NCBI RefSeq assembly: GCF_013283795.1
Contig: NZ_JABSOD010000010.1
Span: 62,001-126,000, forward strand
From: Rheinheimera lutimaris
GTDB lineage: Bacteria; Pseudomonadota; Gammaproteobacteria; Enterobacterales; Alteromonadaceae
Reading direction: 5' to 3'
Length of the DNA stretch: 64,000 nucleotides
Part shown: piece after piece, positions 1-64,000 of the stretch
Layout: each line of letters opens with the position of its first letter
Numbering within the stretch: position 1 is the stretch's first letter
The notes under the pieces: generated by a model
Database searches by the model: none
What the model was told of the DNA's origin: nothing
Seen by the model: only the letters and a program-made list of their open reading frames with translations
Made by a program: the position numbers and the translations under genes

Positions 1-1
1 G

Positions 2-235
2 CCCTGGGGTAATCCGATGGGGGCAGCTCAGTTTGGCGCGGCGTTTTTTATGATCACCGGTTTTCATGGCCTGCATGTCAGTGCCGGCGTAATTTACCTG
101 TTGGTGATTGCCAACCGGGTACGTAAAGGATACTACGAAAAGAAAGGCTATGACATCGTCGAAATTGCCGGCTTGTATTGGCACTTTGTTGACCTGGTGT
201 GGGTGTTTATTTTCGCCTTCTTCTACTTATGGTGA
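2..235 (+). CDS. Heme-copper (cytochrome c) oxidase subunit III, C-terminal fragment
   Basis: This is the last 77 residues of a gene that begins left of the window; the frame is open from base 2 to the TGA at 233-235. The fragment contains the final two to three transmembrane helices of subunit III, with the family signature GFHGLHV and the terminal helix YWHFVDLVWVFIF. Subunit III is an integral inner-membrane subunit that stabilises the catalytic subunit I of aa3-type oxidases. The subunit IV gene follows 8 bp later, so this is the tail of an oxidase operon. A quinol-oxidase CyoC-type assignment cannot be excluded from the fragment alone. Confidence 0.9.
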   Translation, partial: PWGNPMGAAQFGAAFFMITGFHGLHVSAGVIYLLVIANRVRKGYYEKKGYDIVEIAGLYWHFVDLVWVFIFAFFYLW

Positions 236-243
236 GGTGCGTT

Positions 244-567
244 ATGGCACAGAGTGTAAATCAGCAGCACCCAATCAGCCTGTATTTAAAAATCTGGGGC
301 TGGTTGTTTGTGCTTAGCAGTATGTCGTATATGGTGGATTATCTGCAATTACAGGGCGGCTTGCGTTGGGGCCTGATTTTGCTGTTTATGCTGCTCAAAG
401 CCGGCTTAATTGTCAGCATTTTTATGCATGTGGCGTGGGAGCGCCCGGCGGTAAAGTTGCTGTTGTTCTTACCGCCGTTGGCAATTTTGATACTGATAGC
501 GTTAATGGCTATTGAGGCTAATTACACTTTTTTATCCCGGCTGGTGTTTTTCAGCCAACCGGGATAG
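244..567 (+). CDS. Cytochrome c oxidase subunit IV family protein
   Basis: A 107-residue protein with three hydrophobic helices (about residues 14-33, 39-62 and 71-95), the size and topology of the prokaryotic COX4/CyoD-type small subunit. It probably helps assemble the heme-copper oxidase whose subunit III ends 8 bp upstream. The ATG at 244 is preferred over the earlier in-frame GTG at 199, because 199 lies inside the subunit III gene and 244 is preceded by a GAGG-containing sequence (GGTGAGGTGCGTT). It ends 1 bp before the convergent CBS gene, leaving no room for a separate terminator. Confidence 0.85.
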   Translation: MAQSVNQQHPISLYLKIWGWLFVLSSMSYMVDYLQLQGGLRWGLILLFMLLKAGLIVSIFMHVAWERPAVKLLLFLPPLAILILIALMAIEANYTFLSRLVFFSQPG

Positions 568-568
568 C

Positions 569-1129
569 TCAGGCGGTCAAGCTGTCAAAAATGTGTAAAA
601 AAGTGGGGGCTTGTTGAATATGTAGCTGCATTTTTAAACGCCGTGCAATATCCTGGGCACTGATCACACCACGAATTTGGTGTGACTCACGATCTACCAC
701 TACACAATGTTGCTCACCGCTGGATTGCAGCGTGTTTACTACGTCGGCAATACTGCAGTGTTTCAGCTGTTGATAAGCCAGTGCTTTAATACGCTCACGC
801 GGGCGCATTAAATCTGCCACTTTAATATCATCACGACTGTCACCAAAGGCAACCCGACGCATAATGGCTTGATCAGAAAGCTGCTCCAGGTGAAGCAGGC
901 CCACCATTTCACCGTCATTATCTACGACCAGTTTTAGTTTGGCTTGTTCCTGCTGCATCATTTCCAGCGCATCGCGCGCTGAGCTGGTGCTGCTGATCAT
1001 ATTCGGCTGGCTGTGTTTAAAGTCGGTTACGACATGTAGTGCAGGTGAACTTAAGGTGGTGCCGTCAAAGTCGTCCGGTTGCACTAAATGATCAATGGCT
1101 TCTACAGGGTATAATGCTAATGTTTTCAT
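569..1129 (-). CDS. CBS-domain pair protein
   Basis: A 186-residue soluble protein made mainly of two CBS motifs: one around residues 45-95 (SSARDALEMM, VVDNDGEMVGLLHLEQL) and one around 110-175 (CSIADVVNTL, VVVDRESHQIRGVISAQDIARRL). CBS pairs usually bind adenine nucleotides and act as energy or ligand sensors; the partner here is unknown. The ATG at 1129 has a good Shine-Dalgarno (GAGGAAAGACC before ATG). An upstream in-frame start at 1213 would add 28 residues unlike the family and is rejected. It sits between two terminal-oxidase operons, which is suggestive of a respiratory link but not proof. Confidence 0.85.
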   Translation of the reverse strand: MKTLALYPVEAIDHLVQPDDFDGTTLSSPALHVVTDFKHSQPNMISSTSSARDALEMMQQEQAKLKLVVDNDGEMVGLLHLEQLSDQAIMRRVAFGDSRDDIKVADLMRPRERIKALAYQQLKHCSIADVVNTLQSSGEQHCVVVDRESHQIRGVISAQDIARRLKMQLHIQQAPTFLHIFDSLTA

Positions 1130-1216
1130 GGTCTTTCCTCGGGTGCCGGTACGCAGAGGCCATACCGGTTTTGATAATAAATAATGAGTGTGAGCAGCAG
1201 TGCTACTCTGCAAAAC

Positions 1217-1534
1217 TTAAAGTGAGGAAGTTACCGGTGGAGCACGCGCCTGCAATGACAGCAGGAAATAGCGTGAAGAAAGTGTCTTCCCGCCGTTGTA
1301 ACTGTTTAGGTACAGTGGCAGGCTGTATTTAAATGCAATAGTGGGCAGGGCGGGGTGTTGTTCTTCGCCGGCATCTTGTTCGGTATTAAACGTCGTTTGG
1401 TGCAATACCGGAGTGATAGCCTGTAGCTGGGTTTCTGCCATTGGAGATAAGCGTTTATCGTGCACCGCGAAAGCTTGCGGCATACACAATAAGCTTAAAT
1501 ACAACAATATGGCAAAACTACTTAGCCAGCGCAT
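1217..1534 (-). CDS. Small secreted protein of unknown function
   Basis: A 105-residue protein with a clear Sec signal peptide: basic start MRW, hydrophobic core to about residue 20, and a likely cleavage after AFA-VHD near residue 23. The mature part of about 80 residues shows no recognised domain and contains no cysteine. A Shine-Dalgarno-like ACGAGGGTTT precedes the ATG. It lies on the same strand as and downstream of the cytochrome bd operon (about 145 bp apart) and upstream of the CBS gene (87 bp), so it may be read together with one of them. No function can be assigned. Confidence 0.6.
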   Translation of the reverse strand: MRWLSSFAILLYLSLLCMPQAFAVHDKRLSPMAETQLQAITPVLHQTTFNTEQDAGEEQHPALPTIAFKYSLPLYLNSYNGGKTLSSRYFLLSLQARAPPVTSSL

Positions 1535-1678
1535 AAACCCTCGTTACCTTAAAACATGGCAGCGTATAACACACTGCGTCAAATGATAATGAGCGCTTGT
1601 ACCGCCCCCCGCAAGGGGGCTGCTGTAAAAACAGCCGTTAAATGCGATTAACAGCAGGTTTTGGCCGACATTTTGCGG

Positions 1679-1789
1679 TTATATACCCGCCAGCAGCGAT
1701 TTTAGCAGCAGTGCTACCAGCGTTAGGCTGCATAAACCGGCCAGATACAATAGTACAAACCAGACAATTTTTGGCAGCGGGCGCTTCAT
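1679..1789 (-). CDS. DUF2474-type small membrane protein, distal gene of the cytochrome bd operon
   Basis: A 36-residue ORF starting MKRPLPKIVWFV, with one transmembrane helix (about residues 8-33) and a basic N-terminus. Its ATG overlaps the cydB stop as TGATG, and a very strong Shine-Dalgarno (GAGGAGGGC) precedes it. Size, position directly after subunit II and the pattern W-x(12)-L-x-LVALLLK resemble the DUF2474 proteins found after cyanide-insensitive bd oxidase genes (cioAB). The family's role is believed to be that of a small accessory subunit comparable to CydX. Translational coupling seen in the sequence supports expression together with cydB. Confidence 0.75.
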   Translation of the reverse strand: MKRPLPKIVWFVLLYLAGLCSLTLVALLLKSLLAGI

Positions 1790-2832
1790 CAGTAGCCCTC
1801 CTCAAAGTCTTCTACCTTACCGCGGAAGATATGATAACCCCACAGTGTGTAGGCAAGGATTAGCGGTACGAAAATCAGCACACCCGGTAACATAAAGCTT
1901 AAGCTGGCATCTGGTGCGGCTGCGGTGTAAAAACTCAGTTGCCGTGGCAACAGGTAAGGGAACAAACCAACCACCAGCCCGGCAAAAGCCAGTAAAAACA
2001 AGCTGGCAGCCAACCAGAAAGGCCTGCTTTCATGGCGGCGGTTGATATCGTTGTCGGCGGCAAACTGGCGCTGTACGCGGCCTAAATCGCGAAACAATAA
2101 GCGGGCGGCCAACAGCGCCAAAAGCGGCAGCAGCATTAATAGCAAAGTGTGTGTGCCGCCAAACCAGCGCTGGCGTATCTCCGGTTGCAGCCACAATGTC
2201 CACAGGCTAACCAGCAGCATCGACAGCATAACAAACAACAGCAGGCGCTGGCCGTAACGGGCAGCTTTTTGCTGAATGTCGCCACGGCTTTTCATTGTCA
2301 GATAAGTGCAGGCCAGCAGCGCATAACCGGCCATAACGGCAAGCCCGGTAAACAGGCTGAACGGTGTTACCCACTGTAAACTGGACAGCGTGATACTGTT
2401 GCTGTCGACCCCCTGTACCAACACGCCCAGCATTAAACCCTGGCAAAAGGCGGCCAGGCTGGAACCGATAGCAAAAGCGCGGTTCCACCACTGGCGTGAG
2501 GTGTTAGATTTAAAGCGGTATTCAAAGGCGACACCACGGAAAATTAAGCCGATTAACATCAGCATAATCGGCAGGTATAACAATGATGCAATAGCGGCAT
2601 AGGCCGGCGGAAAGGCGCCAAACAGGATAACGCCGCCAAATACCAGCCAGGTTTCGTTGCCGTCCCAGACATGAGAAATAGAGCGCATCAGGTGGTCGTG
2701 CTCGGCATCGGTGTTAAACCACGGATACAAAATGCCGATGCCTAAATCAAAGCCATCCAGCAGCACATACATCAGAATAGCAAAGCCCAATAGCAGGAAG
2801 TAAAACAGCGGTAAACCCAATTGTAATTCCAT
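1789..2832 (-). CDS. cydB: Cytochrome bd-type ubiquinol oxidase subunit II
   Basis: A 347-residue polytopic membrane protein (about nine helices) of the CydB family. The N-terminal stretch ILMYVLLDGFDLGIGIL and the following SHVWDGNETWLVFGGV are hallmark motifs. It pairs with subunit I to oxidise ubiquinol and reduce O2 to water in the inner membrane. The ATG overlaps the cydA stop (TGATG), and a DUF2474-like ORF overlaps its own stop in the same way, so the genes form a tightly coupled operon read leftwards. Its length is slightly below the 379 residues of E. coli CydB, as is usual for CioB-like proteins. Confidence 0.95.
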   Translation of the reverse strand: MELQLGLPLFYFLLLGFAILMYVLLDGFDLGIGILYPWFNTDAEHDHLMRSISHVWDGNETWLVFGGVILFGAFPPAYAAIASLLYLPIMLMLIGLIFRGVAFEYRFKSNTSRQWWNRAFAIGSSLAAFCQGLMLGVLVQGVDSNSITLSSLQWVTPFSLFTGLAVMAGYALLACTYLTMKSRGDIQQKAARYGQRLLLFVMLSMLLVSLWTLWLQPEIRQRWFGGTHTLLLMLLPLLALLAARLLFRDLGRVQRQFAADNDINRRHESRPFWLAASLFLLAFAGLVVGLFPYLLPRQLSFYTAAAPDASLSFMLPGVLIFVPLILAYTLWGYHIFRGKVEDFEEGY

Positions 2833-4238
2833 CAGTTTTGCTCCTGTCCCGGTTTAATCTGTTTGGCTAATGCCACTGCATAGCCTGCAGCTTTTACGCC
2901 GATAAGTTGTTGCTGCAGTTGCTCAGTGGAAGGCGGGCCTTTACGGATTAATTTGCGCATAAAATACAGATAGACGCCAAATAATAAACTGTACGTCAGC
3001 ACAAACAGCGTAAGAGAAAACAGCACCCGCTCGGCCGGCAGCGGCGATACTACATCCATAGTGCGTACCAAGCCCTGCACCAGCCAGGGCTGGCGGCCCG
3101 TTTCCACCACATACCAGCCGGCCAGTACCGCCAGTACACCAGTGGGTGCCAGATAGCTGCAGGTGGTCAAAAACCAGCGACTTTGATACAGCTTGCCACG
3201 CCAACGCAGATAAGCGCCGGTTAAGGCGACCAGAATCATCAGTACGCCGATGCCCACCATCACGCGAAATGAGAAAAACACCATGGCGACATTCGGCCGT
3301 TCATCCGCCGGTACGGCTTTTAACCCCATCAGTTCGCCATCCGGGTCGTGAGTTAAAATCAGGCTGGCCAGTTTGGGAATAGCAATTTCAAAATGGTTTT
3401 TTTCTGCCGCCTGGTCCGGAATAGCAAACAGCAGCAGCGGTGCGCCGGCTTCACGTTCCGGCCAAATGCCTTCCATAGCGGCTAGCTTAACCGGCTGATG
3501 TTCCTTAACATTCAGGCCGTGCAGGTCACCCACGTAGGCTTGTAGCGGAGTTAAAATCAGTGCCAGCCACAAGGTCATCGACAAGCCTTTGCGGGCCATG
3601 GTTTTGTGTTCGGTATGCAGCAATTGCCATGCACTGGTTGCCAGCACTACAAAGGTGGCAGTGATAAAGGCCGCTAACAGCATATGGCTGAAACGGTAGG
3701 GCATGGACGGGTTAAATATTACTTCCCACCAGCTGCTGACATGGAATACGCCGTCAACAATAATATGTCCGGCCGGGGTATGCATCCAGGAGTTAGCGGC
3801 GATGATCCAAAATGCTGAGATCCAGGTGCCGACAGCTACTACCACTGTCGCGAAGAAATGCAGTTTGGGCCCCACCCGTTGCCAGCCAAACAGCATAATA
3901 CCGAGAAAGCCGGCTTCAAGAAAAAACGCTGTTAATACTTCATAGGCCATTAGCGGCCCCAGTACCGCGCCGGTAATGCGGGAGAATTCTGAGAAGTTGG
4001 TGCCGAACTCATACGACAACACTATGCCGGATACCACCCCCATACCAAAGGTAATGGCAAATGGCTTGATCCAGAACTTGGCGAGTTGCAGATACACCGG
4101 TTTACCGGTTTTTAACCACAGGCCTTCCCAAATGGCAATTAAGGTCGCCAGACCAATGGTGATAGACGGGAAAATAATATGAAAGCTAACGGTAAAAGCA
4201 AACTGTAAGCGTGATAACAGTGCGGTATCCAACTCCAT
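2832..4238 (-). CDS. cydA: Cytochrome bd-type (cyanide-insensitive-like) ubiquinol oxidase subunit I
   Basis: A 468-residue subunit I carrying the heme ligands of bd oxidases. The N-terminal RLQFAFTVSFHIIFP has the proximal histidine at about residue 20, and GWYVVETGRQPW is the conserved segment near the end of the Q-loop. At 468 residues, compared with 522 in E. coli CydA, the quinol-binding Q-loop is of the short type seen in CioA. The start at 4238 (GGAGACGCTGAT before ATG) is chosen because the family begins MELDTALLSRLQF; an upstream in-frame start at 4295 lies in the preceding small ORF. Transcription probably comes from the sigma-54 promoter at 4388-4403. Confidence 0.95.
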   Translation of the reverse strand: MELDTALLSRLQFAFTVSFHIIFPSITIGLATLIAIWEGLWLKTGKPVYLQLAKFWIKPFAITFGMGVVSGIVLSYEFGTNFSEFSRITGAVLGPLMAYEVLTAFFLEAGFLGIMLFGWQRVGPKLHFFATVVVAVGTWISAFWIIAANSWMHTPAGHIIVDGVFHVSSWWEVIFNPSMPYRFSHMLLAAFITATFVVLATSAWQLLHTEHKTMARKGLSMTLWLALILTPLQAYVGDLHGLNVKEHQPVKLAAMEGIWPEREAGAPLLLFAIPDQAAEKNHFEIAIPKLASLILTHDPDGELMGLKAVPADERPNVAMVFFSFRVMVGIGVLMILVALTGAYLRWRGKLYQSRWFLTTCSYLAPTGVLAVLAGWYVVETGRQPWLVQGLVRTMDVVSPLPAERVLFSLTLFVLTYSLLFGVYLYFMRKLIRKGPPSTEQLQQQLIGVKAAGYAVALAKQIKPGQEQN

Positions 4239-4239
4239 A

Positions 4240-4344
4240 TCAGCGTCTCCGTTGTTGTAAATAACACCAGGCGGCAGGTGCCAGCGCGGTGGCAATCATC
4301 AGGCCCAGGGCCAGTACTTCAGTTATTAACACGCTGCTATTCAT
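4240..4344 (-). CDS. Small single-pass membrane ORF at the head of the cyd operon (unrecognised)
   Basis: A 34-residue ORF beginning MNSSVLITEVLALGL and ending YLQQRRR: one hydrophobic helix (about residues 5-29) followed by an arginine-rich tail. It starts 8 nt after a GAGAG Shine-Dalgarno, and its TGA ends 1 nt before the cydA ATG, with the cydA Shine-Dalgarno inside its last codons. It is the first ORF after the predicted sigma-54 promoter. It does not resemble CydX (no MWYFAWILG start) and I do not recognise a family. It could be an accessory subunit or a leader ORF that couples translation of cydA. Its small size makes chance possible. Confidence 0.5.
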   Translation of the reverse strand: MNSSVLITEVLALGLMIATALAPAAWCYLQQRRR

Positions 4345-4387
4345 AAAGCTCTCTCACTGCTGTTCAAACTAACGCCTGTTAAGCTAT

Positions 4388-4403
4388 AGCAAAATACTGA
4401 CCA
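4388..4403 (-). promoter_or_regulatory. Candidate sigma-54 promoter of the cyd operon
   Basis: Read on the minus strand the sequence is TGGTCAGTATTTTGCT. The -24 GG (4402-4401) and -12 GC (4390-4389) are separated by exactly 10 nt, and TTGC is intact, matching 8 of the most conserved consensus positions of TGGCACG-N4-TTGC. Transcription would start near 4377, about 33 nt before the first ORF. The adjacent divergent gene pair encodes a sigma-54-activating response regulator, and two palindromes lie about 97 and 132 bp upstream of the start, normal distances for an enhancer. Confidence 0.65.
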
Positions 4404-4466
4404 GGTTTACAGGTTAAAGTTATCTGTATGATATTCATCGTTTTATATTTTTAACTTGAGCTTGTT

Positions 4467-4516
4467 GTAAACAAGGTTTACGATTGTGGTCTGACTTGTG
4501 CGTAAACAGAGTTTAC
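4467..4516. promoter_or_regulatory. Pair of perfect palindromes, candidate enhancer/operator for the adjacent response regulator
   Basis: Two 15-bp inverted repeats of the form GTAAAC-N3-GTTTAC occur at 4467-4481 (spacer AAG) and 4502-4516 (spacer AGA), 35 bp centre to centre. A lone GTTTAC half-site lies at 4405-4410, touching the -24 element of the cyd promoter. The repeats sit between the cyd operon and the kinase-regulator operon. They are the right size for a Fis-type helix-turn-helix dimer such as that at the end of the regulator. The right-hand copy ends 1 bp before the GTG of the kinase gene, so autoregulation is also possible. Confidence 0.65.
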
Positions 4517-4517
4517 A

Positions 4518-6416
4518 GTGGAATTATCATTACTGTTTGAGATCAGCATGTTACTTACCAGCGCCTGCGCCGTGTTGCTGGCCGGCTGGTTATTGTGGCA
4601 GGGGCAGCGCCAGCGCGCTATGCCGGCATTGGCCGGTTTTGCCGCCATGATGGCGCTGTGGTGTGCCGGGCATATTGCCATAGTGCAGCAATGGCCGGTG
4701 TTGGGCATAGCGTTAGTGTTGGCTAATCCTTTGATGCCCATGTTTTTTTTACATTTTGCGGTGCAGTTTGTCGCCGATGGTAGCAAGCCACTGCCGGCGT
4801 GGTTGCAACGGGGCAAGCTGCTGCCGGTATTGTACGGCGTAACCGGCAGTATCATTCTGCTGAGTTGGCTTGGCGGCGGTGGTAAGGTGATTAGCAGCAG
4901 CGGTTTCAGTGCATTTTTTGTGTTTCAGGGCATTGGCTGGCTGAATTTGCTCTACACCGTGCTGCTGGGTATCGCCGCGCATCTCATATTGTGGCAGGGC
5001 TGGCGCATACACAGCGGCAATAAACGCCGCTCTATAGTGGCGATGTTTCTGGCCGGCGGCTGGGGCTTGTTGCTGGCGACCAGTTTTGTCTTTCCGTCGC
5101 TGGGACTGAACTGGTACCCGTATCCGATGCTGTTGCTGCCCAGTTATTTACTGCTGCTGGTGTACGGTGTGGTGCGGTATCAGGTGCTGGCTATTAATGC
5201 TTTTGCCAATAAAGCGCTGTTGTGGCTGGGTATGCTGCTGTTAGTGTTGGCGTTGATGGCGCTGGTCAGTGCCTTGCTGGGCCAGTTGGGCATGCAGGCA
5301 CTGTCTGCAGTGCCGGCCAGTCAGCTTTGGTTGTATTCTGCGTTGTTGTTGTTGCTGTCTGCTGCTTGTTATCAGCCCTTGTCACAATTAGCGCGGCGGT
5401 TGATTTACCCAGGCGGACAGCTGGATGAGAGCTTGCTGGCACATTGGCGTGCAGAATTACAGCAAGCACAAAGCTGGCAAGAGTTAGCGCTGCGGGCCGG
5501 TAATTTGCTGTCCGCCAGATTGCGCCGCGAGGTGAGTGTGCAACTGCCGGCAGCCGGCGACACCGCCACCGGTTTACATATTTTGTGCCGGCGTGATAGC
5601 AGTGGCTGGCAGTATCAGTTAACCGGGTGGGACGACGTGACACCAGGCTACCGCTTACAGGGAGAGGTGTTTGCCGCTTTACTACTCAGCAGTTGCCGCA
5701 TTTTAGAGCAATCGTTAAAGTTGGCTGACGCCGAGCGCAAGCGACTGGATCAGCAACACCTGGTTGAGTTGGGTGCCTTGTCGGCCGCTATGGCACACGA
5801 GCTGCGTAACCCGCTGAATATTATTGCGATGGCCGCCGCCACTACGCCGGCAGAAACACGCGGCCATATCCAACAACAACTGAAACGGGCCGATCGCCTG
5901 ATTGCTGATTTGCTCAGCTATTCCGGACAATTACAGTTGCAGTGCAGCCGGTTGCCGTTAAAGCCCTTGTTGCAAACTATTCTGAGCCAGCAGGACTGGC
6001 AAGGTGTGCAATGCCAGCTTAAGGTGCCGGATGGCCTGACACTATACGCCGACAGTTACCGCGTACAACAGGTACTGATAAACCTGACCGACAATGCGCT
6101 GGCATTTTGCCGCAACCAGGCACAAGCGCAGATCTGTATTGAAACACAGCACGACAACGGCGACATTTTGCTGTACGTGCATAACAACGGCCCCGCCATT
6201 ATGCCGCAGCAGCATAACAGCTTGTTTCAACCTTTTGTCAGTAAGCGTGCCGGTGGCAGTGGCCTGGGCCTGGCCATAGTGCGGCGTATTATGCAGGCGC
6301 ATGGTGGCGACGTTTGCCACCGCACAGATCTGGGTTGGCCGGTAAGTTTTGAACTGAAATTTAAGCAACAACCCTCAGCGCTGAGTACTCAAATACAGGA
6401 CAACATAAATGACTAA
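4518..6416 (+). CDS. Membrane sensor histidine kinase
   Basis: A 632-residue kinase. The first 290 or so residues contain about eight to nine hydrophobic helices with short loops, a membrane sensor rather than a periplasmic one. A cytoplasmic linker follows. The H-box MAHELRNPLN puts the phospho-accepting histidine near residue 427. It also has an N-box (LINLTDNALAF) and a G-box (GSGLGLAIVRRI). The gene overlaps the response regulator by 8 bp, so the two are cognate partners. The start is uncertain: GTG at 4518 directly abuts a palindrome, while an in-frame ATG at 4548 (MLLTSACAVLL) would fit a second possible sigma-54 promoter better. The layout recalls PrsK-type kinases, but no exosortase genes are near. 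Confidence 0.85.
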   Translation: MELSLLFEISMLLTSACAVLLAGWLLWQGQRQRAMPALAGFAAMMALWCAGHIAIVQQWPVLGIALVLANPLMPMFFLHFAVQFVADGSKPLPAWLQRGKLLPVLYGVTGSIILLSWLGGGGKVISSSGFSAFFVFQGIGWLNLLYTVLLGIAAHLILWQGWRIHSGNKRRSIVAMFLAGGWGLLLATSFVFPSLGLNWYPYPMLLLPSYLLLLVYGVVRYQVLAINAFANKALLWLGMLLLVLALMALVSALLGQLGMQALSAVPASQLWLYSALLLLLSAACYQPLSQLARRLIYPGGQLDESLLAHWRAELQQAQSWQELALRAGNLLSARLRREVSVQLPAAGDTATGLHILCRRDSSGWQYQLTGWDDVTPGYRLQGEVFAALLLSSCRILEQSLKLADAERKRLDQQHLVELGALSAAMAHELRNPLNIIAMAAATTPAETRGHIQQQLKRADRLIADLLSYSGQLQLQCSRLPLKPLLQTILSQQDWQGVQCQLKVPDGLTLYADSYRVQQVLINLTDNALAFCRNQAQAQICIETQHDNGDILLYVHNNGPAIMPQQHNSLFQPFVSKRAGGSGLGLAIVRRIMQAHGGDVCHRTDLGWPVSFELKFKQQPSALSTQIQDNIND

Positions 6417-7791
6417 CGGCAGAATTTTACTGGTGGACGACGAGCCGGCATTTCGTCAGTTGGCGCAAAGCTGGCTCAGCCAGAGTGGTTATCAGGTAGA
6501 AACTGCAGCCGACCTTGCTGCGGCGCGCCTGCAGCTTAGCCGCTTTGACGCTGATTTAATTTTGTTAGATTTATCTTTGCCACCGTTATTCGACCCACAG
6601 CATACACTGCAGGCATTAGCCGAATTCAGCCGCCGGCCGGTGATTATTCTTACCGGCCATGCTGAGCGCCAGTTGGCGCTGGATGCTATCGCACTGGGCG
6701 CCTGGGATTTTATTGCCAAACCGGTCGACCCGGATTTACTGGCGGTGGTGATAAAGCGCGCGCTGAATAAGCATCAGTTAGATACCGAATTACAACAACT
6801 GAAGCAGCAACAACAAACCGATACCGGCTTGCAGCGTTTAATCGGTGTGTCGCCGGCTATGACGGCCATGCGCAGCCTGATCCAACGTATTGCCCCCACC
6901 GATGTACGGGTGCTGGTTACCGGGCCGTCGGGTACCGGTAAAGAAGTGGTATCGCGGGCACTGCATGACCTGAGCCGGCGCGCCGGCGCGCCTTTTGTTT
7001 CGGTGCACTGTGGTGCTATACCTGCTGAGCTGCTGGAGAGCGAGCTGTTCGGTTATGTTAAAGGCGCCTTTACCGGCGCCGACAAAGACCGGCCGGGTTT
7101 ATTAAAACTGGCCGACAACGGCACCTTGTTTCTCGATGAAATTGGTGAAATGCCGCTGCCCATGCAGGTAAAGCTGTTACGGGTGCTGCAAGAGGGCACG
7201 TATTTTCCGGTAGGGGGGCGTGAGCAGCATAAAATTGATGTACGGCTTATTTCTGCTACCAATGCCAACTTGCCGCAGCTGGTGCAAAAAGGCCTGTTTC
7301 GCGAAGACTTATACTACCGCATCAAAGGCATCACCCTGGACACTGTGGCGCTGGCAGAACGGCGCCAGGACATACCGCTGCTACTGCAGTTCTTTCTGGA
7401 GCAGCTGCAGCGCCAACATGGCCAATTGCTTAAACTGGACAGCACAGCGCTAAGCTGGTTTTTACAACGTGACTGGCCCGGCAATATCCGCGAGCTGAAA
7501 AACACGCTTGAGAGCGTGGCAGCAGTGGCGCAGGGCGGCGTGATCAGCATGGCAGATATCAGCCTATTGCACCCGGAAGCGGTGGCTGCGGCTACTGCGG
7601 TACCAGAGGCGGTGACAGAGTCGTTGTTATTAGACCCTGCAGTACAACAACTGGAGATTCGCTTGATAACACGGGCGATGCAGCAAACCGGCGGTAATAA
7701 AACCCGCGCCGCATCGCTGTTGGGGTTGTCCAGACAAGGCTTGTTAAAAAAGTTGCAACGATACCAGCTCACTTATGCACAAATGCCCTAA
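6409..7791 (+). CDS. Sigma-54-dependent response regulator (NtrC family)
   Basis: A 460-residue activator with three domains. The receiver (1-120) has acidic pocket D10/D11, phospho-acceptor D54 and K104. The AAA+ domain (about 143-375) has Walker A GPSGTGKE (172-179), the sigma-54 contact loop GAFTGA (219-224) and Walker B TLFLDE. The C-terminal Fis-type helix-turn-helix (about 430-456) reads NKTRAASLLGLSRQGLLKKL. All parts needed to activate a sigma-54 promoter are present. Overlap with the kinase gene marks it as the cognate partner. The best local target is the divergent cyd operon; this link is inferred from promoter architecture. Confidence 0.92.
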   Translation: MTNGRILLVDDEPAFRQLAQSWLSQSGYQVETAADLAAARLQLSRFDADLILLDLSLPPLFDPQHTLQALAEFSRRPVIILTGHAERQLALDAIALGAWDFIAKPVDPDLLAVVIKRALNKHQLDTELQQLKQQQQTDTGLQRLIGVSPAMTAMRSLIQRIAPTDVRVLVTGPSGTGKEVVSRALHDLSRRAGAPFVSVHCGAIPAELLESELFGYVKGAFTGADKDRPGLLKLADNGTLFLDEIGEMPLPMQVKLLRVLQEGTYFPVGGREQHKIDVRLISATNANLPQLVQKGLFREDLYYRIKGITLDTVALAERRQDIPLLLQFFLEQLQRQHGQLLKLDSTALSWFLQRDWPGNIRELKNTLESVAAVAQGGVISMADISLLHPEAVAAATAVPEAVTESLLLDPAVQQLEIRLITRAMQQTGGNKTRAASLLGLSRQGLLKKLQRYQLTYAQMP

Positions 7792-7874
7792 CCACAGCGC
7801 TATCTGCTGTCACAAGGCAGTGATGAAGCGCTATACTCAATTTAGCCGTAGTAACCATAATACAGGGAACAGTA

Positions 7875-9233
7875 GTGGCAGATTTATTTGACCGCGGCGA
7901 GTACAGAGTGCATACCAAACTGGCATTGGCGATAGCGGCAATAATGTTGTTTGCTGCCTTACTGTTGCACCGGCAGTTGGCTTTGCCGTTGCCGGAAATT
8001 AAACCTTTTCTACCCATGTATGCCAGCTGCATTATTTTACTTGAGGGCCTTACCGGCTACCTGTTGCTGTCGCAGTTTATCAGCAGCCGGCAATGGCATC
8101 TGGGCATTTTGGCATCGGCTTATTTATTGCTTATTCCGCTGGTTGCCATCCAGCTGCTGGTGTTCCCGGGCGTGTTTTCCGCCAGTGGTTTATTAAATGC
8201 CGGCCAGCAAAGTGCAGTCTGGATCTGGGTGTTTTGGCATGGTGGTTTTCCGGCGCTGATTTTGTTGGCTTTATTGGTTGAGCGCGGAGCAAAACAGCGC
8301 ACTGTGCCTGTTGCCGATGTCCGGTTATGGACGCTTAACTTTGCTTTGCTGCCGTTGTTGCTGGGTATAGCGTTGGCGCTACTGGCGACCTGGTTCAGCC
8401 ATAACCTGCCGGTGTTGATCAGCAGCCACAGTTATCAGCAGTTAGTGCACAGCCCTTTCGCGATACTGGTGTGGCTGGTTAATATTGCAGCGTTGTTGTG
8501 GATGTTGCAACGCAGCCGCAAGGGTGGTGTGATGCATATTTGGCTCAGTCTGGCGCTGTTTGCCAGCTTACTGGATGTTACTTTGACGTTACTGGCCGGT
8601 GCGCGTTACAGTGTCGGTTGGTATGCCGCCAGAGTCAGCAGCACAGTATCAGCGACGGTATTGCTCGGTGTATTGTTATGGGAAATTAATAAGCTGTATA
8701 TTAATACCCAAAGAGCGAATGAACTGCTGTACGAGCAATCGATGCAAGATGGCCTGACCGGCGTATTTAACCGGCGCTTTCTTGATCAACGCTTAGGTAA
8801 AGAGCTGCAGTTGGCCGCGCAGCGGCAAGTGCCGGTCGCCGTATTGTTGTTGGATGTCGACCATTTTAAGCGTTTTAATGACCACTATGGCCATGCCGCG
8901 GGCGATGCCTGTCTGCGTATGGTGGCGGCAACGATACAGGGCAGTTTAAAGCGGCCGGCAGATTTTGTTGCCAGGTATGGTGGTGAAGAGTTTGCTGTTG
9001 TTCTGCCGGACACCGATAGCAGTGGTGCGCTTAAAGTAGCGCAGCGTTTATGTCGCAGAATCAGTGCCATACGCTTGCAACATGCGGCTGATACTGTCAG
9101 TGTTACCGTAAGTATCGGGCAGGCATTATGGCAGCCCGGCAGCGGTGAACGTGCGGCAGATGTGATGGCGCGTTCCGATAAAGCACTGTATTGTGCCAAA
9201 GATACCGGGCGAAACCGGGTCGTTGTGCTGTAG
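7875..9233 (+). CDS. MASE4-type membrane diguanylate cyclase
   Basis: A 452-residue protein. The N-terminal half contains six to eight transmembrane helices with the segment LLNAGQQSAVWIWVFWHGGF, resembling the MASE4 sensory domain. A C-terminal GGDEF domain follows (about 288-452). The active-site motif is an intact GGEEF (369-373), preceded five residues earlier by an RPAD inhibitory (I-site) sequence. It should therefore make c-di-GMP from GTP with product feedback. The start is GTG at 7875, with GGGA 9 nt before it. It follows the response regulator by 83 bp on the same strand and could be co-transcribed with the two-component genes. Confidence 0.9.
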   Translation: MADLFDRGEYRVHTKLALAIAAIMLFAALLLHRQLALPLPEIKPFLPMYASCIILLEGLTGYLLLSQFISSRQWHLGILASAYLLLIPLVAIQLLVFPGVFSASGLLNAGQQSAVWIWVFWHGGFPALILLALLVERGAKQRTVPVADVRLWTLNFALLPLLLGIALALLATWFSHNLPVLISSHSYQQLVHSPFAILVWLVNIAALLWMLQRSRKGGVMHIWLSLALFASLLDVTLTLLAGARYSVGWYAARVSSTVSATVLLGVLLWEINKLYINTQRANELLYEQSMQDGLTGVFNRRFLDQRLGKELQLAAQRQVPVAVLLLDVDHFKRFNDHYGHAAGDACLRMVAATIQGSLKRPADFVARYGGEEFAVVLPDTDSSGALKVAQRLCRRISAIRLQHAADTVSVTVSIGQALWQPGSGERAADVMARSDKALYCAKDTGRNRVVVL

Positions 9234-9274
9234 CCGTTTTCAGCACAAGAATATAAATAATTAAGGGCAAGACA

Positions 9275-10297
9275 ATGAAAGCAGTAGGCTATCAAACCTC
9301 ATTACCGGCTACAGATCCGCAGGCATTATTGGACATAGAGCTGCCTGAGCCGGTGGCGACAGGGCGCGATATTCTGGTGCGGGTGCAGGCCGTTTCGGTG
9401 AACCCGGTGGATACCAAAGTGCGTCAACGGTCGCAACCTGAACCGGGCCAATACAAGGTGCTGGGCTGGGATGCTGCCGGCGAAGTGGTGGCAGTTGGTG
9501 AAGACGTTACTGCGTTTAAAGCCGGTGACAAAGTATTCTATGCCGGTTCGTTAACCCGACCCGGCAGCAACAGTGAGCTGCAATTAGTCGATGAGCGCAT
9601 CGTAGCACTGATGCCGGACAACCTCAGCTTTGCTGAAGCGGCTGCATTGCCGTTAACCGCGATTACCGCCTGGGAGTTGCTATTCGACCGGTTGGAAATA
9701 CAACAAGCCAGTTTAAAGCATCCGCGACCGGTATTATTGGTTACCGGTGCTGCCGGCGGTGTCGGCTCGGTTCTGCTACAGTTAGCCCGTAAGCTGACCA
9801 CGGTAACCGTAATCGCCACGGCGTCCAGGCCTGAAACACGGCAATGGGTAACTGAGCTGGGTGCACACTATGTGCTGGATCACAGCCAGCCATTATTACC
9901 GCAGCTAAAAGCACTGGATCTAAGCTGTGTCAGCCACGTTGCCAGCCTTACCCATACTGAGCAGCATTATGCTGAAATGGTAGAAATGCTGGCGCCACAG
10001 GGCAAGTTGGCGCTGATTGATGATCCGGCCGGTGGTATTGATATTATGCCACTGAAGCAAAAGAGTATTTCGCTGCACTGGGAGTTTATGTTTACCCGCG
10101 CTATGTTTGGCACACCGGATATGAATGCGCAGCACCAGTTGCTAACCGATTTAGCACGGCTGATTCAGCAGGGGCAAATTAAAACTACCTTAAAACACAC
10201 GGCCGGCAGCATTAACGCTGCTAACCTGCGCGCTGCGCATCAGTTGCTGGAAAGCGGCAAGGCGATTGGTAAGGTGGTATTGGAAGGTTGGCAGTAA
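9275..10297 (+). CDS. Zinc-type alcohol dehydrogenase-like (quinone oxidoreductase) protein
   Basis: A 340-residue member of the medium-chain dehydrogenase/reductase superfamily. The N-terminal GroES-like fold contains VNPVDTKVRQR and GWDAAGEVVAVG. The nucleotide-binding site LVTGAAGGVGSVLLQLARK (about 151-169) indicates NAD(P)H use. Despite the family name, the catalytic zinc ligands of true alcohol dehydrogenases are absent, as is normal for this quinone reductase-like branch. The substrate is unknown. It ends just before a hairpin shared with the convergent lytic transglycosylase operon. Confidence 0.85.
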   Translation: MKAVGYQTSLPATDPQALLDIELPEPVATGRDILVRVQAVSVNPVDTKVRQRSQPEPGQYKVLGWDAAGEVVAVGEDVTAFKAGDKVFYAGSLTRPGSNSELQLVDERIVALMPDNLSFAEAAALPLTAITAWELLFDRLEIQQASLKHPRPVLLVTGAAGGVGSVLLQLARKLTTVTVIATASRPETRQWVTELGAHYVLDHSQPLLPQLKALDLSCVSHVASLTHTEQHYAEMVEMLAPQGKLALIDDPAGGIDIMPLKQKSISLHWEFMFTRAMFGTPDMNAQHQLLTDLARLIQQGQIKTTLKHTAGSINAANLRAAHQLLESGKAIGKVVLEGWQ

Positions 10298-10314
10298 AGG
10301 CGTAACAGAGTTTC

Positions 10315-10341
10315 GGGGGCGATTTAACGGCCCCCTGTTAT
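10315..10341. terminator. Shared hairpin between convergent genes
   Basis: GGGGGC (10315-10320) pairs with GCCCCC (10330-10335) around a 9-nt loop and is followed on the plus strand by T-rich TGTTATATT. It lies between the dehydrogenase gene and the end of the LPP20/transglycosylase operon. The plus-strand T-tract is imperfect and the minus side has none, so termination of the plus gene is more likely. Confidence 0.45.
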
Positions 10342-10342
10342 A

Positions 10343-11488
10343 TTACATTTGATATTGCGGTATTGCGGCGGTTACTTTCTGCAAGTATTTGCGTGTTTCT
10401 TCGTAAGGTAATTCGTTAACCAGGCGCTGATAAACTTGTTCCGGCGTAAGCTCATTAATGATATTTACCGCTTCAGCTATTCGTTTTTCACCTTTTGGGT
10501 GGAATACAGAGGCGACATTCCCTGCACCGGTGTTGTAAGCGGCGATAGCACAGTACAATCTGCTGGTTGGGTGTTTAATTTCTGCCAGGTAGGTGCTGTC
10601 AAGAATGCTGAGATAAGCGCTGCCAAACTTAATATTATCGTCAGTTTTAAAGAGTTGCTCTGCACTGGGTGCTTGTTTACGCTTAAATATCCTGGTATTG
10701 ACGTCTTTACCTGCGCTTTCAGGCACAATTTGCATTAAGCCAAAAGCCGGTACCGGTGATTGCGCCAGTGGATTAAAGCTGGATTCAACCTGCATAATCG
10801 CCAGTAGTACCGCCCGGTCCAAATTATACAATTTGGCTTGCTGCTGCGCTATTGGCTGATACTGCTGTGCCCGGCGTTGATAAATGTTTTTGCCATCCAG
10901 GCGGATGGTAACGCGTTTTACCCGTTTACTGCTGGCGTCATTGCTGACAGTGTTATCAGAGTTTTGCTCAGCAACGGCGGTTCTGGTAGCGGTAACACTG
11001 ACATTTTCAACCTTAGTGTCATGCACAGGCAGAAGCTGGCCGGTTTGTAGTTCCGGCATCAGCGCCTGCGCCAGGGTTCGGGTGTCCTGAATGCTCACCC
11101 CTTGCAGTAGCGGATCGTCAGAACTAATTTGCCCAATGCTGCGGTTGACCAACTGCAGCGCTTGTTGCTGCAGTTGGTCGGTACTGCTGCTATTTTCATC
11201 CGCAAGCACTTCTATCCGAATTTCCTGTAAACCGAAATCAATGACCGTCTTTTGGCTGAGATCATCAGAATAGGTCACATAAGTGTCCTGATCTGATAAC
11301 TCACTGCCGCTACCCCATTGCTGCTCTACTTTCTGTTTAAAAGCCTGATAGCGCTGCAGGTAAGCTGCACTGAATGATTCGTAGCGCTGCAGGTGCTGCG
11401 CTTTCCACGTCTCGTAGTCTGCTTGTTGGGCGTTACTCATGCCGCAGCCAAGTAGCAAAATCCAGAACGGCCATTGTTTTGATTTCAC
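10343..11488 (-). CDS. MltC-like lytic murein transglycosylase
   Basis: A 381-residue enzyme that cleaves the MurNAc-GlcNAc bond of peptidoglycan to give 1,6-anhydro products. The N-terminal region (20-190) resembles the MltC-specific DUF3393 domain. The C-terminal SLT domain (about 205-370) has the catalytic glutamate in IMQVESSFNP (E235), followed by FGLMQIVP and YNTGAGNV. A short signal sequence ends in LLGC at residue 15, suggesting a lipoprotein. The GTG start overlaps the stop of the upstream LPP20 gene (GTGA), showing translational coupling. The last position in an envelope-protein operon suggests it opens the murein for that system. Confidence 0.88.
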   Translation of the reverse strand: MKSKQWPFWILLLGCGMSNAQQADYETWKAQHLQRYESFSAAYLQRYQAFKQKVEQQWGSGSELSDQDTYVTYSDDLSQKTVIDFGLQEIRIEVLADENSSSTDQLQQQALQLVNRSIGQISSDDPLLQGVSIQDTRTLAQALMPELQTGQLLPVHDTKVENVSVTATRTAVAEQNSDNTVSNDASSKRVKRVTIRLDGKNIYQRRAQQYQPIAQQQAKLYNLDRAVLLAIMQVESSFNPLAQSPVPAFGLMQIVPESAGKDVNTRIFKRKQAPSAEQLFKTDDNIKFGSAYLSILDSTYLAEIKHPTSRLYCAIAAYNTGAGNVASVFHPKGEKRIAEAVNIINELTPEQVYQRLVNELPYEETRKYLQKVTAAIPQYQM

Positions 11489-12060
11489 TTTATTTTCTCC
11501 GCTACATCATCCAGTGCAGTATCTGCCTCCTGCAGCAGGAATTTTCGGTATAGCTCGGGGTTCTCCTGATCAACAGTCTGGCTCAGCAACTTGTCCAGGT
11601 TTTCTTTGTAGGCTGCATCATTAATACCTACCAGCACATATAAACCGCCGGTTGGGCTGATCTGAGTGCGATAGGTACGGCTAAATACCAGTTCCATGGC
11701 GGTAACGCTTTTTTGTATCCGCTGTATGGTATCGGTCGACAAAGCTTGTTGATTTGTCAGTTGCTCATCTGTCACTCTGGATAAGCGTGCTTTAACATCT
11801 GAACTGAAGGACGCCGCAAGGCGGTTTCTGGCCTCTGCTTCGGCCACATCTTTCATCATACCCGGGCCGGAAGCCAGTTTGGCAGAATATCCCACTGCTT
11901 GCATAACCACGCCTTCAGCCGGTTGGTCACAAATCCAACTGGGCGCATTTGTAGTTGGTGCATCCGGATAGGTACAACTGTCGTAACTGATCTTCTTATC
12001 GGTGGAGGCACAAGCGCTTAGTAACAGCGCCGAACACGCTACTGCAATATAATTTTTCAT
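11485..12060 (-). CDS. LPP20-family lipoprotein
   Basis: A 191-residue lipoprotein with lipobox LLSAC (lipidated cysteine at residue 17). The LPP20-like core begins at PSWICDQPAEG and includes the GYSAKLASGPGMMKDVAEAEARNRLAASF segment seen in two parts at residues 57-85. LPP20 domains occur in outer-membrane lipoproteins such as FlgP and Helicobacter Lpp20. Coupled by a 4-bp overlap to the downstream transglycosylase gene and 10 bp after the CsgG-like gene. A second LPP20-like protein is encoded two genes upstream. No catalytic residues are expected; a structural or assembly role in the periplasm or outer membrane is likely. Confidence 0.8.
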   Translation of the reverse strand: MKNYIAVACSALLLSACASTDKKISYDSCTYPDAPTTNAPSWICDQPAEGVVMQAVGYSAKLASGPGMMKDVAEAEARNRLAASFSSDVKARLSRVTDEQLTNQQALSTDTIQRIQKSVTAMELVFSRTYRTQISPTGGLYVLVGINDAAYKENLDKLLSQTVDQENPELYRKFLLQEADTALDDVAEKIK

Positions 12061-12070
12061 ACCGGGGTCC

Positions 12071-13108
12071 TTAGAATAATGTCATGCTTTTATGGCAGCT
12101 ACCCAGCAAGGAGTAGTAACCCTCCGGACAGCGGTCATGCTCTATTTTTACTACATCGCCCAACATCAGCTTATTAATTTCGTCTGCTTTTTTAACAAGG
12201 ACATAAGAGCCATTGCCATCAATAGTATTGGTGACCTCGCCGCTGGTTAGCAACACTTCTTCAACTGTTTGTTCCTTTGTAAGCGGATTAGTGCGCATTT
12301 CACGGCGATAGAAATTCACCTTCATACCCTCTTTGGCGCCTTTAATGCTGCTTAGCGTGGTGCGGAACAAGGCCTTGTTTTGATCGCCCGGCACCTGACG
12401 TCTTTCAATCACGTAGTAAGGCGGCACCAACTCGTTTAGTAATTTAAATTGATTTTCCACAATGGCAGTATTAGTGGCACCGGCAATCAAACCTTCAGCA
12501 CTGGCCGTTGAGATAGGGCAATTGCTGTTGTTGGTTTCAGTGCTGCTGGTAGCTGAGCCCTCGAAGTCATAGGTGCCAATCGGGATCATGTCCGGTAAAC
12601 GATAAGCCCGCACGTGCATTTTAGTCTTGCCTTTGAAGTCACACTCGGCCGGCGACGTATGGCGCTCACCATCTTTATCTGTCCAACTGCGGCGTTCACT
12701 AAAAGAGCTGCTCAGATCGGCGTTAACGACTTTAACCATAACGGCGATGTCAGCAGCTTGTAAGCCTGATGTGCGGTATTTACCGGTTTTTTCTGCAACC
12801 AGCAATTCACTGCGCATTTTTGCGGCTATATCGCGTTCAATTACGGTATTACCGGCTTTGAGTAATGCTTGCTCCAGGCTGGCATAGCCGTTAGCTGCGG
12901 CAATGGCGTGTAGTTGTTCACTCATCTCAAATGGCAACAGCACCACTTTTTGCTCTTGCTTCAGTTCATCTGCAGTAGGTGCCATCGGCGCCATAGGAAT
13001 GTTAACAACAGCTGCCGAGCTTACCTGCGGTGCGCCACCATTAAGTCCACAGCCAGCCAGTAACGACGCTGCAAGTGCAGCAACAGCGAATTTTTGTTTT
13101 GTAGTCAT
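12071..13108 (-). CDS. CsgG-like envelope lipoprotein (tentative)
   Basis: A 345-residue lipoprotein with lipobox LLAGC (cysteine at residue 20). The region from KVVLLPFEMS through TVIERDIAAKM to AADIAVMVKVVNADLS has the order seen in CsgG-type outer-membrane proteins: a start strand, an 'IERD' segment, and an 'AD-x-hydrophobic strand' segment. The similarity is weak. The C-terminal part (about 255-330) looks like a small beta domain, and the C-terminus has two cysteines (RCPEGY, GSCHKS) that could form a disulfide. The ATG at 13108 (AGGA 8 nt upstream) is preferred over a TTG one codon earlier. Flanked by LPP20-type genes in the same operon. Confidence 0.6.
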   Translation of the reverse strand: MTTKQKFAVAALAASLLAGCGLNGGAPQVSSAAVVNIPMAPMAPTADELKQEQKVVLLPFEMSEQLHAIAAANGYASLEQALLKAGNTVIERDIAAKMRSELLVAEKTGKYRTSGLQAADIAVMVKVVNADLSSSFSERRSWTDKDGERHTSPAECDFKGKTKMHVRAYRLPDMIPIGTYDFEGSATSSTETNNSNCPISTASAEGLIAGATNTAIVENQFKLLNELVPPYYVIERRQVPGDQNKALFRTTLSSIKGAKEGMKVNFYRREMRTNPLTKEQTVEEVLLTSGEVTNTIDGNGSYVLVKKADEINKLMLGDVVKIEHDRCPEGYYSLLGSCHKSMTLF

Positions 13109-13136
13109 CAATGATGTCCTTATTTACGGTAAAAAG

Positions 13137-14063
13137 TTATAACGGCAACTGCAGCAGTTGCCACAAACCACGTTGTTGGATCTGATTAATAATGCTGCTA
13201 AGGCTACCGGCATCAGCAGATTTATAGCTGGAAACAGAGGTAACCTGAGCGCTGAGTTCCTGGCTGGCAAGTAGCATATTTTGTTGTTGCAGCTTGATAA
13301 GCACGGTCGTATCGCTGACAAATTCGCCAAACATAGTGTCGTGTTCTGCGCTGTGCTCATAGCTCAGTGTTAACTGACAATTTATCCGGCACAGCGACAG
13401 ACCCGGCAGGTTTAGTTGTTGCTGAAGGGCCTGAGTCAGTTTCGGCTGAGAGCCTTGAACAGCAATACTCAGTGGCTGTGTAGTCAGTAACTGCATCAGT
13501 TGATGATGCAAATCAGCCTCGGGCCGCGTACCGTCCAGTGCAAACAGCTGCAGGCTGAGGTTTCGCGTTGTTGCGGCTGCATTCAGTGCCTGGCTTACCT
13601 CAAGCCATTGGCTAAAATCAGCAATTTTATTGCGCACCACCAACGGTTGTAATTTGTTACGCTGCTGGCTTAGTTGCATGCGCCACATGTCAGCCAGCTT
13701 GAGGCGGTCCAGCTCAATTAATGCAAAAACGCTATTGCCTTGTTGCCTGCTTTTTAACAGCTGAAAGTGGCTGAGTTCAGTGTTATTTGTTGCGCTGTTG
13801 ATCTGGCGCCGTACCGTATCATTATAAGCAACACCGGTGTCTTGCGTTATTCTTTGCAATGATGCTGATACCTGTGTACTCAGTTTACCGGAGATATCGG
13901 CCAGGGCCTGTTGCTGCGCCAACGCTAATGTCTGCCCCTGACCTAAACCGTAGAGTGCACTGTCAGTATCTGCCGGTGGCTGTTGCCACCAGTCTGTAGC
14001 ATTAGCGCAGGCAATCTGCACCAGCATCAGTGTGCCAAGCAATCCGGGTTTTAGTGCATGCAT
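13137..14063 (-). CDS. LPP20-like secreted protein
   Basis: A 308-residue protein with a signal peptide (likely cleavage ANA-TDWW near residue 23). Its mature N-terminus has the LPP20 pattern: WWQQPPADTDSALYGLGQG, then a helix rich in AQQQALADISGKL and a QVSASLQR segment. The C-terminal half (about 160-300) has no recognised domain. It begins 5 bp after the anchored unknown protein and precedes the CsgG-like gene by 28 bp, all on the minus strand. It is probably a periplasmic or outer-membrane partner of the other LPP20 protein. Function unknown. Confidence 0.65.
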   Translation of the reverse strand: MHALKPGLLGTLMLVQIACANATDWWQQPPADTDSALYGLGQGQTLALAQQQALADISGKLSTQVSASLQRITQDTGVAYNDTVRRQINSATNNTELSHFQLLKSRQQGNSVFALIELDRLKLADMWRMQLSQQRNKLQPLVVRNKIADFSQWLEVSQALNAAATTRNLSLQLFALDGTRPEADLHHQLMQLLTTQPLSIAVQGSQPKLTQALQQQLNLPGLSLCRINCQLTLSYEHSAEHDTMFGEFVSDTTVLIKLQQQNMLLASQELSAQVTSVSSYKSADAGSLSSIINQIQQRGLWQLLQLPL

Positions 14064-14068
14064 AGCAG

Positions 14069-14821
14069 TTAGTCTCCTTGCTGAAAGTACGCTTTATATT
14101 CATAGCGTGTAAGCAGCATATCTGCTGCTTGCTCCAGGGTAATTTCGCCCAGAGCATAAACGTTGGGAATCAATTTAGTGCGCAGGGCTGTGCTCTGTTG
14201 CAGTAAGGTGTCATCGTCATACTCTTGTAGCAGCAGCTCATTCAGTTGTTGTAATGCGGTTTGGTGTTGCTCAGTAGCCGCACCGTACTCAACAAAGCCC
14301 AGCTGACGCTCGAAGAATAAGCCTTCCCGCCCAAGCGTCTGCGGTTCAAGATAGTAGCGTAAATTGGTGGTATCTGTACTGAAACTGCCGGCAAAAGGCT
14401 GATAGTCAGCCAGCGGCTGCTGGCCAAGCAGAGTGTCTGAAAAAGCGACAAGCGGCATAAAACCGGGTTGTAAGCTGACAATTTGATAGCCGATCACCCG
14501 CTGCTCGCGAACCGCCAATGCTAACAAGAATTTAGGGTCGTGATAGTAACGATATTCTAAGTCAGTCGCAGGCTGTTTTACTTTGATCAGACGTGCGTCG
14601 CCAAAAACGGTTTCAAGGTAAGTTAAGTTAGCACCAACTCTTACCTGTCTGAGTTTTTCCAACTCCACTTCATCAGTAAAGTGCGTTATAAAACCTTCGT
14701 AACCGCTAACCAACATATCTTTTGTGTCAGCCCACTGGCCGAGAGAAATCATAATTGCGGCTATGGTGAAAATAAGTGACTGAGATTTTTTTAACAGAGA
14801 ATATCTAGTTAGATCAATCAC
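14069..14821 (-). CDS. N-terminally anchored protein of unknown function, first gene of the envelope operon
   Basis: A 250-residue protein with one hydrophobic segment near the N-terminus (about residues 14-30) and a soluble remainder rich in glutamine and tyrosine. The stretch QVRVGANLTYLETVFGDAR followed by LEYRYYHD and LALAVREQRVIGYQI resembles 'does this profile fit' domains such as the ETEC_3214 type, but I cannot confirm the family. The start is GTG at 14821, supported by AAGGA 7 nt upstream. It is the promoter-proximal member of a five-gene operon with LPP20, CsgG-like and transglycosylase genes. Confidence 0.6.
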   Translation of the reverse strand: MIDLTRYSLLKKSQSLIFTIAAIMISLGQWADTKDMLVSGYEGFITHFTDEVELEKLRQVRVGANLTYLETVFGDARLIKVKQPATDLEYRYYHDPKFLLALAVREQRVIGYQIVSLQPGFMPLVAFSDTLLGQQPLADYQPFAGSFSTDTTNLRYYLEPQTLGREGLFFERQLGFVEYGAATEQHQTALQQLNELLLQEYDDDTLLQQSTALRTKLIPNVYALGEITLEQAADMLLTRYEYKAYFQQGD

Positions 14822-14910
14822 ATGTTATCCTTATGGCATCGTATGTGAAACTTTACAATGCCGACATTATTAACATGTTTGAATTGGGTTGGGAACTGAA
14901 AATAATAAAA

Positions 14911-14949
14911 AACCAGGCAAAATACACTGTTGTTTTGCCTGGTTTTTTT
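14911..14949. terminator. Bidirectional rho-independent terminator
   Basis: A perfect 12-bp stem, AACCAGGCAAAA (14911-14922) with TTTTGCCTGGTT (14933-14944), has a 10-nt loop. T-runs follow on both strands (seven T on plus; TTTTTTATT on minus). It terminates the minus-strand YkgJ-like gene before the envelope operon begins at 14821. Confidence 0.9.
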
Positions 14950-15043
14950 ATTCTTCATTTCTTATCTAATTGAAATTTATATATTAAATTTTAATTTTCA
15001 ATAAGTATGAACTTAAGCTGAATGCTTTTATTTTGTTCGCTGA

Positions 15044-15649
15044 TCAGGCAATTTGCTGATCGTCATTCAGGCCGGAATACCAGGCTTTAAACAGCACTTT
15101 TTCCAGTGCCTGTTGTAGGGCAGCATTAATGGGTAAGTGTTGCTTGCCCAATTCATAATCCAGCTCGTTTACCTGCTCTTTGGCCATAATCATCATTGGC
15201 GGTGGGTCAGATTCCAGCGCAATTAACGTATCCTGATAGGCCAATGCCTGGTCGGTTTTAATTACCTTGCACACCGATAACGAGGTTTTACCTAGTTTAT
15301 CCCGATAGCCTGCAGCGCCGAACAGGCGGCAAATAGCCGGGCGCTGCTGATAGACGCTGCACTGGCCTTGTTTGCCGTCAAACGACAGCTTTTGATAAAA
15401 AAAACAGCCCTGGGGCTCTGTTAACTCTTCGAGTTGTGTCAGTGTTTGTTCTGCTTTACCTTGATCAAACAAGTGTAATGCCAGCGGCAACATTTCCAGC
15501 ACCGTCGCTTCTATCGTCGGTTGCAAACAGCACTCACCACAACCACTGCGGCAGTTTAAGCCCCGCTGTTGTTGGTAAGCTGAAAACGTTGTCGCTATTT
15601 CGCCATACACAGCCTCAACACGACGCGATAATTCACGCAGCCGTTGCAT
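15044..15649 (-). CDS. YkgJ-family cysteine cluster protein
   Basis: A 201-residue soluble protein with the cysteine pattern of the YkgJ/CxxCxxCC family: CRSGCGECCLQP (about residues 33-44), a later CFFYQ and CSVYQQRPAICRLFG (about 82-111), and a further SVCK. The cysteines are expected to bind a metal (zinc or iron-sulfur); the biochemical role is poorly known. The ATG at 15649 has GGAG 8 nt upstream. It is monocistronic: a strong terminator follows and the large GGDEF-EAL gene on the same strand ends 126 bp upstream. Confidence 0.85.
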   Translation of the reverse strand: MQRLRELSRRVEAVYGEIATTFSAYQQQRGLNCRSGCGECCLQPTIEATVLEMLPLALHLFDQGKAEQTLTQLEELTEPQGCFFYQKLSFDGKQGQCSVYQQRPAICRLFGAAGYRDKLGKTSLSVCKVIKTDQALAYQDTLIALESDPPPMMIMAKEQVNELDYELGKQHLPINAALQQALEKVLFKAWYSGLNDDQQIA

Positions 15650-15774
15650 TAAAGACTCCGAACGAAATAAGTATAAATTTGGGTTTGCCTGTTAAGGAGC
15701 GACGATATGTCGCAGCGGCATTGTACTGAGTTGGTTATTCTGTCAGCAATAGGGGCGTGAAAATATATTTTACT

Positions 15775-18636
15775 TCAGGTAAGCAGGCTATGTAGTGGCA
15801 TAGGGCGGGCGATAGCGTAACCCTGTGCATAATCAACACCCATAATTTCCAGCGCAGCCAGAGTTTCGTTGCTTTCCACGCAGGTGGCAATGGTTAGCAT
15901 ATCCATAGCTTTAGCGACTTCGTAAATAGACTTAACGATAGCTTTGTCGTAGTGGTCATCGAGTAAATCACGGACAAAGTGGCCGTCAATTTTTACAAAA
16001 TCGGCCGGAAAATGTTTCAGGTAGCTGTAAGAGGAAAAACCACTGCCAAAATCATCCAGTGCTATACGGCAACCCAGCGCACGAAAATGTTCTATAAAAG
16101 CCAGGGTGTTTTGCAGGTTAACAATAGCGGCGCTTTCGGTGATCTCAAAGCAAATTTGCTGATAAGGAATGTTAAAGCCGCTGAACAGTTGTTGTACATC
16201 TGCTTTAAAGGTTGGATCCAGCAACGAGCTGCCGGAAACATTAATACTACACAAGGCCAATCGCTGCATGTGGTCCGGATGCTGCTGCAACCAGCGGAAG
16301 TAACAGCGGATCACCCAGCGGTCAATTTGTGGCATCAGACCGTAGCGCTCGGCTGAACTTAAAAAACTGGCCGGTACTATCAAATGATTCTCATCGCCTT
16401 GCAAACGCAGCAGCAGCTCATAGTGTAAGCCCCCGCTGTTGTTATTCAGGGCGCGCACCGGCTGTTGGTACAGTACAAACTTGTCGTCTTTCATTGCCTG
16501 ACGTAACTGTGCTACCCATTGCACTTCGGCGTGATGCTGCTGCGTACTCTGATCGTCAGTGTCGAACAGCTGAATACGGTTGCGGCCTTTGTCTTTAGCA
16601 ATCGAGCACGCTGCATCGGCTTTTTTCAGTACGTTGTCGGCCTGGTCGTCAGAACTGATTTCGGCAATACCGATACTGACGCTGGCATGATAAACACTGT
16701 CTTGCCAGATAAAGCGAAACTCACGCATGGCATCCAGGATCCGATAGCCCAGCGCAAAGGCTTCGTTAGCATTTTTGCCCGGCAGCAAAATGCCAAATTC
16801 GTCGCTGTCCAACCGGGCCAGTGGCCCACTATGTCCGGTAAGGCGTTTTAGCAACTCGCTGATTTGTTTAAGCAAGACGTCGCCGGCACTGTGGCTGCAA
16901 CTGCTATTAATCACTTTAAACTGATCAATGTCGATATAGAGTACAGCACCCTTATTACCACCGTGGCCGTCGCATAACGTCTGCAATTGCTGGTCAAAAT
17001 AAAAGCGGTTGTACAAGGCGGTTAAACTGTCGTGATTGGCCAGGTAAGCCAGTTGTTCATGTGCCAGCTTTTGTCCGGTAATATCGATGACTGAGCCATG
17101 TACAAAGGCGTCACTGCCATTCACTGAGCGCGCCAGCCGCACCGACATCAGCGCCCAAAACGGACTGTTGTCAGCACGCAGACCACGAATTTCGAAGCTC
17201 TTTTCACTACCCAATTCAAGTTGGCGCAACATATATTGCCGCTCGGCCGGGTCAGCATAAAAACGCGCCATGCCGGTGCCGCTGATAGCTTGTTCCAGTG
17301 CATCACGATCCGGATAGCCGAGGATCTCCAACAAGGCGCGGTTGGCGTTAAGTAATCGGCCATCGGGCGTAGTGGTAAACATGCCCTCAACCGCATTATG
17401 AAAAATATCGTAATATTGCTGCATAGAAGCAGCATGTGGCAGTGCCGGTTCATTGGGCAAACGACTGCCTTGCAGGTTAAAGCTGGTTAAAGCTAAACAC
17501 AACAACACTAACGAAAACAAAATATACAGCCAGTTGATATCGGCCTGTAAATAGCCTGCCTGGTTTAATGTCAGCAATAATGCACTACAAAGCGTCAGTA
17601 CGCAGGCCCATACAAAGGTACGGGCACGGGCATGACCGGCCAGACTGAAACTTAATGCGATCAGGAAATTGCTCAACAACACCCAGCACAAGGCAAAGAA
17701 CAACAGATATAGTCTGGTTTGGCCGCCGGCAAACAGCGGGCTGAATAGTAACAATAAGGCAGAAAAACTACTGATATAGCTGCACCAACGCCACCAATGG
17801 CTGGCATAGCTTTGCAGGGCATGGCTGGTAAACAGGTTTAAGCACAGCAGGGCCGCGCCCACGGCAATGTATAAAATCGCCTGATTAACTTCCGGATATT
17901 CCGGCCACAATGTGGCAAAAGCCATACCGTTTAAAATAGCTACTGCCAGGGCAAAGCTGAGAAAAAATCCGCTGTAATAGGCATAGTGTTTGGCTTTGCT
18001 GTGTAAAAACAGCACCAGGTTGTACAACGCCAGCAGTAACAAAAAGCCCTGTAGTAAGCCATCCAGCATGGCGTTTTGTTGCATAGTGGCAACAAAGTGA
18101 TCATGCCGCCACAACCTGACGTCGCCCGGCACTACTGCTGCATCCTGTACCTTGATATAAATGTCGGTTTCTTCGCCAGGTAGCAGCGCCAGGTTTACGG
18201 CGAAACTGCGGTATGGCAGGGCGCGTTCGCTGAACGGGTAGCTGTTGCCCGAGCGGCTAAGCAGGTTATAGTCTTTGCTGCTACGCTGCAGTTGGTATAT
18301 TTCTATTTTATCTGCCAGCGGAAAATCATACTCCAACACGGTATGCAGCGGCCTGCTGCCGTTGTTATACAATCTTGCAAACAGCCACACCGCCTGGTCC
18401 TCTTCAAACATTAAACTTTGTGCCGGCGTTACCAGGGTAAAGCTGTGATGGTGCACCGGATCTGCCAGTAAGTCGTCCAGTGTCATAGTTGCCGGCGTAA
18501 CCAGAGCATACAGCTGGCGGAGCCTTTGCTGCTCAGCTATCGGGCTTTGCAACGGGTTTACTTCAGCGTGGAAGGCATGCACAACAGCGGAGAATAAGCC
18601 AAGCAGCAGTATCATAATATGCATGACGCTTCTCAC
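15775..18636 (-). CDS. 7TMR-DISM / PAS / degenerate GGDEF / EAL c-di-GMP protein
   Basis: A 953-residue inner-membrane protein. In order it has a signal peptide (1-21), a periplasmic DISM extracellular-2-like domain (30-175), seven helices (190-400), a PAS domain (about 425-540), a GGDEF domain (550-700) and an EAL domain (715-950). The GGDEF motif reads DSDEF (610-614), so both glycines are lost and cyclase activity is unlikely. The EAL domain keeps the first metal-binding glutamate in YELLLR (E740), and DDFGSG and KIDG are intact, so it probably hydrolyses c-di-GMP. The degenerate domain may bind GTP as a regulator. Start GTG 18636 (GGGGAG upstream); an ATG at 18624 is an alternative. Confidence 0.9.
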   Translation of the reverse strand: MRSVMHIMILLLGLFSAVVHAFHAEVNPLQSPIAEQQRLRQLYALVTPATMTLDDLLADPVHHHSFTLVTPAQSLMFEEDQAVWLFARLYNNGSRPLHTVLEYDFPLADKIEIYQLQRSSKDYNLLSRSGNSYPFSERALPYRSFAVNLALLPGEETDIYIKVQDAAVVPGDVRLWRHDHFVATMQQNAMLDGLLQGFLLLLALYNLVLFLHSKAKHYAYYSGFFLSFALAVAILNGMAFATLWPEYPEVNQAILYIAVGAALLCLNLFTSHALQSYASHWWRWCSYISSFSALLLLFSPLFAGGQTRLYLLFFALCWVLLSNFLIALSFSLAGHARARTFVWACVLTLCSALLLTLNQAGYLQADINWLYILFSLVLLCLALTSFNLQGSRLPNEPALPHAASMQQYYDIFHNAVEGMFTTTPDGRLLNANRALLEILGYPDRDALEQAISGTGMARFYADPAERQYMLRQLELGSEKSFEIRGLRADNSPFWALMSVRLARSVNGSDAFVHGSVIDITGQKLAHEQLAYLANHDSLTALYNRFYFDQQLQTLCDGHGGNKGAVLYIDIDQFKVINSSCSHSAGDVLLKQISELLKRLTGHSGPLARLDSDEFGILLPGKNANEAFALGYRILDAMREFRFIWQDSVYHASVSIGIAEISSDDQADNVLKKADAACSIAKDKGRNRIQLFDTDDQSTQQHHAEVQWVAQLRQAMKDDKFVLYQQPVRALNNNSGGLHYELLLRLQGDENHLIVPASFLSSAERYGLMPQIDRWVIRCYFRWLQQHPDHMQRLALCSINVSGSSLLDPTFKADVQQLFSGFNIPYQQICFEITESAAIVNLQNTLAFIEHFRALGCRIALDDFGSGFSSYSYLKHFPADFVKIDGHFVRDLLDDHYDKAIVKSIYEVAKAMDMLTIATCVESNETLAALEIMGVDYAQGYAIARPMPLHSLLT

Positions 18637-18878
18637 GGTTACGACACTCCCCGGGCTGGTGGTTATTGCTGGACGGTATTATTGCTAGTTAGTATTGTTA
18701 ATGTTTTAGCGGCAGAACATTAACATATAGCAGCTTGTGGTGTCAGCAGAAAATCAAACTTTGCCCTGGCTTTGGCGTATGAACAAATGAATAGCCATTT
18801 ATATGGCTTGAGCATTCAGCTACTTAGGTTATAACTTAACAGTACAAAAACGATAACAGAAATGACAACGGAGAACCT

Positions 18879-19184
18879 ATGAAACACTGGATAGCGGGCG
18901 CCGCCCTGATGTTGACAGCTGCTGCCACTCAGGCGGCAGATCTGCAAGCGGGCAAAGCAAAATCGGCAGTATGTGCTGCTTGCCATGGCGCCAACGGTAT
19001 TTCGATAATTCCGGATTACCCTAATCTGGCAGGGCAAAAGGTTAAGTACCTGCAAAGCAGTATTAAAGCTTATCGCGATGGAGAGCGGAAAAACCCGATT
19101 ATGTCACCGATGGCATCAGGTTTGTCCGATGCCGATATTGCTAATATTGCCGCTTATTTTGCCAGCTTACCGGCCGGCGGCTGA
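18879..19184 (+). CDS. Small periplasmic c-type cytochrome
   Basis: A 101-residue class I cytochrome c with a signal peptide (cleavage near TQAADL, residue 20), a single heme-binding CAACH (32-36), a [11 protein letters not shown] segment and methionines at 75 and 78, one of which is the probable sixth ligand. It resembles the c5/c553-type electron carriers that donate to terminal oxidases. Its 3' end overlaps the convergent recQ gene by 31 bp, so the last ten codons of each gene are written on both strands. Shine-Dalgarno: GGAGAACCT before the ATG. Confidence 0.92.
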
Positions 19185-20977
19185 GCCTCTTCACTCAGAT
19201 AGTCACTGATGGCGTCGATAAAGTCGGCGCCGTAGCGACTAAGCTTGGTTTGCCCGACACCGGATATTGCCAACAGGCTGCGGTTGTCGGTAGGCAGTTG
19301 TTGGCACATTTCTATCAGGCTGGCATCGCTGAATACCACAAAGGGTGCCACGTCATCACGCGCGGCAATATGCTTACGCAGCGCTTTTAATTTGGCAAAT
19401 AAAGCGCGGTCGTATTGTTGTTTGCTTAGGCGCTGCGGTTCACGTTTTACACTTTGCAATCTGGGCACTGCCAGCGACAAAGCGGTTTCGCCGCGCAGTA
19501 CCGGCCGCGCTGCCGGTTGCAGTTTTAACACCGAATGCGCGGTAATATCCTGCTGCAGCAAACCAAAGTGAATTAATTGACGCAATATGCTCAGCCAATA
19601 GTCATGGCTGAACTCTTTACCCAAGCCCCAGGTTGACAGCTTATCGTGCTGCAATTCGACAATTTTTTGGTTTTGGCCGCCGCGCAATACATCAATAACA
19701 TGGTGCATACCGAAGCTTTGGCCAACACGGTAGACACAGGACAACGCCTTTTGTGCCAACTCGGTACCGTCAAACTGCTGTGGCGGTTGCAAACAAATGT
19801 CGCAGTTACCGCAGCGTTGTTGCCGCGCTTCGCCAAAATAGTTAAGCAATACCTGACGCCGGCAGATTTGCGCTTCGGCAAAGGCCGCCATGGCTAAAAA
19901 GCGCTGCCAGGCCACTTCAGCGCGCTGCGGGTTTTCTTCGGCTTCCAGCCAGCGTTTCATGCGGGCGATATCGGCCGGGTCAAATAACAAAATGGCTTCT
20001 GCCGCTACGCCGTCGCGACCGGCACGTCCGGTTTCCTGATAATAGGCTTCAATGGTGCGCGGCAGCTCAAAATGCACCACATAGCGGATATTCGATTTAT
20101 TAACGCCCATACCAAAGGCCACCGTGGCGACTATCAGTTGATAATCGTCGCGTTTAAAGGCGTCCTGTACGGCGTTGCGCTGTTCGCTGCTCAGCCCGGC
20201 ATGATACGCTGCGGCATTAAAACCGCGCTGTTTCAGTTGTTCGGTAAGTTCATCTACTTTACGCCGCGAGCTGCAATACACTATGCCGCTGGCACCGTCC
20301 TGTTGTTGCAAGTAAGCGGTGAGTTGTTCTACCGGGCGAAATTTTTCCTGTACGGTGTAGCGGATGTTGGGCCTGTCAAAGCTGCCAAGGTGAATATACG
20401 GTTGCTGCAGGGTAAGTTGTTGCAGGATGTCCTGTCGCGTTGCTGCATCTGCAGTAGCGGTAAGCGCCATTACCGGCACCCCGGCAAAGCGCTGTTTCAG
20501 CAGTGCCAATGCCATATAGTCGGGGCGGAAATCGTGGCCCCATTGTGAAATACAATGGGCTTCGTCAATGGCAAATAAACTGACTCCGACATCTTGCAGC
20601 CGGTCAAGAAAGTTAGGTTGTAACAAGCGTTCGGGCGCGACATACAGTAGTTTTAACTCGCCGCGGCGCAGCCTGGCAAATACCTGCAGCACTTCTTCGC
20701 GGCTTAAACTGCTGTTGATAAACTCGGCAGCAATACCATTGGCTTTAAGTGCGTCTACCTGATCTTTCATCAGCGACATCAGCGGCGATACCACTATGGT
20801 AACCTGCGGTAACAACAAGGCGGGTAACTGGTAGCACAGTGATTTACCGCCACCGGTGGGCATTAATACGAAGCTGTCCCGGCCCTGCAACGCAGCCAGG
20901 ATAACATCTGACTGGCCGTCACGGAATTCACTGTAACCAAAGGCTTGTTTGAGCAGGGGCAGCAGATCGTCTATCAC
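19154..20977 (-). CDS. recQ: ATP-dependent DNA helicase RecQ
   Basis: A 607-residue superfamily 2 helicase, 3'-5', involved in recombination and replication-fork repair. Visible motifs are motif 0 [10 protein letters not shown], Walker [13 protein letters not shown], the DEAH box with aromatic loop ([17 protein letters not shown]), motif [12 protein letters not shown], the four-cysteine zinc site (ICRRQ ... RCGNCDICL), a winged-helix RQC region and a C-terminal HRDC domain ending in [13 protein letters not shown]. The length equals E. coli RecQ (about 610). The start codon is GTG at 20977 with no strong Shine-Dalgarno. The 3' end overlaps the cytochrome c gene. Confidence 0.96.
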
Positions 20978-21113
20978 TTAATACCATTGGGTCACGAAAA
21001 CAAGCCGACATTCTAATAGTAAACGCGGCACGCAGAAACAATAAATTCCGGCTATTTAGTTGGCTGACCGGTTTTTGCCGTTAAGTGTCCTGCGCTTAAG
21101 CTTGCAACAGGCG

Positions 21114-21119
21114 TATAAT
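21114..21119 (+). promoter_or_regulatory. -10 element upstream of rarD
   Basis: A perfect TATAAT at 21114-21119 lies 29 bp before the rarD ATG. No convincing -35 is visible at 16-18 bp, so the promoter may be weak or activator-dependent. The opposite strand of this 170-bp spacer must also hold the recQ promoter. Confidence 0.5.
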
Positions 21120-21147
21120 AGTGGCTCATTTACGGGAGCCTGCCTGC

Positions 21148-22056
21148 ATGTCGTTAAGCCGCGAACAAAAACTGGGTGGTATTTTTGCTGCCAGTGCTTA
21201 CAGTTTATGGGGCGTGGCCCCGCTGTATTTTAAACAAATTGATTTTATTCCCGCCGCTGAAATCCTTATTCATCGAATTGTCTGGTCGTTTCTATTGCTG
21301 TTTATCGTGCTGCTGGCGCTAAGGCAGGGCGCTAAAGCGCTGGCAATACTGCGCCAGCCGAAAATGCTTTGCTGGTTATTGCTGTCAGCACTATTGCTGG
21401 GCGGTAACTGGGGGCTGTTTATCTGGGCGGTAAACAATAACCATATGCTGGATGCCAGTTTAGGTTACTACATTAATCCGCTGCTTAACGTGCTGCTGGG
21501 CATGTTGTTTCTGGGGGAGCGGCTGCGCAAACTGCAATGGGGCGCAGTGGCGCTGGCTACCAGCGGCGTGTTGGTGCAGTTGATCAGCTTTGGATCTTTA
21601 CCCTGGATAGCGCTGACCTTGGCCGGCTCATTTGCCATTTACGGTTTAATGCGCAAAAAGCTGGCGGTTGATGCGATTACCGGGTTGTTTTATGAGTCGC
21701 TGTTACTGTTGCCATTGGCGCTGTGGTACTGGTGGCAATATGCTGACAGCAGTGCGGCAAACCTGCTGCACAACAGCTGGCAGCTAAACAGCTACTTGAT
21801 CGCGGCGGCGTTGGTTACCACTATACCTTTATTGTGTTTTATTGCCGGAGCACGGCGCTTGCAGCTATCGACCATGGGATTTTTCCAGTATATCGGTCCA
21901 AGCTTAATGTTTGTGTTTGGTGTCTGGTTGTATCATGAACCTTTTGCTGCAGAGCGCTTTGTTACCTTTGGTTTAATTTGGTTAGCGCTGTTATTGTACA
22001 CCGCAGATGCATGGCAGTTTAACCGGCGGCGCCATCTGCAGGCGCGGTTAAAATAA
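21148..22056 (+). CDS. rarD: EamA-family transporter RarD
   Basis: A 302-residue inner-membrane protein with ten predicted helices in the RarD branch of the drug/metabolite transporter superfamily. The N-terminal SAYSLWGVAPLYFK and the internal INPLLNVLLGMLFLGERL segment are typical of RarD. The substrate is not known; chloramphenicol sensitivity is the historical phenotype in other species. The ATG at 21148 (GGGAG 9 nt upstream) is preferred over an in-frame GTG at 21121, which lies at the predicted transcription start. Confidence 0.9.
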   Translation: MSLSREQKLGGIFAASAYSLWGVAPLYFKQIDFIPAAEILIHRIVWSFLLLFIVLLALRQGAKALAILRQPKMLCWLLLSALLLGGNWGLFIWAVNNNHMLDASLGYYINPLLNVLLGMLFLGERLRKLQWGAVALATSGVLVQLISFGSLPWIALTLAGSFAIYGLMRKKLAVDAITGLFYESLLLLPLALWYWWQYADSSAANLLHNSWQLNSYLIAAALVTTIPLLCFIAGARRLQLSTMGFFQYIGPSLMFVFGVWLYHEPFAAERFVTFGLIWLALLLYTADAWQFNRRRHLQARLK

Positions 22057-22093
22057 TCAACACCCGATACTGGCGTAACAACGGAGCACCTGA

Positions 22094-22771
22094 ATGGAAA
22101 ATACCATTGATTTAATTGCTGTTATTTGGTTTTTTGGCTTATGGGTAGGCTATACGCTGTTTGCCAAACGCCGCGCCAAAGTGGTCAGTTGCTTGTCGTT
22201 CGAATTACGGCGTAAACGCAATGACTGGATGCAAAAAATGCTGTTGCGTGATAACAAAATGGCCGATGTCGGGCTTATCTCTACCCTGGAGCGTAATGTT
22301 ACCTTCTTTGCCTCCAGTACCTTGTTAATATTGGCCGGCTTACTTACGGTAATGACGGCTGCAGATAAGCTGAGCATGATGCTGACCAACCTGGTGCCCT
22401 GGGCCAGCTACAGCGAAAGTTCGGTGCAACTGAAGCTGTTACTGCTGAGTTTTATCTATGTGTTTGCTTTTTTCCAGTTTACCTGGTCGCTGCGCCAATA
22501 CGGCTTTTGCGGCGTGCTGATTGGCGCAGCACCGGACGGTCGTGGTATGACGTCAGAAGAACAACAACTGTATGCCAACCGCGCCGCTAAGGTAATAGAC
22601 CAGGCCGGTCACTCCTTTAACTATGGCCTGCGCGCTATTTACTTTTCATTGTCGGCACTGACCTGGTTTATCGACCCGGTGCTGTTTATGGTGGCTTCGG
22701 TGGTGGTGATGCTGGTAATGAAGCAACGCGAGTTTCACTCTAAGGTGCTAAAAGCGCTGCAGGAATGCTGA
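22094..22771 (+). CDS. DUF599-family membrane protein
   Basis: A 225-residue protein with about four transmembrane helices (residues 5-25, 70-92, 110-135 and 180-205). The segment RRKRNDWMQKML, the NVTFFASSTLLILAGL helix and the GHSFNYGLRAIYFSL stretch fit the DUF599 family. No biochemical function is known for it. It follows rarD by 37 bp on the same strand and probably shares its transcript. Confidence 0.85.
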   Translation: MENTIDLIAVIWFFGLWVGYTLFAKRRAKVVSCLSFELRRKRNDWMQKMLLRDNKMADVGLISTLERNVTFFASSTLLILAGLLTVMTAADKLSMMLTNLVPWASYSESSVQLKLLLLSFIYVFAFFQFTWSLRQYGFCGVLIGAAPDGRGMTSEEQQLYANRAAKVIDQAGHSFNYGLRAIYFSLSALTWFIDPVLFMVASVVVMLVMKQREFHSKVLKALQEC

Positions 22772-22786
22772 ATACTCCTGACGCGT

Positions 22787-22810
22787 AAAAAAGGGCAGCC
22801 ATGGCTGCCC
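22787..22810 (-). terminator. Terminator of the lpoA-yraN-diaA-dolP operon
   Basis: The 18-bp perfect palindrome GGGCAGCCATGGCTGCCC (22793-22810) is followed on the minus strand by TTTTTT (22792-22787), just after the dolP stop. On the plus strand there is no T-run, so it probably serves the minus-strand operon only. Confidence 0.8.
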
Positions 22811-22828
22811 TGTTACTTGAAGTACGGC

Positions 22829-23404
22829 TTAGTTTTGCCGGGGTTCGAAAGCCCGCACCACGCGCGCTACACCGTCAACATGGCGGGCGATATCTACCGC
22901 TTTGGCGGCTTCCTGGTCGGTAACCAGGCCCATTAGAAACACTTCGGCATTTTCGGTTACCACTTTTATATTCAGCCCGCTGACTTCTTCATCAGCCAGC
23001 AGCTGGGTTTTAACCTTGGTAGAAATCCAGCTGTCGCGGGTGCGGGTGGTCATGCCGGTGTTATTACCCAGCCTTATCTGGTTTTGCACGTCGCGCACGC
23101 CATCAATTTTTGCCACTAAAGCACCAGCCTGCTGGCGTATTTGTTCAGTGCGGGTTTGCCCTGTCAGTAACATTACGCCGTTATAGCTGGTCACGTTAAT
23201 ATTGCTGCCTTCTGCGGTAGCCGGGTGGTCGGCCAGCGCGCGTACGGCTTTTAATACCACGTTCTTATCATCAATTTGCGCGCCCAGGGTGCGACGGTCG
23301 TTGGCCGAGGTAACTGCGGTAGCGCCGCCGGCTACCACCGCTGCCGCGCAGCCTTGCAGTAACGCCAGTAGGGTGCAGGCGCAAAGTAGTTTTACCGTGT
23401 TCAT
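22829..23404 (-). CDS. dolP: Dual BON-domain outer-membrane lipoprotein DolP (YraP)
   Basis: A 191-residue lipoprotein with lipobox LLQGC (cysteine near residue 19). Two BON domains follow: about 47-115 (NVTSYNGVMLLTGQ) and about 125-190 (VVTENAEVFLMGLV). DolP maintains outer-membrane integrity and is found at division sites in E. coli. The ATG at 23404 has an excellent AAGGAG and overlaps the upstream SIS-protein stop by 4 bp. An upstream in-frame start at 23476 lies inside diaA and is rejected. Confidence 0.92.
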   Translation of the reverse strand: MNTVKLLCACTLLALLQGCAAAVVAGGATAVTSANDRRTLGAQIDDKNVVLKAVRALADHPATAEGSNINVTSYNGVMLLTGQTRTEQIRQQAGALVAKIDGVRDVQNQIRLGNNTGMTTRTRDSWISTKVKTQLLADEEVSGLNIKVVTENAEVFLMGLVTDQEAAKAVDIARHVDGVARVVRAFEPRQN

Positions 23405-23982
23405 ATATCTCCTTGTTGCGGGAACAACGTCATATCGATTAATTCGCACAGGCTGTGCAGTAAGAAGGTGTAGCATTCAAATATACGGGCACGGCGATGG
23501 GCCGGCACTTTTAATTCGACATCTTGTTGATTAAGTAAGCCTGACAGCTCACCGCTGCTGTCTACTGTCAGAGCAATAATTTTCATATCGTTAGTTAATG
23601 CTGCTTCGACCGCTTTAATTAACGCCGGTTCACTGCCGCTAAGCGAGATCACCAACAATACATCGTTATTTTGTCCCAGCGCTTTAATTTGCCTGGCCAG
23701 ATAATCCTGCTGATGGCTGTGCTGCAGGCTGTTATTGTGCGGCTGCAGCGCCAGCGCCGGTAAACAGGGGCGCTCGGTTTCAAACTGGTCCAGCAGCAAC
23801 TGAGCGAAATGACCGGCCAGGGCTGCTGTGGCACCTTCGCCACAGCAAATGACTTTTCCGCCGCTAACCAGATTGTTTACGATAACAAAGGCCGCGTTTT
23901 CCAGCGGGCCGGCCAGGCTTTCGCCGGTGGCTATCATGGTTTGAATATTTTCGCTGAACAGCTGACGGATATGCTCTTGCAT
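23401..23982 (-). CDS. diaA: DiaA-like SIS-domain protein
   Basis: A 193-residue protein with one SIS phosphosugar-binding fold: GGKVICCGEGATAALAGHF (41-59) and VLLVISLSGSEPALIKAV form the two halves. By synteny (rsmI / lpoA-yraN-diaA-dolP) it is the counterpart of DiaA, the tetrameric DnaA-binding factor that promotes timely replication initiation. The same fold occurs in phosphoheptose isomerase GmhA, so an enzyme assignment cannot be ruled out from sequence alone, but context favours DiaA. Confidence 0.88.
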   Translation of the reverse strand: MQEHIRQLFSENIQTMIATGESLAGPLENAAFVIVNNLVSGGKVICCGEGATAALAGHFAQLLLDQFETERPCLPALALQPHNNSLQHSHQQDYLARQIKALGQNNDVLLVISLSGSEPALIKAVEAALTNDMKIIALTVDSSGELSGLLNQQDVELKVPAHRRARIFECYTFLLHSLCELIDMTLFPQQGDI

Positions 23983-24003
23983 CAGGGTTTCCTGTGTTTG
24001 TTA

Positions 24004-24351
24004 CTACTGCGTAATTGCATTTTTCAGCCATTGGTAACGGTAAGGTGGCTGGCCTTCAATGGCGACAACATCCAGCCGGCAGGCCTGGTCGCTAAGCCGG
24101 TGTTGCTGTAAATACCAGCGACTGCTTCGCAACAGCTTTTGCTGTTTGGCGGCCGTGACGGCAGCTATTGCGCCACCAAAGGCGCTGCTGGCGCGGTATT
24201 TTACTTCCACAAATACCAGGCTGGCACCGTCGCGCATCACCAAATCGATTTCTCCGGCTTTACATTGGTAGTTGTATTGCAACAGCTGCAGACCCTGCTG
24301 CTGCAAATACTCTGCGGCGAGTTGTTCATACAACTGACCAAGCTTGTTCAT
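24004..24351 (-). CDS. yraN: YraN/UPF0102 family protein (endonuclease-like fold)
   Basis: A 115-residue protein with the restriction-endonuclease-like core of UPF0102: AAEYLQQQGLQLL, then GEIDLVMRDG, then LVFVEVKYR, which supply the E...D...ExK metal-site pattern. Family members are widely conserved, and their substrate is unclear (a Holliday-junction resolvase-like role has been suggested). It lies between lpoA and diaA as in enterobacteria. Confidence 0.9.
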   Translation of the reverse strand: MNKLGQLYEQLAAEYLQQQGLQLLQYNYQCKAGEIDLVMRDGASLVFVEVKYRASSAFGGAIAAVTAAKQQKLLRSSRWYLQQHRLSDQACRLDVVAIEGQPPYRYQWLKNAITQ

Positions 24352-24359
24352 ACCCCGGC

Positions 24360-26207
24360 TTATGGCTCTTGTATCGGCAGCAGGCGATTATTGCGATAGC
24401 TGGCCCAGCTCAGCCGGCGTACTATGCTGCCGTTGCTTTCCAGACGTAACTGGCCAGTGAGCCCCGGGAACACCGTAGCTGGCAGTTGCTGCTGCTGGCG
24501 CAAGCTACCGACTAAATTGTAGGCGTCATAGCCCATGGCAAACAGCCGTTGCAGGGTTTCGTCCTGCTCCGGAAACAGTTGCTGGTAGGTGCTGCGCAGG
24601 GCCACACTGTTTTGCTCACCCAGCATCCACGGCATTTCGGTAAAGGTTAAGCCGTTTAGGTCGCGTAAGTCGGTACTGTCCAGCCCGGTACTGTGGCTGC
24701 GGGAGCTGGCATAAACCGGCAGGCGTGGTGCGGTTTGGCTAACGGAGACATCAATAAAGGGTTTAAATAACCGCGTTTGTACCGGGTCGGCGATCAGATA
24801 AATAGCATCAATATCCAGCCGGCTGTGCGGATCGGCTTCCAGCTTGGGCGTTATCAGGCTGCTGATTTGCTTTACCCGCTCGCGGCTGCGGTCGGTTTCC
24901 AGCACACGGCTGATTAAGCTTTCCAGTTCTTCTTTGCTGTTAAAACGATGCTGTTCCGGCGCGCTGTTGCCAAGCTCCTGCCAATGGGCGGCAAAGCGTT
25001 GCTGCATCCGGACACTGATATTATTGGCTGAACTTATCACTACGGGGCGGCGATAGTTTTTCTGCTGAAACAACGCAGCCATTTGCGCGGCTTCATCTTC
25101 CATACTCAGGGCAAAGTAAAATTGCTCTGGTTTTACGCTGTAATTGCTATCGCGAGTGTTTAAAAATAATGTAGGCCAACGCCACTCTGTCAGGCGGTTG
25201 ACCGCATCGACCTGATCTTTTAGCAGTGGTCCGATAACAAAACTTGCCTGGGCCTGTTCAATTTGGCGTTGTAGTTCATCACCCGGCAACTGGCTGTCAA
25301 TAAATACCAGGCCGGTGGTGGAGCTGTTGCCTGCGGCCGCTAAAATACCGTATTGCACTGCCTGAGCATGCTGGCGAAACTGCCCCTGTAGCGGCAGCAA
25401 TACGGCGATGCGCTGTGGCTGATACGGTGTAAGGCTCAGTAACTGTTGCACCGCCTGCGGCAATTGCTCTGCCCGTGGTAGCATAGGATAACGGCGCTGC
25501 CAATCGGTAAAGGCCTGTTGCAGTGCCTGTGGTTGGCCTATATAGCGCCGGCTTAACGTCGCCAGGTTAAGCCAGCCATTGGTGGTTTGGCCGGCCCCAA
25601 CACGTAAGGTTTCCAGTTGGCCGTCACTTAATGCCGATAAATTTTGCCATAACATATCACTGTGCTGCGGGTAACGCTGCACAGCATCGGCTTGCTGAGC
25701 CAGTTGCAGCAGGCTGCGGCTGGCCGCCAGATAACGCTGTTGTTGGGTCAGGTACTGGCTGCTCAGCCAGAGAAACTCAGTTATGTCGGTCGGGTCTATA
25801 TCAGACAGAGCGGTATTATCCAGCAGTTGCAGCAGGCTGTTTTGCTGCTCAGTAGCCAGATACGCCTGCAGCAGCACTAACTTATTTTGCCGTTGGATCA
25901 GCGGATAAGGGCTTTGCTTCAGGTTTTCGCTTATCGCGAGCGCCAGCAGGTAGTCTTGTTCGACAATGGCCTGGCGTGCCGCTTTCAGTAAATGATAATG
26001 TTGCGGCTCGGCCTGATAATTAGCCGCCAGGCGGAACAACTGGCGGGCCGGTATGGCCTGTGCCGGTTGTTCGGTGCGGTCTGCACCGGCAGGCTGGCCG
26101 CTAAGGGGCGGTTTTACCGGGCCTTGGGCACAGCCGGCAAGCACCGTACACAGGCCGATAAATAACAGAGGCTTTAATTTGCTGGAAGTCACAATGCGCA
26201 GTACCAT
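24360..26207 (-). CDS. lpoA: Penicillin-binding protein activator LpoA
   Basis: A 615-residue outer-membrane lipoprotein (lipobox VLAGC, cysteine near residue 25). The N-terminal part (40-255) is a TPR-like helical solenoid rich in glutamine and leucine. The C-terminal part (about 263-600) is a periplasmic-binding-protein-like fold starting QRIAVLLPLQGQFRQHAQAV. LpoA reaches through the murein to activate PBP1A. It is the first gene of the lpoA-yraN-diaA-dolP operon, divergent from rsmI. Confidence 0.93.
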   Translation of the reverse strand: MVLRIVTSSKLKPLLFIGLCTVLAGCAQGPVKPPLSGQPAGADRTEQPAQAIPARQLFRLAANYQAEPQHYHLLKAARQAIVEQDYLLALAISENLKQSPYPLIQRQNKLVLLQAYLATEQQNSLLQLLDNTALSDIDPTDITEFLWLSSQYLTQQQRYLAASRSLLQLAQQADAVQRYPQHSDMLWQNLSALSDGQLETLRVGAGQTTNGWLNLATLSRRYIGQPQALQQAFTDWQRRYPMLPRAEQLPQAVQQLLSLTPYQPQRIAVLLPLQGQFRQHAQAVQYGILAAAGNSSTTGLVFIDSQLPGDELQRQIEQAQASFVIGPLLKDQVDAVNRLTEWRWPTLFLNTRDSNYSVKPEQFYFALSMEDEAAQMAALFQQKNYRRPVVISSANNISVRMQQRFAAHWQELGNSAPEQHRFNSKEELESLISRVLETDRSRERVKQISSLITPKLEADPHSRLDIDAIYLIADPVQTRLFKPFIDVSVSQTAPRLPVYASSRSHSTGLDSTDLRDLNGLTFTEMPWMLGEQNSVALRSTYQQLFPEQDETLQRLFAMGYDAYNLVGSLRQQQQLPATVFPGLTGQLRLESNGSIVRRLSWASYRNNRLLPIQEP

Positions 26208-26278
26208 AGCGAAACAATGGTCTTATCTTACTGAGACTGCCGGTTAAGCTCAAACAAATAGCGTACATTAATCATCAA

Positions 26279-27130
26279 ATGGCAAAAGAAAACGGTTTTT
26301 TATATGTAGTGGCCACCCCGATTGGTAATTTGGACGATATCAGCCAGCGTGCGATCAGTACCTTGCAGCAGGTCGATTGGATAGCGGCAGAAGACACCCG
26401 CCACACCGGGCGCTTGTTGTCGCATCTGGGCATTAATGCCAAAACGCTGGCGTTGCATGACCATAACGAGAAACAGCGCGCCGCCGGCATTATTCAAAAG
26501 TGTCTGGCCGGTGAGCATGTGGCGCTGGTATCCGATGCCGGTACGCCGCTGATAAGTGACCCTGGCTACAGCTTAGTGCGCCAGTGCCGCGACGCCGGTG
26601 TGCGGGTAATTCCTGTCCCCGGCCCTTGTGCGTTAATTACCGCCTTGTGTGCTGCCGGCTTACCCACTGATAAATTCCATTTTATCGGCTTTTTGCTGCC
26701 AAAAAGCCAGCAGCGGCAAAACCAACTGGCAGACATTCCGGCCGGTGTCGGCACTATTATTTGTTACGACACCGCACGGCGCATCAAAGATACGCTACAG
26801 GATGTCACTGCAGTGTTTGGCCCTGAGCGCGAATTAGTGCTGGCTAAAGAGCTGACCAAAACCTTTGAGCATCTGGAATACGGCACTGCGGCACAGATCA
26901 TCGCCTGGTTAGAGGCTGATCCGCAGCGCTGCCAGGGTGAAATGGTGTTGATGATAGCGCCCACCCCCAAGGCCGAAAGTGAGCTGAGTGACGCTGAACT
27001 CAACACCCTTAAATTGCTGCTAACCGAGCTGCCACTGAAAAAGGCCGCCGCCTTAACCGCACAAATTCATGGCGGCAAAAAAAACGCCCTGTATAAAGTG
27101 GCACTGCAATTATCTGGTGAAACAGAATAA
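26279..27130 (+). CDS. rsmI: 16S rRNA (cytidine1402-2'-O)-methyltransferase RsmI
   Basis: A 283-residue tetrapyrrole-methylase-fold enzyme that uses S-adenosylmethionine to 2'-O-methylate C1402 in the ribosomal P site. The motifs are LYVVATPIGNLDDIS, AEDTRHTGRLL, VSDAGTPLISDPG and VIPVPGPCALI. The last codons overlap the promoter of rnpB (TATAAT at 27137). Divergent from lpoA, with 71 bp between the start codons. Confidence 0.96.
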   Translation: MAKENGFLYVVATPIGNLDDISQRAISTLQQVDWIAAEDTRHTGRLLSHLGINAKTLALHDHNEKQRAAGIIQKCLAGEHVALVSDAGTPLISDPGYSLVRQCRDAGVRVIPVPGPCALITALCAAGLPTDKFHFIGFLLPKSQQRQNQLADIPAGVGTIICYDTARRIKDTLQDVTAVFGPERELVLAKELTKTFEHLEYGTAAQIIAWLEADPQRCQGEMVLMIAPTPKAESELSDAELNTLKLLLTELPLKKAAALTAQIHGGKKNALYKVALQLSGETE

Positions 27131-27136
27131 AACCGG

Positions 27137-27142
27137 TATAAT
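27137..27142 (+). promoter_or_regulatory. -10 element of the rnpB promoter
   Basis: TATAAT at 27137-27142 lies 8 bp before the predicted 5' end of RNase P RNA. The -35 region (TGGTGA, 27115-27120, 16 bp spacing) is a poor match. GC-rich bases (GCGCCC) between -10 and +1 would make a discriminator typical of stable-RNA promoters. Confidence 0.6.
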
Positions 27143-27149
27143 TGCGCCC

Positions 27150-27520
<371 letters not shown>

Positions 27521-27531
27521 AACACCACAAG

Positions 27532-27561
27532 AAACCGCAGCTGTAACAGGCTGCGGTTTTT
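27532..27561 (+). terminator. rnpB terminator
   Basis: AAACCGCAGC (27532-27541) pairs perfectly with GCTGCGGTTT (27550-27559) over an 8-nt loop. A TTTTTGTTTT tract follows. It lies 12 bp after the RNA 3' end. Confidence 0.85.
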
Positions 27562-27661
27562 GTTTTATTACCGTCATATTTGCTGTTTCCGCTGTCGGAA
27601 AAGTTATCAACACTTAGCACTTGATTTGTAAAGCTTGTTGCAAAATTGACTAAAAAACAAC

Positions 27662-27690
27662 TTGTGAGTTTGTAATTATTTGTATATCTT
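27662..27690 (+). promoter_or_regulatory. Possible promoter of the riboswitch transcript
   Basis: TTGTGA (27662-27667) and TATCTT (27685-27690) are spaced 17 bp, with four of six matches each to the sigma-70 boxes. Start would be near 27697, about 36 nt before the aptamer. The surrounding 27562-27730 is AT-rich and otherwise featureless. Confidence 0.35.
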
Positions 27691-27732
27691 GCAGTCGTTC
27701 AGCTTGCGTTAATGCAAAAGCGTTTTCGTCTC

Positions 27733-27840
27733 AAGCTAAGACAATTAAAAGGCAAACTGTACCGAAAGGTCAGGACGCAAAGCCGCTGGTCTAATAACGT
27801 TCGTTACGAATGTTAATGATGGCAGTGGTTGCATTAGCTT
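27733..27840 (+). ncRNA. GEMM-I cyclic-dinucleotide (c-di-GMP-I type) riboswitch aptamer
   Basis: The hallmark core is present: GGCAAAC (27751-27757), GAAA tetraloop closing CTG-U-ACC/GGT-CAG (27757-27774), then GGACGCAAAGCC (27773-27784). The outer stem P1 is AAGCTAA (27733-27739) with TTAGCTT (27834-27840), extended by CAA/TTG. The 3' stem is CCGCTG (27783-27788) with CAGTGG (27823-27828), enclosing a second helix AACGTTCG/CGAATGTT. These compensating pairs and the conserved core fit class I c-di-GMP riboswitches; the related 3',3'-cGAMP subclass cannot be excluded. It precedes the 28014 lipoprotein by 173 nt on the same strand. Confidence 0.92.
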
Positions 27841-28005
27841 AGTCACATCTGTTTGATGTCAATCATAGCGGTACTGTTACCGTTGTCTGATTATGTCTAT
27901 CTATGCCGTCTGTCTTTATTCGTCGCGTGGCGCAGCTGCTGCGACTTCTTCATTTTATTTGCCATTGATGCCAAAGCGCATCGGGTGATGTTTTTATACG
28001 GAGAG
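27841..28005 (+). promoter_or_regulatory. Riboswitch expression platform / leader (uncertain structure)
   Basis: Between the aptamer and the Shine-Dalgarno lie several small hairpins: ACATC/GATGT (27845-27859), CGGTA/TACCG (about 27869-27882) and CGCAG/CTGCG (27931-27943), the last followed by U-rich TTCTTCATTTTATTT. The third hairpin could act as an intrinsic terminator. Whether ligand turns the gene on or off cannot be read from the sequence. Confidence 0.4.
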
Positions 28006-28013
28006 TAATAAAG

Positions 28014-29420
28014 ATGTTGAAAAAGAACTTAGCCCTGAGCGTAGTTTATGCGTTAACCCTGGCTGGCTTAACAGCTTGTGGTGGTGGCTCTGACAGTGGT
28101 ACAGAAGCGCCGGTCGCAGTGTCACCCCCGACACCAACGCCAACACCGGAAGACGTATTGCCTGAGTTTGCCTCGGCAACTTATGTACGTGAGAATATGG
28201 GGCAGCTTACGGAAGTGGTATTGCTTGGCGAAGACTTGTACTACGTTAGCTTTTCTGAAGAAGGCAATCTGCTGGGGCATTTTACCCAAATTAATGAACA
28301 TATTGTGGATGGTAAAATTGTCGAAGCAGCCGGCTTTTACAAAATGTTTGTTGATACAGCGTTAAAAGCCGGACAATTCAGTGCTGAGCTTACGGTAAGC
28401 AATAACATCGTAGACAGTATGACAAGCCTGACGCTGGAAAGTACAAGTGGCCCGGGTAGTGAAATGGTAATAAGCGGTGGGATCTTGAGAACAGTGATCA
28501 ATATCGTTGATATCAGTGCTATGAACGATGACTGGGTAGCGGCGGACTTCAGCGAATTTAATATTGATGCCGGTTTAAACCTGACTGCGGTTGATAAAGA
28601 TAACTGTAAAATCAGCGGCCCCCTGACTTTGCAGGATAACAACGTTTTTGCTGCGTCATTAAGCTATTCTGAGTGTGATGCGGCTGGCCAGTACGAGGGC
28701 GTGTTATGGTCTTACAGCTTTGATGGTGTAACTTATCTGAAGTGGTTTGCTTTAGACAATGAAAACAATACTGTTACCGGTCTGCTTGATGATTTTACCT
28801 CACAACAAGACTCACTGGCACTTACCGGTGAATTGCAACCAGTGTTTTATGCCGGCTCGTTAGGCAGCACTTTAATTAGCAAAGGTAACAAAGTTTACTA
28901 TAACGGTGGTGATGTCGGTGGCCAATATGTGTTTACATATCCGGCGCCCGCCACAGTATCAGTGTTGGAAGCTGAGGGCGAAGGTTTAACCTGGCCGACA
29001 AATACTGCAGTGGGCGCGTCGCTGACCATGCCGGTACCAAAAAGTAAAAACCATAGGCTTAGCGGTGAAATACTGTTATCTAATGATAATGAAGAGTCGT
29101 TCTCTGGGTTGCAAGCGGTGGCGCAGTCGTCTTTGCTTGCAACTGTAACCGGTAGCTGGGACGAAATGATTATTGCTGAAGATGGTACAGTAAGCGGCAA
29201 TATAGCAGGTTGTGTTATCAGCAGTGGTGCGGTAACAAATTATGTGGCATCCATTGCTGATATGCAGCTTACTTTAACCGGTTGTGGTAGCGCCGGTGAT
29301 TTTACTGGTGTAGCAGTTGGTGCTATAGCAAGCAACGGCGAGGCAATTTTCCTGAATTTGTTCAGGGAGTCAGGTGGTTCAGTAGTGAACAATATAAATG
29401 GTTCATTACTGCGTGACTAA
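28014..29420 (+). CDS. Riboswitch-controlled orphan lipoprotein
   Basis: A 468-residue lipoprotein with signal peptide and lipobox LTAC (cysteine near residue 22), then a low-complexity linker rich in Ser, Pro and Thr (about 23-48) of the kind that spaces a domain away from a membrane. The rest is acidic, strand-rich and has few cysteines (in pairs such as NCKISG/SECDAAG and GCVIS/GCGSAG, possible disulfides). No domain is recognised. A good Shine-Dalgarno (GGAGAG) precedes the ATG. It is the only gene after a cyclic-dinucleotide riboswitch and is closed by a strong terminator, so it is a single-gene c-di-GMP-responsive unit. A surface or biofilm role is an inference from that. Confidence 0.8.
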   Translation: MLKKNLALSVVYALTLAGLTACGGGSDSGTEAPVAVSPPTPTPTPEDVLPEFASATYVRENMGQLTEVVLLGEDLYYVSFSEEGNLLGHFTQINEHIVDGKIVEAAGFYKMFVDTALKAGQFSAELTVSNNIVDSMTSLTLESTSGPGSEMVISGGILRTVINIVDISAMNDDWVAADFSEFNIDAGLNLTAVDKDNCKISGPLTLQDNNVFAASLSYSECDAAGQYEGVLWSYSFDGVTYLKWFALDNENNTVTGLLDDFTSQQDSLALTGELQPVFYAGSLGSTLISKGNKVYYNGGDVGGQYVFTYPAPATVSVLEAEGEGLTWPTNTAVGASLTMPVPKSKNHRLSGEILLSNDNEESFSGLQAVAQSSLLATVTGSWDEMIIAEDGTVSGNIAGCVISSGAVTNYVASIADMQLTLTGCGSAGDFTGVAVGAIASNGEAIFLNLFRESGGSVVNNINGSLLRD

Positions 29421-29434
29421 AGGCTGTTTAGTTT

Positions 29435-29470
29435 AAAAAGCCGTGGTAGTTAACTACCACGGCTTTTTTT
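29435..29470. terminator. Bidirectional terminator between the lipoprotein and receptor genes
   Basis: A nearly perfect palindrome, AAAAGCCGTGGTAGT with its complement ACTACCACGGCTTTT around TTAA, spans 29436-29468. T-runs follow on both strands. It serves the plus-strand lipoprotein and the convergent minus-strand TonB receptor. Confidence 0.92.
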
Positions 29471-29523
29471 ATGCAGGAAGATCGCAGCTGTTGCAAGCTG
29501 GAAAATCATCCGGAACTGTAGTG

Positions 29524-32500
29524 CTAGAAATCGAAACCGACAGATAACTGCAGGCGCCGCGGGTTGTAGTATTTACGAGGTTCGCCAAAAGTAGAACTCG
29601 ACAGAATAGGGTCTATCGCATATCCGGTTTGACGATCAAACACGTTGAATAAGTCAGCGCGGAACTTCAGTACGTATTTATCTGCAAAAGTAAAGTTCTG
29701 GTTGTAGCTTAAATCTAACTGCCAATGGCTTGAACTTCGGCGGCTACCAGCGCTTTCTGCGTACTTACTTGTACTGCTTGAGGTTCCATAATAGCTGCCG
29801 TCCCAGATTTCCCATGGTTGGCCCGATTGAAACACAAAATAAGCCCCCAAATTTGCTTCCCAATCAGTTGTATAGTAACCAAATGCTTTAAACAGGTGCG
29901 GCTTATCGCCGGATAATGTGCCGTATCTGTTATCCCATGGCATCAAGCCCGGACCATCACCATAGTTAGATGACCCTATAAAGGTGTTGGTATCACCTGC
30001 ATTGGTAGTGGTGGTATTGTCTTGATCAAAGTTGCCGTAATAATGGCTCCAGACATAAGACGCATTGAAATAAGTGCGGTCACCAAAATATTCAGCTTCC
30101 AAACTTACTTCCCAGTATTTCGTTTGGCCTTGATCTACTTCCGCAACAACATAGGTACCGGCTGATGGACTGCCAATACCGTCATAGCGTTCAGCTAAGT
30201 CAGGGATATAAAGGCCTTTTTCAGCAATATACGCTGGCACTTCACCATTGCCGTAAGTACCACGTAATCTGGCATTGTTTGGCATATCTTCCCAAAAATG
30301 TGAACCATAGCGATAGCGCGTGTGGCCGCGTAGCTGCAACCGTTCTGTAATAGCTCTGGTAGTACCAAGGGTAATTTCATCAATACGGTGTGGCTTCATA
30401 TTATCGGCAAATAATTTACCTGAAGAACCGTTGGCTGCACCAGATTCCAGATAATTACCATTTTCATCAAAATAGACTCTTAATATTTGCTGGGTATTAC
30501 GATCCCAGGATGCTGCGCGTGCCAGTGAACTGGCTTCAGGATTATAGCTGGCATAATTGGCGAATACGGAGTTCTGGCCGTCGTACTTCCAGTCGATACC
30601 TAAGCGCGGCTGAATCATATCCTTCCAGTCAACCGTGTGCATTTTATACTTTTCACCCATGGCAATTTCCCAGCCGGAACCATTGGCGGAGTTAGCGCGT
30701 AAACCCTGACCATATAACGTATCTTTACTGATCAACACACCAATGTTGTAGGTAAAGTCACCGTGCTCGATAGTATCGTTTATTTCTAAGTTCCATGATT
30801 CTGAGAAGGAGTGAATGGCTGAAACGGCACGGCCCGACTCATCAATGAAACTCATTTGTTGCGTGGTAGCAATATAATAAACAGAGGTAGGGTCAAGATC
30901 TGCAACCGCGCTTTCTAACGTCAGGTTTCTACCTCCGTGATAACTGATAGAGCCCCAACCGTTTGAGAGGCGGCTTAGTTCCTCTTCAGCTTCAGAGTAT
31001 TTCAGGCCTATATGAATTGAGTGGACCAGTACATCCCCAATAATTTCATGATCCAGTGCTAACTCAAAGCTGTCGCGGAAGAAATTTTGGTTATTGTATT
31101 GAGAATAGGCGCCAACACCTCCGCCGCCTGTCAAAATGCCGTTTTCAGTGTAGCCATAGCGGTTAATCAACGCCTGAGCACCGGCATTATAGACTGCGGC
31201 ATCAGGCTCGCCGGCAGTCAGCAGATCTGGTACGTTGAAATATCCCATTTGTTCCAGGTTGGAGATATCAAGAGATGCACCGACTTCAGGAATGACGGTG
31301 AGTTCGACATCCGGCTTGCCACTGGTTTTATAGTCAAATTTATTAATATTAAAACTTAATGTGGTGTAGTCCCCTAAAATATAAGAACCGTCAAAGGTGA
31401 AGATTTTCTGTGTAGCTTGCTCACCGGTTGAAACTGAATCAGCTTCGAATTCGCCGATATTGCTGCCGGTCTCAACGCGGTCAGAATCGCGGTAACTCAG
31501 GTTGAGCAATAAATCATCAGTTGGTGCCCAGGTTAACTTACCAAAATATTCATCTCGATCGCTTTTATATGCTTTGGTTGGTCCATAAGCGGTAGTTTTA
31601 TTAGATCCTTTCTCTTCAGGCCCATAATAGGAGCCATAGAAAAACAATTGGTCCTGAATTAATGGCCCGCTAACGGCAGCAGTGATCCAGGTTTTGTCGG
31701 TATCTTGCTCTACGCCTTCATCAGGAGATGCTGCAAAGTTTTTATTTTCAACTTTGTACTCGACACTCCCCTTAAATTCATTGGTACCGGATTTTGATTT
31801 GGTATTGATAGCAAAGCCGCCTGAACGGTTGAAGCCAACTGCTTTAGCCCCCCCCCGTTCCATTGAAACCATCTCTATATCGTGGGTTGATGGTTCTGAG
31901 GCAAGATTACCGAATAATGGCATTGAGACATCCACACCATCGAAGCCATACTTATTGTGCGCCCCTGAGCCGCCTGCTGATGGGCCTAAAGTGCCGTTTT
32001 CAGTGTATTGCACGCCCGGAATAATTTTCAACATATCGCGGAATGACTGACCGATAGGCAAAGCTTCAACAACATCTGAACCTAAAGAGTTGCTCAAAGA
32101 GGAATTGCCTTGCTGGGCGAAAAAAGGGGAGCCAACGATTTGTATCACTTCGACGCCGGAAGTTGACGCTTCAAAGGCAACATTTACGGTAGATGTTTGG
32201 TCAAGCAGTACATCTACTTCCATAGTTTTTACACTGCCATTCGCCGCCGTAATGGTTAGGGTGTAACGCCCCGGTACCAGCATGGGTAAATTGAAGCTAC
32301 CATCTTCACGGGTTTGCACTGTGCGTGCTTTCGGCATCACCGGGCTGGATGCTACAACGGTAATTCCTGATGCAGCACTTGTTTGTTCAGTAATAACCTT
32401 ACCTCTGATACCGCCTGCTTGCTGAGCCAGAGCCGGAGCGCAAGCCAGCATGCCGGCAAGTACAAAAGCAGATACTGTTCTCTGGGGGCTAAAAGCGCGC

Positions 32501-32553
32501 TGCGTTGCGCAGGCTAAGCGGCTTTTTGCCAAGGTATGCTGTTGTGATTTCAT
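29524..32553 (-). CDS. Oar-like TonB-dependent outer-membrane receptor with carboxypeptidase-regulatory-like domain
   Basis: A 1009-residue receptor. It has an unusually long N-region before the signal core (cleavage near LAQQAGG, residue 44). A carboxypeptidase-regulatory-like beta domain follows (about 48-130, GGIRGKV ... VPGRYTLTI), then a plug (about 145-290, SFRDMLKIIPGVQY, GFDGVDVSMPLFGN), then a 22-strand barrel ending in the aromatic terminus SVGFDF. Such receptors import large nutrients using TonB energy. It is divergent from a murein-peptide hydrolase and epimerase, so muropeptides or peptides are the best guess. ATG 32553 (AGGAG 8 nt upstream) is preferred over the GTG one codon earlier. 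Confidence 0.9.
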   Translation of the reverse strand: MKSQQHTLAKSRLACATQRAFSPQRTVSAFVLAGMLACAPALAQQAGGIRGKVITEQTSAASGITVVASSPVMPKARTVQTREDGSFNLPMLVPGRYTLTITAANGSVKTMEVDVLLDQTSTVNVAFEASTSGVEVIQIVGSPFFAQQGNSSLSNSLGSDVVEALPIGQSFRDMLKIIPGVQYTENGTLGPSAGGSGAHNKYGFDGVDVSMPLFGNLASEPSTHDIEMVSMERGGAKAVGFNRSGGFAINTKSKSGTNEFKGSVEYKVENKNFAASPDEGVEQDTDKTWITAAVSGPLIQDQLFFYGSYYGPEEKGSNKTTAYGPTKAYKSDRDEYFGKLTWAPTDDLLLNLSYRDSDRVETGSNIGEFEADSVSTGEQATQKIFTFDGSYILGDYTTLSFNINKFDYKTSGKPDVELTVIPEVGASLDISNLEQMGYFNVPDLLTAGEPDAAVYNAGAQALINRYGYTENGILTGGGGVGAYSQYNNQNFFRDSFELALDHEIIGDVLVHSIHIGLKYSEAEEELSRLSNGWGSISYHGGRNLTLESAVADLDPTSVYYIATTQQMSFIDESGRAVSAIHSFSESWNLEINDTIEHGDFTYNIGVLISKDTLYGQGLRANSANGSGWEIAMGEKYKMHTVDWKDMIQPRLGIDWKYDGQNSVFANYASYNPEASSLARAASWDRNTQQILRVYFDENGNYLESGAANGSSGKLFADNMKPHRIDEITLGTTRAITERLQLRGHTRYRYGSHFWEDMPNNARLRGTYGNGEVPAYIAEKGLYIPDLAERYDGIGSPSAGTYVVAEVDQGQTKYWEVSLEAEYFGDRTYFNASYVWSHYYGNFDQDNTTTTNAGDTNTFIGSSNYGDGPGLMPWDNRYGTLSGDKPHLFKAFGYYTTDWEANLGAYFVFQSGQPWEIWDGSYYGTSSSTSKYAESAGSRRSSSHWQLDLSYNQNFTFADKYVLKFRADLFNVFDRQTGYAIDPILSSSTFGEPRKYYNPRRLQLSVGFDF

Positions 32554-32670
32554 CACTATCTCTCCTGGAGTTGCGTTATTCTGTTTTTTTGGCTATCCGT
32601 TACCCGGGTCTGATTGCCCGTTTTTTCTGAAAATGCAAAACGTTTAATTTCTGCACAAAATTAACATAGC

Positions 32671-32737
32671 AATATTTAATTCCTTTTGAAAATAATTTAT
32701 GCTTAATTTTGAAAATAATTGGAATATTTCATTCCAA
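32671..32737. promoter_or_regulatory. Ordered repeat array in the divergent receptor/hydrolase promoter
   Basis: The spacer holds, in order, AATATTTAATTCC (32671-32683), TTTTGAAAATAATT (32684-32697), a 9-bp gap, TTTTGAAAATAATT again (32707-32720), and GGAATATTTCATTCC (32721-32735). The 52-bp offset of the AATATTTMATTCC copies is close to five helical turns. The last element is also an inverted repeat, TTGGAAT-N5-ATTCCAA (32719-32737). This fits binding by a dimeric or tetrameric regulator, plausibly the RpiR-type protein encoded at 35334. Confidence 0.55.
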
Positions 32738-32805
32738 GGCGCTATGTTGGCTTACAGAGCGTTGGCGTTAACGTCTTAAAAGCAAGAGCTTAGGAAGGGA
32801 CAGGC

Positions 32806-34182
32806 ATGAAGAAAATACTGTGGTTGCTGTGCTGTTGCTGGCATGTAGTTTTAGCGACTGAAACCACAATACAGTTTAGGTCTGATGTGCCCCTGTTGTC
32901 GCCGGAACAGATGAACCCCCGGTTTTGGCAGACCAAATTAGCCGCGCCGCAGCAACTGTTGTTAACGCCGGCACAAATAGCGCAGCGTAATAGCGAAACC
33001 TTCGCCTTACAAAGCGAGATGCAGTCTCTGCAAAGTCTGCCGGCGCATTACAGCAAAGCTGAGCTTGGCGCTATTATACAAAGCGTAAGTAAGGTGCCAA
33101 CGGCGGCGCGGTTTTATCTTGATGGCAGCCAATTAACCGCGCAGCACTGGCAGCATTATCAGAGCTTAACGGCATTAGACCACATGCAGGCGGTTAACCC
33201 GTTACGCTTTGGGTTGGTGGTAAAACGCAGTGCGTTACGCGCCTTTCCAACCCGTGACAGAATAGTGAACGAGCAGGGCAACCCCGACCTGGACCGCTTT
33301 GCTGAAACGGCGCTGTTCCCGGCCGATGCAGTGGCCTTGTTGCATAGCAGCCGCGATAACCAGTGGTTGTTGGTACGCAGTTTTAACTATACCGGCTGGC
33401 TGCAAGCCGCTGATGTGGCAATAGGCAGCAAACAGCAGGTACTGGCGTACACGCAGCAACAGCCGTTTATTGTGATAACCGGCGCCAAGGTGCACACCGC
33501 GTTTAACCCGCAGTTGGCGGCAGTGTCTGAACTGCAACTGGATATGGGCGTGCGCTTGCCGCTGCTAAGTGCTGCTGAGGCCGGGTTTAACGTGCACGGC
33601 CAAAACCCGGTAGCCAGTCATATAGTACAGTTACCGCTGCGGTTGGCTGACGGCAGTCTGAGTTTTACTCCGGCGTTATTGCCGCTCAGTGCCGATGTAC
33701 AGCAGGGCTATTTGCCGTTTACGCCGTATAATATTCTGGCGCAGGCGTTTAAGTTTTTAGGTGAGCGCTATGGCTGGGGGCATGACTATAACGGCCGTGA
33801 CTGTACCGGGTTTATCTCCGAGATTTTCCGCAGTTTCGGCTTGCTGATGCCACGCAATTCCGGCCAGCAGGGCAATGGTGGCTATGGCCGTAATATCCGC
33901 TTCAGTGCCGACAGCAGTGTGGCCGATAAACAGGCCGCGCTGGCGAAATTGCAGGTGGGCGACTTGCTGTATTTTCCCGGCCATGTCGCATTATACCTTG
34001 GCACAGTAAACGGCCAGCCTTTTATGATCCATGATGTTAATACACTGCTGTATCCGCGCAGCGATGGCACTATTTACCGCGGTACCCTCAATGGGGTAGC
34101 GGTAACGCCGCTGCTGCCGTTATATGCAACAGAACAACAATCCTATTTTGATGCCATGTACGCCATCAAATCATTGCGATAA
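32806..34182 (+). CDS. SH3/NlpC-P60 murein peptide endopeptidase (YkfC-like)
   Basis: A 458-residue exported protein (signal peptide to about residue 17). It has an N-terminal stabilising region (about 20-130), one or two SH3b-like domains (135-300) and a C-terminal NlpC/P60 peptidase domain (about 308-450). The catalytic cysteine is in GRDCTGFI (C333), with histidines in PGHVALYLG (H393) and FMIHDVN (H409). Enzymes of this architecture cleave gamma-D-Glu-diaminopimelate bonds in murein peptides, releasing L-Ala-D-Glu. The next gene, 11 bp on, is an L-Ala-D/L-Glu epimerase, which matches that product. Confidence 0.9.
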   Translation: MKKILWLLCCCWHVVLATETTIQFRSDVPLLSPEQMNPRFWQTKLAAPQQLLLTPAQIAQRNSETFALQSEMQSLQSLPAHYSKAELGAIIQSVSKVPTAARFYLDGSQLTAQHWQHYQSLTALDHMQAVNPLRFGLVVKRSALRAFPTRDRIVNEQGNPDLDRFAETALFPADAVALLHSSRDNQWLLVRSFNYTGWLQAADVAIGSKQQVLAYTQQQPFIVITGAKVHTAFNPQLAAVSELQLDMGVRLPLLSAAEAGFNVHGQNPVASHIVQLPLRLADGSLSFTPALLPLSADVQQGYLPFTPYNILAQAFKFLGERYGWGHDYNGRDCTGFISEIFRSFGLLMPRNSGQQGNGGYGRNIRFSADSSVADKQAALAKLQVGDLLYFPGHVALYLGTVNGQPFMIHDVNTLLYPRSDGTIYRGTLNGVAVTPLLPLYATEQQSYFDAMYAIKSLR

Positions 34183-34193
34183 CAGAGGTAACG

Positions 34194-35288
34194 ATGAAAA
34201 TAACAGATATCCGGCTGGGAATGTTACGGGTGCCTCTGAAAACGGCGTTTAAGACGGCGCTGCGTACGGTTAACAGCACCGAAGATGTGGTGATTATTGT
34301 GGAGACTGACAGCGGTAACACCGGTTACGGCGCTGCACCGGCCACCGCGGTGATCACCGGTGATATTCACGGTTCTATTATTGAGGCTATCCGTACGGTA
34401 ATAAAACCCAGGCTGCTGGGGCAGGATATTGCCGATTTAAACCATATTATCCGCCTGATCCAGGGCAGTATTATGAAAAACTACAGCGCTAAAGCTGCGG
34501 TAGAAATGGCGGTATATGATTTATTTGCGCAGTTGTACAAGGCGCCGTTATACAAAATACTCGGTGGCGGTGTGCCGAAAATCACCACCGATCTGACGAT
34601 CAGCGTTGACTACATCGACAAGATGGTTGCCGACTCGCTCAGCGCGATAGACCGTGGCTTTGAAACCTTAAAGGTAAAAGTAGGTAAAGATATTGGTGTT
34701 GATATCGAGCGGGTAAAAGCGATTTATGCTGCGGTAGAAGGTAAAGCATTGATCCGGCTGGATGCAAACCAGGGCTGGACCGCTAAAGAAGCTGTCTATG
34801 CACTGCATAAGTTAGAAGATGCCGGTGTGCGGCTGGAGCTGGTAGAACAACCGGTAAAAGCCTACGACCTGGAAGGTTTAAAATACATTACCGAGCGGGT
34901 GCATACGCCGGTGATGGCGGACGAAAGCAGCTTTGGCCCACGCGAGGTTATCGAGCTGATAAAAATGCGCGCGGCCGACATTATTAATATTAAGCTGATG
35001 AAAACCGGCGGTATTGCCAATGCGATTAAAATTGCCGATATCTGCTCGTTTTACGATATGCAATGCATGATTGGTTGCATGCTGGAAGGTAGCATTAGTG
35101 TGGCGGCTGCCGTGCATGTGGCGGTGGCCAAGTCTGATGTTATTACCAAGATTGACCTGGATGGCCCGTCGTTGTGTGCCTTTGATCCGGTAACCAGCAG
35201 TGTAAGCTTTAATGATGCCGACATTACGATTGCTGATGCGCCCGGCCTGGGTATTACGGCAATTGAAGGCCTGGAAATGCTGGCCTGA
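34194..35288 (+). CDS. L-Ala-D/L-Glu (dipeptide) epimerase
   Basis: A 364-residue enolase-superfamily enzyme of the muconate-lactonizing subgroup. The visible active site is the KxK motif TLKVKVG (K160/K162), metal ligands D190 (RLDANQGW), E218 (VEQP) and D243 (MADESS), general base K267 (NIKLMK) and the C-terminal DLDG motif characteristic of dipeptide epimerases. It converts L-Ala-D-Glu from murein to L-Ala-L-Glu for catabolism. The cofactor is Mg2+. It follows the endopeptidase gene closely, in the same operon. Confidence 0.9.
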   Translation: MKITDIRLGMLRVPLKTAFKTALRTVNSTEDVVIIVETDSGNTGYGAAPATAVITGDIHGSIIEAIRTVIKPRLLGQDIADLNHIIRLIQGSIMKNYSAKAAVEMAVYDLFAQLYKAPLYKILGGGVPKITTDLTISVDYIDKMVADSLSAIDRGFETLKVKVGKDIGVDIERVKAIYAAVEGKALIRLDANQGWTAKEAVYALHKLEDAGVRLELVEQPVKAYDLEGLKYITERVHTPVMADESSFGPREVIELIKMRAADIINIKLMKTGGIANAIKIADICSFYDMQCMIGCMLEGSISVAAAVHVAVAKSDVITKIDLDGPSLCAFDPVTSSVSFNDADITIADAPGLGITAIEGLEMLA

Positions 35289-35300
35289 GATTCCGCGCGT

Positions 35301-35330
35301 TAGCCTTCAACGTGCTGAGGGCTATTTCTC
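35301..35330. terminator. Weak hairpin between epimerase and RpiR-type gene
   Basis: TAGCCTTCA (35301-35309) pairs with TGAGGGCTA (35316-35324), with one G-T pair and a 6-nt loop. TTTCTC follows on the plus strand. It is the only hairpin seen in the 45-bp convergent spacer. Confidence 0.4.
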
Positions 35331-35333
35331 CGC

Positions 35334-36179
35334 TCAGGGCTGTTCCAGTAAATTCAGTAGCTTAGCGCTTTCTTCTAACTGATGATCGTTATTTTGCCGC
35401 TGGCACAACAGCAAATACAAAATATGACACAGGTGCTGCTGCGCCAATTGCACCAAAATAGCGTTAATTCTGACATTTTCATCGCCGCTCAGTGCAAACA
35501 GCGCTATGTCGGCGGCCAGGCTAAGGGCGTTGGTTTTATAACCGGTTAAGCTGATAATGCGGATCTGCCGCTGTTTGGCATATTTTGCTAACTTCAGTAA
35601 GTCGGTATTATGGCCGGATTCTGACACCAGCAGCAGTATGCTGTTATGGCTTAAGGTGCTGGCCAGCTGCAGCGCAATAGCCGGGTCGCTGTGCAGCAGG
35701 GCCAGCTTACCCAGCTGTAGTAAACGGAATTGCATATCGTGCGCCACTATGCCGGACTTACCGAAGCCGGCTATCAATACTTTGTCAGCCTGTGCCAACA
35801 AGTCGGCACTGTCTTGTAACGCTTTTTCACTGTTAACTTCCAGAATGCCACGCAGGTGGCTTTGCAGGCTGAATTGCAGCTGCTCTACCAGATTAACCAG
35901 GCCGTTTTGTGTCGGGTTGGGTTCGTTGTTGTCTCGGTTTAAAGTGGTCGCGGTGATCACCGCTTCATTTACCGCCAGTTTTAAATCCGGGTAACCTTTA
36001 TAGCCGAGCTTCTGACAAAATTTCACGACGCTGGATTGGCTGGTACCCACCGCATCGGCCAGTTGCTGCGAGGAATAGTCCCGTAGCAAATGGGCGTTAT
36101 CCAGGATAAAATCCGCCAGCTTACGCTCGATAATCGACATCTGCTCCAGCATGCCGCGTATTTTCAGTAAACACACCAT
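35334..36179 (-). CDS. MurR/RpiR-family transcriptional regulator
   Basis: A 281-residue regulator. The N-terminal helix-turn-helix (about 1-78) includes LADFILDNAHLLRDYSSQQL and VGTSQSSVVKFCQKLGYKGY (split in two here). A SIS sugar-phosphate-binding domain (about 120-255) has KVLIAGFGKSG and ILLLVSESGHNTDLL. Family members respond to phosphosugars such as MurNAc-6-phosphate. It is convergent with the endopeptidase-epimerase operon and probably controls it and the divergent receptor through the repeat array at 32671-32737. It reads away from the dcw cluster; the spacer between them holds MraZ-type boxes in both orientations. Confidence 0.9.
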   Translation of the reverse strand: MVCLLKIRGMLEQMSIIERKLADFILDNAHLLRDYSSQQLADAVGTSQSSVVKFCQKLGYKGYPDLKLAVNEAVITATTLNRDNNEPNPTQNGLVNLVEQLQFSLQSHLRGILEVNSEKALQDSADLLAQADKVLIAGFGKSGIVAHDMQFRLLQLGKLALLHSDPAIALQLASTLSHNSILLLVSESGHNTDLLKLAKYAKQRQIRIISLTGYKTNALSLAADIALFALSGDENVRINAILVQLAQQHLCHILYLLLCQRQNNDHQLEESAKLLNLLEQP

Positions 36180-36347
36180 AAAGCCAGATCCTTGTATTGC
36201 TTAAAGCGGGTGTAAGAATTTGTTATTAGTATACCAGTGCAGTATTGAATAATTTATTCTGCGTTGGCAAGTAAGCGCAGAAAAAAGCAGCAGAATATCC
36301 GGCACTGTACATAAAAACAGGGCAATTCTGCAGCAGTTTTGATCTGC

Positions 36348-36362
36348 CTCCACTTTTTCCCA
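36348..36362 (-). promoter_or_regulatory. Possible second MraZ-type site, minus orientation
   Basis: Read on the minus strand this is TGGGA-AAAAG-TGGAG, two boxes with the exact 5-bp spacer and nearly the same bases as the last two boxes of the main operator (TGGGT-AAAAG-TGGAT). It is oriented toward the RpiR-type gene, 169 bp away. Only two boxes are present, whereas known MraZ operators have three or four. Confidence 0.4.
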
Positions 36363-36434
36363 CCAAAATCATCATCTTTGCTGCAGCGCTTATTTTTACT
36401 GAGATCGTAATCGATCGATCATGCCGTTTTTACC

Positions 36435-36464
36435 TTGACAATGGCTAAACCTGCACCCTAAACT
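36435..36464 (+). promoter_or_regulatory. Promoter of the dcw cluster (Pmra)
   Basis: A perfect -35 TTGACA (36435-36440) and a -10 TAAACT (36459-36464) lie 18 bp apart. The predicted start near 36471 falls just before the MraZ boxes. The region 36180-36434 otherwise holds only AT-rich sequence plus the minus-strand boxes at 36348. Confidence 0.7.
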
Positions 36465-36473
36465 GTATCGTTG

Positions 36474-36498
36474 TGGGGATTTGTGGGTAAAAGTGGAT
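36474..36498 (+). promoter_or_regulatory. MraZ operator (three TGGGN boxes)
   Basis: Boxes TGGGG (36474-36478), TGGGT (36484-36488) and TGGAT (36494-36498) repeat with exact 10-bp periodicity (TGGNN plus 5 bp). This is the known MraZ binding pattern, placed at the start of transcription. It supports autorepression of mraZ and the downstream division genes. An ORF start at 36471 that would run through the operator is rejected. Confidence 0.85.
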
Positions 36499-36551
36499 CA
36501 TTTGGCTTTACCTGCGAACTAAAGCTTAAAAATCAGTTGCACAGGAAGCGT

Positions 36552-37016
36552 ATGTTTCGTGGCTCATTTACGTTGACATTAGACGAGAAAGGACGGTTAG
36601 CGCTACCTGCGCGCTACCGCGAATTTCTGCTGTCTGATTGTCAGGGCCATTTGATTTGCACCATCGATTTGCATGATCCCTGTTTATTGCTTTATCCGCT
36701 GGCTGAGTGGGAAGAAATAGAAGAAAAACTCAAGCGCTTGTCCAGCTTAAACCCGCAGGAACGCCGCTTACAGCGCGTACTGTTGGGTAACGCCACCGAT
36801 TGCGACATGGATAAAAGCGGCCGTATTTTACTGCCGGCTCCGCTGCGGCAACATGCCGGGTTGAGCAAGAATATCCGTCTGGTTGGTCAGTTAAATAAAT
36901 TTGAAATCTGGGATGAAGCCGCCTGGCATGAGCGTTTAGCTGCAGATATTGCGCTGGAACAGGCTCAGGCCGGTGATGTGGAATTGTCAGAACGATTACA
37001 GGACTTTGCACTGTAA
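36552..37016 (+). CDS. mraZ: Transcriptional regulator / division protein MraZ
   Basis: A 154-residue AbrB-like dimer with two repeated swapped-hairpin domains. The first carries [15 protein letters not shown] (about 12-26), the second [17 protein letters not shown]; each contains the DxxGR signature. MraZ binds the TGGGN boxes upstream and represses the dcw promoter. The start at 36552 (AGGAAGCGT before ATG) matches the family N-terminus [11 protein letters not shown]. It abuts rsmH with no gap. Confidence 0.95.
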
Positions 37017-37961
37017 ATGAATGCACCGGCACATATCTCCGTTTTGTTGCAAGAAGCACTGGACGGTTTGGCAATACAGCCCGACGGTTGTTACCTTGAC
37101 GGTACCTTTGGCCGTGGCGGGCACAGCCGTGCTATTTTATCCCTGCTTGGCCCGAAGGGCCGTTTATATGCTATAGATCGCGACCCCACCGCGATAGCTG
37201 CTGCTGCGCCTTTACAGGCAGATCCCCGCTTTCATATCACCCACAGCCCCTTCGCCGCCCTGGCGTCTATTGCTGAACAGTTGCATATCAACGGTGCGCT
37301 GGACGGTATTTTGCTTGATCTTGGTGTGTCGTCGCCACAATTAGACGATGCTGACCGCGGCTTTAGCTTTATGCGTGACGGCCCGCTGGATATGCGTATG
37401 GACCCAAGCTCGGGTATCAGTGCTGCCGACTGGCTGGCACAGGCTGATGTCGAAGATATCAGCTTTGTACTACGCGAATACGGCGAAGAAAAGTTTGCCT
37501 GGCGCATTGCTCAGGCCATAGTGGCTGCACGGGTTGAAACCAACATTACCCGTACCGCCCAGTTGGCCGCGTTAATCAGCGCCAGTGTGCCGAAAAGTAA
37601 TAAAGAGAAAAAACACCCTGCAACACGCAGCTTTCAGGCTATCCGTATTTACATTAACAGCGAGCTGGAGCAGGTAAATCAGGCTTTACATGCCGCTATG
37701 CAGGTATTAAAACCCGGTGGCCGTTTGGTGGTGATCAGCTTCCACTCACTGGAAGATCGGCTGGTTAAGCAGTTTATGCGCCGTTATTCCAAAGGTGAGC
37801 CAATACCACGCGGTATACCGCTGACTGCTGCGCAGATGAACCAGCGCACAGAATTAAAACTGGTTGGCAAAGCCATTATGCCGTCAGAGCAGGAACTGCA
37901 AGAAAACCCCCGTGCCCGCAGTGCTGTGCTGCGCATTGCTCAGAGGCAGCAGCATGAATAA
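37017..37961 (+). CDS. rsmH: 16S rRNA (cytosine1402-N4)-methyltransferase RsmH (MraW)
   Basis: A 314-residue SAM-dependent enzyme that N4-methylates C1402, the same nucleotide that RsmI (encoded at 26279) modifies on the ribose. Motifs: [16 protein letters not shown] for SAM binding, [14 protein letters not shown], and [16 protein letters not shown] near the end. The ATG directly follows the mraZ TAA. Confidence 0.96.
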
Positions 37962-38262
37962 TATCAGCCTGCATCGCTTAATCGTCAGTGACTGGCGCCG
38001 GCAGAAATGGCTGGCGCTGCTGCTGTTGGCGTGTATGGCGTCGGCACTGACAGTGGTGCATTTTGCCCACCTGAACCGGCAACTGACAATAGCGCAGGAT
38101 GGCTTGTACCAACAGCGTGACCAATTAGATATTGAATGGCGCAACTTGCTGTTGGAGCAGCGGGCATTGTCAGAGCACAGCCGGGTAGAAGATATTGCCC
38201 GTTCGCGCCTGCAAATGGTGCGTCCTGCCGGTGAGCAGGATATTGCGGTGACTGTCCGGTGA
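37954..38262 (+). CDS. ftsL: Cell division protein FtsL
   Basis: A 102-residue bitopic protein: cytoplasmic tail (1-23), one membrane helix (about 24-42), then a periplasmic coiled coil with leucine spacing (about 46-80) ending [10 protein letters not shown]. It forms the FtsQLB complex that activates FtsWI. The ATG overlaps the rsmH end by 8 bp; an upstream in-frame start at 37864 lies in rsmH and lacks family similarity. ftsB is not in this window. Confidence 0.9.
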
Positions 38263-40010
38263 GCCGCCAGCGTAAAGCACCTCAAGCAAAAGCCAGAACA
38301 GTGCCGTCGGTACTGAGCTGGCGTTTTGCTTTTGTATTACTGACGCTGTCCGCGGTGTTTGGCGCACTGATGGTGCGGGCTGCCTGGTTGCAGGTGGTCG
38401 AGCCGGATATGTTAGTCAGCCAGGGCGATATGCGCAGCCTGCGTGTTGAAGCCGATAGCGTGCTGCGTGGCATGATTTTAGATCGTAACGGCGAAGAACT
38501 GGCAGTTAGTGTGCCGGTAGAGGCTATTTGGGCTGATCCTAAAATAGTGATAGAGCGCCATGCCGCAGCCGATGAGCGTCGCTGGCATGCCCTGGCGGAT
38601 ATTTTGCAAATGACGCCGGCGCAGTTGTTGCAAAAAGTGGGTGACAACCCGCAGCGGCGCTTTATTTATCTGCAGCGTCAGGTTAATCCGGCAGTAGTGG
38701 ACTACGTCAAAAAACTAAATGTACCCGGCATTTACTTCCGCCAGGAGTCGCGTCGCTATTATCCGGCAGCTGAAGTTACCGCGCAGCTGATTGGTTTTAC
38801 CAATGTTGACGATAGCGGTGTAGAGGGCATTGAAAAGCGTTACAACGACCTGCTGACCGGCTCTGCCGGGCGCAAGGTATTTCGCAAAGATGCTAAAGGC
38901 CGCGAAATTGAAGTGATAGAGCGCTCAGAAGCGCAGCAACCGGGTAATTTACAGCTTAGCATTGATCAGCGTATTCAATCAGTGACGTACCGTGAATTGA
39001 AAAAAGCCGTGTTGTCGCACGGTGCGACCTCCGGTTCGGCCATCGTGGTGGATGTACACACCGGCGAAGTGCTGGCTATGGTAAACAGCCCGTCGTTTAA
39101 TCCTAATAACCGTGGCAATGCGCCGGCGTATTTGTTCCGCAACCGCGCCATTACCGACACCTTTGAACCGGGTTCAACCATGAAGCCGCTGGCGGTGCTC
39201 AGTGCGTTGGAATTTGGCAGTGCCAACCTCAACACGCAGGTTGATACGGCGCCGGGTTATATCCGCATTGGCGGCAGTTGGGTGCGCGATGCCAATAATT
39301 ATAAAACACTCGGCCTTACCGGCATTATTCAAAAATCGAGCAATGTCGGCGTAAGCAAACTGGTATTAGATATGCCGGTAGAACACGTCATTAGCCTGTA
39401 CGGCAATATGGGGCTTGGCATTGATACCGGGCTTGGTTTAAACGGCGAAAGCAGCGGTATGTTAAGCCACCGCCGGCGCTGGTCTGAGCATGAGAGAGCC
39501 GCGATGTCGTTTGGTTACGGTTTGTCGGTTACCGCTGCGCAATTGGCTAAAGTGTATGCGACCATCGCTAATGGTGGTATCAGCCGGCCACTGACTATTT
39601 TAAAAACCGAGCAACCGTACGTCGGTGAGCAAGTGCTGGCAAAACAGCATGCGCTGGCAATGTTGGAAATGATGGAAGCCAACATTATGCCGGGCGGCAC
39701 CGCCACCCGCGCTCAGGTAGAAGGTTATCGTGTTGGCGGCAAAACCGGCACTTCGCGCAAGGCCATAGCCGGTGGTTATGGTGAAGATTATGTGGCCTCC
39801 TTTGCCGGCGTAGGCCCGGTGTCAAATCCGCGTTTAGTGTGTGTGGTGGTGATTAATGAACCGGCCGGCGATTTTTACCACGGCGGCGAAATAGCCGCCC
39901 CGGTGTTTGCCAATATTATGGGCGCCGCGATGCAGTTACTTAACTTATCGCCGGATGCCGCAACTCAGCCCAGACTCTCAGCCGTAACGGGAGGCACCAA
40001 TGCCGGTTAA
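38259..40010 (+). CDS. ftsI: Penicillin-binding protein 3, division transpeptidase FtsI
   Basis: A 583-residue class B PBP. A membrane anchor lies at about 22-42, then the non-catalytic domain, then the transpeptidase with SxxK FEPGSTMKPL (nucleophile serine near residue 307), SSN (SSNVGVSK) and KTGTS (VGGKTGTSRK). It cross-links septal peptidoglycan. The GTG start overlaps the ftsL stop (GTGA) and its 3' end overlaps murE by 11 bp. Confidence 0.96.
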   Translation: MSRQRKAPQAKARTVPSVLSWRFAFVLLTLSAVFGALMVRAAWLQVVEPDMLVSQGDMRSLRVEADSVLRGMILDRNGEELAVSVPVEAIWADPKIVIERHAAADERRWHALADILQMTPAQLLQKVGDNPQRRFIYLQRQVNPAVVDYVKKLNVPGIYFRQESRRYYPAAEVTAQLIGFTNVDDSGVEGIEKRYNDLLTGSAGRKVFRKDAKGREIEVIERSEAQQPGNLQLSIDQRIQSVTYRELKKAVLSHGATSGSAIVVDVHTGEVLAMVNSPSFNPNNRGNAPAYLFRNRAITDTFEPGSTMKPLAVLSALEFGSANLNTQVDTAPGYIRIGGSWVRDANNYKTLGLTGIIQKSSNVGVSKLVLDMPVEHVISLYGNMGLGIDTGLGLNGESSGMLSHRRRWSEHERAAMSFGYGLSVTAAQLAKVYATIANGGISRPLTILKTEQPYVGEQVLAKQHALAMLEMMEANIMPGGTATRAQVEGYRVGGKTGTSRKAIAGGYGEDYVASFAGVGPVSNPRLVCVVVINEPAGDFYHGGEIAAPVFANIMGAAMQLLNLSPDAATQPRLSAVTGGTNAG

Positions 40011-41457
40011 CTCAGTAACCTGGTTAGCAAACTACAGCACCGCAGTTCCGCAGTGTGAGTTACACAGTATTCAGCTGGACAGCCGCAAGGTTGGCCCGGG
40101 CGATGTGTTTGTTGCCATTGCCGGCGTGGCGCAGCATGGTAAAGATTATATCGACCGTGCTTTTGCCGGCGGCGCGGCACTGGTATTAACCGACAGCGGT
40201 GCTTACACCGATAACCGAATAGTAGTGCTGCCTGAATTAGTGCAGATACTGCCGGCGTTAGTGGCGGATTTTTATCAGCATCCGGCTCGGGTGCTGCAGT
40301 TGGTTGGTGTTACCGGTACTAACGGCAAATCCAGTATTACGTTTTTTATCAATCAGTTACTTGAGCAGTTGACGGTTAAAGGTGCTGTAATCGGTACTTT
40401 GGGTTATGGCTACTATCAACAGTTGACTGCCTTACCCAATACTACGCCGCATTTTGTCGACATTCAGCGCATTTTAGCCGCTTGTGTTAGGCAGCAGGTG
40501 CAGCTGGTAGCGATGGAGGTGTCATCGCATGCTTTGGTGCAGCAGCGTGTTGCCGGTATCCAGTTTGACGTGGCGGTGTTTACTAACCTGACGCGCGATC
40601 ACCTGGATTATCACGGCAGCATGGCGGAATACGCTGCAGCCAAGGCGTTATTGTTCCGCGCCGGAGTAAGCCGCGCTGCGGTTATTAATGTGTCTGATGA
40701 CTACGGCCGGAAGTTGGCAGCGCAATGTGAAGTGCCGGTGTGGGCTTATGGTAAAGCAGAGCATTGCCATGGTTTTGCCAGATACCTGGCCTATTCCGAT
40801 GTGGTTGCCACCACTAACGGTTATCAGTTGCAGCTGAGCTCGCATGCCGGCGATTACAGTCTGCATTTGCCCTTGTTGGGTGAGTTTAATATTCAGAATG
40901 TGCTGGCAGCTATGCTGGCGCTGATGGTGCAGGGCTATGACCTGACCAGTCTGGTTAATGCCTGCAACCGTTTACAGGCTGTGCCAGGCCGGATGGAGCA
41001 GTTTGTGTTTGCGCAGCAATTTACCGCGGTGATTGACTATGCACACACCCCGGACGCACTGCAACAGGCACTGCAATCATTACGCTTGCACTGCACTTCA
41101 CGGCTGTGGTGTGTGTTTGGTTGCGGCGGCGACCGCGACCGTGGTAAGCGGCCGTTAATGGGGCAACTGGCAGAATTGTTTGCCGATCACGTGATCATTA
41201 CCGCCGACAATCCGCGCAGTGAAGATGTGATGGCAATTTGCGAAGAAATTGCCGCCGGTATGAGCCCGGATGCCAGCTATCAGATTGAGCCTGATCGCCA
41301 GGCTGCCATCAAGTTGGCACTGGTTAGCGCCCAGCCGGGTGACGTGGTGCTGGTTGCCGGTAAAGGCCATGAAACTATTCAGATTATTGGCAGCGAGCAG
41401 CGGCAATACGATGAGCGCGCCTATCTTCGTCAACTGGTTACGGAGATGTCTCTATGA
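40000..41457 (+). CDS. murE: UDP-MurNAc-L-Ala-D-Glu:meso-diaminopimelate ligase MurE
   Basis: A 485-residue Mur ligase adding meso-diaminopimelate to the peptide stem. The ATP site is VTGTNGKSSITFF (with SS where many homologues have TT), followed by VAMEVSSHAL and RDHLDYHGSM. The DNPR motif (TADNPRSED, about residue 405) is the specificity signature for diaminopimelate rather than lysine, consistent with a Gram-negative wall. Start supported by GGAGG 6 nt upstream. Confidence 0.95.
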   Translation: MPVNSVTWLANYSTAVPQCELHSIQLDSRKVGPGDVFVAIAGVAQHGKDYIDRAFAGGAALVLTDSGAYTDNRIVVLPELVQILPALVADFYQHPARVLQLVGVTGTNGKSSITFFINQLLEQLTVKGAVIGTLGYGYYQQLTALPNTTPHFVDIQRILAACVRQQVQLVAMEVSSHALVQQRVAGIQFDVAVFTNLTRDHLDYHGSMAEYAAAKALLFRAGVSRAAVINVSDDYGRKLAAQCEVPVWAYGKAEHCHGFARYLAYSDVVATTNGYQLQLSSHAGDYSLHLPLLGEFNIQNVLAAMLALMVQGYDLTSLVNACNRLQAVPGRMEQFVFAQQFTAVIDYAHTPDALQQALQSLRLHCTSRLWCVFGCGGDRDRGKRPLMGQLAELFADHVIITADNPRSEDVMAICEEIAAGMSPDASYQIEPDRQAAIKLALVSAQPGDVVLVAGKGHETIQIIGSEQRQYDERAYLRQLVTEMSL

Positions 41458-42830
41458 TTACATTAAGCTGTGTTGAAATTACCGCCATGGTTAACGGCAC
41501 TATGACCGGGCCCGATGTTGCCATTACCTCGGTCAGCACCGATAGCCGCGTTATCAGCGCCGGTGAGCTGTTTATTGCATTAAAAGGGCCTAACTTTGAC
41601 GGTTCGGTGTTTGTTGCCGAGGTAAAAGCCAAAGGCGCAGCGGCGGTAGTGGTAGAGCACCCGGTAGATACCGATATTACGCAAATTATTGTGCCGGACA
41701 GCCGGCTGGCTCTGGGGCAACTGGCAGCCGCGTTAAAAGCGCGCTTAGCGCCAAAAACCATCGCGGTTACCGGCAGTGCCGGTAAAACCACCGTAAAAGA
41801 AATGATTGCGGCCATTTTAAGCCGTCGCGGTAAGGTGTTATCGACGCAGGGCAATTTTAACAATGACATTGGCGTGCCACTGACGATGCTGCGCCTGACC
41901 GAACAACATGATTTTGCGGTGTTAGAGCTCGGTGCCAATCATCAGGGCGAAATTGCTTATACCACTTCATTGGCCAAGCCGGATGTGGCGCTTATTACTA
42001 ATGTGGCCGCGTCGCATTTGGAAGGGTTTGGCGATTTGTATGGCGTGGCCCGTGCCAAGGGCGAAATTTTTAACGGCTTACCGGCACAAGGCCTGGCGAT
42101 ATTGCCGGCCGACAGTGATTACCGTGATTACTGGCTGCGCCGGTTGGACGATAAACACATAATGCAGTTTTCTGCTACCGCACCGGCTGACTATTATGCT
42201 GATGGCATAGTATTGGATAACCAGGGCTGTGCCGGCTTTGAGTTGCATTGTCCCGCTGGCAAAAAGTTTGTTCAACTGACTATTCCGGGTAAACACAACG
42301 TTGCTAATGCGCTGACTGCTGCAGCGGCCTGTATTGCCGTCGGTGCCGATTTGGCCGATGTACAACTGGGGTTGGCACAAATGCAGGCGGTAAAAGGCCG
42401 GACTAATGTAAAAATGGTCACGGCGCAGCTGCGGCTGATTGACGACACTTACAATGCCAATGTCGAGTCGGTTAAGGCGGCAATTGATTTGTTAGCGTCG
42501 TATTCCGGTTACCGCGTGTTAATTCTCGGCGACATGGCGGAACTGGGTGCAGATGCGCGGTTATACCATGAAGAGATCGGTTTATACGCAAAAAAATCGG
42601 CTATTAATCTGTTGTTCACCCTTGGCGTGTTATCACAGAGCGCCAGTGACTTGTTCAATGGACAAGGCGCTCATTTCAGTTCGCGTCAGGCATTATTACA
42701 GCGTCTGATGCCGATAATATCGGAACAACAGGAAGTCACCCTGCTAGTGAAAGGTTCGCGCAGCGCGAAGATGGAGTTAGTTGTGCAGGACTTGCTCGAA
42801 AGATGTCAGCAGGAGAGTAGCCCATGCTAG
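41454..42830 (+). CDS. murF: UDP-MurNAc-tripeptide:D-Ala-D-Ala ligase MurF
   Basis: A 458-residue enzyme that completes the pentapeptide by adding D-Ala-D-Ala. Motifs: [15 protein letters not shown] (P-loop), [25 protein letters not shown] and [15 protein letters not shown]. The ATG overlaps the murE stop by 4 bp (ATGA), and mraY overlaps its 3' end by 7 bp. Confidence 0.95.
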
Positions 42831-43906
42831 TTTGGTTAGCCGAGTATTTAACCCAATACTTCAGTTTCTTTAATGTATTCAGTTATCTTACCTTCCGTTC
42901 GATCCTGGGTATTTTAACCTCATTGTTATTAAGCCTGTATCTGGGCCCAAAATTAATTGCCGCTTTACAACGCATGCAAATTGGCCAGGTGGTACGTGGC
43001 GATGGCCCGGAAAGCCATTTCTCTAAAAAAGGCACGCCGACTATGGGCGGTTTGCTGATTTTAGGCTCGGTGCTGCTGAGTACCTTGCTGTGGGCTAACC
43101 TGGAAAACAAATACGTTTGGGTCGTATTGTTTGTGCTGGTCAGCTTTGGCTGGATTGGTTTTGTCGATGATTACCGCAAGGTGATCCGCAAAGATCCCAA
43201 AGGCTTAATTGCGCGCTGGAAATACTTCTGGCAGTCGTTGTTTGCTATCGCTACCGCGGCATTTCTGTATTTTACGGCGGAGCGTCCGGCAGAAACCGCG
43301 CTGTTAGTGCCGTTCTTTAAAGATGTGGTGCCGCAGCTGGGCTTGTTATTTTTAGCGCTGAGTTACTTTGTTATTGTCGGTACCAGCAATGCGGTAAACC
43401 TGACGGATGGCCTGGACGGTCTGGCCATAGTGCCCACCATTATGGTGGCGGCGGCATTTGCCATTATTGCTTATGCCAGCGGCAACGTTAATTTCTCCGG
43501 TTATCTGAATATTCCTTATTTGCCGCATGCCAGCGAGTTGGTGGTGGTATGTGCTGCGCTTATCGGCGCCGGCCTGGGCTTTTTATGGTTTAACACTTAC
43601 CCTGCGCAGGTGTTTATGGGCGACGTGGGTTCACTGGCGCTGGGCGCGGTGTTGGGTGTTATTGCCATTTTGGTGCGCCAGGAAATCGTGCTGTTTATTA
43701 TGGGCGGTGTGTTTGTGATGGAAACGCTGTCAGTTATTTTGCAGGTGGGGTCATACAAACTGCGGGGGCAGCGCATTTTCCGCATGGCGCCAATTCATCA
43801 TCATTACGAGCTGAAAGGCTGGCCGGAACCGCGCGTAATTGTAAGGTTTTGGATCTTATCCATCATGTTTGTGTTGGTGGGCTTAGCCACCCTTAAGTTG
43901 AGATAA
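42824..43906 (+). CDS. mraY: Phospho-MurNAc-pentapeptide transferase MraY
   Basis: A 360-residue integral membrane enzyme (ten helices) that makes lipid I from UDP-MurNAc-pentapeptide and undecaprenyl phosphate. Signatures: [13 protein letters not shown], the acidic pair in [23 protein letters not shown] and the C-terminal [16 protein letters not shown]. Length equals E. coli MraY (360). Confidence 0.97.
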
Positions 43907-43909
43907 CTA

Positions 43910-45232
43910 ATGCAAAGTTTAGCGAAAAAACGCATAGCTGTAGTAGGGCTGGGCCTGTCGGGTCTGGCCACAGTGCGTTTTTTACTGAGCAAAGGCATTA
44001 AACCTGTGCTGATGGACAGCCGCAGTAAACCGGCCGGCATAGAGCAGATTGCAGCAGAAAAAGTCGACGGTATCTATTTAGGTGAACTGGACGCTAACCG
44101 GCTGGCAAAAATGGACATTATCGTACTGAGCCCGGGCTTATCGCCTAACCATCCTGCCATCCGTTTCGCTGTGGCTCAGGGCGCAGCGCTGCTGGGTGAT
44201 GTTGAATTGTTCGCCCGCTTTAATACACGGCCGGTGGTGGCCATTACCGGGTCTAACGGTAAATCTACCGTAACCATGTTGGTAGAGGCCATGCTGAAGT
44301 GCAGTGGTATTAAAGCACTGGCTGCCGGCAATATCGGCCTGCCGGTGCTGGATGCGTTAGCACAAACCGATACGGCAGTTTATGTGTTAGAGCTGTCCAG
44401 TTTTCAGTTGGATACCACCAGCAGCCTGCACAGCGTTGCTGCCTGTATTTTGAATATCAGCGCTGATCATTTAGACCGTTATGCCGATATGGCAGCCTAT
44501 GCGGCGTCTAAGCAACGGGTGTATCAACACACCCAACTGGCGGTATTTAACCTGGACGACGCAGCTACCACGCCGGAGCAGGCAGAGCATACGCTGGGCA
44601 TTAAGTTAGCCGACTCGGGCTATGGTATTACGCAGTATAACGGCCAGCGCTGGTTAAATGTTGCCGCAGAGCCGTTGTTGCCGGTGAGTGAAATGACGTT
44701 GTTTGGCGCTCACAATGAATTTAATGCCTTGGTGGCCTGTGCATTGGCACTGGCAGCCGGTGCCAGTCGTGAGGGGTTAATCCGTGCACTGCGCCAATTT
44801 GTGTCGTTACCGCATCGCTGTAGCTTAGTGGCAGAAAAAAATGCAGTGCGCTGGGTTAACGACTCTAAAGCCACCAATATCGGCGCTACCCTGGCGGCGA
44901 TTGCCGGTTTACGGCCGGGCGTCAGCGGTAAACTGATCCTGATTGCCGGCGGCGATGCTAAGGGCGCCGATGTGCGTGAGCTTAATGCGGTGCTGCAGCG
45001 TGACGTACAGCAATTGATCACCCTGGGACAGGACGGCCCGGCTATAGCGGCGTTAACTGATAACAGTATTCAGGTAAAAACTCTGCAAGATGCGGTAAAA
45101 GTGGCCGCTAAGTTGGCGCAGCCGGGCGATATGGTATTGCTCTCTCCGGCTTGTGCCAGCCTCGATATGTTTAACAGTTATGCCGAGCGCGGCGAGCTGT
45201 TCGCGGCAGCAGTAAGGGCGGAGGTGCTATGA
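43910..45232 (+). CDS. murD: UDP-MurNAc-L-Ala:D-glutamate ligase MurD
   Basis: A 440-residue Mur ligase that adds D-Glu. It has a Rossmann-like N-terminus (AVVGLGLSGLATVRF), P-loop ITGSNGKSTVTM, ELSSFQLD and NDSKATNIGATLAAI. It follows mraY by 3 bp and its last 4 bp overlap ftsW (ATGA). Confidence 0.96.
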   Translation: MQSLAKKRIAVVGLGLSGLATVRFLLSKGIKPVLMDSRSKPAGIEQIAAEKVDGIYLGELDANRLAKMDIIVLSPGLSPNHPAIRFAVAQGAALLGDVELFARFNTRPVVAITGSNGKSTVTMLVEAMLKCSGIKALAAGNIGLPVLDALAQTDTAVYVLELSSFQLDTTSSLHSVAACILNISADHLDRYADMAAYAASKQRVYQHTQLAVFNLDDAATTPEQAEHTLGIKLADSGYGITQYNGQRWLNVAAEPLLPVSEMTLFGAHNEFNALVACALALAAGASREGLIRALRQFVSLPHRCSLVAEKNAVRWVNDSKATNIGATLAAIAGLRPGVSGKLILIAGGDAKGADVRELNAVLQRDVQQLITLGQDGPAIAALTDNSIQVKTLQDAVKVAAKLAQPGDMVLLSPACASLDMFNSYAERGELFAAAVRAEVL

Positions 45233-46428
45233 AGCAGTTAGCCCTGAGCTTTTGGCAAAACCCGTTACAGGGCTTAAGCGGTTGGTGGCGAGCAGATGAC
45301 GGCGCCGCCTACGACAAGTTATTTCTTACCCTGTTGCTACTTATTTTGGCGATTGGCGTGGTCATGGTCACCAGTGCTTCGGTGCCGGTGGCGGCCAGGT
45401 TATTTGGCAATGAGCTGCATTTTACCATCCGCCACCTGGTGTACCTGGCGTTAGGGTTTTCTGCGGCGTTAGTGGTCATTAATATTCCGGTTCAATGGTG
45501 GCACAACAGCAATATGTTGCTGCTGTTTGCTGCGCTGGCGCTGTTGGTAGCAGTGTTATTGTTCGGCCGCAATGTAAACGGCAGTACGCGTTGGTTATCT
45601 ATCGGCCCTATCGGACTGCAAGCGGCAGAGCCGGCCAAATTGTTCTTCTTTGTCTATCTGGCCAGTTACCTGGTGCGGCGCCACGAAGAGGTGCGGGAAA
45701 ACTTAAAAGGCTTCCTGAAACCGCTACTGGTGTTATTTGCTTTTGCTGTATTGCTGCTGATGCAACCGGACCTGGGTACCGTCATTGTGATGTTTGCCAC
45801 CGCTGTGGCGCTGCTGTTTTTAGCCGGTGCCAAATTATGGCAATTTTTTGCGCTGATTTTTACCGGCCTGATGGCAATAGGCGTGTTAATTGTCTACAGC
45901 GAATACCGTTGGAAACGGGTAACGGCGTTTCTCGACCCCTGGGCAGATCCGTTTGGCAGTGGTTATCAGTTAACGCAATCACTAATGGCGTTTGGCCGCG
46001 GTGGTTGGTTTGGCCAGGGCTTGGGTAACAGTATTCAAAAGCTGGAGTACCTGCCGGAAGCTCACACTGACTTTATCCTGGCGGTTATTGCCGAAGAAAC
46101 CGGCTTTGCCGGGGTGGCGCTGTTGCTGGCGTTAATATTTCTGCTGGTGTACCGCGCATTATGGATTGGCCACCGCGCGCTGACAAAAAGCATGAGTTTT
46201 CATGGCTTTTTGGCATATGCCCTGGCTATCTGGATTGGCTTTCAATCGGCTGTAAACATTGGCGTAGCCACCGGCGCCTTGCCGACTAAGGGCTTAACTC
46301 TGCCATTTGTCAGCTCCGGTGGCAGTAGTTTAATTATTATGCTGGCGGCAGCGGCCCTGTTGCTGCGAATCGACTTTGAAGTGCGACTCAGCGGTAAACA
46401 AGCCATTAGCGGAGGCCGGCATGACTAA
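45229..46428 (+). CDS. ftsW: Septal peptidoglycan polymerase FtsW
   Basis: A 399-residue SEDS-family glycosyltransferase with ten helices that polymerises lipid II with FtsI. Conserved: GSTRWLSIGPIGLQAAEPAKL, split across about 118-138 here, the catalytic aspartate loop RVTAFLDPWADPFGSGYQ, EYLPEAHTDFI, and the terminal LPTKGLTLPFVSSGGSS. Its 3' end overlaps murG by 8 bp. Confidence 0.96.
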   Translation: MKQLALSFWQNPLQGLSGWWRADDGAAYDKLFLTLLLLILAIGVVMVTSASVPVAARLFGNELHFTIRHLVYLALGFSAALVVINIPVQWWHNSNMLLLFAALALLVAVLLFGRNVNGSTRWLSIGPIGLQAAEPAKLFFFVYLASYLVRRHEEVRENLKGFLKPLLVLFAFAVLLLMQPDLGTVIVMFATAVALLFLAGAKLWQFFALIFTGLMAIGVLIVYSEYRWKRVTAFLDPWADPFGSGYQLTQSLMAFGRGGWFGQGLGNSIQKLEYLPEAHTDFILAVIAEETGFAGVALLLALIFLLVYRALWIGHRALTKSMSFHGFLAYALAIWIGFQSAVNIGVATGALPTKGLTLPFVSSGGSSLIIMLAAAALLLRIDFEVRLSGKQAISGGRHD

Positions 46429-47521
46429 ACCGCGCATTCTGATTATGGCCGGCGGCACCGGCGGGCATATTTTTCCGGCACGGGCAGTGGCAACTGCACT
46501 GAGCGATGCCGGTTGGCAAATACATTGGTTAGGTACAGCGACACGGATGGAAGCAACGCTGGTGCCGCAGTTTGGTTGGCCGTTTCATGCTATTGATGTG
46601 GCCGGACTGCGTGGCAAAGGCATGTTTTCGTTGTTAAAAGCGCCGTGGATGTTGCTTAAGTCGGTATGGCAGGCGCGCCGGGTAATCAATACGGTACAAC
46701 CTGACCTGGTGCTGGGTTTTGGCGGTTATGCCAGTGGCCCTGGCGGTGTAGCGGCCTGGCTTAAGCGGCGGCCGTTGTTTATTCATGAACAAAATGCCGT
46801 TGCCGGCAGCACCAACCGTTTGCTGGCAAAGCTGGCAGAAAAGGTATTGGTAGCATTTCCGGCGGCATTTGCCGGCCACGACAAACAGGTGGTAGTGGGT
46901 AACCCTGTGCGGGCGGAAATTATCGATGCCGCGGCCGGGCATAACTTTGCCGGTAGCTTAAAAGTATTGGTGGTAGGCGGCAGCCTGGGGGCTAAAGCGC
47001 TAAATGACACCTTGCCCGGCATCTTTGCCAAAGCGGCGCAGTTTGGTGCGCTGGAAATACGCCATCAAACCGGTAAAGCGGCAGAGTTGCCGACAATGCA
47101 GGCTTATCAGGCATTGGCGTGTGACAATTTACAGGCAGATGTCAGTGCCTTTATTGATGATATGGCAGCGGCATACGCTGCGGCGGACGTGGTTATTTGC
47201 CGTGCCGGGGCATCAACGGTCAGTGAACTGGCCTGCGCCGGAGTTGCAGCACTATTTGTGCCCTTACCCGGCGCCATTGACGATCACCAAACCGTTAATG
47301 CACTTTGGTTAACACAACAGGGCGCTGCTTTGCAGCTGGCGCAAGCCGGGTTAAATGAACATAAGCTGTTGCCGCTGTTACAGCAGTGGCTGCAGAGTAA
47401 AACCACATTACAGCATATGGCCGCCAAAGCGCGGGCCTGTGCGTTAGACCAGGCGACAGCGCAGGTAGTGACGCTGTGTCAGCAGGCAGTAGGTCAGACA
47501 GTAACAGGACAGCAGTTATGA
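46421..47521 (+). CDS. murG: UDP-GlcNAc:lipid I N-acetylglucosaminyltransferase MurG
   Basis: A 366-residue GT-B fold enzyme at the inner face of the membrane making lipid II. The N-terminal [14 protein letters not shown] loop, [28 protein letters not shown] and the acceptor/donor motif [15 protein letters not shown] are present. The ATG at 46421 is supported by GGAGG 6 nt upstream; an in-frame start at 46376 lies in ftsW. Confidence 0.96.
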
Positions 47522-48987
47522 TTAGTACACCGCAACAGAAAAAACTGGCCATGCGCCGCGTAGAGCGTATTCACTTTGTCGGTATCGGCGGTGCAGGCAT
47601 GGGTGGTATTGCCGAAGTGTTGGTAAACGAAGGTTATAATGTGTCGGGCTCTGATATTGCGCCCAACGCTGTAACCGAGCGTTTAATTGGCCTGGGTGCG
47701 AAAGTACATTTTGGCCACAATGCAGCTTATATTGCCGGTGCCAGTGTAGTAGTGGTATCCAGTGCCATTAATACCGCTAACCCGGAAGTGGCCGCCGCCC
47801 GTGAGCTACGCATCCCGGTAGTACGTCGCGCTGAAATGCTTGGCGAGCTGATGCGTTTTCGCCACGGTATCGCCGTAGCCGGCACGCACGGCAAAACCAC
47901 CACCACCAGTTTACTGGCTTCTGTTTTTGCTGAGGCCGGTGCCGATCCGACATTTGTTATCGGTGGTTTACTTAATTCTGCCGGTTCTAATGCGCGGCTT
48001 GGCGCAGGGCGTTATCTGATTGCCGAAGCAGACGAAAGTGACGCCTCTTTCCTGCACCTGCAGCCGCTGGCCAGTGTGATCACTAACATTGAAGCCGATC
48101 ATATGGATACCTACGAGGGTGACTTTGAGAAGCTTAAAGCAACCTATCTGGAGTTTTGTCATAACCTGCCGTTTTACGGTGTGGCCGTGGTGTGTATTGA
48201 CGACCCGGTGCTGCGCGCGCTGATCCCACAAATTGGCCGTACAGTGCTGACTTATGGCTTTAGCGACGATGCCGATTTTGTCATTAGTGAATTTCAGCAA
48301 AGCGGCACCCAAAGCCGGTTTGTTATTACCGATAACAGCAGCAATGACAATCGCGGTAATCAGCGTGAAGTGGTGCTGAATTTGCCGGGGAAACATAATG
48401 CGCTCAATGCTACGGCAGCCTTTGCTCTGGCGCTGGATGAAGGTATCAGTGAGCAGGCGATACTTGCAGCGCTGCGTAAATTCGAAGGTATCGGCCGCCG
48501 TTTTCAGCAATATGGCGAATTTGAAACCGGTAACGGCAAAGTATTGTTGCTGGACGACTATGGCCATCACCCGACCGAAGTGGCAGTAACCATTGCCGCG
48601 GTGCGGGCAGCCTGGCCACAGCGGCGTTTGGTAATGGCGTATCAGCCGCACCGCTACAGCCGCACCCGTGATCTGTATGACGACTTTACCCGCGTGCTGT
48701 CCGGGGTAGATAAATTACTGCTGCTGGAGGTTTATCCTGCCGGTGAAGCCGCCATTGCCGGCGCCGACAGCCGCAGCTTATGCCGCTCTATCCGCACCCG
48801 CGGCGCACTGGACCCGATATACGTAGCAGAGCCGGCAGAGCTGGCCCCTGCGCTGGCCAATGTGCTGCAGGATGGTGACGTACTGCTGACACAGGGAGCT
48901 GGCAATATCGGTAGCTTGGTAAAACAGCTGGCCGCCATGCAACTTAATATTGCCAAACTAAAAGCCGGCGCAGGAGAAAAAGTATGA
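47518..48987 (+). CDS. murC: UDP-MurNAc:L-alanine ligase MurC
   Basis: A 489-residue Mur ligase that adds the first peptide residue. Key segments: [16 protein letters not shown] (UDP-sugar binding), the P-loop [40 protein letters not shown] and [13 protein letters not shown] 47518 overlaps the murG stop (ATGA). The 48984 overlap with ddlB is also ATGA. Confidence 0.96.
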
Positions 48988-49913
48988 GCAACCAGCTAAC
49001 TGCCTTGGGTAAAGTTGCAGTGATGTTTGGCGGCGTATCGGCTGAGCGTGAGGTGTCACTGCGCTCCGGTAATGCGGTGTTAACAGCCCTGCTGGACGCC
49101 GGTGTGGATGCGGTGGCCTTTGATCCGCAAACACAGTCGTTAGCCTCGCTGGCGGATCTCGGCGCGCAACGGGTATTTATTGTATTGCATGGTCGCGGCG
49201 GTGAAGACGGCACTATGCAGGGCGCACTGCAACAGTTGGGGCTGCCATATACCGGCAGTGGCGTGCTGGGCTCGGCACTGGCAATGGACAAAATTCGCTG
49301 TAAGTGGTTGTTTCAGGCTCAGAAATTGCCCACCGCACCCTTTGCCGTGGTGCACAGCAACGACACCGATTTTGCCGGTTTGCTGGCAACGTTAGGCGGC
49401 AAGGTAATGGTTAAGCCGGCCAATGAAGGCTCCAGTATTGGTATGAGCGCAGCAAGCACGGCAGCAGAGTTAGAGCAGGCCATTCGCGCGGCGCTTAAAT
49501 ACGACAGCGAAATTTTGGTAGAACGCTGGATTAACGGCCGTGAATTTACCGTAGCCATTTTAAATGGTCAGGTATTGCCGGTAGTGGAGATGCGCACGCC
49601 GCGTGCCTTTTATGACTACGAAGCCAAATATCAGGCTAACAGCACCGAGTATTTGTGCCCGGCGCCACTTAGCGCAGAGCAAACCGCGGCCATGCAAGAC
49701 ACGGCACTAAAAGCTTTTAATGCTGTAGGGGCAAGTGGTTGGGGCCGGGTAGACATTATGCTCGACCAAAGCGGACAGCACTTTTTACTGGAAGTGAACA
49801 CTGTGCCCGGCATGACAGAAAAGTCGCTGGTGCCTATGGCGGCAAAAGCGGCCGGTTTAAGTTTCAGCCAGTTAGTGCTGGCTATTTTAACCCAGACACA
49901 AGGCGGTAATTAA
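48984..49913 (+). CDS. ddlB: D-alanine-D-alanine ligase B
   Basis: A 309-residue ATP-grasp ligase producing D-Ala-D-Ala for MurF. The N-terminal [17 protein letters not shown], the [12 protein letters not shown] loop, [13 protein letters not shown] and the C-terminal metal-binding [17 protein letters not shown] are diagnostic. The length matches E. coli DdlB (306). Confidence 0.96.
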
Positions 49914-49915
49914 GC

Positions 49916-50668
49916 ATGCAACTACGCTGGCCTGCACTGCAATTTAAACAACGCCCGGCATTTTACGCCGGTGTGGTGTTTTTTATTGTGGCTGTGCTGG
50001 CGTTGCTGTGGGGTGGTGTAAAAATAGCAGATTGGGTGCAGGGGCAGCAAAGTGCGCCGGTGCGCCAGGTGCGGTTGTACGGTGATTTTAACCATATAAA
50101 TGCCGCACAGTTGCAGCAAACATTGCAACAACAATACGTGGGTAACTTTTTTAGCGTGAATGTGGATCAGGTGCAGCAGTTCCTGTTGCAGCAACCCTGG
50201 GTGTATCAGGTGGCCGTGCGCAAACAATGGCCTGACGCCCTGGTTGTGGTTGTAACAGAACAACAGCCGGTAGCCGTGTGGAATCAGCAGCAATTACTCA
50301 ACCAACAGGGGGATGTTTTTGATGCCCCCTTACAGCAGCTGAAAACGGAACTACCACAGCTAACCGGCCCGCAAGGCAGCCAGCAGGATGCCCTGACTAT
50401 GTTCCGCCATATGCAGGGCTTATTGGCCCTGCATAAATTTAATGCCGTAGCGCTGGGCTTAACCGAGCGTTTTTCCTGGCAGCTAAACCTGAGCAATGGC
50501 GTAGCGTTGCAGCTGGGACGTGACGATACGTTAAAGCGGTTGCAGCGCTTTATAGAGCTGTATCCGGTGATTAGTAAACATAAAACCGACGCCGTAGCCG
50601 AAGTCGATTTACGCTACGACACCGGCATAGCAGTGCGCTACAGCGCTGAACAAAAGAGAAAAGCATGA
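49916..50668 (+). CDS. ftsQ: Cell division protein FtsQ
   Basis: A 250-residue bitopic protein with a membrane helix (about 18-40), a POTRA domain (about 48-118; VRQVRLYGDFNHINAAQL) and a beta domain to the C-terminus that docks FtsL/FtsB. It follows ddlB by 2 bp and overlaps ftsA by 4 bp. Confidence 0.93.
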   Translation: MQLRWPALQFKQRPAFYAGVVFFIVAVLALLWGGVKIADWVQGQQSAPVRQVRLYGDFNHINAAQLQQTLQQQYVGNFFSVNVDQVQQFLLQQPWVYQVAVRKQWPDALVVVVTEQQPVAVWNQQQLLNQQGDVFDAPLQQLKTELPQLTGPQGSQQDALTMFRHMQGLLALHKFNAVALGLTERFSWQLNLSNGVALQLGRDDTLKRLQRFIELYPVISKHKTDAVAEVDLRYDTGIAVRYSAEQKRKA

Positions 50669-51900
50669 CTAAGTCGTTAGAACGGGACCTGATTGTCGGC
50701 CTGGATATAGGCACCGCACGCATTAAAGCGGTAGTTGGCGAGATCACTACAGATGACCGGCTGAGCATTGTCGGTGTGGGTACGCATGTGTCGCGTGGCA
50801 TGGACAAAGGCGGTGTTAACGATCTGAACCTGGTGGTACAGGCGGTGCAACGTGCTATAGACGAAGCCGAGTTGATGGCCGACTGTCGTGTGTCGTCGGT
50901 GTATTTAGGCATCACCGGCAAGCATATCCGCTGTCAGAATGAAAGCGGCATGGTACCGATTAACGATACAGAAGTGACAGCGGAAGACGTGGCTAATGTG
51001 GTACACGCCGCCAAATCAGTACCTATTTCTGCCGAGCGGCGCATGTTGCACGTATTGCCGCAGGAGTTTTCGGTAGATATGCAGGAAGGCATAAAAAGTC
51101 CGGTAGGCATGTCGGGCGTGCGGATGGAAGCCAAAGCACACATTATTACCTGCGCTAACGATATGGCAAAGAATATTGAAAAGTGCGTTGAGCGTTGCGG
51201 TTTACACGTGGACCAGCTGATATTCAGCGCGCTGGCGTCCAGCTTTGCCGTGTTAACGGATGACGAAAAAGAGCTGGGTGTCTGTGTGGTAGATATGGGT
51301 GGCGGCACTATTGATCTGGCTATTTACACCAATGGTGCGCTGCGCCACACCGCGGTTATTCCGGTGGCCGGTAATCAGGTCACCAGTGATATCGCCAAGA
51401 TTTTCCGCACACCGATAAGCCATGCCGAAGAAATTAAAGTGCAATATGCCTGTGCGCTGCGCAGCATGGTCGGTAAAGAAGAAAGTATTGAAGTGCCAAG
51501 TGTCGGCGGCCGTCCGGCACGTTCAATGTCGCGGCATACCCTGGCCGAAGTGGTTGAGCCGCGTTATCAGGAATTGTTTGAACTGGTGCTGGAAGAAATC
51601 CGCAGCAGTGGCCTGGAAGAGCAAATTGCAGCCGGAGTGGTGCTTACCGGTGGCACCGCCAAGATGGAAGGCGCGGTAGAGTTTGCCGAAGATATTTTCC
51701 AAATGCCGGTACGCGTAGGTGCGCCTATGCATGTCACGGGCTTAAAAGAATATGTGCAAGACCCGGCGTATGCCAGTGTAGTGGGCTTGTTGTTATACGG
51801 TAAAGATGCGCGCACGCAGCAAAAGAAAAATGCTGACGTGCGGGATTCAGTGAGCAGTTTCGTCAAACGGATCAGCAGCTGGTTTAAAGGCGAATTTTAA
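50665..51900 (+). CDS. ftsA: Cell division protein FtsA
   Basis: A 411-residue actin-like ATPase that tethers FtsZ to the membrane. Motifs: phosphate-1 VGLDIGTARIKAVVGE, VVDMGGGTIDLAIY, adenosine loop GVVLTGGTAKMEG, and a C-terminal amphipathic membrane helix SFVKRISSWFKGEF. The FtsA-specific 1C domain (about 84-165) is present. ftsZ begins 30 bp later with its own Shine-Dalgarno. Confidence 0.96.
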   Translation: MTKSLERDLIVGLDIGTARIKAVVGEITTDDRLSIVGVGTHVSRGMDKGGVNDLNLVVQAVQRAIDEAELMADCRVSSVYLGITGKHIRCQNESGMVPINDTEVTAEDVANVVHAAKSVPISAERRMLHVLPQEFSVDMQEGIKSPVGMSGVRMEAKAHIITCANDMAKNIEKCVERCGLHVDQLIFSALASSFAVLTDDEKELGVCVVDMGGGTIDLAIYTNGALRHTAVIPVAGNQVTSDIAKIFRTPISHAEEIKVQYACALRSMVGKEESIEVPSVGGRPARSMSRHTLAEVVEPRYQELFELVLEEIRSSGLEEQIAAGVVLTGGTAKMEGAVEFAEDIFQMPVRVGAPMHVTGLKEYVQDPAYASVVGLLLYGKDARTQQKKNADVRDSVSSFVKRISSWFKGEF

Positions 51901-51930
51901 GTTAGTAAGCGTAGAAACGGAGAGAGAGCT

Positions 51931-53103
51931 ATGTTTGAGTTAATGGAAAACCACAGCGAAGAAGCTGTTATTAAAGTAATAGGTGTTGGCGGTGGCGGCG
52001 GTAATGCTGTCGAGTATATGGTTGCCAGCAATATCGAAGGTGTAGAGTTTGTTGCGGCTAATACCGACGCCCAGGCACTGCGCAATTCTTCGGCTAACAT
52101 TACGCTGCAGTTAGGCGCACATGTTACCAAGGGTTTAGGCGCCGGGGCTAACCCGGAAATCGGCCGACGCTCTGCGGAAGAAGATCGTGAGACGATCAAG
52201 AAAACCCTGCAGGGTGCGGATATGATTTTTATCGCCGCCGGCATGGGTGGTGGTACCGGTACCGGGGCAGCGCCAATCGTTGCCGAAGTGGCGCGTGAAC
52301 TGGGTATCTTAACGGTAGCAGTGGTTACTAAGCCGTTCCCGTTTGAAGGCAAAAAGCGCACCGCTTATGCTGACGAAGGTATTCTGGAGCTGAGCAAACA
52401 CGTTGACTCGCTGATCACTATCCCGAACGACAAGTTGTTAAAAGTTCTGGGCAAAGGCACCAGCCTGCTGGACGCGTTTAAAGCCGCCAACAACGTGCTG
52501 TTAGGTGCAGTGCAGGGTATTGCTGAACTGATTACCCGGCCTGGTTTGATCAACGTCGACTTTGCCGACGTACGTACTGTAATGTCAGAAATGGGCACCG
52601 CCATGATGGGCAGCGGTCGCGCCAGTGGTCCGGACCGGGCAGAAGAAGCGGCAGAGCAGGCGATATCCAGCCCGTTGCTGGAAGATATTGATTTATCCGG
52701 TGCTAAGGGTATTCTGGTTAACATTACTGCCGGTTTGGATATCAGCATTGAAGAATTTGAAATTGTCGGTAATGCGGTAAAAGCGTTCGCTTCAGAAAAT
52801 GCCACTGTGGTAGTGGGGGCAGTAATCGACCCTAATATGCAAGACGAACTGCGTGTTACTGTAGTGGCAACCGGTATCGGTGCTGACCGTCGTCCGGACA
52901 TCAGCCTGGTGCATGGTAGCCGTCCGGTAGAAGCGCAAAAACCGTTTTACGGTACTCAGGGTGGCGCTGCATTACAGCCGCAACATGAGACGCAAACAGT
53001 GAAGCAAGAGCAAGCCGCGGTAAGCAGCAAGCCACAGCCTGAAAGCAAAGCGAATATTGATATTTTCGATATTCCGGCGTTTTTACGCAAACAAGCCGAC
53101 TAA
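51931..53103 (+). CDS. ftsZ: Cell division GTPase FtsZ
   Basis: A 390-residue tubulin homologue that forms the Z-ring. GTP-binding segments are [12 protein letters not shown] and the tubulin signature [12 protein letters not shown]. The T7 loop is [14 protein letters not shown] short glutamine-rich linker (about 325-372) leads to the conserved C-terminal peptide [14 protein letters not shown] that binds FtsA and ZipA. Strong Shine-Dalgarno (GGAGAGAGAGCT). Confidence 0.98.
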
Positions 53104-53254
53104 CGCTATACATAGTTGGCTAGTGGCAGCGCTTTTACCCGGCTTAAAGCCGTCAGCAGGATTAAGCTGCTGTTCAGTGTAATTTGGCATAATTGCCACG
53201 TTATGCTATGCTTCGCCGCCATTTTGACATTGCTTATTAATTGAGCAGGGAAAC

Positions 53255-54169
53255 ATGATGATTAAACAACGTACCATCGGCAAAACAGTCAGCTCCATTG
53301 GAGTGGGATTGCACAAAGGCGAAAAGGTTACGCTTACTCTCCGACCTGCGCCGGACAACACGGGCATTGTGTTCCGTCGTGTTGATCTTGATCCTGTGGT
53401 CGACTTCAAAGTAACACCTGAGTTAGTGGGTGATACCGTGATGTGTACGTGTTTAATTAATGACGATGGCGTGCGCTTGTCTACTACTGAACACCTGATG
53501 GCGGCCATTGCCGGTCTGGGTATCGACAATTTAATGATTGAAGTCGATTCTGCTGAAATTCCAATCATGGACGGCAGTGCCAATCCGTTTGTATATTTAT
53601 TGCTTGAAGCCGGTGTAGCTGAGCAACGCCAGGCGAAAAAGTTTATCCGCATTAAGAATACCGTGCGGGTAGAAGATGGCGATAAATGGGCCGAGTTTAA
53701 GCCGCATCATGGTTTTAAAATCGATTTTGCCATTGAGTTTGACCATCCGGTAATTGCAGAAACCATGCAGCATATGCAACTGGATTTCTCGGCAGCCGGT
53801 TTTATTAAAGATATCAGCCGTGCGCGCACCTTCGGTTTTCTGCATGAAGTAGAGTACCTGCGGGCGAACAATCTGGCGCTGGGCGGCAGTTTTGATAATG
53901 CGGTGGTGCTGGATGAATACCGTGTGCTGAACCAGGACGGTTTACGCTACGAAGACGAATTTATTAAACACAAAATTCTGGACGCTATCGGCGATTTATA
54001 TATGGCCGGTTACAGTATTTTGGGCGAGTTTAAAGCCTTTAAAACCGGGCATGCCTTAAATAACCAACTGTTATGTGCAGTGTTGGCTAACCAGGAAAAC
54101 TGGGAATTTGTCACCTTTGAAGACAAGGCCCGTATGCCGATATCTTATCTGGCACCACAACTGGCATAA
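53255..54169 (+). CDS. lpxC: UDP-3-O-acyl-N-acetylglucosamine deacetylase LpxC
   Basis: A 304-residue zinc amidase, the committed step of lipid A synthesis. Zinc and catalytic motifs: [17 protein letters not shown] (His) and [17 protein letters not shown] (His and Asp). The C-terminus lacks an obvious long degradation tail. The 151-bp spacer after ftsZ contains two small hairpins (CGGCTTAAAGCCG; CAGCAG/CTGCTG) without T-runs and probably its own promoter. Confidence 0.97.
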
Positions 54170-54186
54170 ACCATACATTAGCTAAC

Positions 54187-54218
54187 AAAACCCGGCCTGT
54201 GCCGGGTTTTGTTTTTTT
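54187..54218 (+). terminator. lpxC / dcw cluster terminator
   Basis: AAAACCCGGC (54187-54196) pairs perfectly with GCCGGGTTTT (54201-54210) over a 4-nt loop CTGT. GTTTTTTT follows. On the minus strand the stem is followed by TTAGC only, so plus-strand termination is favoured. Confidence 0.92.
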
Positions 54219-54222
54219 CACA

Positions 54223-54708
54223 TCAGCCTTTTTTACGCCCGGCATTTTCTGCCAACCTCAGCAACGCCTGTTTTAATGCACCATCGCTACCCTGTGCCAC
54301 TGCGCGCAGTGTTGCTGCGGCAGTGTCAGACAGTTGATGGCTATTTTTTACTGCCACAGGCACATTCAGCTTGTTAATCTGGCCGTTCGGCGAAGCTTCG
54401 ATCTCAATACCGGCTAAATCAGGCAAGATTTTTCGGCGAAAATTGTCTAGAATGGCGTCGCGCTGCATTTTCAGCTGGGTTAACCAGGGCGCCGAGGCAC
54501 ATAAAATAACTGCCCGGCCATCGCGTATACAGCTAACCTGACAAAAGCTGAGTTGCTCCAGCTGCAATACCTCTGCCAGCACCTTATTTAATTGCTGCAC
54601 CAGGCCAACCTGTTGCTGCTGTGAGGCCAGGCTGCTGTGCGACAGCACTTTGCTGATATCCAGAGGTTTATGGGTATATCGGGCCATCGCCTTATGCACC
54701 TGCAGCAT
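54223..54708 (-). CDS. DciA-like DUF721 protein (probable DnaB helicase operator)
   Basis: A 161-residue protein with the DUF721 (DciA) fold at about 30-120: a helix with LVQQLNKVLAEVLQLEQL, then strands SFCQVSCIRDGRAVILCAS and a helix with APWLTQLKMQRDAIL. DciA loads or operates the replicative helicase DnaB in most bacteria lacking DnaC. The C-terminal third is lower-complexity. Two starts are possible: ATG 54708 (used) or ATG 54687 (MARYTHKPLDISK), neither with a good Shine-Dalgarno. Divergent from secA, where many gammaproteobacteria encode it. Confidence 0.8.
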   Translation of the reverse strand: MLQVHKAMARYTHKPLDISKVLSHSSLASQQQQVGLVQQLNKVLAEVLQLEQLSFCQVSCIRDGRAVILCASAPWLTQLKMQRDAILDNFRRKILPDLAGIEIEASPNGQINKLNVPVAVKNSHQLSDTAAATLRAVAQGSDGALKQALLRLAENAGRKKG

Positions 54709-54884
54709 TGATGTATAGGCGCAGTGTAGCAGTTTCTGTTACTGCAGAGAATGTTACACCTTGAAAGCGTTAGCATAGGGCACCATATCTGACGTAATAT
54801 GCTGAGGTTTTAATACTTTTTACCGGCCGGCTCAGCGCTGCCGGGGGCTGCACTGCAGTTTTAACTTAACATGGTATTTGGATA

Positions 54885-57602
54885 ATGTTTGGAAAACTTT
54901 TTGCCAAATTATTTGGTAGCCGCAACGACCGCTTCTTAAAAAAATTAGAAAAACAAGTACAGCAGATCAATGCGTTAGAGGCAGAGTTCGCCGCCTTATC
55001 CGATGAGCAGCTGCAACAGAAAACCGCCGAATTTAAGCAGTTGCTTGCCAATGGCAGCAGCCTGGATGACATTTTACCGCAGGCTTTTGCTACGGTACGT
55101 GAAGCCAGTAAGCGGGTATTTGATATGCGCCACTTCGATGTGCAATTGATAGGCGGCATGGTGTTGCATCAGGGAAAAATTTCCGAGATGCGCACCGGTG
55201 AAGGTAAAACCTTAACAGCCACCTTGCCGGCGTACTTAAACGCGCTTAGCGGTAACGGTGTGCATGTTATTACCGTCAACGACTACCTGGCACGACGCGA
55301 CGCGCAAACCAACGAGCCGTTGTTTGCTTTCTTAGGCATGACCGTCGGCGTTAATGTGCCCGGCATGGCACATCCGGAAAAGCAAAAGGCCTATGCTGCC
55401 GATATTACTTACGGCACTAACAACGAGTTTGGCTTTGACTATCTGCGTGACAATATGGCGTTCTCACCGCAGGACCGCGTACAACGCGATCAGGCTTTTG
55501 CCATTATCGATGAAGTTGACTCAATTCTGATAGATGAAGCCCGTACGCCGCTTATTATCTCCGGCCCGGCCGAAGACAGCTCAGAGCTGTACAAGCAAAT
55601 TAATCTGTTGGTACCGCATTTGGTAAAACAGGAAAAAGAAGACGAAGAGGGCGCGCACGGCGATGGCCACTTTACTGTGGATGAAAAAGCCCGTCAGGTA
55701 TATTTAACCGAGCAGGGCCAGATCAAAGTTGAAGATATGCTGCGCGAGCACGGCATGATAGGCGAGCACGACACCTTGTTTTCTGCTGCTAATATTACGC
55801 TGCTGCACCATGTTTACGCGGCCTTACGCGCACACCAGCTGTTTAAACGCGACGTGGATTATGTGGTAAAAGACGGTGAAATTATCATTGTTGATGAACA
55901 CACCGGCCGCACCATGGAAGGCCGGCGCTGGTCTGAAGGCTTGCACCAGGCGGTAGAAGCCAAAGAAGGTGTGCGTATTCAGAATGAAAACCAGACGCTG
56001 GCGTCTATCACCTTCCAGAATTACTTCCGTCTGTACGACAAATTGTCAGGTATGACAGGTACGGCCGATACTGAAGCCTTTGAATTCCAGCAAATTTACG
56101 GCCTGGAAACTATCGTGGTGCCGACTAACCGGCCTATGGTACGGGCAGATATGGCCGACCTGGTATATTTAAATGCCGAAGATAAGTATCAGGCCATTAT
56201 CGACGATATCGTTAAAACCCGTGATGCCGGCCGGCCGGTGTTGGTGGGTACTGCTTCTATTGAAAGCTCGGAGTATCTATCCGGCCTGTTAAACAAAGCC
56301 AAAATTAAGCACCAGGTGTTAAATGCCAAGTTTCACGCCAATGAGGCGCAAATTATCGCTCAGGCAGGTCAAAGCAGCACGGTAACCATCGCCACTAATA
56401 TGGCCGGTCGTGGTACTGATATTGTGCTGGGCGGCAGCTTGCAGGCCGAACTGGCTGCGCTGGGCGCTGAGGCAACAGCAGAGCAAATTGCTAAAGCAAA
56501 AGCCGATTGGCAAGTACGGCACGATGCTGTTATTGCCGCCGGCGGTTTGCATATTATCGGTACCGAGCGGCACGAGTCGCGCCGTATCGATAACCAGCTA
56601 CGCGGTCGTTCCGGCCGTCAGGGCGACCCTGGTTCAAGCCGTTTCTATTTGTCACTGGACGATGCGTTGATGCGTATCTTCGCTTCAGATCGTATGGCCG
56701 CCATGATGCGTCGCCTTGGTATGGAAAAAGGTGAAGCGATAGAACACCCCTGGGTTAGTCGCGCTATTGAGAATGCCCAGCGTAAAGTAGAAGCACGTAA
56801 CTTCGATATTCGTAAGCAATTGCTTGAGTTTGATGATGTTGCGAATGACCAGCGTAAAGTGGTGTACGAGCAGCGCAACGACCTGCTGGATGCGACCGAT
56901 ATCAGTGAGACCATCGCGGCTATCCGTACTGACGTTATCGACGATGTGATCAGCCAGTACATCCCGCCGCAGTCATTGGATGAAATGTGGGATGTGCCCG
57001 GGTTAGAACAGCGCTTAAAAGCCGACTTTAATCTTGAACTGGCTATTTCGCAGTGGCTGGCCGACGACAAAAAACTGTTTGAAGAGAAATTGCGCGAGCG
57101 TATTCAGCAAGAAGTAGAACATGCTTACGCTAATAAGGAACAAATGGTTGGCCCGCAGGTGCTGCGTCAGTTTGAAAAAGCCATTATGTTACAAAGTCTG
57201 GACACGCACTGGAAAGAGCACCTGGCAGCGATGGATCACCTGCGTCAGGGTATTAACCTGCGCGGTTATGCCCAGAAAAACCCGAAGCAGGAATATAAAC
57301 GCGAAGCCTTTGAGTTGTTCTCCACCATGCTGGAGGCTCTCAAAGCAGATGTGGTCGGTATATTAAGCCGGGTACAGGTGCGCGCAGCAGAAGATGTTGA
57401 AGCGGTAGAGCAGCAGCGCCGTAAGGCTGATGCGGTACCGCACGATTATCAGCATGCTGAAGCGGAGCACGTGGGGGGCGATGTGCCGGCCGATGCACCG
57501 CGTGGTCCGGTATTTCGCGAGCAGGATAAAATAGGCCGTAATGATGCCTGCCCTTGTGGCTCCGGCAAAAAGTACAAGCAGTGCCACGGTAAACTGGTTT
57601 AA
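54885..57602 (+). CDS. secA: Protein translocase ATPase SecA
   Basis: A 905-residue motor for Sec export. Walker [16 protein letters not shown], Walker [18 protein letters not shown], helicase motif [30 protein letters not shown], and a C-terminal zinc site [14 protein letters not shown] that binds SecB and lipids. No secM-like regulator ORF is visible in the 176-bp spacer upstream, unlike E. coli. Confidence 0.98.
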
Positions 57603-57619
57603 GCACTGCTACAGCTAAA

Positions 57620-57653
57620 GACAAAGTCAGCTCAGGCTGGCTTTGTCGTTTTT
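57620..57653 (+). terminator. secA terminator
   Basis: GACAAAGTCAGC (57620-57631) pairs with GCTGGCTTTGTC (57636-57647), 12 bp with one G-T pair and a TCAG loop. GTTTTT follows. It ends 9 bp before the mutT start, so mutT may depend on read-through. Confidence 0.8.
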
Positions 57654-57662
57654 GGAGGTAAA

Positions 57663-58067
57663 ATGCAGCACAAGGTTATTCATGTTGCCGTCGGCGTTAT
57701 AATGCAACAGCAGCGCATTTTACTGGCGCTGCGAAGCAGTAAGCAGCATCAGGGCGGTAAATGGGAGTTTCCCGGTGGTAAAGTAGAGGCCGGCGAAACG
57801 GTGGCGCAGGCGCTTAGCCGTGAGCTGCAGGAAGAGGTGGCCATTAATGTGACACAAAGCAGCGCTTTTATGCAGCTGGAATACGCTTATCCGGAAAAAA
57901 CTGTGTTACTCGACATCTGGCTGGTAACCGCCTTTGACGGCGAGCCGCATGGCCGTGAAGGCCAGCCTCTGCGCTGGGTAGATATTGCAGAGCTTGGCAA
58001 CATCGAGTTCCCTGATGCCAACCAGCCGATAGTTGAGCGTATTCAGCAGCAGTTTGCTACATCGTAG
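57663..58067 (+). CDS. mutT: 8-oxo-dGTP diphosphatase MutT
   Basis: A 134-residue Nudix hydrolase that removes mutagenic 8-oxo-dGTP. The Nudix box GGKVEAGETVAQALSRELQE (about 38-57) continues into EVAI. The N-terminal VAVGVIMQQQRILLALRS and WEFPGGK are typical of MutT. Very strong Shine-Dalgarno GGAGGTAAA before ATG. Confidence 0.93.
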   Translation: MQHKVIHVAVGVIMQQQRILLALRSSKQHQGGKWEFPGGKVEAGETVAQALSRELQEEVAINVTQSSAFMQLEYAYPEKTVLLDIWLVTAFDGEPHGREGQPLRWVDIAELGNIEFPDANQPIVERIQQQFATS

Positions 58068-58087
58068 TAGTACTGCTGTCAGGTAGG

Positions 58088-58315
58088 TTAATGCTTAAAA
58101 AAGTCATTGTCCTGTGCGATAAACTCCTGCTCCAGTTCGGCTAAATATTCTTCTGACAGGGCGGCGTCTATCGGTGTTTTGTCCGGTATGCGGTGGTTTT
58201 CGGCGGCCCAGTCGCCTAAGTCGATCAGTTTGCAGCGCTCTGAGCAAAATGGCCTGAAGGGGGATGCAGCCGACCAGACTACTGCTTTATCGCAAGTGGG
58301 GCATTTGACGTTCAT
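58088..58315 (-). CDS. yacG: DNA gyrase inhibitor YacG
   Basis: A 75-residue zinc protein with four cysteines in CPTCDKAV and [12 protein letters not shown] (CxxC...CxxxC). The C-terminal tail is acidic. In E. coli YacG binds GyrB and blocks gyrase. The ATG at 58315 (GGAGATTAAAT) is preferred over a start five codons earlier (58330). Part of the pilBCD-coaE-zapD-yacG group. Confidence 0.93.
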
Positions 58316-58437
58316 ATTTAATCTCCGCATTGATCAGCTGCTTTTGTCAGCCATCTTTATCAGCTGACAAAGTGCCGAACGGGCACTGGCTGGTGTTTTG
58401 CCGCGTAGTTTAACCAGCGCGGCGTAAATTACCAGCA

Positions 58438-59184
58438 CTAACAGCAGGCCAGTTTAAAGCCGACGTCTTCTGCGCTGTTGCTACGGCCGCTGTCATCGCT
58501 GAGCTGCATAAAGCGAATGGCATAGCGGTATTTGTTGCCACTTACGGTGGGGTAAACGCCGGCTTCCAATGGGTAGCGAATGCGCAATAACTCATGTTGC
58601 TCTGTGTTACTTTGATAAAAGCCGTTCTGCGCGACTAACTCAGTAAACTGGCCTTTTTCGCGACTGAACCCCAGCACAAAACTTAATGCTTGCTGTAACA
58701 GGTTAAGCTCTGCACACCAGCTGGTCGCCATCAGTTGGCGCTCCTGCAGCGGCAGGTTAAACCAATAATGCAGCTGCGGCACATCAAAAAAGCAGGTGCC
58801 GCCCGGGATAGAAAAGCGTTGCCGTAGTGGTGCCAGAAACTTGTCTTCTTTTAAGTTGCCGACAAATTTGCCGCTGCGCAGCAAATCGCTTTGCAGTTTT
58901 ACTGCCTGCTGTAATACCGGTTTTAGTTTGTCGTCGGATACCGAGGGGTGTTTGGCCCAGGCCACCAGGGCCGTTTCGCAGCGTTCGGTATCTTTAATCA
59001 GATCGGGCCGCACGTCGTTGCGGTCTAATACTTCGATTAAATCAAACAGGCCGTTAAAGAACGCCTGTTGTTGCCATTGGTTAGCTAAAGTGTTCAGTTG
59101 CAGCAGTTGCTCCAGCAAGTGCTCCAGTCGCAGGTAAGTACGTAGTTTTTCGTTGAGCGGATGTTCGTAAGTAAGTTCTGTCAT
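58438..59184 (-). CDS. zapD: Cell division protein ZapD (YacF)
   Basis: A 248-residue protein beginning TELTYEHPLNEKLRTYLRLE, which is the ZapD N-terminus. An all-helical domain (about 10-110) is followed by a beta domain with QLHYWFNLPLQERQ. ZapD bundles FtsZ filaments by binding the FtsZ C-terminal peptide (encoded at 53080-53100). It follows coaE by about 40 bp on the minus strand and is separated from yacG by 122 bp. Confidence 0.92.
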   Translation of the reverse strand: MTELTYEHPLNEKLRTYLRLEHLLEQLLQLNTLANQWQQQAFFNGLFDLIEVLDRNDVRPDLIKDTERCETALVAWAKHPSVSDDKLKPVLQQAVKLQSDLLRSGKFVGNLKEDKFLAPLRQRFSIPGGTCFFDVPQLHYWFNLPLQERQLMATSWCAELNLLQQALSFVLGFSREKGQFTELVAQNGFYQSNTEQHELLRIRYPLEAGVYPTVSGNKYRYAIRFMQLSDDSGRSNSAEDVGFKLACC

Positions 59185-59224
59185 TGCGTTGCGGTATCAC
59201 ACCCTGTTGCAACAGCTTACCGGC

Positions 59225-59830
59225 TTAGTGCGCGCTGGCCAGCTGCAAATAACGTTGATGCAGGGCGCCAATTTGCGGCGTTAAATCAGCAATGCTGCTG
59301 TCGTTGGTAATAATGTCATCGGCCAGTTTCAGCCGTTCGTCGCGGCTTATTTGGGCCGCCATAATAGCTTTTATCTGTGCTTCACCGGCATTGTCGCGCG
59401 CTGCCGCGCGGCTTAATTGCAGGCTTTCGGGTAAGTCTATCACCAATACCCGCTGCACATATTGCTGCAGCTTGTTCTCCAGCAGTAACGGTGCCACCAG
59501 CAATGCATAGGGTGATGTTAGTGCCGCCAGCTGTTGCAGTAACTGTTGCCGTATGGCCGGATGCAGTAACTGCTCCAGCCAGCGTTTATCTGCGCTGTTA
59601 CTGAATATGCGTTGGCGCAACGCCGCACGGTTAAGCTCACCATTGACTTGCAAAATGTTGTCACCAAAATAACGCTGAATGGCATTCAGGCACACAGAGC
59701 CCGGCATAACCACTTCACGGGCAACGATGTCAGCGTCAACATACTGTACGCCCAATTCAGCAAACATGGCGGTTACGGTGCTTTTACCGCAGCCTATGCC
59801 GCCGGTAAGGCCAACAATATAATCCGACAC
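59225..59830 (-). CDS. coaE: Dephospho-CoA kinase CoaE
   Basis: A 201-residue P-loop kinase for the last step of coenzyme A synthesis. P-loop GLTGGIGCGKSTVTAMF (8-24), DADIVAREVV and VAPLLLENKLQ are visible. GTG start at 59830, 3 bp after the prepilin peptidase stop. Confidence 0.95.
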   Translation of the reverse strand: MSDYIVGLTGGIGCGKSTVTAMFAELGVQYVDADIVAREVVMPGSVCLNAIQRYFGDNILQVNGELNRAALRQRIFSNSADKRWLEQLLHPAIRQQLLQQLAALTSPYALLVAPLLLENKLQQYVQRVLVIDLPESLQLSRAAARDNAGEAQIKAIMAAQISRDERLKLADDIITNDSSIADLTPQIGALHQRYLQLASAH

Positions 59831-59833
59831 TAC

Positions 59834-60712
59834 TTACAAACCGAGGTAACGCAAGTAGCTGTTGGTCAATTGCTCACCCCATAGTAAGGCTATCCACCCG
59901 GCTGCTGCGATATAAGGCCCGAACGGGATCGGTGTCGCCTTGCTTTTACCCTGTACTGTTATAAGTATTACGCCAACTACAGCACCCACTGCAGAAGATA
60001 ACAGAATAATTAACGGCAACTGCTGCCAGCCGAGTAAAGCGCCAAACACTGCCAGCAATTTAAAATCGCCGTAGCCCATGCCCTCTTTGCCGGTAAGCAG
60101 CTTAAACAGCCAGTATACGCTCCATAAGCTCAGATAACCGGCAGCGGCACCGACGATAGCCTGCGCCGGATTAACAAAGGCTGAATCACTCAGGCTGAAT
60201 AACAACGCTAACCACAACAAGGGCAGGGTAAGCTGGTCCGGCAGCAGCATCTTATCCAAATCAATAAAGGTCAGTGCTATTAAGCCCCAAGTTACAAAAA
60301 TCAGCACGGCAGCCGGCCAGCCAAAGCCGAGTTTTGCCGCTACTACGGCAGACAGTACGGCGGTTAAAGCTTCAACCAGTGGGTAGCGTGGGCTAATCGG
60401 CGCGCTGCAGCTGCGGCACTTGCCTTTTAACAGCAGCCAGCTTAGCAACGGCACATTATCACGCGCCAAAACCGGCGCATTACAGGCCGGACATGCCGAG
60501 CGTGGCACCGCCAGGTTAAATTTAGCCGGTGTGGCCGCCAGGCTGTCAGGCTGAAAATAGGCCTGATATTCCTGCTGCCACTCGTTCTCCATCATCTTAG
60601 GTAAGCGATAAATTAATACATTTAAAAAGCTGCCGATAACTAAACTCAGTAAGCCGGCACTAATCACAAACAGTGCCGGGTACTGGCTGAAAATAAACGA
60701 AAGTTCCTGCAC
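59834..60712 (-). CDS. pilD: Prepilin peptidase / N-methyltransferase PilD
   Basis: A 292-residue polytopic aspartic protease (about eight helices). The N-terminal cytoplasmic loop has four cysteines (CPACNAPVLARDN ... CRSC) for zinc. The active aspartates lie in FIDLDKMLLPDQ and MGYGDFKLL. It trims and methylates type IV pilins and type II pseudopilins. GTG start with AGGA 7 nt upstream; 4 bp after pilC. Confidence 0.95.
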   Translation of the reverse strand: MQELSFIFSQYPALFVISAGLLSLVIGSFLNVLIYRLPKMMENEWQQEYQAYFQPDSLAATPAKFNLAVPRSACPACNAPVLARDNVPLLSWLLLKGKCRSCSAPISPRYPLVEALTAVLSAVVAAKLGFGWPAAVLIFVTWGLIALTFIDLDKMLLPDQLTLPLLWLALLFSLSDSAFVNPAQAIVGAAAGYLSLWSVYWLFKLLTGKEGMGYGDFKLLAVFGALLGWQQLPLIILLSSAVGAVVGVILITVQGKSKATPIPFGPYIAAAGWIALLWGEQLTNSYLRYLGL

Positions 60713-60716
60713 CGAA

Positions 60717-61949
60717 TTATCCTACTACTGAGCCTAAAGCAAAAATTGGCAGATACATTGCAATTATTAAACCACCGATAATAACGCCTAATACAGCCAT
60801 AATAATTGGCTCCAACAAGGCGGTAAGACCGTCTACAGCATCGTCTACTTCTTGCTCATAAATACTGGCAACTTTAGATAACATGCTATCCAGCGAGCCA
60901 GACTCTTCGCCGATAGCTACCATCTGCACTACCATTTCGGGGAAGCGATCTGTTTGCTTCATCGCCAGATACATTTGGTTACCCGAGGACACTTCTTCCC
61001 GAACTTCCAAAATAGCGTTACGGTAAATTTCGTTGCCCGAAGCGCCGGCTGCAGATTCTAATGCTTCAATCAACGGCACGCCTGCAGCAAAAGTAGTAGA
61101 CAAAGTGCGGGCGTAGCGCGCTACTGCAGCTTTGTTCATGATCATGCCCATGACCGGCAGTTTTAGCAGCAAGGCGTCTGCCTTGGTACGAAAAGCGAGG
61201 CTGCCGGCATACATGCGTTTGAACAGGAAAATGGCAGCAATTATCACACCCAACACCAACCACCAATAGGCCTGCATTAAGTCTGAAATGTGCATAACAA
61301 ACTGGGTAAAAGCCGGTAACTCTGCGCCGAACCCTTTAAAAATATCAGCAAACTGAGGTACAACAAAAATCAGCAGGATCGACGTCACAATAGCTGCTAC
61401 TACCATAACCGCCACAGGATAAAACATGGCTTTTTTAATTTTTGATTTTAGTGCTTCTGCTTTTTCGCGGTAAGTAGCCAAGCGGTCAAATACCTGGTCC
61501 AGCGAACCGGACGATTCACCGGATTTAACCAAGTCGCAGTACAGCTCGTCAAAATACTTCGGGTACTCGCGCAGTACATCTGACAGGGGTAAACCGGCCT
61601 GAATTTTCACCGAAATTTTCTGCATTAATGTGCGCAGGCTTTTGTTTTCTGAGCCATTGGCAATTAAGTCTATCGATTGTACCAGCGGTACGCCTGCCGT
61701 CAGCATAGTGGCAATTTGCCGCGTAACCACGGCTAAATCGCCGGGGGTTATTTTCTTGCCATCGCCAAACAATGATTTGGGCTTGCGTTTAACCCCGGAC
61801 GGCGTAATACCTTGTTGGCGTAATAAAGCCTTTATTTCGGCGATACTGGTGCCTTTTAATTCGCCGTCTACTTTTTTACCACGGCGATTTACGCCCTTGT
61901 ATAAATATACTTCCAGCTCTTTTATTTTAAATTGTTGTGCCTGAGCCAT
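60717..61949 (-). CDS. pilC: Type IV pilus inner-membrane platform protein PilC
   Basis: A 410-residue GspF-family protein: an N-terminal cytoplasmic region with RQLATML-like helices (RQIATMLTAGVPLVQSID), two duplicated domains with three transmembrane helices in all (around 180-205, 230-250, 385-405), and GEESGSLD repeated (KSGESSGSLDQVFD, IGEESGSLDSML). PilC is the platform driven by PilB. ATG with AGGAAACC upstream. Confidence 0.95.
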   Translation of the reverse strand: MAQAQQFKIKELEVYLYKGVNRRGKKVDGELKGTSIAEIKALLRQQGITPSGVKRKPKSLFGDGKKITPGDLAVVTRQIATMLTAGVPLVQSIDLIANGSENKSLRTLMQKISVKIQAGLPLSDVLREYPKYFDELYCDLVKSGESSGSLDQVFDRLATYREKAEALKSKIKKAMFYPVAVMVVAAIVTSILLIFVVPQFADIFKGFGAELPAFTQFVMHISDLMQAYWWLVLGVIIAAIFLFKRMYAGSLAFRTKADALLLKLPVMGMIMNKAAVARYARTLSTTFAAGVPLIEALESAAGASGNEIYRNAILEVREEVSSGNQMYLAMKQTDRFPEMVVQMVAIGEESGSLDSMLSKVASIYEQEVDDAVDGLTALLEPIIMAVLGVIIGGLIIAMYLPIFALGSVVG

Positions 61950-62014
61950 AATGGTTTCCTGTTACAGCGCCGTGGCGCTAATGGTCAAATTCTGTTGTCA
62001 CTTGTCACTTGTCA

Positions 62015-63715
62015 CTAGCCTTTAGTAACCCGGTTTACTTCGGCCAAACTGGTTAAACCGGCCGCGGCTTTAATTAAGCCGGACTGACGCAGGTTATTTA
62101 CCCCTTCCTTTTGCGCCTGGGTAGCAATATCCAGTGAGTTGCCGCCCTGCATAATAATTTCCGCCATAATACCGCTTACCGGCATCACTTCGTAAATACC
62201 TACACGGCCTTTGTAACCGTTGGTGCAGTGGTCACAACCCACCGGCTTAAATACTTTGATGTTCGGCAATTGCTCAGCAGTAAAGCCTTGTTTTAACAGT
62301 TCTACTTCCGGCAGATGTTCCTGATGCTTGCAATGACTGCATAAACGTCGTGCCAGCCGCTGGGCAATAATTAATGATACTGAACTTGCCACGTTATACG
62401 ACGGCACGCCCATATTTAATAGCCGTGTTAAGGTTTCCGGCGCAGAGTTAGTGTGCAGGGTAGACATAACCAAGTGGCCGGTTTGTGCGGCTTTTATGGC
62501 AATTTCAGCGGTTTCAAGGTCACGTATTTCGCCAACCATCACTACGTCAGGATCCTGGCGTAAGAACGATTTTAACGCCGAGGCAAAGGTTAAACCGGCG
62601 CGCGGGTTAACCTGTACCTGGTTAATGCCAGCCAGGTTTATTTCTACCGGGTCTTCGGCAGTAGAGATATTGGTTTCAGTGGTGTTTAAAATCGCCAAAC
62701 CGGTATACAGCGATACTGTTTTACCCGAGCCGGTAGGGCCGGTTACTAAAATCATGCCTTGTGGCTGCGCTAACGCTTCCAAATACAGCTGTTTCTGATG
62801 TTCTTCATAACCCAGCACATCAATGCCCAGCATGGCGCTGTCTGAGTCGAGAATACGCATTACAATTTTTTCGCCCCACAAGGTAGGCAGGGTGCTAACA
62901 CGAAAATCGATAGATTTTTTTGCTGATAATTTCAGCTTAATGCGACCATCCTGCGGTACACGCTTTTCGGCGATATCCAGCCGCGACATTACCTTTAACC
63001 GCGCGGATAACCGCGTAGAGAGTGCCACCGGTGGGCTGGCGACCTCGTGCAAAATACCATCGATACGAAAGCGGATGCGGTAGGTTTTCTCATACGGCTC
63101 AAAGTGTAAATCTGACGCGCCCTTACGGATAGCGTCCAGCAGCATTTTATTAATAAAGGCAATAATCGGCTGATCTTCTTTATCAACCTGGACGCCGGCA
63201 CCACCTTCTTCGTCGTCGTCCTGGGTTATGCCCATTGAGCCTAAATCCCAGTCGCTGTTGTCGAAATCGCCGCCCATACTGTTATCAAACAGCTTATCAA
63301 TCAGCTTATGTAGCTTATCATATTCTACTACTACCACTTCGGCGTTTAAGCCGGTGTTAAATTCAAAGTCTTCGATGGTTTGAATATTGGTAGGGTCTAC
63401 TACGGCCAGGTACATATTACGGCCGCGCTTTCCCAGCGGCAGCATATCGGTTTTACGGATCAGCTTTTCGTTGCGCAAATCTTCCGGAATGCTTTCAACG
63501 TCGTAGTGCTCCAAGTCCATGCTAATAGCATGGCTGATTGCCGCAGCAGCCAGTGCCAGGTTGGGTGCAGTAATCAGCTTTTCAGCAATTAATAATTCCG
63601 GTAGGTTTTTGTACTGACTGCCTTTATCGGCAATAGCCTTAGCAGCAAGATCGCCATTTAGCAGGCCCTGCTGCACTAAACGTTTAAAAAGCGTTGAGGT
63701 TGTACTAACTGCCAT
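62015..63715 (-). CDS. pilB: Type IV pilus assembly ATPase PilB
   Basis: A 566-residue GspE-family hexameric ATPase. It has an MshEN-like N-terminal domain (about 15-145), Walker A VTGPTGSGKTVSLYTGL, an Asp box with TAEDPVEINLAGINQVQ, Walker B DPDVVMVGEIRDLETAE, a His box and the tetracysteine zinc motif (LCSHCKHQ ... VGCDHC). MshEN domains can bind c-di-GMP, which may link pili to the c-di-GMP genes in this window. The Shine-Dalgarno is weak. Confidence 0.95.
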   Translation of the reverse strand: MAVSTTSTLFKRLVQQGLLNGDLAAKAIADKGSQYKNLPELLIAEKLITAPNLALAAAAISHAISMDLEHYDVESIPEDLRNEKLIRKTDMLPLGKRGRNMYLAVVDPTNIQTIEDFEFNTGLNAEVVVVEYDKLHKLIDKLFDNSMGGDFDNSDWDLGSMGITQDDDEEGGAGVQVDKEDQPIIAFINKMLLDAIRKGASDLHFEPYEKTYRIRFRIDGILHEVASPPVALSTRLSARLKVMSRLDIAEKRVPQDGRIKLKLSAKKSIDFRVSTLPTLWGEKIVMRILDSDSAMLGIDVLGYEEHQKQLYLEALAQPQGMILVTGPTGSGKTVSLYTGLAILNTTETNISTAEDPVEINLAGINQVQVNPRAGLTFASALKSFLRQDPDVVMVGEIRDLETAEIAIKAAQTGHLVMSTLHTNSAPETLTRLLNMGVPSYNVASSVSLIIAQRLARRLCSHCKHQEHLPEVELLKQGFTAEQLPNIKVFKPVGCDHCTNGYKGRVGIYEVMPVSGIMAEIIMQGGNSLDIATQAQKEGVNNLRQSGLIKAAAGLTSLAEVNRVTKG

Positions 63716-64000
63716 TTAGCAAAAACACCCTGATTTAGCTGAAAATCTTAAATAGTAAGCCTGATTATGCCACTAAACCCTGTTTATTCAAGTTTATTAC
63801 CGTTTGTTAAACTGCATCCTGAGCCGGTAGTGCACTTGGTCGAAAAGTTTATGCCAAAACGATTTTCGCCCTGCAAAAATCCACGATATTACTTTGATAG
63901 TTTTGTATTCGTATGGTTTGTTACCGCAGCCACGTTACCATGTAAAACGGAGTGAAATTCAGTTTTATTATCGCGAATACTGAATTTTATCCATGGCACT
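63716..64000. other. Right-end region without a supported gene
   Basis: The 285 bp upstream of pilB presumably hold its promoter. An AT-rich hairpin AAATTCAGT/ACTGAATTT (63955-63963, 63979-63987) with a 15-nt loop is visible. A 62-codon plus-strand ORF at 63767-63955 has no Shine-Dalgarno or recognised similarity. A pilin gene, often next to pilB, is not visible before the window ends. Confidence 0.4.

Follow-up and report, generated by a model that had tools for sequence, protein, structure and literature searches.

The window analysed here, a 64,000-nucleotide stretch of Rheinheimera lutimaris DNA, contains a 173-base intergenic stretch that separates two divergently oriented groups of genes and extends between the start of a histidine kinase gene at 4518 and the start of a small open reading frame, orfS, at 4344. 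Rightward from 4518, the kinase gene is followed by the gene for an NtrC-type response regulator; leftward from 4344, orfS is followed by cydA, cydB and cydX. The intergenic stretch contains two palindromes and a TGG-N8-TTGC element (Table 1). We refer to the kinase, the regulator, the sites, orfS and the oxidase collectively as the module. The gene for a CBS-domain protein (569-1129, minus strand) lies downstream of the cyd operon, and it accompanies the module at many further loci of Rheinheimera and g45. On the plus strand, 1-567 carries cytochrome c oxidase genes, namely the last part of an upstream frame and a COX4_pro subunit gene, which are directed toward the cyd operon; two oxidases are thus neighbours in the window.

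Table 1. Positions of genes and sequence elements at the cyd and two-component locus, in window coordinates.
Feature	Position	Strand	Description
cydX-like small ORF	1679..1789	-	36 aa; DUF2474 (PF10617) E 0.0049, under the curated cut-off
cydB, cytochrome bd subunit II	1789..2832	-	347 aa; PF02322 E 3.1e-92; TIGR00203 over cut-off
cydA, cytochrome bd subunit I, short Q-loop form	2832..4238	-	468 aa; PF01654 E 1.4e-169
orfS	4240..4344	-	34 aa hydrophobic small ORF, first in the cyd operon
Sigma-54 type -24/-12 element TGGTCAGTATTTTGC, facing cyd	4389..4403	-	GG-N10-GC spacing; the next base, 4388, is T
Degenerate FNR/ANR-type box (7/10)	4428..4441		3 mismatches, a match reached by 41% of shuffles
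Promoter-proximal palindrome GTAAAC-AAG-GTTTAC	4467..4481		Exact; predicted enhancer site
Promoter-distal palindrome GTAAAC-AGA-GTTTAC	4502..4516		Exact; adjoins the kinase start codon; predicted second enhancer site
Membrane histidine kinase	4518..6416	+	632 aa; HisKA_7TM, HisKA, HATPase_c
NtrC-type response regulator	6409..7791	+	460 aa; receiver, AAA+ with GAFTGA, Fis-type HTH

The palindromic sites in the genome

The initial annotation had described two perfect GTAAAC-N3-GTTTAC sites upstream of cyd, and both proved to be exact and to lie where it had placed them. The 4.08 Mb genome contains three exact copies of this pattern, the pair at the cyd locus and one more on another contig, within a long open reading frame. 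The third copy was judged to be a chance match; it falls inside a 795 aa open frame (L003), possibly recC. When one mismatch was allowed and each site was read on both strands, 17 sites were counted genome-wide against 21 for the reversed control pattern, and therefore no wider regulon is visible beyond the cyd locus. Eleven of the 14 one-mismatch sites were checked (L253 and two sites without a locus were left out), and nine of these fall within long stop-free frames. At L248 a second site was not found, and at L250 there was just a poor one at a different spacing; neither locus gave a tblastn match to the module proteins. A more permissive pair, defined as two sites 33-35 bases apart with at most three mismatches each, is present at a single place in the 64 kb window, the cyd locus, and was absent from 69,036 bases taken from 16 loci around other NtrC-type regulators.

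Because the distal palindrome abuts the kinase start codon in the window, the regulator may also control its own operon. A lone GTTTAC half site is present at 4405-4410, just upstream of the -24 element; the 13 further Rheinheimera loci in the alignment do not show it there.

Conservation of the arrangement in relatives

Searches with the regulator protein gave matches in 37 of 395 genomes of the same family, 21 of 394 of the same order and 1 of 369 of the same class, the class match being the window's own. The distinct regulator orthologs numbered 53 and came from 6 genera. We examined 52 of their loci (14 from Rheinheimera, 22 others from the same family and 16 others from the same order), related loci not being independent observations, and left out G356, which is truncated at a contig edge. 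Every one of the 52 has the kinase and regulator genes transcribed divergently from cydAB, together with two palindromes spaced 33-35 bp, neither of which departs from the pattern at more than 3 of 12 positions. The initial annotation had made its proposal depend on the palindromes recurring next to the same gene pair in relatives, and they recur at every locus examined (52 of 52). Both sites are exact in 12 of the 52 loci; outside Rheinheimera they are imperfect, with half sites that often read GTCAAC or GTTGAC, and in 9 of the 52 the mismatches summed over both sites reach 5.

Within the genus, 14 of 31 Rheinheimera genomes encode a regulator ortholog of at least 80% identity, the others reaching at most 49% among the matches listed. 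A CydA ortholog of at least 89% identity is found in the same 14 genomes, and other CydA forms show at most 54%, so that regulator and CydA co-occur exactly. All 14 Rheinheimera loci have the kinase-regulator pair divergent from orfS-cydA-cydB and carry both palindromes (GTAAAC-N3-GTTNAC) 35 bp apart; the GG-N10-GC spacing is kept, and the letters between these elements have drifted. In ten fetched cyd loci without the regulator, the palindrome pair was not found in the 500 bases upstream.

The sigma-54 type element and its spacing from the palindromes

Sigma-54 promoters have GG-N10-GC within an element resembling TGGCAC-N5-TTGC, and transcription from them begins about 12 nt past the GC. The initial annotation had assigned a TGG-N8-TTGC sequence at 4388-4403 on the minus strand to this class; the element and its GG-N10-GC spacing stand, and its coordinates are 4389-4403, with 4388 being the adjoining T. 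The distances given with it presuppose transcription from about 4377: on this assumption the start is some 33 nt ahead of the first ORF, and the palindrome centres are approximately 97 and 132 bp upstream. The motif alone occurs 22 times in the window against 20.15 expected, which is chance level. The case consequently rests on comparison, and its significance on the whole arrangement. RpoN is encoded in the genome, where one match was found.

In 66 loci from ten genera, 52 of them chosen by homology and 14 by motif, we then looked for T-GG-N10-GC at 20-149 nt, counted from where the proximal palindrome starts. The motif-chosen loci (group D) were selected by their palindromes, so just their other elements count as tests; L130 and L161 were excluded from this group because cydA is absent from the locus. 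The element lies 76-81 nt from the proximal palindrome start in 58 of the 66 loci and at 70 nt, approximately one helical turn shorter, in 5 loci of one genus, which places it where expected in 63 of 66. The remaining three loci, one from Algicola and two from Zooshikella, show GG-N10-GT instead, at the customary distance. A T-GG-N10-GC at any other distance was seen in 5 of the 66 loci. Among the homology-chosen loci, 51 of 52 keep the element at the near-fixed distance, and one has GT for GC. Nothing argues more strongly than this near-fixed distance that the element functions as a promoter and is linked to the palindromes. Compared with the TGGCAC forms of other genera, the -24 box of Rheinheimera, TGGTMA, is weaker; most loci from the two other families of the order have TGGCAC or TGGCAT.

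A motif scan blind to gene content

The collection of genomes (84,980 species) was scanned for two palindromes 8-38 bases apart irrespective of neighbouring genes. This yielded 101 stretches, 80 of which were examined as loci, and the module was present in 26 of the 80. Ten of these overlap the homology set (9 of Rheinheimera type and 1 from Algicola); those new from the scan come from Marinomonas (12), Nitrincola (1), Hahella (1) and Zooshikella (2). When 18-21 bases separate the palindromes, 25 of 34 loci are the module. The other 54 of the 80 double-palindrome loci, from other taxa and including three contigs of one Legionella MAG, have no CydA or kinase match of at least 40%. Because these loci are unrelated to the module, the palindrome evidently serves other proteins elsewhere.

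Some of these other loci carry the motif more than once. In the Legionella MAG the double palindrome is on several contigs (L134, L152 and L200), and in L199, L167 and L189 it is on several contigs or repeated within the locus, in each case without a match to the module CydA or kinase. In L174, from an unclassified MAG, it lies at 5872-5909, directly after the gene for another NtrC-type regulator (37% identical, 4467-5858).

A possible FNR/ANR-type box between the predicted enhancer and promoter

The consensus of the FNR/ANR box is TTGAT-N4-ATCAA. A sequence with at most two mismatches to it is found between the proximal palindrome and the promoter in 38 of the 66 loci (at most one mismatch in 28, perfect in 11), distributed as 9 of 14 in Rheinheimera, 9 of 22 in the rest of the family, 16 of 16 in the rest of the order and 4 of 14 among the motif-chosen loci. 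In most cases 30-32 nt separate the centre of the box from the GG that follows; in the genus with the shorter spacing the figure is 21 nt. The degenerate box of the window is at chance level, yet its spacing agrees with that of the well-matched boxes in relatives. In 28 of the 66 loci, including 10 of 10 Marinomonas and 12 of 20 g45, the box has three or four mismatches. Weak matches of this type mean little, since half of the regulator-less cyd loci (5 of 10) also contain a two-mismatch site within 500 bases. An FNR-like protein is encoded in the genome; cysteines cluster near its N-terminus, as is characteristic of FNR. By sequence comparison, the putative FNR-type box is a frequent but dispensable addition, and the enhancer and promoter are constant.

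Conserved ATCA letters had raised the idea of an IHF site between enhancer and promoter. By eye, such a site was inconsistent across genera, and the FNR/ANR-type box was the better assignment.

The kinase and the regulator

The regulator has an intact GAFTGA loop, as the initial annotation had said. Its receiver domain (PF00072, E 3.9e-22) has D10, D11, D54 and K104 near-invariant in 26 sequences, and in the same number of sequences the AAA+ domain (PF00158, E 7.3e-69) has a near-invariant Walker A motif at residues 172-179 (GPSGTGKE) and GAFTGA at 219-224, and the Fis-type HTH (PF02954, E 6.4e-12) has near-invariant S441-L445, K447, K448 and R451. Its best NCBIfam matches were to equivalogs whose curated cut-offs it missed by far, with 398.3 of 714 bits for AtoC, 393.1 of 502.6 for the PEP-CTERM response regulator and 382.3 of 558.6 for NtrC.

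In the membrane part of the kinase, H52, H155, N70, P71, N143 and R171 are near-invariant in 28 kinases. These residues may form a ligand pocket, and the ligand might possibly be a quinone. We considered H52 and H155 as haem ligands; a reading of the helix order would put them at different depths. A structure model of the sensor (mean pLDDT 77.3) gave weak matches, mostly to seven-helix receptors (best E 0.026).

The oxidase and orfS

That CydA has the short Q loop is indicated indirectly, by alignment: the protein aligns in one continuous stretch to the 448 aa chain of 5doq and in two separate stretches to E. coli CydA (514 and 522 aa). In the CydA tree, regulator-linked CydA forms one group apart from unlinked paralogs in the drawing, on which node support is not printed. 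Nitrincola alkalilacustris CydA groups with that of Rheinheimera (support 0.875), and NCBI places the two in different orders. At this Nitrincola locus (L146), CydA is 85% and the kinase, over its first 279 residues, 77% identical to those of the window, which is closer than in other genera of the window's own family. The grouping despite different orders fits transfer of the module as a unit, and suggests that the module may have moved horizontally.

The orfS of the window had no match in NCBIfam, Pfam or PDB. By a permissive criterion that accepts any ATG-started ORF of 22-60 aa after the promoter, 64 of 66 loci (for example L034-L046, L093-L114 and L226-L241) have such a hydrophobic ORF ahead of cydA, with a length of 30-53 aa. 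In 8 of 10 Marinomonas loci, the orfS-like ORF ends 55-89 bases before the aligned cydA start. In Burkholderia cenocepacia, cydP is a small membrane protein gene directly upstream of cydA whose product is proposed as an oxidase subunit and, according to the available part of the report, is confined to Burkholderiales (PMC9104464). Its place in the operon makes orfS at least a positional analogue of the cydP described there; by this analogy its product is a possible oxidase subunit.

Discussion

In our view the locus very likely constitutes a self-contained switch, a two-component system that depends on RpoN and is dedicated to the short-Q-loop bd oxidase encoded by orfS-cydA-cydB-cydX. The initial annotation had proposed a quinol oxidase under an RpoN-dependent two-component system, and the conserved sites with their near-fixed geometry, the co-occurrence within the genus and the presence of rpoN all support it. 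From comparison of the sequences, we infer the following course of events. The membrane histidine kinase, which probably reads the state of the electron-transport chain, would phosphorylate its NtrC-type partner. The regulator is predicted to bind both palindromes and to loop over approximately 70-80 bp, and its AAA+ domain with the GAFTGA loop would open sigma-54 RNA polymerase at the TGG-N8-TTGC promoter. Transcription of orfS-cydA-cydB-cydX would then supply a short-Q-loop bd quinol oxidase. Through the palindrome beside the kinase start, the regulator would feed back on its own operon, and in many relatives the FNR/ANR-type site in the loop would add an oxygen input.

The same features could be read in other ways. 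If the palindromes served solely as operators through which the kinase-regulator operon represses itself, cyd would depend on some other activator or on a sigma-70 promoter, and the sigma-54-like element would be incidental. The distal palindrome is indeed about 25 bases or less from the aligned kinase start in most loci (it is farther away in L105-L108, L112, L114, L227, L231 and L237), and weak sigma-70-like pairs, at 4406-4435 and 4503-4530, are oriented toward the kinase. However, no sigma-70-like site facing cyd was found by a simple consensus scan of 4240-4620, the distance from the proximal palindrome to T-GG-N10-GC is near-fixed across genera in which the spacer has diverged, and an enhancer, unlike an operator, requires twin sites held in constant phase with a -24/-12 element. 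We therefore regard operators serving the kinase-regulator operon alone as unlikely.

We consider it very unlikely that another regulator, such as a TyrR-like protein or a further one of the Fis-HTH kind, occupies the palindromes and that the two-component system is a passenger. Regulator and CydA co-occur exactly in the genus and persist together over ten genera, and where the regulator is missing, as in the ten fetched cyd loci, no palindrome pair was found upstream. These observations outweigh the resemblance of the half site to the TyrR box (TGTAAA-N6-TTTACA) and the occurrence of the double palindrome in unrelated taxa without the module (the 54 of 80 scanned loci). Against our main reading, the genome has 11 other strong sigma-54-activator matches, so that another activator could use the palindromes. 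In favour of mere chance, in the form of common hexamers and a frequent TGG-N8-TTGC happening to lie near a cyd operon, stands the chance-level count of the promoter motif by itself; conservation of the whole arrangement refutes this explanation, and its probability is negligible.

Beyond the RpoN-dependent switch itself, a more far-reaching picture is possible, and we offer it tentatively, as rather doubtful in its entirety. The sensor might detect inhibition of the respiratory chain and turn on an inhibitor-resistant bd oxidase, with an FNR-family oxygen gate in the loop in many lineages; the module (kinase, regulator, sites, orfS and oxidase) might be mobile as one cassette, and orfS might be a CydP-like extra subunit outside Burkholderiales.

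Two-component systems of the NtrB/NtrC, AtoS/AtoC and ZraS/ZraR types combine upstream sites with a -24/-12 promoter. The regulator here is like theirs in having a receiver, an AAA+ domain with GAFTGA and a Fis-type HTH; the present system differs from them in that its target is a terminal oxidase and its sensor a multi-helix membrane domain (HisKA_7TM). On the sequence evidence, the circuit is apparently the known enhancer mechanism of NtrC-type regulators, conserved and dedicated, on an unexpected target. Unlike ArcA, which is not known to be a sigma-54 activator, the regulator here is of NtrC type and is encoded adjacent to cyd. RoxSR, of the RegBA type, is in the accounts available likewise a two-component system acting on an oxidase, the cyanide-insensitive one; unlike the regulator here, RoxR/RegA is small and is not known to have an AAA+ domain.

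In the accessible text of one report, cydAB is controlled by ArcBA, FNR, Rex and CRP (PMC7739888). The E. coli case as given in that text resembles the present one: the bd oxidase operon is subject to FNR and to a kinase system there (PMC7739888), and many relatives here have a putative FNR-type box. RoxSR acts on cyanide-insensitive oxidase genes in Pseudomonas aeruginosa and is proposed for the bd oxidase of Burkholderia cenocepacia, in the part of that paper available (PMC9104464). FisR of Cupriavidus and Acinetobacter acts with sigma-54, is encoded divergently from the operon it activates, and is linked to sulfide, a respiratory poison. In the available sections of the source it drives sulfide-oxidation genes and, unlike the regulator here, is not part of a two-component system; cydAB is sulfide-induced there, and FisR is not named as its activator (PMC7315123). 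Evolved lines of Cupriavidus necator have a change upstream of cydA2B2 together with rpoN mutations. We rejected this as evidence for the circuit, because the rpoN changes came without a gain in CO tolerance and the authors, in the portion of their paper accessible, predict a new sigma-70 promoter (PMC10164946). Term searches of the available text of two sigma-54 surveys gave no mention of cyd or oxidase (PMC4641369, PMC12316311). No sigma-54 two-component system for a bd oxidase was found in the literature as far as it was accessible, mostly as open papers, which is weak evidence of absence.

Sigma-54 control would set this operon apart from the control by ArcBA, FNR, Rex, CRP or RoxSR described for bd oxidase genes in the sources available. 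The locus offers a compact test system with one kinase, one regulator and, by motif search, one target operon, whose geometry has been held by evolution, and the FNR-type site in the loop provides a way to ask how oxygen sensing and an enhancer combine. If the proposed circuit is true, a promoter that is tightly off or on would hold back or release an alternative route to oxygen.
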